Below, in pieces: positions 1-20,342 of a stretch of DNA of 20,342 nt. This DNA comes from a virus. Below the pieces are notes generated by a model. The model searched no databases. It worked only from the letters and a program-made list of their open reading frames with translations, and was not told the DNA's origin. The translations under genes were made by a program, and so were the position numbers. The stretch's first letter is position 1. The number at the start of each line of letters is the position of its first letter. The stretch covers positions 1-20,342 of IMG/VR virus record IMGVR_UViG_3300047319_001114. The stretch is one strand, 5' to 3'.

Positions 1-59
1 CCGGAACCATTCACTCGCTCAGGGCGGCTGAGTTACCCGGACGGTCTTTCCCGTCATGT

Positions 60-90
60 CAGCGGAACGCCGTTAGGCGCATCCCCGCTG
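60..90 (-). promoter_or_regulatory. Hairpin in the leader of the next (probable capsid) gene
   Basis: An interrupted stem pairs CAGCGG (60-65) with CCGCTG (85-90), and inside it CGCC (68-71) pairs with GGCG (76-79) around a GTTA loop. A second small hairpin, GACGG/CCGTC, lies at 40-55. Together they fill most of the only gap in this end of the minus-strand operon, between the 36-aa gene ending at 98 and an ATG at 10-8 that opens a gene running off the left edge. By gene order that gene should be the major capsid protein, but only about three codons are visible. There is no U-tract, so a simple intrinsic terminator is unlikely; a 5' leader stabiliser or RNA processing site fits better. That role is inferred. 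Confidence 0.5.
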
Positions 91-97
91 ATGCTTC

Positions 98-208
98 TTA
101 CAGTCTCTCGATACGCGCGATTAGCGCGATCGGGAATAGCCAAAAAATCTCATCGAGAGTTACCGTCATTTCCAATCCATCAGTTCGATAGATGCGGTAT
201 AGCGTCAT
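98..208 (-). CDS. 36-aa hypothetical protein
   Basis: A short reading frame starting MTLYRIYRTDG and ending in ARIERL. Its ATG overlaps the stop of the upstream gene as TAATG (210-206), the same junction used throughout this operon, and this is the main reason to believe it. The middle is hydrophobic (residues about 21-31, IFWLFPIALIA), possibly a short membrane-associated helix. Function unknown. It sits between the scaffold-side genes and the probable capsid gene. Confidence 0.6.
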   Translation of the reverse strand: MTLYRIYRTDGLEMTVTLDEIFWLFPIALIARIERL

Positions 209-399
209 TATCCGTTCGCCCGCGTAATCGAAAACGATGGAGTCGGAGGTGGCGCGGCCGTCCCGTGCTTATCTTCCCAGTCCGGCACGCAGAGCCACTC
301 ACCGTGCGTGCTGCCGCGCATATTGCGACGCTCGAAATCCTTGCCGCACTCAGCGCACTTCTCGTGCTTGTCGAGGTCTTTCTTGCTGTTGATAGCCAT
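208..399 (-). CDS. 63-aa zinc-finger-like protein
   Basis: The start is set at the ATG at 399, which overlaps the stop of the scaffold gene as TAATG; a longer frame back to 438 would run inside the scaffold. The protein carries CAEC (C15, C18) followed by a third Cys at position 37 with nearby His residues, suggesting a small zinc-binding knuckle. The tail is rich in proline and threonine. No specific family is recognised. Its place between scaffold and capsid genes suggests a morphogenesis or accessory role, but nothing in the sequence proves that. Confidence 0.7.
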   Translation of the reverse strand: MAINSKKDLDKHEKCAECGKDFERRNMRGSTHGEWLCVPDWEDKHGTAAPPPTPSFSITRANG

Positions 400-1286
400 T
401 AGCGTCCTTGCGACCCGATCTGAATCAGGCGATCCCATTCCTGCCTTTCGGGGCCTCCGGGGTTGTTAAGAGCCTTCGACGACCAATCGCGGTCCTGTCG
501 CTTGAGGGCAAGTTGCTCGCGAGCTGCCGCGGGCGTCATCCCGAAGCTGTTATTGCTGCGCTGACTGCCATCGACGAATGAACTCTCGCCCACTTTCTCT
601 CCTATGTTGGAGAATAGTCGCAAAAAGGTCGCCGTGCCAACAGCATCCTCAATCTTGCCGAGAATTTCCTCCGCCTTGCCGCGGTCGCCGCCCACGCTCG
701 GCATAACGAATTGGCTCACCGCGCGCCGCGCCATCTCTTCACGCTGCGTGAAGGTTTCTCCCGGCCATTCGCGCTTGAGCGACGCCAAGTCGATCTGTTC
801 CTGCTGGGCCTGCGCGCGTTCCTGCGCCTCAACCGCCCCCTTCATAAATTCAGTGTAGCCCTCGGCGATAGTCGTGGCCTGGGCCTGACTGACACCGGCC
901 TTATGAAGTACCGGCGCCATCGCGCCCGCAAACTCCTCGCCGCCCTCCACAACGGGGAGCTTATAATCTGCTGGCGCGGCGGGTCGCCCAAGACGACCGT
1001 AAAGCGCGTCGAGTTCTTCCGGCTTGGCCGATGCGAGGTCTTTAGGGACGCGAACGATTTCATCCTTCGGCACTCCCACGAACCGCTCGGTATCGCGACC
1101 GTACTTCAGCGCGTCGAGTGGCGACTTGAAGCCCTTGAGTTCGGCGAATCCCTTCAGTTCGGGCTCGGCGCTATCGTACCATTGAGCAGAGGCAGGGGCC
1201 GCCGACGCGGAGGGGGTGTTCGTTACCGGCGGTTGTCCCTGTCCCTGAACTGGTTCGGCTACGGTACCATTAGGCGTTCCGGCCAT
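399..1286 (-). CDS. Scaffolding (capsid assembly) protein
   Basis: A 295-aa acidic protein beginning MAGTPNGTVAEPVQGQGQP, with a low-complexity Ala/Pro/Gly/Gln N-terminus of about 40 residues. A charged helical middle follows, with the pattern GRDTERFVGVPKDE near residues 65-77 and a Gln/Glu/Ala-rich stretch (VEAQERAQAQQEQIDLASLK) near 150. In podoviruses with a T7-type connector, the scaffold binds the inside of the growing procapsid and leaves on DNA packaging. Size, composition and position downstream of the portal, just before the probable capsid gene, all fit. Its ATG lies inside the 3' end of the preceding 61-aa gene (17-base overlap). The sequence of scaffolds is poorly conserved, so part of the call rests on context. 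Confidence 0.8.
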   Translation of the reverse strand: MAGTPNGTVAEPVQGQGQPPVTNTPSASAAPASAQWYDSAEPELKGFAELKGFKSPLDALKYGRDTERFVGVPKDEIVRVPKDLASAKPEELDALYGRLGRPAAPADYKLPVVEGGEEFAGAMAPVLHKAGVSQAQATTIAEGYTEFMKGAVEAQERAQAQQEQIDLASLKREWPGETFTQREEMARRAVSQFVMPSVGGDRGKAEEILGKIEDAVGTATFLRLFSNIGEKVGESSFVDGSQRSNNSFGMTPAAAREQLALKRQDRDWSSKALNNPGGPERQEWDRLIQIGSQGR

Positions 1287-1455
1287 TTTCTACCTCATTA
1301 ATTTCTGTCATTCGACGATGGACTATATCCGCACCTACGCAGGTGCATTTGTTTCCGGGAACTACGCAAAGACTCAGCGCCAGTCCTTCTTCTCGAGTAA
1401 ATGGATATTTGTCGAGCATCGCTCTTAAGATGGCGTTGGCCTGGTCTCGGTCCAT
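1270..1455 (-). CDS. 61-aa hypothetical protein
   Basis: Begins MDRDQANAILRAMLDKYPFT. The start at 1455 overlaps the stop of the upstream Bbp19-like gene as TAATG, and the end overlaps the scaffold start by 17 bases. It has two Cys near residue 38 (CTC) and one at 30. No family is recognised. Tight coupling on both sides argues for a translated gene. Confidence 0.65.
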   Translation of the reverse strand: MDRDQANAILRAMLDKYPFTREEGLALSLCVVPGNKCTCVGADIVHRRMTEINEVENGRNA

Positions 1456-1790
1456 TAATGCTCCAATTCCTGCATCCGCAGGCCACTCTCATTGAGGAAG
1501 AACCGATCCGCCTCGGCGAGTTCGGATTCCTGTATCGTCAGGTAGCGATTCCACTCCAGCCAGACTTCGTGCCGTCCCTGCGCGATCGCACTCGCCAGCG
1601 CGTCGACCTTGCCATCAGGCGCGTAGCGCACGGTGGTCTCACCCGCGCTGCAAAAATGGCTCATCGCCGCCATCACGATCTTGGCTTCGCTCTTGAGTGT
1701 GCGGTCGTTATTCAGCATGAGCCGAGCGAAGGCGTCGGCAAAGACCCGGCGCTTGGCGGCTAATGCGCGGCGTTGCCATGGCGGAGTCAT
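1455..1790 (-). CDS. Bbp19-like phage protein
   Basis: A 111-aa protein. An N-terminal helix with RRVFADAFARLMLNND is followed by a segment with HFC and GETTVRY and then GRHEVWLEWNRYL near residues 80-92. This matches the layout of the small Bbp19-like family found in the head-gene region of Bordetella BPP-1 and related podoviruses: a first helix with RVF, then a Cys-containing middle and a GRR-x-V-x-L segment. Role in the virion is not established. The start at 1790 overlaps the upstream 33-aa gene as ATGA. Confidence 0.65.
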   Translation of the reverse strand: MTPPWQRRALAAKRRVFADAFARLMLNNDRTLKSEAKIVMAAMSHFCSAGETTVRYAPDGKVDALASAIAQGRHEVWLEWNRYLTIQESELAEADRFFLNESGLRMQELEH

Positions 1791-1888
1791 TTCTTAGGCA
1801 CCCACTGATACTTGCCATCGCGGAATAGCACTAGAACGAACTCATCGCTTAAGTGAATCAGTGTGATTATGCCGAAATCGTACATCAT
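1787..1888 (-). CDS. 33-aa hypothetical protein
   Basis: Reads MMYDFGIITLIHLSDEFVLV and then ends QWVPKK. It fits exactly between two ATGA overlaps, with the upstream 48-aa gene at 1885-1888 and the downstream gene at 1787-1790; the second ATG at 1885 is an alternative start. Alternating hydrophobic and charged residues suggest a small beta structure. Function unknown. It is below usual gene-calling cut-offs. Confidence 0.6.
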   Translation of the reverse strand: MMYDFGIITLIHLSDEFVLVLFRDGKYQWVPKK

Positions 1889-2031
1889 TTCTTGCGTCGC
1901 TTGTCGCGCATCATCTTGGTGTACTTGGCGATGATACCCTTGTCGTCGGCGTCGCCGTCGAGGTGCTTCATGCGGTTGGCAAGGCTGCCGCGATTGTCGG
2001 CGTCGGGCTCTTTCTTCTTACTTGTGTCCAC
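1885..2031 (-). CDS. 48-aa basic protein (GTG start)
   Basis: Starts at GTG 2031 with (M)DTSKKKEPDADNRG and continues LANRMKHLDGDADDKG. The C-terminus is strongly basic (RDKRRKK). The stop overlaps the next gene as ATGA, while its start lies inside the 3' end of the upstream gene, which ends at 2018. Lys/Arg/Asp-rich composition suggests nucleic-acid or protein contact, but no family is recognised. Confidence 0.6.
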   Translation of the reverse strand: MDTSKKKEPDADNRGSLANRMKHLDGDADDKGIIAKYTKMMRDKRRKK

Positions 2032-2176
2032 GGTTATACACCGAGCTTTCCCCCATCTTGGAAGCGAAGGACTTCGAGCTATTCGACTTGGCGTAGAAGA
2101 CGGACTTGCCTTTTTTAGCTCCGTACTCTTTGACGAATTTCGCCATTACCGTCTTACCGGCGCTAGTCTGCGGCAT
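2018..2176 (-). CDS. 52-aa conserved-type phage protein
   Basis: Starts MPQTSAGKTVMAKFVKEYG at 2176, behind a GGGGGTGG purine-rich ribosome site; a second ATG at 2146 is also possible. It contains GAKKGKSVFYAKSNSS, which resembles the KKG-x-x-VFYAS-x-N pattern of small conserved proteins in phage structural operons. The family has no firmly known role. Overlaps its neighbours on both sides by 13-14 bases. Confidence 0.7.
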   Translation of the reverse strand: MPQTSAGKTVMAKFVKEYGAKKGKSVFYAKSNSSKSFASKMGESSVYNRGHK

Positions 2177-2246
2177 ATGCCACCCCCAGTAGGACCAATG
2201 TTGAAAAGACGCTCATCCCGACCATTATGGCAATTATGAAATCCAT
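2163..2246 (-). CDS. 27-aa single-helix membrane peptide
   Basis: MDFIIAIMVGMSVFSTLVLL followed by GVAYAAD. Residues 3-24 are one hydrophobic stretch, long enough to span a membrane. Its ATG overlaps the upstream stop as TGATG (2248-2244), and a GAGGGG site precedes it. Very short but well framed by its neighbours. The role is unknown; a virion or inner-membrane microprotein is possible. Confidence 0.6.
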   Translation of the reverse strand: MDFIIAIMVGMSVFSTLVLLGVAYAAD

Positions 2247-2545
2247 CAGTTCCCCCTCACGATAATCGGCGCTTCCAAATCCTTCACACTCGTCACGCTG
2301 CCTGAGCGATGGCCGATGCTTTTCCCCCCGAGCCCCCGCACCCAGCTGTTATAGCGCTGCGCCATCACATGAGTCGTATTCGCCGGCACATTCTCGCCGT
2401 GCTCCATCGATAGCATCACGTCGAGGAATATCGAGGTCTGGCAATCGTGGCAGAGCACGAAGCGCCCCGCGCCGATCACTTCCCGGGTGTCGAAGGTCGC
2501 CATCTTGAGACAGCCACGAATCGCGCATGGTTCGGAAATCGTCAT
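2246..2545 (-). CDS. 99-aa zinc-ribbon-like protein
   Basis: Begins MTISEPCAIRGCLKMATFDT. Four cysteines, C7 and C12 plus C32 and C35 (CHDC), form two ligand pairs separated by about 20 residues, the layout of a small zinc ribbon. The second half is polar and basic. It starts immediately after the portal stop codon (TAG then ATG). No specific family is recognised. Confidence 0.75.
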   Translation of the reverse strand: MTISEPCAIRGCLKMATFDTREVIGAGRFVLCHDCQTSIFLDVMLSMEHGENVPANTTHVMAQRYNSWVRGLGGKSIGHRSGSVTSVKDLEAPIIVRGN

Positions 2546-4228
2546 CTATTGCCCCTGTGCCGGCGCGCTGGTCGCCATCTGACGCGCCTGTGCGATATCC
2601 TTGACCGCCCCCGCCGCCTGCGGCGCCGCCTGTACCAGCGCTTGCGCGTTGGCCTGCTGCGCCTTCTGGTCCTGCAAGCTCGCGACTTGTTCAGGGCTCA
2701 AGAGCAAATCCGCCCGCACGCCATTGATCTCGGCTATCTCGCGGCCGACCTTGGCCCAGTCGAACGAATCCATGATTTCGGGATGACCCGCTTCCGCAAT
2801 CGGCACTACTTGCTCGACCGTCCGCTGAATGGCGATTACGTCCTGAGCGCGTTGGAGCCGGTTAAGGGGGGATTGGTATTCCACCTTAATCAGCCCGCCT
2901 GAACGAGCCAGTGAATCAGGCATAGGCCCAAGAGAATCAAGCATCCCAGCGTGAAATAGAATATCAATCTCGCGGTTAATGACATTGCCTAAGAACTCCG
3001 ATTGCTGTCGTCCCATCGCCGGCGTCAGGAGAATCCCGCGCTCCTCCGCGATCTGGAGCACCTGGGTTGCCGTCATGTTCGGATTCTCCAGCAGCATCTC
3101 GAACACATTCCCGTAGAAAGCCGTCTTGATGGCCTTGCGCCGGTACTCCATCTTTTCTTCAGTGATATCTACCTTCGCCCCGCTAACATATGGAATAGCC
3201 AGTGGCCGGCCATCATCAGATACCATCCCATAATTAAGAGCCCCAGGGCGGACAGAAAATGCATTACCACTCTCAGGGAGAAGGACAGGCGGGTCGGCGG
3301 CTCTTTGGGCATTGTTCAAATCCGTCCGGCTCATCTCGTTGAGCATCTTTATATCGGCGAGGCTCGTGAAAGCTGGCGACCGTCCATAGACCTCGCGCGG
3401 CCCCACGATGAACCGGCTCGTCGCGTAGGGCATCGTCCGATAACCCCCTTCCTCGACGATCTGGAGCGGCTGATAACAGAGATAGCAACTCTCCCAGCCC
3501 ATCCCCCGATAATCCTTCCGCCCCGCCTCGGGCTCGCGCCGCGGCTTCACCACGTGCAGCCATTCATAAATCCGATACTTCTGGCTCGGATTCTCGTAGC
3601 TCGCCTTTACCCCCGCCGGCACATTCTCAATCCCCCACTTGTCCACCGCCTGCGTCGCGGTGAAATCGAACTTGCGAAAGACCGTATCTATGAGCCCGAC
3701 GTGGTTTTCGGCGAAGTAGAGGTCTTGCAGGTTGATAGCTCGATAACGGAGGCTTGTTCCGTAGGCGTCATCGACAAATAGGCTACCTGTCCCAAAGCCG
3801 ACCAGTCCCACCATGTTCTCGTGGGCTTGGGAGGCGAAATTCGCCGAAGGAGAGTAGCGAGCGGCAAATAATATGTCATTCAGATTCTCCAGGTATTGCC
3901 GTGCCTCGCGGTCATCCTTCAGCGCCGGGTCGGTCGGCCCCAGATTGTGCCACTTCTGCGTCCGCGGAAACAGCATCGACTCAAACAGCGCCGCGCAATT
4001 ATCCAGCGCCTGCACCGCCGTCGAGTCGAAAATATACTCCGTCCGCCGCTCGGCCTGCGGCACGCCCAGCACCGGCCGCATAAAAATATTCTGTGCCGGG
4101 TTTATCCGCCGCGCGATATCCGCCCAGTAGCTCTCCCAGTTCCACCGATACGCCTGCAACGCCTCAAACTCGCGCTTGTAAGCCTGCGCCTTCTCCCCCA
4201 TCGCCGTGTCGTTCACGTAGTCAGGCAT
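2546..4228 (-). CDS. Portal / head-tail connector protein (T7 gp8 type)
   Basis: A 560-aa protein starting MPDYVNDTAMGEKAQAYKRE. It has the hallmarks of the podovirus head-tail connector family: an N-terminal helix followed by WNWESYWADIARRINP, then DSTAVQALDNCAALFESMLFPR near residues 68-90 and a long helical C-terminal part ending in a Gln/Ala-rich tail. Twelve copies normally form the ring at one capsid vertex through which DNA is packaged and to which the tail attaches. Length is in the usual range. It starts at an ATG overlapping the upstream 45-aa gene as TGATG. The large terminase that works with it is not in this window. Confidence 0.93.
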   Translation of the reverse strand: MPDYVNDTAMGEKAQAYKREFEALQAYRWNWESYWADIARRINPAQNIFMRPVLGVPQAERRTEYIFDSTAVQALDNCAALFESMLFPRTQKWHNLGPTDPALKDDREARQYLENLNDILFAARYSPSANFASQAHENMVGLVGFGTGSLFVDDAYGTSLRYRAINLQDLYFAENHVGLIDTVFRKFDFTATQAVDKWGIENVPAGVKASYENPSQKYRIYEWLHVVKPRREPEAGRKDYRGMGWESCYLCYQPLQIVEEGGYRTMPYATSRFIVGPREVYGRSPAFTSLADIKMLNEMSRTDLNNAQRAADPPVLLPESGNAFSVRPGALNYGMVSDDGRPLAIPYVSGAKVDITEEKMEYRRKAIKTAFYGNVFEMLLENPNMTATQVLQIAEERGILLTPAMGRQQSEFLGNVINREIDILFHAGMLDSLGPMPDSLARSGGLIKVEYQSPLNRLQRAQDVIAIQRTVEQVVPIAEAGHPEIMDSFDWAKVGREIAEINGVRADLLLSPEQVASLQDQKAQQANAQALVQAAPQAAGAVKDIAQARQMATSAPAQGQ

Positions 4229-4365
4229 CAGTCGTGGTCTCCATCCCCATCATCGTCCCGCGCCGGCTTCACCGGCGGGCACTCGTGCGGCTGCCCCTTC
4301 AAATAATTCATCAGGCATACCGGGCACGTCTCAATCTTGCCCTTCTGCTTTTTATCCTTTTTCAC
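4228..4365 (-). CDS. 45-aa zinc-knuckle protein (GTG start)
   Basis: Starts at GTG 4365, which overlaps the upstream stop as GTGA, and its stop overlaps the portal start as TGATG. A Lys-rich N-terminus (KKDKKQKGK) is followed by CPVC (C14, C17), then HEC (H27, C29), and an Asp-rich tail. The C-x2-C/H-x-C set could hold one zinc ion. Function unknown; placed directly before the portal gene. Confidence 0.7.
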   Translation of the reverse strand: MKKDKKQKGKIETCPVCLMNYLKGQPHECPPVKPARDDDGDGDHD

Positions 4366-4559
4366 TTAAGGACCATCTGACCCTTATCACAGTCCCACAC
4401 CAACCGCCCCGTATCCCGCTGATTCTCTACGTACCGCCGCCGCAACGCCCGCTTATTCGCATCCGACATCGGAACCGGCGCGTCCATCAGCCTCTCCAGT
4501 TGCGCCCCCTTCTCCCACCAGTCTTGGGTCTTGTGCAAAAATCCTCTGCCCTTTCGCAT
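4362..4559 (-). CDS. 65-aa hypothetical protein
   Basis: Begins MRKGRGFLHKTQDWWEKGAQ. Mostly helical and charged, with no recognisable domain. It is the first gene after the 268-base gap at 4560-4827 and is followed by a GTGA overlap. A weak GAAAG site precedes the ATG. Function unknown. Confidence 0.65.
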   Translation of the reverse strand: MRKGRGFLHKTQDWWEKGAQLERLMDAPVPMSDANKRALRRRYVENQRDTGRLVWDCDKGQMVLK

Positions 4560-4827
4560 TTTTCTTTCAATTCGACCCTTGACAAATCAAAAAAGTATGA
4601 TAGTTGGGGGTTTCGCAACTACAAAGCGCCCCCTCTCAGACTCTCCCCCGAAATAAGAAAGAGGCAGGCACTTCCCCGGGGCAACTCTCTTTCGGAGTGC
4701 TCTGTCTGCCGACGGCATCGGATTGCTCTCGCAGCCTCTCCATTCGCATTTCTAGAATTTTCGCCATTTTTCTATTCGCGGGAGCACGGCAATAGCGCTT
4801 CGCACGAGCCGCCGCGTTTTCCTCCCC
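4560..4827 (-). other. Structured gap between terminase-side and portal-side genes
   Basis: The longest stretch without a convincing gene in the structural operon. It holds several complementary segments: GGCAG plus GCACT (4663-4672) against AGTGC (4696-4700) and CTGCC (4706-4710), CCCCGGGG (4674-4681), and GAAAGAG (4657-4663) against CTCTTTC (4687-4693). The first and last pairings cannot form together, so two alternative folds exist. A TTGACA at 4579-4584 faces the plus strand but has no well-placed -10. The large terminase gene usually expected here is absent. A 43-codon frame lies within it and is listed separately. Confidence 0.45.
4636..4767 (-). CDS. Possible 43-aa protein
   Basis: Reads MAKILEMRMERLREQSDAVG, then a Ser/Pro-rich tail ending FRGRV. 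The N-terminal half would make an amphipathic helix. There is no good ribosome site and, unlike its neighbours, it does not overlap another gene. It coincides with the strongest inverted repeats of the gap, so the stretch may be a structured RNA region rather than a gene. Confidence 0.25.
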   Translation of the reverse strand: MAKILEMRMERLREQSDAVGRQSTPKESCPGEVPASFLFRGRV

Positions 4828-5031
4828 CTACCCCTGCAAGCCGATACCGGCCGAGGACCCCAGTACGCTACGTGTGCCCGTGCGGGTCGCAGGCTGGTCC
4901 TGCGGTAGCACAGTAGCAGCGTAGCCACGGCGCCGGCGTATCATGTCGTTAGCGTCGGCCTGCTGTGCGGCCTGGTCAATCGTCGGGGGCTTCGGTGGAG
5001 GTGCGGGCGGCGGCGGCGCTTTGGGTGTCAT
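4828..5031 (-). CDS. 67-aa proline-rich phage protein
   Basis: Begins MTPKAPPPPAPPPKPPTIDQ, then a short helical stretch and RRRRGYAATVLPQ near residues 32-44, ending in a Gly-rich tail. Small proteins with a proline run followed by RRRG-x-A-T-x-L are frequent beside portal and terminase genes of podoviruses; their role is not known. It overlaps the end of the terminase small subunit gene by 56 bases in another frame. Confidence 0.7.
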   Translation of the reverse strand: MTPKAPPPPAPPPKPPTIDQAAQQADANDMIRRRRGYAATVLPQDQPATRTGTRSVLGSSAGIGLQG

Positions 5032-5455
5032 CGGTTACCTCAATCGCATCATCTATATGCGCGGGTGAATCGGCAGGCTCGCCAAGGTTGATGTTGATGG
5101 CGAATGCTGTGGCATTGCCAGCATCAGAGGCATAGCGCCCTTCGGCCTTGGCGATCATGTCTAGGGCGCGCAGTTTGTGGTCGTATTTGAAGTCATCAGA
5201 TGGCAGGTTAACAAAGGCTAAGTCGTGCATTTCCTTACGCCACAAGGATAAATCCTCGACATCCTTGACGGCGATGCGGTTCTCCATCTCATCGATAGCG
5301 GCACGAATGTTAACCTGGGCAGTTAACCTTGATGCAATAACCTTGGCGGTATGGGCTGAGTATCCAGCACGGACGGCGGCGGCAGCACCGTTGCGATCCT
5401 TGAGGTATTCGCGGATGAAGGCTTGCTGCTTAGGTCTGAGGTCGTCAATGAGCAC
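4976..5455 (-). CDS. Terminase small subunit
   Basis: A 159-aa protein with the signature of the terminase small subunit family (Terminase_2). LRPKQQAFIREYLKDRNGAA is followed by AVRAGYSAHTAKVIASRLTA (residues 27-46), the helix-turn-helix part that recognises the packaging site, and a central oligomerisation region. The acidic C-terminus fits the part that meets the large subunit. The start must be GTG 5455, because an in-frame stop lies just upstream at 5464-5462 and the next Met is deep inside the domain. No Shine-Dalgarno site precedes it; a TATAGT hexamer ends 5 bases before the GTG, so the mRNA is probably leaderless. Confidence 0.9.
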   Translation of the reverse strand: MLIDDLRPKQQAFIREYLKDRNGAAAAVRAGYSAHTAKVIASRLTAQVNIRAAIDEMENRIAVKDVEDLSLWRKEMHDLAFVNLPSDDFKYDHKLRALDMIAKAEGRYASDAGNATAFAININLGEPADSPAHIDDAIEVTDDTQSAAAARTSTEAPDD

Positions 5456-5485
5456 GGTTAACTATATGCGCGAAACGGTTAACCG
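5454..5485. promoter_or_regulatory. Tandem ACGGTTAAC operator sites
   Basis: ACGGTTAAC occurs at 5454-5462 and 5475-5483, exactly 21 bases apart, which places both on the same face of the helix. The second is part of a perfect 10-base palindrome, CGGTTAACCG (5476-5485). A further half-site, CAACCG, follows at 5489-5494. The nearby RHH protein encoded at 5637 is the likely ligand, since RHH proteins bind short repeated half-sites; this is inferred. Confidence 0.6.
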
Positions 5486-5491
5486 AGTCAA
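5461..5491 (-). promoter_or_regulatory. Probable sigma70-type promoter of the structural operon
   Basis: Read on the minus strand: TTGACT (5491-5486), a 19-base spacer, then TATAGT (5466-5461), each matching five of six consensus bases. The spacer is longer than the usual 17. The expected start point falls at or next to the GTG of the terminase small subunit gene. Both boxes touch GTTAAC elements, so repressor binding would block it. Confidence 0.55.
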
Positions 5492-5534
5492 CCGAAATAC
5501 ATTACCTACGCAGTCATCTACCCCACCATTTGGG

Positions 5535-5599
5535 ATATATATACCATATGGTTAATCGGCAACAGACGTATCTAGTGCGTTACGTATGCTAACGTTAGC
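5535..5599. promoter_or_regulatory. AT-rich divergent region with palindromes
   Basis: The region between the two divergent operons contains an alternating AT run (5535-5543), the palindrome ACCATATGGT (5543-5552) and the 12-base perfect palindrome GCTAACGTTAGC (5588-5599). The 5637 gene has a TATGTA hexamer (5625-5630) six bases before its ATG but only a poor -35 at the right distance. These look like operator or promoter elements of the rightward block; the exact promoter is not clear. Confidence 0.45.
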
Positions 5600-5636
5600 T
5601 ATGGTGGTTGGCACACTTGTGGCATATGTACTAAGC

Positions 5637-5789
5637 ATGGAAGACACGACAAAGACGGTAGAGATAACGGTGCGGCCGATCCGATTGACGAATGCGCAGT
5701 ACGCGGAGTTGAAGCAGAAGGCGCAGTTAGCCGAGATGCCCGTCAATCGCTACGTCGAATTGTTAATCAAGGCGACCTTAACTCAGTAA
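5637..5789 (+). CDS. Ribbon-helix-helix (RHH) transcriptional regulator
   Basis: A 50-aa protein: MEDTTKTVEITVRPIRLTNA followed by QYAELKQKAQLAEMPVNRYV. A short beta strand with ITVRPIRLT, then two helices with the turn around AEMPVNRYVELLI, is the CopG/Arc-like RHH pattern; such proteins dimerise and bind DNA through the strand. An upstream ATG at 5586 would add a hydrophobic tail foreign to the family, so 5637 is preferred. No ribosome site is visible. As first gene of the rightward block beside the operator cluster it probably controls the divergent promoters. Confidence 0.75.
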   Translation: MEDTTKTVEITVRPIRLTNAQYAELKQKAQLAEMPVNRYVELLIKATLTQ

Positions 5790-5826
5790 CCAGCATCAAG
5801 CAGCTTACTTGTAGGAGAGTAACGAG

Positions 5827-6171
5827 ATGAACCGCAAAGACGACCTAACCCCGAACCTCATTTGGTGTTGCGACGATCACGATGGTTATGCGTGCCGCGC
5901 AGCGCTGCCGACCATCGCGAAACTAGCCGAGCATATCGCCCGAGAACATTCACGGTATTACTCAAAGAAATCCGCGATGAAACGCGCGCAGCAACGCCTC
6001 GATACCACGATGGAATGCCTCCGCGATGACGTCTTCTACGCTCTCGGATTCAAACATTGCATCTCGGCATGGGCGCCGGAAATCGAGGGCCATTTCGTGC
6101 GGCCTGAATCCATGAACGAGCGCTACAACTGCGACGATTGCCTAGCGAAACGTGCCGCAGAAGCAGCCTAG
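5827..6171 (+). CDS. 114-aa C2H2-zinc-finger-like protein
   Basis: Preceded by a strong AGGAG site nine bases from the ATG. The N-terminal part has C14/C15, C23, H36 and H41, giving a C-x7/8-C-x12-H-x4-H layout close to a C2H2 finger, with a helix between the second Cys and the His pair. A second pair, CDDC, lies near residue 105. No known phage family is recognised. The finger suggests binding to nucleic acid or a host protein. Confidence 0.7.
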   Translation: MNRKDDLTPNLIWCCDDHDGYACRAALPTIAKLAEHIAREHSRYYSKKSAMKRAQQRLDTTMECLRDDVFYALGFKHCISAWAPEIEGHFVRPESMNERYNCDDCLAKRAAEAA

Positions 6172-6202
6172 CGCTAACCAGCAAGCAGAGGAGATGCCGA
6201 CG

Positions 6203-6439
6203 ATGACACTTCACGAAGCATTACAATCCGCCACTCCGACCACATCAGGCGACCGCTTTGCGATTGCGACACCATTCTCTGACGTAACCTTCATCGCAGC
6301 GCTGTGGGCCACGTATAGCAAGGTGAATCCCGAATTGCGCGTGCGAGGCTATCAATTCGACGCAACGCGCAAAATCGAAAAGGAATGGGACGTTGAGAAT
6401 CCCGAAGCGATGACGATTGATTTCAAGCCGATGGCCTAA
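6203..6439 (+). CDS. 78-aa hypothetical protein
   Basis: Starts MTLHEALQSATPTTSGDRFA. The ATG at 6203 is chosen because the GAGGAG site at 6188-6193 lies nine bases upstream, the spacing used by neighbours; ATG 6194 directly abuts that site and would be too close. It has an aromatic middle (FIAALWATYSKVNPE) and an acidic C-terminus. No family is recognised. Confidence 0.65.
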   Translation: MTLHEALQSATPTTSGDRFAIATPFSDVTFIAALWATYSKVNPELRVRGYQFDATRKIEKEWDVENPEAMTIDFKPMA

Positions 6440-6461
6440 CTGACGAGCGCTAATGCGCGAA

Positions 6462-6477
6462 ACGCCCGCAAGGGCGT
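6462..6477 (+). other. Intergenic GCAA-tetraloop hairpin
   Basis: ACGCCC (6462-6467) pairs with GGGCGT (6472-6477) around a GCAA loop, a very stable GNRA tetraloop. It lies between the stop of the 78-aa gene and the ribosome site of the 127-aa gene and is followed by CTTAGG rather than a T-run. It could be a weak terminator or an RNA-stabilising element. Confidence 0.5.
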
Positions 6478-6511
6478 CTTAGGCAAACCAAATCCTGTAG
6501 GAGGATTCACA

Positions 6512-6895
6512 ATGGCACGCACAACCGAGCATCAAAAGCACTTGAGCACCAACCGTTCGCATAACGACTGCCGCGAATGCCGCGCGGATACTGAACGTCG
6601 ATTCGTCGCGACTGCGCAGTGGCGCTATGACCACGTTCACGACTACCTAACCTGGATTCAGCCGAGACTCGAAGCGCTGCGCAATGGTGAGGATTCCATC
6701 AATGCGCGCCAGTGGCTCAAAGATTTTCGCCAATCGCTTGATCGTCGCATCAATCTGAAAGCTCATAGCCGGCCAAACTGGCGGAAGCTGTGCGACTCGT
6801 ATCAGGAGCGCTTGAAGAATGCGCGCCGTGGCCGGAATCCCAATGCAAGCTACCTGCGTCAATTTGCGCAGACTGGCGCGAGCGCTCTCAACTAG
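6512..6895 (+). CDS. 127-aa basic hypothetical protein
   Basis: Begins MARTTEHQKHLSTNRSHNDC after an AGGAGG site seven bases upstream. Contains CREC (C20, C23) and is otherwise helical and rich in Arg and Trp, with PNWRKLCDSYQERLKNARRG in the second half. Basic charge suggests nucleic-acid contact, but no family is recognised. Confidence 0.7.
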   Translation: MARTTEHQKHLSTNRSHNDCRECRADTERRFVATAQWRYDHVHDYLTWIQPRLEALRNGEDSINARQWLKDFRQSLDRRINLKAHSRPNWRKLCDSYQERLKNARRGRNPNASYLRQFAQTGASALN

Positions 6896-6911
6896 GCCAC
6901 GTAACGCCCGC

Positions 6912-6931
6912 AGGCGCATATCCTTGCGCCT
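6912..6931 (+). other. Intergenic hairpin
   Basis: AGGCGC (6912-6917) pairs with GCGCCT (6926-6931) around an 8-base loop. It follows the sequence AACGCCCGCA, also present at the hairpin near 6461, so the two intergenic regions seem to share a common element. It is followed by CCTTCACTCG rather than a T-run. Confidence 0.45.
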
Positions 6932-6961
6932 CCTTCACTCGTTTGTAGGAGAACGACGACC

Positions 6962-7339
6962 ATGCAAGACATTTACGACCAAATCTTAGCTGCCAAAACT
7001 CCCAGCGTAGTGCGCACCGACCTCCGCCACGAGAGCCGCAAAGAACGCGCGAAAGCCGTCCGAGCGCTCTTCAAGTCGATGGGCTTGAAGGGAATCAGCG
7101 TCACGGCGCCCAATTACTCGATGGCGCAATCCATCGATATTTGCATCCCACGCGATAGCTATTGCGACAATCCAATCCATCAAGACCCGTCGAAAAACAA
7201 TAGCGATTGCACCGAATGCTCGCGAGTCTGGAAGGCCAAGCAACGCCTGGAGCCGATCATCTTGGCGGCTTTCCCTGACCTCGATAATCGTAGCGATAGC
7301 CAATCGGATCATTTCGACTATTGCCTATCGATCCATTAA
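6962..7339 (+). CDS. LPD29-like domain protein
   Basis: A 125-aa protein with KAVRALFKSMGLKGISVTAP near residues 32-51, then NYSMAQSIDI, and a C-terminal HFDYCLSIH. This resembles the LPD29 domain (large polyvalent protein-associated domain 29), in which a segment like FPGxKFSVRSxxYSMGxSIDV is followed by a C-terminal F-x-Y element; the domain occurs as a small free protein in phages and mobile elements, role unknown. Here a Cys-containing insert (C68, C82, C85) separates the halves. AGGAG precedes the start. Confidence 0.6.
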   Translation: MQDIYDQILAAKTPSVVRTDLRHESRKERAKAVRALFKSMGLKGISVTAPNYSMAQSIDICIPRDSYCDNPIHQDPSKNNSDCTECSRVWKAKQRLEPIILAAFPDLDNRSDSQSDHFDYCLSIH

Positions 7340-7376
7340 CCCGCGCGGTCCTACACTGCGCCGGCAGTCGCGCGGC

Positions 7377-7403
7377 GCTGGCAGTCCGGCGGATGCTGCC
7401 AGC
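7377..7403 (+). other. Strong intergenic hairpin
   Basis: GCTGGCAG (7377-7384) pairs perfectly with CTGCCAGC (7396-7403) around an 11-base loop. It is followed by AATTTGAAG, not a T-run, and then by the GCAGGAG ribosome site of the next gene. It may limit read-through or protect the transcript; the region 7340-7425 contains no gene. Confidence 0.5.
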
Positions 7404-7425
7404 AATTTGAAGCAGGAGATTAAAG

Positions 7426-7638
7426 ATGAAGGCATATAGCGAAGTGAAAGTTAAAGATTTGCGCGATTTGACGGGCGTAACCGATTGTCGCGAACTGCTT
7501 CATTGCATTGCTTGCGGCGAAGATAATTCGGCCAATAAGGGCGATTACTTCGCCTGCGATCCCGAGATGGTTTTCGAGCATTGCGGACAGAACATGGTGC
7601 TCGCGACTCGCAGCATAGTCTATCGGCATATCAACTAG
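7426..7638 (+). CDS. 70-aa Cys-rich hypothetical protein
   Basis: Begins MKAYSEVKVKDLRDLTGVTD after a CAGGAG site. Cysteines at 20, 27, 30, 44 and 53 include a C-x2-C pair (CIAC), enough to bind zinc. No family is recognised. One of several small Cys-rich proteins in this block. Confidence 0.65.
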   Translation: MKAYSEVKVKDLRDLTGVTDCRELLHCIACGEDNSANKGDYFACDPEMVFEHCGQNMVLATRSIVYRHIN

Positions 7639-7646
7639 CGCCAGCC

Positions 7647-7773
7647 CTAACCCGAGAGGATGACAATGTGTCTAGGAGAATCTATCGGCGTCGGAATTAT
7701 CATAGCGGTGATGATTCTTGAAGTGCTCTTAGCCATTGACGAATTGTTCTGGAGCTAACCCGAGAGGATGACA
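7647..7773 (+). repeat. 19-base direct repeat at two gene junctions
   Basis: CTAACCCGAGAGGATGACA occurs at 7647-7665 and again at 7755-7773, identical over 19 bases. The second copy includes the TAA stop of the 30-aa gene; each copy carries the ribosome site (GAGAGGA) for the gene that follows. The copies enclose the 30-aa membrane peptide gene, suggesting that this gene and its leader can be gained or lost as a cassette. Confidence 0.8.
7666..7758 (+). CDS. 30-aa single-helix membrane peptide
   Basis: MCLGESIGVGIIIAVMILEV followed by LLAIDELFWS. Residues 7-23 form one hydrophobic helix. It is preceded by GAGAGGA and bounded on both sides by the 19-base repeat. Too short for routine gene calling. 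Role unknown; an inner-membrane microprotein is likely. Confidence 0.6.
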   Translation: MCLGESIGVGIIIAVMILEVLLAIDELFWS

Positions 7774-7778
7774 CGACG

Positions 7779-7949
7779 ATGAAATGGAAATACGCGAAGC
7801 ATTACGATAAGCGCTTACGTGGCTGGAATATCACTCGCGATGGAATCGTCATCGCATCTCGCCAAACGCGCGAGCAAGCCGAACGCACGATCATTGCTTG
7901 GATAAACTGGGACATCGACAACAAGCCGGTACTACAGGTGCAATCATGA
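7779..7949 (+). CDS. 56-aa hypothetical protein
   Basis: Starts MKWKYAKHYDKRLRGWNITR and ends in KPVLQVQS. The GAGAGGA of the second 19-base repeat lies about ten bases upstream, and the stop overlaps the next start as ATGA (7946-7949). A small alpha/beta protein rich in Trp and basic residues. No family is recognised. Confidence 0.65.
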   Translation: MKWKYAKHYDKRLRGWNITRDGIVIASRQTREQAERTIIAWINWDIDNKPVLQVQS

Positions 7950-8083
7950 CCACCGCGCAGATTCAGGCCAGGAGAGCCCTCATCGACGCCGATTACCCGC
8001 CGCGCGCTCCGCTGTGGTGGCGCCTGCTCGTCGGCGCGGCTATCGCCGTGGCGCTCGGCGTGCTGCTGGAGGTTTGGCGATGA
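7946..8083 (+). CDS. 45-aa single-pass membrane protein
   Basis: MTTAQIQARRALIDADYPPR then a Trp pair and a hydrophobic helix at residues about 24-42 (WWRLLVGAAIAVALGVLLEV), ending WR. Basic N-terminal half and one helix suggest an inner-membrane microprotein. ATGA overlaps occur at both ends (7946 and 8080), so ATG 7946 is preferred over an upstream ATG at 7898. Confidence 0.65.
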   Translation: MTTAQIQARRALIDADYPPRAPLWWRLLVGAAIAVALGVLLEVWR

Positions 8084-8277
8084 AGCGCATAGATGACGCT
8101 AAGGTCGAAGCTATCATTTCCGAGGCGTTAGCAAACCGCAAGTTGATTCCCGTAATGGCCAATGGCCAATTTCACCTACTTTTGATCCGGCGCGGTTGGC
8201 GCGCGCATCATAGCGACGGCCAAATAGTCTATCTCGAAGCGCCCGCGCTCAAGGAGCAATCCCATGACGGAAAGTAA
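8080..8277 (+). CDS. 65-aa hypothetical protein
   Basis: Begins MKRIDDAKVEAIISEALANR. A helical N-terminus is followed by beta-like segments. The ATG overlaps the upstream stop as ATGA, and the gene overlaps the next one by 14 bases. No family is recognised. Confidence 0.65.
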   Translation: MKRIDDAKVEAIISEALANRKLIPVMANGQFHLLLIRRGWRAHHSDGQIVYLEAPALKEQSHDGK

Positions 8278-8455
8278 AACCGGCGATATGCTCAACGTCG
8301 ACCACCAGACGCGCCACTCCGAGCTGGTTCACTTCGTCGCGATTGTGGCCCTGGTCGCCGTCGCGCTCGCGCTGTTCTGGTTCGGCTCGCCGCGCGTGCC
8401 CGTGTTCAGCCAAATCCATCAGATCGCGATGGCGAAGGGAGGTTTCCAGCGATGA
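8264..8455 (+). CDS. 63-aa single-pass membrane protein
   Basis: MTESKTGDMLNVDHQTRHSE, then a hydrophobic segment at residues 22-42 (HFVAIVALVAVALALFWFG) and a short polar tail. An AAGGAG site precedes the ATG. The second one-helix protein in this stretch. Function unknown; nothing marks it as a holin rather than an accessory membrane protein. Confidence 0.65.
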   Translation: MTESKTGDMLNVDHQTRHSELVHFVAIVALVAVALALFWFGSPRVPVFSQIHQIAMAKGGFQR

Positions 8456-8664
8456 CGAAGCGCACCATATTCGCCCAACTACAACGAGAATTCGGCAAAT
8501 TTAGAGACCCGCGCTCAGGCGCCCAACATCCCGTCGCTACGTTGCTAGAGTCTTATACGCGCTTAATCGAAACTGTCAAAGACGTGCGCACGCTGGGCAA
8601 TTATCCAGAAGCACAGCACCGCGCGATCGATGCCGCGCTGGAAGACCTCGACAAGGAGATTTAG
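8452..8664 (+). CDS. 70-aa hypothetical protein
   Basis: MTKRTIFAQLQREFGKFRDP and a helical C-terminus (AIDAALEDLDKEI). Overlaps the upstream gene as ATGA. Probably a small helical protein; no family is recognised. Confidence 0.65.
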   Translation: MTKRTIFAQLQREFGKFRDPRSGAQHPVATLLESYTRLIETVKDVRTLGNYPEAQHRAIDAALEDLDKEI

Positions 8665-8666
8665 CG

Positions 8667-9032
8667 ATGCCGCTCGATATCCAGAAATTGCGCGAAGTGC
8701 TCGAACGCGCTCAGCCTGAAGAAGATTGGGAGCGCAAAAGCATTAGCTTCACCGAGTTCACATCGACCGCCGATGAAGCCAACGGCCAAGGCAAAATCTG
8801 GTATAGCGACGGCGACCAGTGTGCTGAAGTTTACGACAATATGGGAATCGGCGTGAATGGTGCCCGCGTGGGCGAACTGATGGTAGCCGCCGTCAATGCG
8901 CTGCCGGCACTCCTCGATGCCGCCGCTCGCGCCGAGAAATACGAAAAGGCTCTGCGGGAAATTGCCGAGTATAAACCGATCGATTTCGGCGGGGCCACCA
9001 AACTTATCGCCCGCAAAGCCCTCGAACCCTAG
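8667..9032 (+). CDS. 121-aa phage accessory protein (Ea22-like style)
   Basis: Starts MPLDIQKLREVLERAQPEED. The middle is beta-rich and the end is a long helix with VNALPALLDAAARAEKYEKALREI. That AVNALPALLD-A-A-x-x-x-E-x-Y helix is widely shared by accessory proteins of phage early regions (Ea22-like group), where the first half varies. It ends the rightward block, 24 bases before the convergent minus-strand block. Confidence 0.65.
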   Translation: MPLDIQKLREVLERAQPEEDWERKSISFTEFTSTADEANGQGKIWYSDGDQCAEVYDNMGIGVNGARVGELMVAAVNALPALLDAAARAEKYEKALREIAEYKPIDFGGATKLIARKALEP

Positions 9033-9054
9033 CGCGAGTCTGGGGCCTCTCGCG
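9033..9054. terminator. Possible bidirectional terminator hairpin
   Basis: CGCGAG (9033-9038) pairs with CTCGCG (9049-9054) around a 10-base loop. It fills the 24-base gap between two convergent genes ending at 9032 and 9057. Position argues for transcript ends in both directions, but a T-run is lacking on either side, so efficiency is uncertain. Confidence 0.45.
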
Positions 9055-9056
9055 TC

Positions 9057-9431
9057 TTACACCCGCCCCCGCGCCCGATGTCCGCGATAGCGCGTCAGCG
9101 TCGGCCGCGCCCCGCCGTCCCCGGTCACCGCCGAGCGCTTCGCAATCTTGCCTTCCCAGTTCCGCAGCCGATGGCGCCATGCCGCCGCGTCGAATCCCAA
9201 CCAATCGCAGCACCAAGCCAGCGAGAACGGCCCTTCCTGCTCGCTTTCGACCCAAATGCGGGTCTCTCTATGGATTGGCCCGTTTGCGGGCTTCTGGAGG
9301 CATCTGATTGCGTCCTCGAGCACCGCCAGCGCCAGCCGCTTGATGGGCTCGTTCAGCCGCTCGCCGCGGTTGGCGTAGAATTGCGCCGGCAGAATGCCCT
9401 CGTTGCTGAACAGGTCATCGTGGTCTGTCAT
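9057..9431 (-). CDS. Conserved phage-type hypothetical protein
   Basis: A 124-aa protein. The ATG at 9431 is chosen because it overlaps the upstream stop as ATGA. RLALAVLEDAIRCLQ near residues 30-45 is followed by a Trp-containing segment and GPFSLAWCCDWLGFDAAAWRHRLRNW. The pattern of an A-V-L-E-D-A-x-x-C helix and then FS-x-x-x-x-C-x-x-LG-x-D-x-x-x-x-R is known to me from many small uncharacterised bacterial and phage proteins; the second half looks like a helix-turn-helix. Last gene of the replication block, next to the DnaA-like gene. Confidence 0.65.
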   Translation of the reverse strand: MTDHDDLFSNEGILPAQFYANRGERLNEPIKRLALAVLEDAIRCLQKPANGPIHRETRIWVESEQEGPFSLAWCCDWLGFDAAAWRHRLRNWEGKIAKRSAVTGDGGARPTLTRYRGHRARGRV

Positions 9432-9829
9432 GTCGCACACGCCTGCTCTAGCTTTGCCAGCATCAACGCGAATGCCTTATCAGCCCTACCGCGCCTCTCG
9501 ATGAGCCTTGTCGCGTGGATTGCCGTCGAATGGTCACGCCCGAATGATTCGCCAATCAACGGGAACGACGCCCCCGTCAATCGGCGGCAGAGGTACATCC
9601 CGACTTGCCGCGCGAAAGCGATAGGCTGCTCGCGCCCATGACCGAGTAGTTTGTTCATCGGCACGCGCAATTGGAGACTCACCGACCGTTGAATCTCGAC
9701 GATTCGCTGGAGATAGGCAAAGCGTTCTTCGCGCTTGCGCTCCGCATAACTGGCGTCCTTGTCGGTTTCATGCCCGCACGTTGGGCACCGCTGAAGTAAT
9801 GGAATCCGCAATGCTGCTGCCATTGTCAC
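9428..9829 (-). CDS. Stand-alone DnaA domain IV (origin-binding) protein
   Basis: A 133-aa protein whose second half is the DNA-binding domain IV of DnaA: PIAFARQVGMYLCRRLTG (residues 69-86) followed by FPLIGESFGRDHSTAIHATR. The RDHST motif (98-102) is the signature that reads DnaA boxes. The ATPase domain is entirely absent. The N-terminus instead has CPTCGH (C15, C18), half of a zinc knuckle, and a charged helix. It starts at GTG 9829, overlapping the HNH stop as GTGA; ATG 9823 is an alternative. In a replication block it may mark the phage origin or compete with host DnaA; both are inferences. Confidence 0.85.
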   Translation of the reverse strand: MTMAAALRIPLLQRCPTCGHETDKDASYAERKREERFAYLQRIVEIQRSVSLQLRVPMNKLLGHGREQPIAFARQVGMYLCRRLTGASFPLIGESFGRDHSTAIHATRLIERRGRADKAFALMLAKLEQACAT

Positions 9830-10527
9830 CCCCGCTCACCGAATTTGGTTAATGCCGCCTCGATTGTCCGTAGAGCGTCGCCGCTCTGCACCATCTTTAG
9901 TTGCGCTTCAGCCGCTAGACATCGTTCTCGCCAGTAAATCGCCATTTTCCGCGCACTATCATGATCGAGATTATTTTGCCCCACAGTGCCGAGAATCAGG
10001 TTCTCGGGTCGGTTGTCGGTTTTGATTCCATTCAGGTGACGCACGATCTTGCCCTTAATTTCGGCGCCGTATTTCTTCGCGGCAACTAACCGATGCTCTG
10101 CAACCCCAATTTTCCTAGTCCCCAGCCATAAATCGCACTGATTAACGATTTCGATGTCTTTTTCAGACATCCCACGCCGCGTCAGAATCACGTATCCGCG
10201 GCTGTTTATGCACCTGCCCGTGATTTTGTACGGTTTCCATTTGACGCCAGCCTGATCGAGCGTGCTGTGGTCAATCCAGTGCCACTGCCGAGCTTCGCGC
10301 ATTTTCGATATGGGATTTCGCGCCCACACTCGCTTGCCGCTTCTCTTGTTCCAATCGACTTCCCACGAATCCTTCCGGTAAACCGGCGTCGAAACACCCT
10401 GCAATCTGAGAAATCCCGTTTTCGTGAGCTTCCATTCTCGCGCTCGTGCCTGATGCGAAGTCGGGTTTCTCGCCCACACTTCAGTTCCGGTGTTTCTTGG
10501 CGAACTCCAATCGATTTCCCAAGCCAT
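9826..10527 (-). CDS. HNH endonuclease with duplicated N-terminal module
   Basis: A 233-aa protein. The HNH core is EHR (H145), then VRHLNG (H164, N166) and DNRPENL (N172, N176), close to the HNH_3 group of homing-type nucleases. Upstream lie two copies of one module: WEIDW (3-7) with VWARNP (17-22) and REW (30-32), and again WEVDW (55-59) with VWARNP (67-72) and RQW (80-82). Such modules probably read DNA. The C-terminus is a helix. It overlaps the end of the upstream nuclease gene by 47 bases, unlike the 4-base overlaps around it, which fits later insertion. Confidence 0.85.
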   Translation of the reverse strand: MAWEIDWSSPRNTGTEVWARNPTSHQARAREWKLTKTGFLRLQGVSTPVYRKDSWEVDWNKRSGKRVWARNPISKMREARQWHWIDHSTLDQAGVKWKPYKITGRCINSRGYVILTRRGMSEKDIEIVNQCDLWLGTRKIGVAEHRLVAAKKYGAEIKGKIVRHLNGIKTDNRPENLILGTVGQNNLDHDSARKMAIYWRERCLAAEAQLKMVQSGDALRTIEAALTKFGERG

Positions 10528-10852
10528 TGGTCGCGTCCTCCACCATTCTCAGAGCTATTCCGTCCGCGACCATTTTAGCAGTGAAGCGCAACACTCGCCA
10601 GCCGTAATACACTATCGCAGTATTATATTTCTCACAGTCTTTCTCATACCCAGCGCCGCGATTATGGCGCCCTCCGGACCACGTGGCGCCTTCAATTTCC
10701 ACGGCTAACTTGTAGGCATAGTTGGCGAAATCGAAGCGCCAGCGCCGGGGCGGAGCGAATACCACCTCGCGCTCCCACCCACGGAGCTTCGCCGCCTTGA
10801 GCTGCATCGCGAATAGCTCCTCGTGTTCGCTGCGGGGCTTGAGCTTGGTCAT
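10481..10852 (-). CDS. PD-(D/E)XK-type phage endonuclease
   Basis: A 123-aa protein with RRWRFDFANYAYKLAVEIEG (residues 36-55), then GRHNRGAGYEKDCEKYN and GWRVLRFT. The order W-x-FDFA, K-L-AVEI-E-G, GRH-x-RG-x-G-x-x-KD-x-x-K-x-N, GWRVLRF is characteristic of a family of small phage nucleases related to the Vsr/DUF559 fold; D41 and E52-I-E54 are the likely metal ligands. Such proteins may resolve recombination or replication intermediates. Overlaps the methyltransferase gene upstream as ATGA. Confidence 0.75.
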   Translation of the reverse strand: MTKLKPRSEHEELFAMQLKAAKLRGWEREVVFAPPRRWRFDFANYAYKLAVEIEGATWSGGRHNRGAGYEKDCEKYNTAIVYYGWRVLRFTAKMVADGIALRMVEDATNGLGNRLEFAKKHRN

Positions 10853-11373
10853 AACAATTGCCCCTGCATCTTGCGCTCCACCGTCACGATGGTGTCGTTG
10901 TGCGCCCCGCCATGCGCGATCAGGAGCAGTTCTTCTACCTTGAAGTCCGCACCAAAGCCCGTACTATTCCATCCACACGAAATTCCGATACCCCCGGGCT
11001 TCAGCATACTTGCCAAACGAACCCGGGCTTCCCGGTAAAGCCGTGCATTTTGGGTGTCCTGCGTTGAGCACGCGCGTCCAATCGACGCATAGACCTCGGC
11101 GATCTGCCGGGGCGAGTACGGCGGGTCGAACAACACCGCATCCGCGCGCACACCCTCTGCGACCAGTCCGCTCAGAAATTCAATCGCGTCCAAGTGGTGC
11201 GTCGCACTCGTTTCAGGGTTGAGGTCGTTGGTGATGGTGCCGAAGCGATTGTTTCGCGCGAACGGGTCGATCACCACCGCGCAATCCTTCAGTCGCCACG
11301 CGAGCAATTCGGCGATAGGAGGAATCGAGAACGTCTCGGCGTTCGGCATCGCCCAAATGCGAGAGAATCTCAT
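10849..11373 (-). CDS. DNA adenine methyltransferase-like protein (DPPY)
   Basis: A 174-aa protein with DPFAR (36-40) in place of the AdoMet-binding motif I, TNDLNP (48-53), and the catalytic motif IV DPPY (83-86), followed by LKPGG near residue 133. The DPPY motif points to N6-adenine or N4-cytosine methylation of DNA. It lacks an obvious target-recognition domain, typical for compact phage enzymes. No cognate restriction enzyme is present, so protection against host restriction or marking of phage DNA is the likely job. ATGA overlaps lie on both sides. Confidence 0.8.
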   Translation of the reverse strand: MRFSRIWAMPNAETFSIPPIAELLAWRLKDCAVVIDPFARNNRFGTITNDLNPETSATHHLDAIEFLSGLVAEGVRADAVLFDPPYSPRQIAEVYASIGRACSTQDTQNARLYREARVRLASMLKPGGIGISCGWNSTGFGADFKVEELLLIAHGGAHNDTIVTVERKMQGQLL

Positions 11374-11738
11374 CGGTTCTTCATCCTCAGCTTGGCCGTC
11401 AGGTCCGCCACGGTCGCGCGAAGCGTCGCCCTGCCCTTCTCTACCGCCTCGGGGCTAATCGGGGCTGTACGGGCGCCTATGCGCAAGCGATGGGCATTTT
11501 CGGCGAGCATCCGGCTCTTGCGCTCGTCGTGGCTCATCTGCATGAACTCCCCTGCGGTGGGAATGCGCTCCTGATTCGGCATCGTGCGAATCGCGCGCAT
11601 GACGGCAGCCATTACGTCCCGAACATCGTCGCCCTCGAAAATTGCCCGCCACATGGCGATGGTCAGGTCATCGGTCGGCTGGCGCATCCAGTTGCCCTTG
11701 ACTAGCGTCAGCACCTTCACGGTTTCATCGTGGGTCAT
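11370..11738 (-). CDS. Replicative helicase loader/inhibitor-like protein (G39P-like)
   Basis: A 122-aa protein starting MTHDETVKVLTLVKGNWMRQ. The ATG at 11738 is chosen because it overlaps the upstream stop as ATGA; the longer frame starting at 11837 would run through the upstream gene. Residues 1-70 show the pattern of G39P-type loaders: a helix with E-T-x-K-x-L-x-x-x-K, then D-x-T-x-x-x-W and A-V-M-R-A-I, and PTAGEF near 60. The C-terminal half is a charged helix suited to helicase contact. The match is by pattern only. Confidence 0.55.
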   Translation of the reverse strand: MTHDETVKVLTLVKGNWMRQPTDDLTIAMWRAIFEGDDVRDVMAAVMRAIRTMPNQERIPTAGEFMQMSHDERKSRMLAENAHRLRIGARTAPISPEAVEKGRATLRATVADLTAKLRMKNR

Positions 11739-11917
11739 CGGATGCGCGCCCCGTATTCGTTGAATAGATACCGGAATTGCTGGACAATCTTGATTGCCGC
11801 GCGCCCTTGGTCCTCGAGTTTCGCATCGGGCACGCACTTTTCGACAAATGCCGCCGTATCTCTCAGAAATTCGGCGAAGTCGCTATGATCGCTATATTCC
11901 TGTCCCATGTACTTCAT
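11735..11917 (-). CDS. 60-aa hypothetical protein
   Basis: Begins MKYMGQEYSDHSDFAEFLRD and continues as one acidic helical protein ending EYGARIR. Bounded by ATGA overlaps at 11735-11738 and 11914-11917, which fix the start and exclude the longer frame to 12115. It lies between the DnaT-like and loader-like genes, so it may belong to the replication set, but no family is recognised. Confidence 0.65.
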   Translation of the reverse strand: MKYMGQEYSDHSDFAEFLRDTAAFVEKCVPDAKLEDQGRAAIKIVQQFRYLFNEYGARIR

Positions 11918-12225
11918 TTGCCCCTCCCGAGATGCCGCGCTAGGTTCGCCATCCCCGATGTGCCGAAGTTGTGCGCAAAGCCGATCGGGTTGCGATCGCC
12001 GATTCGTTGCCGATAAGCAAATTCTGTCGCACTCAATGCCCACGTCCGCCACGCTTGCGACCAGAGCTTGAACTGAGAGCCCTTGGAGAGATGGTGCGCC
12101 TCGAATTTCTCCCATTGCAGGGCGATGTCCGAATCGCTGGCGGTCGGGTTGTACTTGCGGAACGTGGCGATCTCAGGCTCGCCCAGCGCCCAGCCCTCGG
12201 GGAACTCGGTTAGCTGGCGCTTCAC
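11914..12225 (-). CDS. DnaT-like replication protein (C-terminal domain type)
   Basis: A 103-aa protein. The start is GTG 12225, which overlaps the stop of the zinc microprotein upstream as GTGA; the frame open to 12321 would cover most of that gene. Residues 15-60 read EIATFRKYNPTASDSDIALQ, then WEKFEAHHLSKGSQFKLWSQ and AWRTWAL. The W-x-x-F-x-x-x-x-x-x-K-G-x-x-x-x-x-W-x-x-x-W-R-x-W pattern is that of the DnaT-like single-strand-binding domain found at the C-terminus of primosome and phage initiator proteins. It likely helps load the helicase. Confidence 0.65.
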   Translation of the reverse strand: MKRQLTEFPEGWALGEPEIATFRKYNPTASDSDIALQWEKFEAHHLSKGSQFKLWSQAWRTWALSATEFAYRQRIGDRNPIGFAHNFGTSGMANLARHLGRGK

Positions 12226-12368
12226 GATCCCCACCTGATTTGCCGACCGCATTCCCAACAGATAAAGACCTCCCGACCGCGAACGATAATCGAGAGTTGG
12301 CCGATTGAAACGGTCCCACACAATTCACATTTCGTCTCGCTCTTGCGTTTCGTTGGTTCATCTGGCAT
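12222..12368 (-). CDS. 48-aa zinc-ribbon microprotein
   Basis: MPDEPTKRKSETKCELCGTV followed by a beta-rich stretch and CWEC near the end. Two C-x2-C pairs (C14/C17 and C37/C40) separated by 19 residues form a complete zinc ribbon. Its ATG overlaps the upstream stop as TAATG (12370-12366) and its stop overlaps the DnaT-like start as GTGA. Function unknown; replication-module context suggests DNA or protein binding. Confidence 0.75.
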   Translation of the reverse strand: MPDEPTKRKSETKCELCGTVSIGQLSIIVRGREVFICWECGRQIRWGS

Positions 12369-12691
12369 TATCGTTTCGTCTCCATCGTGGGACACCCCTT
12401 TGCCTCACCATCAAGGTTGTTGACACCGACGCTCTGGGCCTTAATTGACTCGGAGCGTTTGTGTGTGTAGGATCGACCCGCTACGTCGGAGTTGGATTCA
12501 ACAACCTTGGCCGAACGTAGTGGGCTGACGTGCCTAGTCAGCTTGAATCCACCCTGAGCCCTAATTGCTGAGACGGGTGGTCTGCCGAAGGAAGCTGCAC
12601 CTACGGCCCTTTGCCAGAGCGGCGGAATCAACCGTCCACCGAGAGCCCCCAAACTCTTGATATGGGGCATCTGTGCCCGTTCAAATTCCAT
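12368..12691 (-). CDS. 107-aa basic protein of uncertain reality
   Basis: Starts MEFERAQMPHIKSLGALGGR after a GGAG five bases upstream and ends in GCPTMETKR, with TAATG coupling to the next gene. The protein is basic and low in acidic residues, with no recognisable fold. It uses AGG/AGA for Arg four times in 107 codons, while neighbours mostly use CGN. The distal half coincides with a dense set of inverted repeats (12412-12580). Either a small gene on unusual DNA or mainly a structured noncoding element that stays open by chance. Confidence 0.4.
   Translation of the reverse strand: MEFERAQMPHIKSLGALGGRLIPPLWQRAVGAASFGRPPVSAIRAQGGFKLTRHVSPLRSAKVVESNSDVAGRSYTHKRSESIKAQSVGVNNLDGEAKGCPTMETKR
12412..12580. 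repeat. Cluster of nested inverted repeats
   Basis: An 11-base perfect pair (12412-12422 with 12499-12509) encloses CCGACG/CGTCGG (12426-12431, 12484-12489) and ACGCTC/GAGCGT (12429-12434, 12453-12458), the last two partly exclusive. GGATTCAA (12494-12501) also matches TTGAATCC (12543-12550), and CTACGT (12481-12486) matches ACGTAG (12515-12520). Separate hairpins follow: GCTGAC/GTCAGC (12524-12529, 12537-12542) and CCACCC/GGGTGG (12550-12555, 12575-12580). It could be a structured RNA, a replication origin or a single-strand initiation site. Confidence 0.7.
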
Positions 12692-12705
12692 CAGGACTCC
12701 GGTCT

Positions 12706-12855
12706 TCAAGATTGCTCCGCAAGGACAAGAGGGAGTTCTCGGACCTCTTCGATCAGCTGCTTGCCTTGGTGCCAGTGGCCTGGAATGCAGGAGCCACAGC
12801 CTAGACAGTGCAAACGGGCCGGTTTCACCCGCCGATAACAGCGCAAGCAGGTCAT
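12706..12855 (-). CDS. 49-aa zinc-ribbon microprotein
   Basis: MTCLRCYRRVKPARLHCLGC then a Cys- and His-containing loop and a helical C-terminus ending LAEQS. C3/C6 and C17/C20 make two C-x2-C pairs 10 residues apart, a compact zinc ribbon. ATG overlaps the methyltransferase stop as ATGA (12852-12855). Another microprotein below normal gene-calling size. Role unknown. Confidence 0.75.
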   Translation of the reverse strand: MTCLRCYRRVKPARLHCLGCGSCIPGHWHQGKQLIEEVRELPLVLAEQS

Positions 12856-13421
12856 TTCGATACCCCGCCAAATAAATCAACCTGACCGCGCGCGTTCTCG
12901 TTGTAAGGCGACTCGTCACCCCAGCCATTAAAGCCAGTGATGATTCGGCGATTGAAAAGATCAATGCGCGGCTCGCAACTTACCTTGCGCACCAGCGTGT
13001 AGAACTCCCCAGGCTTGGCGCTGTGTTCAGGCGGAATCGCCTCAAAGTGAGTCGGTAGATAACGCAGGCGCTTGAACTCGCACCGCTTGTAATAGCCGAA
13101 TAGACAATGCTGAGTCGTGCCGACGAACCATGCCCCGAGACCCGACGGTTTCACCCAAGTTATCGTCGTGAGATAGGTAAATCCCCACGCTTCCATCACA
13201 TCGAAGGCTTGGCGCAGAAATGCGTTCGTAGTCCAGAGCCAGAGATGCGAACCAACATCGGCGATCGACTCGACGGGCAGTGCCTTGATTTCCCCCAGAT
13301 TGGCTATCTGATAGGGAATCGCCATTGCTCGATTCTCGCGCTTTTTAGACGCGCCCGTCAGCGGCTGCGGCCACGGCGGGTCAGCCACGATGCAACGATA
13401 GATACCGCTAGGCAACGTCAT
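12852..13421 (-). CDS. MT-A70 family adenine methyltransferase (DPPW)
   Basis: A 189-aa protein from ATG 13421. IYRCIVADPPWPQP holds the catalytic DPPW (14-17), followed by SHLWLWTTNAFLRQAFDVME, then GFTYLTTITWVKPSGLG and, near the end, HSAKPGEFYTLVRKVS and RIDLFNRR. These are the ordered motifs of MT-A70 N6-adenine methyltransferases, common in phages. The frame opens upstream to a TTG at 13475, but the family begins close to the chosen ATG. It is the first substantial gene of the leftward replication block and probably modifies phage DNA against host restriction. Confidence 0.9.
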   Translation of the reverse strand: MTLPSGIYRCIVADPPWPQPLTGASKKRENRAMAIPYQIANLGEIKALPVESIADVGSHLWLWTTNAFLRQAFDVMEAWGFTYLTTITWVKPSGLGAWFVGTTQHCLFGYYKRCEFKRLRYLPTHFEAIPPEHSAKPGEFYTLVRKVSCEPRIDLFNRRIITGFNGWGDESPYNENARGQVDLFGGVSK

Positions 13422-13465
13422 TTCGCACCCCAATCCGAAATAGACTCCCCATCCGCCTCGTGCAT
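13418..13465 (-). CDS. Possible 15-aa leader peptide
   Basis: MHEADGESISDWGAK, preceded by GGAG four bases before its ATG and ending in an ATGA overlap with the methyltransferase start. The ribosome site is better than that of the methyltransferase itself, so translation could be coupled through it. Very short, so this is tentative. Confidence 0.3.
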   Translation of the reverse strand: MHEADGESISDWGAK

Positions 13466-13558
13466 GGCGCTCCAATGCGCCCCTTCCGCATCCCCGCTGC
13501 TAACTTCCTGTCATCTACAATGTCGAACTTTAAGAGCGATAATCCCACAACGATTCGC

Positions 13559-13587
13559 AGACTAGAATTATTTCGGAATCTTGTCAA
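13559..13587 (-). promoter_or_regulatory. Leftward promoter of the replication block
   Basis: On the minus strand TTGACA (13587-13582) is followed after 17 bases by TAGTCT (13564-13559). The -35 is a perfect consensus hexamer and lies in the left arm of a palindrome. The resulting transcript would have a leader of about 130 bases before the methyltransferase ATG. Confidence 0.55.
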
Positions 13588-13610
13588 GCGAAATCTGCCA
13601 TGCTTGACAA
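13581..13610. promoter_or_regulatory. Palindromic operator joining two divergent promoters
   Basis: TTGTCAAG (13581-13588) and CTTGACAA (13603-13610) are perfect inverted copies 14 bases apart. Each arm includes the -35 box of one divergent promoter, so one dimeric regulator at this site could switch both operons. A further pair, ATGTTG/CAACAT (13614-13619, 13636-13641), flanks the rightward -10. The RHH-like protein encoded at 13640 is a plausible ligand. Confidence 0.6.
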
Positions 13611-13632
13611 ATTATGTTGCATCTGCCACACT
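13604..13632 (+). promoter_or_regulatory. Rightward promoter, leaderless arrangement
   Basis: TTGACA (13604-13609), 17-base spacer, CACACT (13627-13632). The -10 is weak. Seven bases later comes the ATG at 13640 with no ribosome site, so transcription would begin at or next to the start codon. The -35 sits in the right arm of the palindrome TTGTCAAG/CTTGACAA. Confidence 0.45.
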
Positions 13633-13639
13633 GACCAAC

Positions 13640-13813
13640 ATGGCGAACAAATCGAGCAAGCTCAAACATCCGCCGATGCGCATTTACTTGCGCCTCTACC
13701 CCGAACACGATCTTTCGTTGATGGCCTACCTGCGGGAAAAAATGAAGAAGCTGGATCGCTCCGCCTCGTGGGTCATCAGGGAAGACCTCAGACGGCTATT
13801 GGAGATGGACTAA
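13640..13813 (+). CDS. RHH-like small DNA-binding protein
   Basis: A 57-aa protein, MANKSSKLKHPPMRIYLRLY followed by a helical rest. A basic N-terminus, a strand RIYLRLY, then two helices with LDRSASWVIREDLRRLLEM are consistent with a ribbon-helix-helix fold. The frame is open back to 13460, but the upstream part lies across the promoter and looks non-coding. It overlaps the next gene as TAATG. As first gene of the block beside a palindrome, an autoregulator is likely; family assignment is by pattern. Confidence 0.6.
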   Translation: MANKSSKLKHPPMRIYLRLYPEHDLSLMAYLREKMKKLDRSASWVIREDLRRLLEMD

Positions 13814-13986
13814 TGGACACGACCAAGGCTGAGGCGGCGGCCTACGCCCCTGAAATCGAGCTGCTGACGCGGGCGCGGGCTACGTTTATGAACGTGCCAA
13901 TGCTCCACAAAGACGAGCAGGCCATAGTGGGCGCGATCGACCGGCGCCTGCGCGTGCTGCTGGACCTTGAAACGGAGGCCAAGTAA
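13813..13986 (+). CDS. 57-aa helical hypothetical protein
   Basis: MDTTKAEAAAYAPEIELLTR, then a helix ending LLDLETEAK. All-helical, with heptad-like hydrophobic spacing that could form a coiled coil. The ATG overlaps the upstream stop as TAATG (13811-13815), and the next gene begins directly after its stop. No family is recognised. Confidence 0.65.
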   Translation: MDTTKAEAAAYAPEIELLTRARATFMNVPMLHKDEQAIVGAIDRRLRVLLDLETEAK

Positions 13987-14214
13987 ATGAGCACCATAAT
14001 CGCCGCCTTCTCAGTGGTCGAAGTGGAACGATGCCGGTCTTGGGACTCGAACCGCGAACCAAAAGAATTGATCGATGAAACAAAGATGACCGTGAAGTTC
14101 TCGAACGGGGACAAGACGCTGGAATTGAGCGTCGCGATAGCCCAAGCGCCAAAACTCTATTTCGGTCGTCGCGTCTATCTCGTATGCGACGATGAGGGGG
14201 ACATCATTCAATGA
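13987..14214 (+). CDS. 75-aa hypothetical protein
   Basis: Begins MSTIIAAFSVVEVERCRSWD. Strands dominate and the C-terminus is acidic (CDDEGDIIQ). It starts immediately after the upstream stop and ends in an ATGA overlap. No family is recognised. Confidence 0.65.
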   Translation: MSTIIAAFSVVEVERCRSWDSNREPKELIDETKMTVKFSNGDKTLELSVAIAQAPKLYFGRRVYLVCDDEGDIIQ

Positions 14215-14438
14215 GTCGAGAATTTGAGGCAATCATGGCCGCGATGGACCTGCTCGGCTATCCGCAATCGCCATATGACGATTACAAAGGCCGCAGCGAC
14301 CGCGAGGGCGAGGAGGACATCCCCATGCGAGCCTGTCCGCCGTGCGAGGACGGCCGGCATCTCGCGTGTTGGGCGCCACTGAACAAGCCGCACTGGTACG
14401 CGTGCCTGTGTCGGAGGAGAGGACACGAGAATGGCTAG
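14211..14438 (+). CDS. 75-aa Cys-rich hypothetical protein
   Basis: Begins MSREFEAIMAAMDLLGYPQS. The second half carries CPPCEDGRHLACW and CLC, giving C42/C45, C53 and C65/C67, a likely zinc site. Overlaps its neighbours by 4 bases (ATGA) and 8 bases. No family is recognised. Confidence 0.7.
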   Translation: MSREFEAIMAAMDLLGYPQSPYDDYKGRSDREGEEDIPMRACPPCEDGRHLACWAPLNKPHWYACLCRRRGHENG

Positions 14439-15465
14439 TTTTGGAGAACCCGAAGAAAAACGCGCAATGCCGACCACTGCCGTAGCCGTTCGCGAAGAAC
14501 AGGCTCAGGAAATGAGCGTTGAGATGGTCTTGCGCCAGACGGCCAAGATTCAGGAGTTGATGCGCGACGCGCTCCAGAAGGATGTTCACTTCGGCGTTAT
14601 TCCCGGCACCGGCACCAAGCCGACGCTGCTCAAGCCGGGTGCCGAAAAGCTCTGCCTGATGTTCCGCTTCGCGCCCGAGTACCACCACGTCAAGGACCGC
14701 GAGCCCGACGGCCATCTGACCATCGAATCGACTTGCCGACTGATTCACTCGCCTTCGGGAACGCTCGTCGCCACCGGCTCGGGTATCTGCTCGACGCACG
14801 AATCCAAATACGCCTATCGGAAGGCCCAACGGGTCTGCCCTCGGTGCGGAGTCGCGGCCATCTTCAAGGACAAGAAAAGCTCCGGCTATTACTGTTGGGC
14901 CAAGCGAGATGGTTGTGGCGCCCAATTTGCCAGCCGTGACGAAATCGCCTCGATCGAATCGCAAGAGACCGGCCGCATTCCCAACGAAGACTTGGCCGAC
15001 CAGTGGAACACGATTATCAAGATGGCGGACAAGCGCTCGCTCATCGCCGCCCTCCTCAACGGCACCGCCGCGTCGGACATCTTCAATCAGGACTTGGAGG
15101 AGATTCGGGAGAACCTGGAATCGCGTACTCCGACGACAGGCCCGGTCGCCACGAATGAGGAGGTTCTACAGGAACGCGGTCTCGGACCTAAGCCGCCATC
15201 TGCGGACGCGCCCGCCAGCAAGGCGCAAAAGAAGGCACTCGGCCAAGCGATTCTGGCGAAGTTCAAGAGCGACAATTTCCTCGCAAAGGCTTGGCTCGAC
15301 CCGCAGCTTGAGGAGCTAGGATGCACTCGCGAGAATATGCGAATCGACCAGCTTGAAATGCTCATCGAGCGCATCGCGAACTGGCATCCGACGCCGATCA
15401 ACGACCCGCCCGACCCTGCTTTGTTTCCGAACGAGAAGATGGCGGATAAAGACATCGAGTTCTAG
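14431..15465 (+). CDS. Conserved phage zinc-ribbon protein, possible recombination role
   Basis: The largest gene of this block, 344 aa. A helical start with KIQELMRDALQKDVHFGVIP (39-58) is followed by GTKPTLLKPGAEKLCLMFRF (61-80), SGTLVATGSGICSTHESKYAYR, a zinc ribbon (C136, C139, C155, C162) and DLADQWNTIIKMADKRSLIAALLNGTAASDIF. This order matches a widespread phage family of unknown function often found near recombination and replication genes; a role in single-strand annealing or DNA repair is a reasonable guess, not shown. The last third is variable. ATG 14467 is an alternative start. Confidence 0.8.
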   Translation: MASFGEPEEKRAMPTTAVAVREEQAQEMSVEMVLRQTAKIQELMRDALQKDVHFGVIPGTGTKPTLLKPGAEKLCLMFRFAPEYHHVKDREPDGHLTIESTCRLIHSPSGTLVATGSGICSTHESKYAYRKAQRVCPRCGVAAIFKDKKSSGYYCWAKRDGCGAQFASRDEIASIESQETGRIPNEDLADQWNTIIKMADKRSLIAALLNGTAASDIFNQDLEEIRENLESRTPTTGPVATNEEVLQERGLGPKPPSADAPASKAQKKALGQAILAKFKSDNFLAKAWLDPQLEELGCTRENMRIDQLEMLIERIANWHPTPINDPPDPALFPNEKMADKDIEF

Positions 15466-15467
15466 TC

Positions 15468-15749
15468 ATGAGAATTCACTTTAACCCGCTGACTGGCGAG
15501 GTGATCCGCGAGGATGACTTTGAGGACTACCAGCCGCACGGCGACTGCGCCACGGGCTGCGGCCATCCGGCGACTGAGGTTTGGCAGCTCTATAAGGGCC
15601 AGCAGCGCTTCGACTTCAGATGCCATTGCTGCGTGATCGCAAGCAAATTAGATAGGGCGCGATGGTATGCCGCGCGGATACCGGCGCTGGAGGCCGAGTA
15701 CAAATCCATCAAGGAGAATTGTAATGACCGAGACGCAACGACTGGCTAA
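15468..15749 (+). CDS. 93-aa Cys-rich phage protein
   Basis: MRIHFNPLTGEVIREDDFED, then CATGCGHPATEVWQL and FDFRCHCCVIASKLDRARWY. C27, C31 and C52-C54-C55 with a His provide a zinc site, followed by an amphipathic helix (ARIPALEAEYKSI). This layout is familiar from small uncharacterised phage proteins next to the 344-aa type. It starts two bases after the upstream stop. Confidence 0.7.
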   Translation: MRIHFNPLTGEVIREDDFEDYQPHGDCATGCGHPATEVWQLYKGQQRFDFRCHCCVIASKLDRARWYAARIPALEAEYKSIKENCNDRDATTG

Positions 15750-15903
15750 GATTTTTGAGTTATCAACCGCGATGGCGGATTGTTCCTGCCTGCTGTGTTG
15801 GGATTGCACTGAGCGATTAGGCGAAATTCAGGAGTTGGCCGATGGGGGAACAACTGTCTCTGTGGAACGCGCTAACGAGCAAGCACATCGAAGTTTGCGT
15901 TAG
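15724..15903 (+). CDS. 59-aa Cys-rich hypothetical protein
   Basis: MTETQRLAKIFELSTAMADC followed by SCLLCWDC, giving four closely spaced cysteines (20, 22, 25, 28). An AAGGAG site precedes the ATG. It overlaps the upstream gene by 26 bases and the next by 62 bases in another frame; its last 20 residues are low in information and may be overprinted. Confidence 0.55.
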   Translation: MTETQRLAKIFELSTAMADCSCLLCWDCTERLGEIQELADGGTTVSVERANEQAHRSLR

Positions 15904-16057
15904 GTGCGAAGCCGAAATCGTGACAATCGACCATCCCGACCACACGACATCGGATTACCGCAACGCTAAAGGCGAATGTTTTAAATGCGGAGGGAAAAAG
16001 GAATCATGCGCTACGAAGCAAGGAACACCTACACCAGCCGCCCCGGCATCTGCATGA
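15842..16057 (+). CDS. 71-aa zinc-ribbon-like protein
   Basis: MGEQLSLWNALTSKHIEVCV with CVRC and CFKC pairs (C19/C22 and C46/C49) and an Ala/Pro/Thr-rich end. Two well-formed C-x2-C pairs argue for coding despite overlaps of 62 and 52 bases with its neighbours. There is only a weak ribosome site. The tail after residue 55 overlaps the start of the next gene. Confidence 0.55.
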   Translation: MGEQLSLWNALTSKHIEVCVRCEAEIVTIDHPDHTTSDYRNAKGECFKCGGKKESCATKQGTPTPAAPASA

Positions 16058-16209
16058 ACGACGAGTGCGAGCACAAGGGCCAGGTCGTTGAGTGCCACGT
16101 CAGCAACAGCGGCATTCCGGTCTGCGCCCAGTGCGGGGGCGACGATATTTTCAACGACGAGGGCAAGCCGTTTCACCGCGGCACCCGCGATTTCTGGTAC
16201 GCACTGTGA
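16006..16209 (+). CDS. 67-aa zinc-finger-like protein
   Basis: MRYEARNTYTSRPGICMNDE, then CEHKGQVVECHV and CAQCGGDDIF. C16, C21, C29 or C30, and C40/C43 can form a zinc ribbon. An AAAAAGGA site precedes ATG 16006; the upstream ATG at 15985 lacks one. Third of three overlapping Cys-rich small genes in a row. Confidence 0.65.
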   Translation: MRYEARNTYTSRPGICMNDECEHKGQVVECHVSNSGIPVCAQCGGDDIFNDEGKPFHRGTRDFWYAL

Positions 16210-16216
16210 GGATGTG

Positions 16217-16642
16217 ATGAGCAGATCGGGATATTCAGACGATTTCGATGGGCCAGAATTGTATTTATGGCGCGGTGCAGTCGATCGTGCAATCCAAGGC
16301 AAGCGTGGTCAAGCATTTCTACGCGAACTGCTCGACGCGCTCGATGCGATGCCCGAAAAACGATTAATCGCCGCAGAGTTGGAGCGGGATGGTGAAGTTT
16401 GCGCGATTGGTAGCGTAGGGCGCAAGCGCGGCGTCGATATGACGAAGCTCGATCCGGAAGAGCCGAAACGAATAGCTAAAACCTTTGGAATCGCGCCTGC
16501 GATGGTCCAAGAAATCGAATACATCAACGATGATGATTTCTTTAACTTTAACCGCGATGAAACGCCCGAGCAGCGCTATGGTCGCGTGCGTCGATGGGTG
16601 GCTGCCCAGTTAAAGGAGCCTCGTGATGCCAACCCTGCGTGA
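16217..16642 (+). CDS. Conserved phage hypothetical protein (141 aa)
   Basis: MSRSGYSDDFDGPELYLWRG, then AVDRAIQGKRGQAFLRELLD and AMPEKRLIAAELE with GEVCAIGSVGRKRGVDM, then ETPEQRYGRVRRWVA near the end. This ordered pattern is a well-spread phage and prophage protein family of unknown function. The start at 16217 has GAGGATGTG before it; the longer open frame from 16088 covers the upstream gene. Confidence 0.8.
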   Translation: MSRSGYSDDFDGPELYLWRGAVDRAIQGKRGQAFLRELLDALDAMPEKRLIAAELERDGEVCAIGSVGRKRGVDMTKLDPEEPKRIAKTFGIAPAMVQEIEYINDDDFFNFNRDETPEQRYGRVRRWVAAQLKEPRDANPA

Positions 16643-16814
16643 AGAACTGGAGCCGCTGCGCCGCCTCGTCAAGGGCGGGAACTATGCCGCGCTGAAGGCG
16701 ATGATCGAGTTTATCGACAAGGCGGACGAGGCGATGAAGGATTGTGCGACGTTCGACAACTGCCCCGGCGACGTGAAGCGAGCGCTCGCCCTACTCGACC
16801 AGCAGATCGAATAA
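16626..16814 (+). CDS. 62-aa helical hypothetical protein
   Basis: MPTLREELEPLRRLVKGGNY and a short helical remainder ending ALLDQQIE. An AAGGAG site lies seven bases before ATG 16626. It overlaps the upstream gene by 17 bases. No family is recognised. Confidence 0.65.
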   Translation: MPTLREELEPLRRLVKGGNYAALKAMIEFIDKADEAMKDCATFDNCPGDVKRALALLDQQIE

Positions 16815-16826
16815 AGGAGACCCGCA

Positions 16827-17207
16827 ATGAACCTGCCGCCTGAAGTCATGGCGAAGTGGCCGCAAGCGCTGGCTAACTACGGACATCCGTGGAAGCCAGG
16901 GCAGCGATGCGGGGGTGCGCAACCTAACTATGACGCACAGCATCCTTATGGGAGGGTTCGTATCTACGAATCTGAGATTGTTTGCGAACATGGAGAAATT
17001 GCAGATCACGACATCCCCCCGCCCGCCGTCACCGACGAACTCCTCTGGCAGATGCTCGTCAAGGGGCTGGAGCATTCGCCGTGGTTCTTGGTCGATAAAA
17101 TTGGGCCGTTTCTCGGAGTCGCGCCGAAGAACGCTAACAACTTTGAATGTACTCGCTCGCTCGCTGCGGCCGTCATCCTTGCGTGGGCCAGCATGGAGGC
17201 GAAGTGA
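16827..17207 (+). CDS. 126-aa hypothetical protein
   Basis: MNLPPEVMAKWPQALANYGH followed by a middle with YGRVRIYESEIVCEHGE and a helical C-terminus. An AAAGGAG site stands before the ATG. Its stop overlaps the next start as TGATG. No family is recognised. Confidence 0.7.
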   Translation: MNLPPEVMAKWPQALANYGHPWKPGQRCGGAQPNYDAQHPYGRVRIYESEIVCEHGEIADHDIPPPAVTDELLWQMLVKGLEHSPWFLVDKIGPFLGVAPKNANNFECTRSLAAAVILAWASMEAK

Positions 17208-17443
17208 TGCCGACAGCGAAGGTTGTGCCGCGCAATGGCTGGTTTTTTATCCGCTCGATCATGCGCGGCTGGTATAGGGTAACGTTTATCGCCGTGAAAT
17301 GGGAGCCTCGCGACGTTTGGATTGGCGTTTACTGGACGCCGTATCCCGACGGCTGGCTCCCGTTCCTTACGAATTTCCGTGTGTACGTCTGCATCGTCCC
17401 GATGGTGCCAATTATTTTTGATCTCATCGAGCGCGAACCGTAG
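17207..17443 (+). CDS. 78-aa aromatic-rich protein with hydrophobic end
   Basis: MPTAKVVPRNGWFFIRSIMR, then many Trp and Tyr residues and a C-terminal hydrophobic stretch (FRVYVCIVPMVPIIFDLI). It may be membrane-associated. Coupled to the upstream gene by TGATG. No family is recognised. Confidence 0.65.
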   Translation: MPTAKVVPRNGWFFIRSIMRGWYRVTFIAVKWEPRDVWIGVYWTPYPDGWLPFLTNFRVYVCIVPMVPIIFDLIEREP

Positions 17444-17455
17444 GAGGGTGAAGTG

Positions 17456-17677
17456 ATGCTGACGGAAGAAATTGCCGCGATTCTAACGCCGAAATTAGGC
17501 GGCAAGACAATCGTCATTCGCGCCGATGCCGACAAGATCATGGCTCACATCCGCGAGCAGGACGCTGCGCTGGCCGAGGCGCGGGAGATGTGCGAACGAT
17601 ATGCGTCGATGGAGAAGAACGGAGGTAGCCATGCCAAATGGCTCGCCGCCCACCCCGCGCCGAAGGAGACGCCGTGA
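17456..17677 (+). CDS. 73-aa hypothetical protein
   Basis: MLTEEIAAILTPKLGGKTIV then a helical segment with DAALAEAREMCERYASMEKN. A TAGGAGG site lies upstream of ATG 17456. Last gene of the rightward block; it ends four bases from the convergent peptidase gene. No family is recognised. Confidence 0.65.
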   Translation: MLTEEIAAILTPKLGGKTIVIRADADKIMAHIREQDAALAEAREMCERYASMEKNGGSHAKWLAAHPAPKETP

Positions 17678-17681
17678 TGCG

Positions 17682-18422
17682 CTACCCCAGCGCCGCCAAG
17701 TCCTGCTCTAGCTGCGAGAAGCTGAAGCCGTTCGCATCGTTCCAGTCCGGCCCGGCGGCGTCGTCGTAGAGCCGCGCCTGCGCCTCGTCCATCGTATTCA
17801 GCCAGAACTCCCACGTGCCTTTCTGGAAGCCGCCCCAGGTGAAGCACCACGCGCCATCAGCGTCGTAGGCCACGAGCGGTACGTCGTGCCCGCCCACCGG
17901 CGACCCGCTGTAGTTCGACCATATCCGACCGGCCATGAAGTCGTCCTGAGCCGTCGGCGGAACGCTGAAGCCCACCGAGCAATGCTTGAACAGGAAGATG
18001 GTCTGTTTGATTTGATCGACTTTCGTCTTATCGACATCGAGGTAGGCGTGAATCTTGTGCGGCACACCCTTCACGATTAGCCCGTTCTTCTGCACGTAAT
18101 CGGCTATCTCGGTGAGGCTCGCGCCCTGGTCGGTGCTGGGGTCGTTCGGGTCGTAGCCGGTCGCCCCTGAGTAGAGCGCCAGCACTTCCGCTGTGGTCGG
18201 CACCACGATACCCGCGCCCATCGCCGTCAGGAGCATCACGCTATGGCCCACGTCCGCGCAGGTGCAATCGCCCACCTGGTCGTTCCCCATCATGCCGAGG
18301 TCTTCGGAGATGGCGAGCGACCAATCGACGGCGACAGGCGGAGGCGGTAGCGCCGGCCCCATGTAGTTGCGAAACTTCAGCGGCGCGTTGTCCGATTTCC
18401 GCACATAACCGAACTTAAACAT
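17682..18422 (-). CDS. Papain-like cysteine peptidase-fold protein
   Basis: A 246-aa protein. GNDQVGDCTCADVGHSVML provides Q49 and C55 in the Q-x5-C spacing of papain; GGHDVPLVAYD supplies H179, and FTWG (194-197) replaces the NSWG element. The middle, with YSGATGYDPNDPSTDQG, recurs in a phage-associated family related to C1/C39 peptidases. No signal peptide is visible. A clear AAAGGAG site lies inside the end of the HNH gene upstream. Target unknown; it could process a virion protein or attack the host. Confidence 0.75.
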   Translation of the reverse strand: MFKFGYVRKSDNAPLKFRNYMGPALPPPPVAVDWSLAISEDLGMMGNDQVGDCTCADVGHSVMLLTAMGAGIVVPTTAEVLALYSGATGYDPNDPSTDQGASLTEIADYVQKNGLIVKGVPHKIHAYLDVDKTKVDQIKQTIFLFKHCSVGFSVPPTAQDDFMAGRIWSNYSGSPVGGHDVPLVAYDADGAWCFTWGGFQKGTWEFWLNTMDEAQARLYDDAAGPDWNDANGFSFSQLEQDLAALG

Positions 18423-18852
18423 GCAATTCTCCTTTGGGCCGACGACGACCGGGATAGCCGCGTCTCATATTTTCGCGATGGGTAACGGGTTCTAGATGGA
18501 AAGGATTAACGCAGAGTCGATTACGGCAGAGATGGTCGAGTTCCAATCCTTCAGGCACTTCGCCAATGACGTGCTCGAATAGCACTCGATATGATTTGCG
18601 TGGAGTCGTGTCGGTATGGATTCGCCCGTAACCATTTTCGTCAATCGAGCCAGTCCACGTCCAGCACTCACCAGTAATTATCACTTTCTCTAAGAGGCGC
18701 TCAATTACATGGCGCGGCTTAATCGTAGGCCCACGACTTCGGCGCGAACATCCTCGCGAGCAGAATTGTCTCCGTTTTCGATTTCTCCACTTCGACATGG
18801 GGATGCCGCAGAGTTGGCATGATGCAGAGGCCTTGAATCCTTTCACGGGCAT
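18415..18852 (-). CDS. HNH homing-type endonuclease with N-terminal zinc finger
   Basis: A 145-aa protein. C12/C15 and C31/C35 form an N-terminal treble-clef-like zinc site; CWTWTGSIDENGYGRI begins the nuclease domain and LELDHLCRNRLCVNPFHLEP holds the active site (D106, H107, N116, H119). This is the HNH_3 layout of phage free-standing homing endonucleases. It sits between two late genes with short overlaps (8 and 10 bases), as an intruder that does not break its neighbours. Confidence 0.88.
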   Translation of the reverse strand: MPVKGFKASASCQLCGIPMSKWRNRKRRQFCSRGCSRRSRGPTIKPRHVIERLLEKVIITGECWTWTGSIDENGYGRIHTDTTPRKSYRVLFEHVIGEVPEGLELDHLCRNRLCVNPFHLEPVTHRENMRRGYPGRRRPKGELHV

Positions 18853-19274
18853 CGTGCAATCCTCAAGAGGGTTTCGTTGCTAATCGCCCAAGCGCAGTGG
18901 TCTGGGCTGAGCAGGTTCAGGACTTGGCACAGGTCAACGCAAAGCTGATTCCCGGCCTGCGCCCGAATCGCAATCTCGTAACTGATGGTATGCGTGTTGT
19001 CCCCGAAGAGAACGCCGCTCCCCTGCTCATCGAGATAGTGGAGCGCTGCGTAGAGCGCGGGGAATCCCTGCAAAACGCTGATGATGCTGGTGAGGTGCTG
19101 GTCGAGAGCGAAGTGATCGACATTCGGGTCGTTGATGGGGACGTTGAGCAGGCGCAACTGCGAGATGAACATCGACTGGAGTTCGACCAGCCGGTCGCGC
19201 ACGCTCGTAGCCTCGATAGTCCAATCGACCTTGCCGAGGCCGCCGCGGAGCCAGAAGATATCGCCCTTATCCAT
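18843..19274 (-). CDS. 143-aa hypothetical late protein
   Basis: MDKGDIFWLRGGLGKVDWTI followed by a largely helical protein with RDRLVELQSMFISQLRLLNV. No recognised domain. It begins directly after the stop of the 45-aa membrane protein (TGA then ATG). Given its place in the lysis-side cluster it may be a structural or lysis accessory protein. Confidence 0.65.
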   Translation of the reverse strand: MDKGDIFWLRGGLGKVDWTIEATSVRDRLVELQSMFISQLRLLNVPINDPNVDHFALDQHLTSIISVLQGFPALYAALHYLDEQGSGVLFGDNTHTISYEIAIRAQAGNQLCVDLCQVLNLLSPDHCAWAISNETLLRIARCP

Positions 19275-19412
19275 TCAACCCCCGTACCACGCACAGACAA
19301 AGATGATCGGCAGCGCAACCGCCATCAGCCCGTAGGCGAGCCACACCTTCCAGTTGCCCCGCCGTTGCCACATCCACGCGCCCTCGGTCTCGTCGAAGCA
19401 GTGGTGCTTCAT
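19275..19412 (-). CDS. 45-aa membrane peptide
   Basis: MKHHCFDETEGAWMWQRRGN with a C-terminal hydrophobic helix at residues about 23-43 (VWLAYGLMAVALPIIFVCAWY). The ATG overlaps the lipoprotein stop as ATGA. Downstream of the lipoprotein gene it could form part of a spanin-like or holin-accessory set; this is inference. Confidence 0.65.
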   Translation of the reverse strand: MKHHCFDETEGAWMWQRRGNWKVWLAYGLMAVALPIIFVCAWYGG

Positions 19413-19699
19413 TGCGGCTTCAGAATCTCCCCGTGCATCGCCATGTTCTGCTTGACGAGCGCCGCGATGGTCGCGATGTCCAGCCCCGGCGTAATCCCCG
19501 CGCTCATCTCCTTGCCTGTGGTCGGGTCTGTGCAAGTCGCCGTCACCGGCTGCATCTGGGGGATTAGCCCCGCGCTGTAGTTGACCACGGTGGTCCCGCA
19601 GGTGAGCGAGATTGACGACGTGCCGGAGATGCTGCCGATGCTGAGGCCGGCACAACCGCCCAGCGGCAGGAGTAATAGAAGCGCTAGGTATCGTCTCAT
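19409..19699 (-). CDS. Lipoprotein of the lysis cluster
   Basis: A 96-aa protein starting MRRYLALLLLLPLGGCAGLS. The lipobox LGGC with C16 marks a signal-peptidase-II lipoprotein, probably anchored in the outer membrane. The mature part is rich in Thr, Ser and Gly with two further cysteines. Lipoproteins in phage lysis clusters are often o-spanins, but this one lacks the Pro-rich Rz1 look. ATG 19699 is chosen because it overlaps the upstream stop as ATGA. Confidence 0.75.
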   Translation of the reverse strand: MRRYLALLLLLPLGGCAGLSIGSISGTSSISLTCGTTVVNYSAGLIPQMQPVTATCTDPTTGKEMSAGITPGLDIATIAALVKQNMAMHGEILKPQ

Positions 19700-19872
19700 G
19701 AACCCCACCTCTTTTCATCGGCCAGCTTCTCGAACGTCTCGGGGTTGTCGCCGAGCAACGCCATCGCCGCTTCCATAATCCGGCGCACCGAGATTAGCGG
19801 CACGTTGCCGCAATCTTCGGGCAAGCACCGCTGGTAAACGTGCTGCACCTGTCGGTCGGTGAATTCCATCAT
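19696..19872 (-). CDS. 58-aa hypothetical protein
   Basis: MMEFTDRQVQHVYQRCLPED followed by a helical C-terminus. The ATG at 19872 overlaps the upstream stop as ATGA and is followed by a second ATG at 19869. No family is recognised. It lies inside the lysis-side cluster. Confidence 0.65.
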   Translation of the reverse strand: MMEFTDRQVQHVYQRCLPEDCGNVPLISVRRIMEAAMALLGDNPETFEKLADEKRWGS

Positions 19873-20234
19873 ATGAACTCCCACGAGACCAGGCCGTTAT
19901 CCGTCATGCCGAGCTGCTTCCAGACGTACTCGCCGAGGTCGATGCCCGCGCCATTGGTCGTCCGCCCTCGAGTGTCGGTTCCCGACTCAGCCTGTGGCCG
20001 GTCGCCCTCGAATACGTAGCCGTCGTCATCGTCGTTCCACGGCCCGATGTCGAGCACGATCGCCGTGCAGGAGCCGAGGAGCGAGCCGTTGGGGCTATGC
20101 CGATAGACGTGGAGGAACTTGTGCAGTGCCTTCTTGCTCGGCAGCGCCACGAACGGCACCACGTCATCGACGACGTACCCGCTAGCGGTTGTCTGGCCGA
20201 TGAGGCCCTCGCGCGTCGCTTTAACCGTGATCAT
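19869..20234 (-). CDS. Double-psi beta-barrel protein (RlpA/expansin-like), putative cell-wall role
   Basis: A 121-aa protein. ATREGLIGQTTASGYVVDD leads into PFVALPSKKALHKFLHVYR, then AIVLDIGPWNDDDDGYVF and NGAGIDLGEYVWKQLGM. The TASGYVV start, the VALPS segment, the D-x-GPWN loop and the A-GIDL end reproduce the layout of RlpA-like double-psi beta barrels. Related domains cleave or loosen peptidoglycan. Placed directly after a holin-like gene, it may act in lysis. Whether it is catalytic is not certain. Confidence 0.7.
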   Translation of the reverse strand: MITVKATREGLIGQTTASGYVVDDVVPFVALPSKKALHKFLHVYRHSPNGSLLGSCTAIVLDIGPWNDDDDGYVFEGDRPQAESGTDTRGRTTNGAGIDLGEYVWKQLGMTDNGLVSWEFI

Positions 20235-20342
20235 TACATCCCCTTCGCGATAATCTTGTCCTTCTGCTGGCTGCTATGGCTCGACCCAATCCAGAATCCC
20301 CAGCCTGCCGAGAACGCCACCACATACGCCTGCAAGATGATG
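20234..20342 (-). CDS. Holin-like membrane protein, 3' end only
   Basis: Only the last 35 residues are in the window: a hydrophobic segment (IILQAYVVAFSAGWGFWIGS) followed by a short polar tail, SSHSSQQKDKIIAKGM. A helix that ends with small residues and then a charged Lys-rich tail is typical of phage holins. The stop overlaps the next start as TAATG. The start lies beyond the right edge, so the family cannot be confirmed. Confidence 0.5.
   Translation of the reverse strand, partial: IILQAYVVAFSAGWGFWIGSSHSSQQKDKIIAKGM

Follow-up and report, generated by a model that had tools for sequence, protein, structure and literature searches.

A conserved structured RNA is almost certainly encoded beside the replication genes of the phages examined here, very probably on the plus strand and antisense to the operon that surrounds it. 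The window, that is, the whole stretch of DNA that was analyzed, is the 20,342-base virus record IMGVR_UViG_3300047319_001114, in which a sequence-only reading had noted dense nested inverted repeats at positions 12412-12580. Judged by comparison with Rfam 15, the element appears to be an RNA class absent from that database and a sequence family of its own. The explanation that we favor, with a probability of about 0.42, is that it is a stand-alone plus-strand RNA of about 300 nucleotides that exerts cis-antisense control on the replication block.

The comparison set consists of the window and three IMG/VR contigs, L008 (3300046517_000933), L009 (3300047321_000419) and L010 (3300047471_000244), which were reached by searching with the genes neighboring the element. 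The element in these relatives is 68%, 67% and 61% identical to that of the window, respectively, and because L008 and L009 are 87% identical to each other, the four sequences represent effectively three lineages. Searching with a model of the 5' half gives a single copy per record in all four phages. In each, the element falls between a variable upstream gene, past its stop codon, and the start of the DnaT-like gene block. Searches of viral contigs by alignment with the DnaT-like protein and the protein of the next gene returned the same three phages and no others. Pattern scans for further members (CCATATCAAGAGTTTGG, AAYGATAATGCCAGATGAA, AGTCAATTAMGRCYC...GCG) gave only chance matches outside the known contigs, and DNA searches of annotated phages and plasmids gave nothing usable. 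A genome-contig match, L029, was considered as a further member and set aside as chance, and model R1 found no copy in three distant phages that carry DnaT-like genes.

The evidence for a conserved RNA structure is comparative. Consensus folding of the four-way alignment with RNAalifold gave a z score of -10.9 for the plus strand and -5.5 for the minus strand, relative to column shuffles that preserve gap patterns and conservation classes, and a second alignment gave -9.7 and -5.8. The same test applied to two flanking genes returned +0.4, +1.0, -1.4 and +0.8. The pseudoknotted structure of the 5' half has 95.3% of its cells paired and nine pairs changed on both sides, against 3.9 in shuffles (none of 500 as high); versions of the structure slid along the alignment have 33-47% of cells paired and zero or one pair changed on both sides. 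The sequence alignment misplaces gaps in the 3'-half hairpins, and these tool counts refer to the 5' half. Over the whole element, compensatory changes were found in 15 of 70 hand-set pairs; that table was made by eye, and its 3'-half helices were placed manually after inspection, so more weight belongs to the tool counts. A structured RNA was among the candidates of the sequence-only reading, and the conserved pairings, with compensatory changes beyond the alignment-shuffle controls, bear it out; what that reading missed is the strand, plus and antisense to the genes, and the promoter-like block at the 5' edge.

The strand assignment comes from wobble pairs. A first helix table, read on the minus strand, contained 16 A.C oppositions and two G.U pairs, and the refined table, read on the plus strand, contains 19 G.U and two A.C (one-sided binomial 1e-4, with cells treated as independent though they are not fully so). 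Since an A.C opposition on the minus strand is a G.U pair on the plus strand, this bias assigns the RNA to the plus strand, opposite in sense to the operon around it. Counting G.U against A.C blindly on separately optimized plus and minus consensus folds does not discriminate between the strands, because each fold is optimized for its own wobble pairs.

Table 1. Positions of the RNA, its helices and the adjoining genes in the window
Feature	Position	Strand	Remarks
DnaT-like primosomal protein gene	11914..12231	-	follows element in all four phages
Next leftward gene, Cys-rich	12222..12368	-	ATG 12368-12366; open frame from GTG 12395
Promoter-like block	12343..12371	+	TTGCGT 12343-12348, 17-base spacer ending TGG, CATTAT 12366-12371
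Structured non-coding RNA	12378..12680	+	both ends predicted
Hairpin A	12378-12382 with 12389-12393	+	opposite Shine-Dalgarno site of next leftward gene
Stem B	12413-12423 with 12498-12508	+	first stem of pseudoknot; the 11-base pair of the sequence-only reading
Hairpin D	outer 12423-12426/12461-12464; inner 12429-12440/12447-12458	+	loop (U/G)UAAUU
Stem C	12477-12489 with 12511-12514 and 12516-12524	+	second stem of pseudoknot; crosses stem B
Hairpin E	12524-12529 with 12537-12542	+	
Hairpin F	12549-12554 with 12575-12580; inner 12557-12559 with 12567-12569	+	
Hairpin G	12581..12618; closing 12581-12584 with 12615-12618	+	long, variable
Hairpin H	12621-12625 with 12632-12636	+	two compensatory pairs
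3' hairpin I	12642-12645 with 12654-12657	+	
3' hairpin K	12665-12668 with 12675-12678	+	
Upstream leftward gene, 49 aa, Cys-rich	12706..12855	-	replaced by different genes in relatives

The individual helices are listed in Table 1. Hairpin A is paired in all four phages on the plus strand, with U-G, C-G and U-A at one position. Stems B and C cross to form a pseudoknot and both covary: two pairs of stem B are changed on both sides, one of them occurring as three types (G-C, A-U and U-A), and four pairs of stem C are changed on both sides, with this stem less secure in L010. In all four sequences hairpin D is nearly perfect: 98.4% of its cells are paired, and three of its pairs have changed on both sides. 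Hairpin F occurs as CCACCC/GGGTGG or CCATCC/GGATGG, and its inner part as AGC/GCT or CCC/GGG. Hairpin G is predicted in single folds of the window, L008 and L010 and was left out of the pair counts. An alternative pairing at the 3' end is possible between CCCC (12647-12650) and GGGG (12664-12667).

Every inverted repeat that had been named in the region is present. The segments 12412-12423 and 12498-12509 pair over 12 perfect bases, which include the 11-base repeat first described, 12493-12501 and 12543-12551 pair over nine perfect bases, and 12477-12486 and 12515-12524 over nine of ten; the two compact hairpins correspond to E and to the outer part of F. The repeat region is thus real, with its extent understated, the element covering about 12378-12680 in addition to the promoter-like block. 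The fold of the single sequence is only moderately unusual, with z scores of -2.99 (plus) and -1.92 (minus) for 12400-12710, and a fold scan of both strands places the 170-base segment at this site about 11th among those of the 20 kb; it is the comparative evidence, not the single-sequence fold, that raises the element above chance. In the same scan the most significant fold was at 80-290, with two long hairpins (z -4.7 for 101-270 on the plus strand; z -2.7 when refolded with flanks). The second-ranked fold, at 16830-17040 (z -3.9; refolded -2.2), overlaps the open frames 16827-17207 and 16915-17277 and is therefore probably coding.

A 107-codon frame (12368-12691) crosses the element, and the possibility that this is ordinary coding DNA for a 107-amino acid protein was weighed. 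The frame is open in the window with a plausible Shine-Dalgarno site, and a weak tblastn match was obtained in L008, which we attribute to DNA similarity. Against this, substitutions by codon position (40/33/33, 31/28/31 and 44/39/45) show no bias, indels in the relatives relative to the window are mostly not multiples of three, and the frame is broken by stops in L010 and by a frame change in L009; on the plus strand, no frame is free of stops in any of the four sequences. Protein searches found no homologues of the 107-amino acid frame, in agreement with the sequence-only reading, which had recognized no protein there. That reading had also proposed that homologues conserving the protein while the pairings drift would indicate ordinary coding DNA, and the opposite is seen: the pairings are kept and the frame drifts. 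There is no coding constraint on the element, and we regard the coding explanation as already refuted.

The most conserved stretch of the region, at about 12342-12372, coincides with the promoter-like block, with 19 of 20 columns invariant in the four phages. The two hexamers of the block match the consensus at three of six positions, which is weak for the -35 box, and at four of six, and a sigma-70 consensus scan did not list it. The start expected from this block, at about 12378, is the first base of hairpin A. The block overlaps, on the opposite strand, the codons for MPDE(P/L)TKRK with which the next leftward gene starts. The leftward proteins diverge directly after these codons; conservation of the block followed by divergence of the protein is compatible with selection at the DNA level, although a run of eight codons that lacks synonymous changes is by itself weak evidence. 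We consider it probable that the RNA has its own promoter here. Facing the predicted 5' end of the RNA is the Shine-Dalgarno site (12383-12380) of the adjoining leftward gene, whose start codon lies inside the promoter-like block. At the other end, a scan of the plus strand found nothing resembling an intrinsic terminator, and the 3' end is placed at about 12680 by the last conserved hairpin.

The block that follows the element encodes the DnaT-like protein, which is 65-71% identical in the relatives and has weak tblastn matches to "primosomal protein I" of phages. Another small protein conserved in this block is, in our view, reminiscent of phage helicase loaders; family searches gave no match in support of that resemblance. 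The gene just upstream of the element varies (window 12706-13475, L008:2056-2688, L009:1926-2657, L010:2233-2502), and this site carries cargo: an MT-A70 methyltransferase with a Cys-rich protein, other methyltransferases, or another Cys-rich protein. On the downstream side, window 12222-12368 and L010:2822-3010 encode different small Cys-rich proteins between a common MPDEPTKRK start and the DnaT-like gene, and in L008 and L009 that start reads directly into the DnaT-like protein. A 226-amino acid open frame in L009 (2623-3303) extends across all of the RNA element and on into the DnaT-like gene, and would appear as one fused protein in annotation. Elsewhere in the window, the minus strand carries a pair of HNH endonuclease genes (9826-10527 and 18415-18852) whose products are possibly free-standing homing endonucleases. 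The head-tail connector family of the window has no match in L008 or L009, which are records of 54-60 kb and possibly fragments, so the replication block may be common to phages with different structural genes.

The sequence-only reading had recognized no known RNA family, and searches of three members against Rfam 15 (4227 families) concur: there was no match at gathering score, and the few sub-threshold matches were far under those scores. ARAGORN found no tRNA or tmRNA. There was no Rfam match to a group I or II self-splicing intron, and the element lies between complete genes. With GOLLD and ROOL, ornate RNAs of phages or bacteria, and with phage RNA motifs found by comparative genomics, such as the c4 antisense RNA (PMC2864571), it has in common that all are structured phage-encoded RNAs, large or compact, found by covariation, but in the Rfam searches it matches none of them.

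The closest known systems are antisense RNAs of replication regions. The OOP RNA of phage lambda is 77 nt long, has a terminator at its end and targets cII. The element, unlike it, is about 300 nt long and consists of many helices and a pseudoknot; it occupies the intercistronic gap, facing a Shine-Dalgarno site, and lacks a clear terminator. In lambda, the antisense oop RNA is transcribed from pO, a promoter next to the origin, and affects cII by way of RNase III; the activity of pO itself tunes pR transcription and replication (PMC3985674). The arrangement proposed here is similar in that a transcript from a putative promoter beside a replication gene would run antisense to the replication operon, towards the preceding gene, as it does in lambda (PMC3985674). 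Phage searches found no sequence relation to lambda OOP. We therefore describe the element as OOP/pO-like in its apparent placement and do not claim membership, since terminator, sequence and model matches are absent. The CopA, RNAI and Inc-type RNAs of plasmids are folded and antisense to a replication-gene leader; they measure roughly 70-110 nt and form one to three hairpins. The element resembles them as a folded antisense RNA opposite a replication-gene leader and differs in having at least seven helices and a pseudoknot, with no sequence kinship. With the strand taken from the wobble bias, it lies opposite the putative target mRNA and overlaps its control region, as a cis-antisense RNA does.

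We propose that the RNA is transcribed from the block at 12343-12371, starting near 12378, so that its 5' end would lie opposite the Shine-Dalgarno site (12380-12383) of the first leftward gene of the replication block; that position is what suggests a cis-antisense RNA to the intercistronic leader. With both strands transcribed, the RNA could pair with the leader and two polymerases would converge. Pairing with the leader, convergent transcription or both may then control expression of the replication genes, as in lambda OOP/pO and the CopA-type RNAs, and the conserved fold might set stability or pairing kinetics, or bind a protein. We tentatively take antisense control of the replication block to be the main role.

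A simple antisense RNA needs no such elaborate fold, and for this reason an additional or different role can be argued. Next in rank, possible but on balance doubtful, is a trans-acting structured RNA or ribonucleoprotein, serving in host take-over, as a decoy or as a catalytic RNA, whose antisense location at the replication block would be incidental. The fold exceeds what antisense pairing requires, with its covarying pseudoknot and conserved (U/G)UAAUU loop, but the antisense position ahead of the DnaT-like gene is constant in all the phages, and no 12-base complementarity to other examined phage regions is common to them. A replication primer or origin transcript starting beside the primosome genes, in the manner of ColE1 RNA II or transcription at ori-lambda, seems improbable. 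The ColE1 pre-primer is a large folded RNA with its own promoter, an arrangement that the element with its putative promoter resembles, and the DnaT-like gene adjoins it; yet there is no GC-skew turn in the element and there are no iterons, and the idea of lambda oop as a primer has been abandoned (PMC3985674). The suggestion of the sequence-only reading that the repeats mark a replication origin or single-strand initiation site gains no positive support, given the same GC-skew result and the lack of strong direct repeats or iterons. More improbable still is a single-stranded DNA structure of the plus strand, for example a site of primosome assembly or initiation read by the DnaT-like protein whose gene is adjacent. 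Such a structure would be compatible with the wobble bias, because G.T pairs are tolerated in folded single-stranded DNA, but we know of no primosome or single-strand initiation site as large as about 300 nt with a pseudoknot and at least seven helices, and the promoter-like block stands exactly at the 5' edge of the element. A riboswitch-like or autoregulatory cis-acting leader on the leftward mRNA is about as improbable, or slightly more so. It would account for the position directly upstream of the operon's Shine-Dalgarno site, and the minus reading does beat shuffles, as any helix set would; the wobble bias, however, is reversed in that reading and the plus strand scores much better. A minus-strand leader RNA was our initial reading and was dropped on the A.C excess in the helix table.

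A more speculative reading is one that we rate a little below the trans-acting alternative. The element could belong to a new class of elaborate, pseudoknotted phage RNAs, antisense to the replication block, whose protein-binding or catalytic fold times or licenses DNA replication, and such an RNA would move, together with the replication module, among phages whose structural genes differ. Being small and self-contained, the element lends itself to testing in a plasmid reporter. This RNA class came to light in a single raw window, and covariation in the related phages confirmed it. It points to a counterpart of the lambda pO/OOP antisense-promoter arrangement in which the RNA is large and folded, and RNA control of phage replication may then exceed its known complexity.
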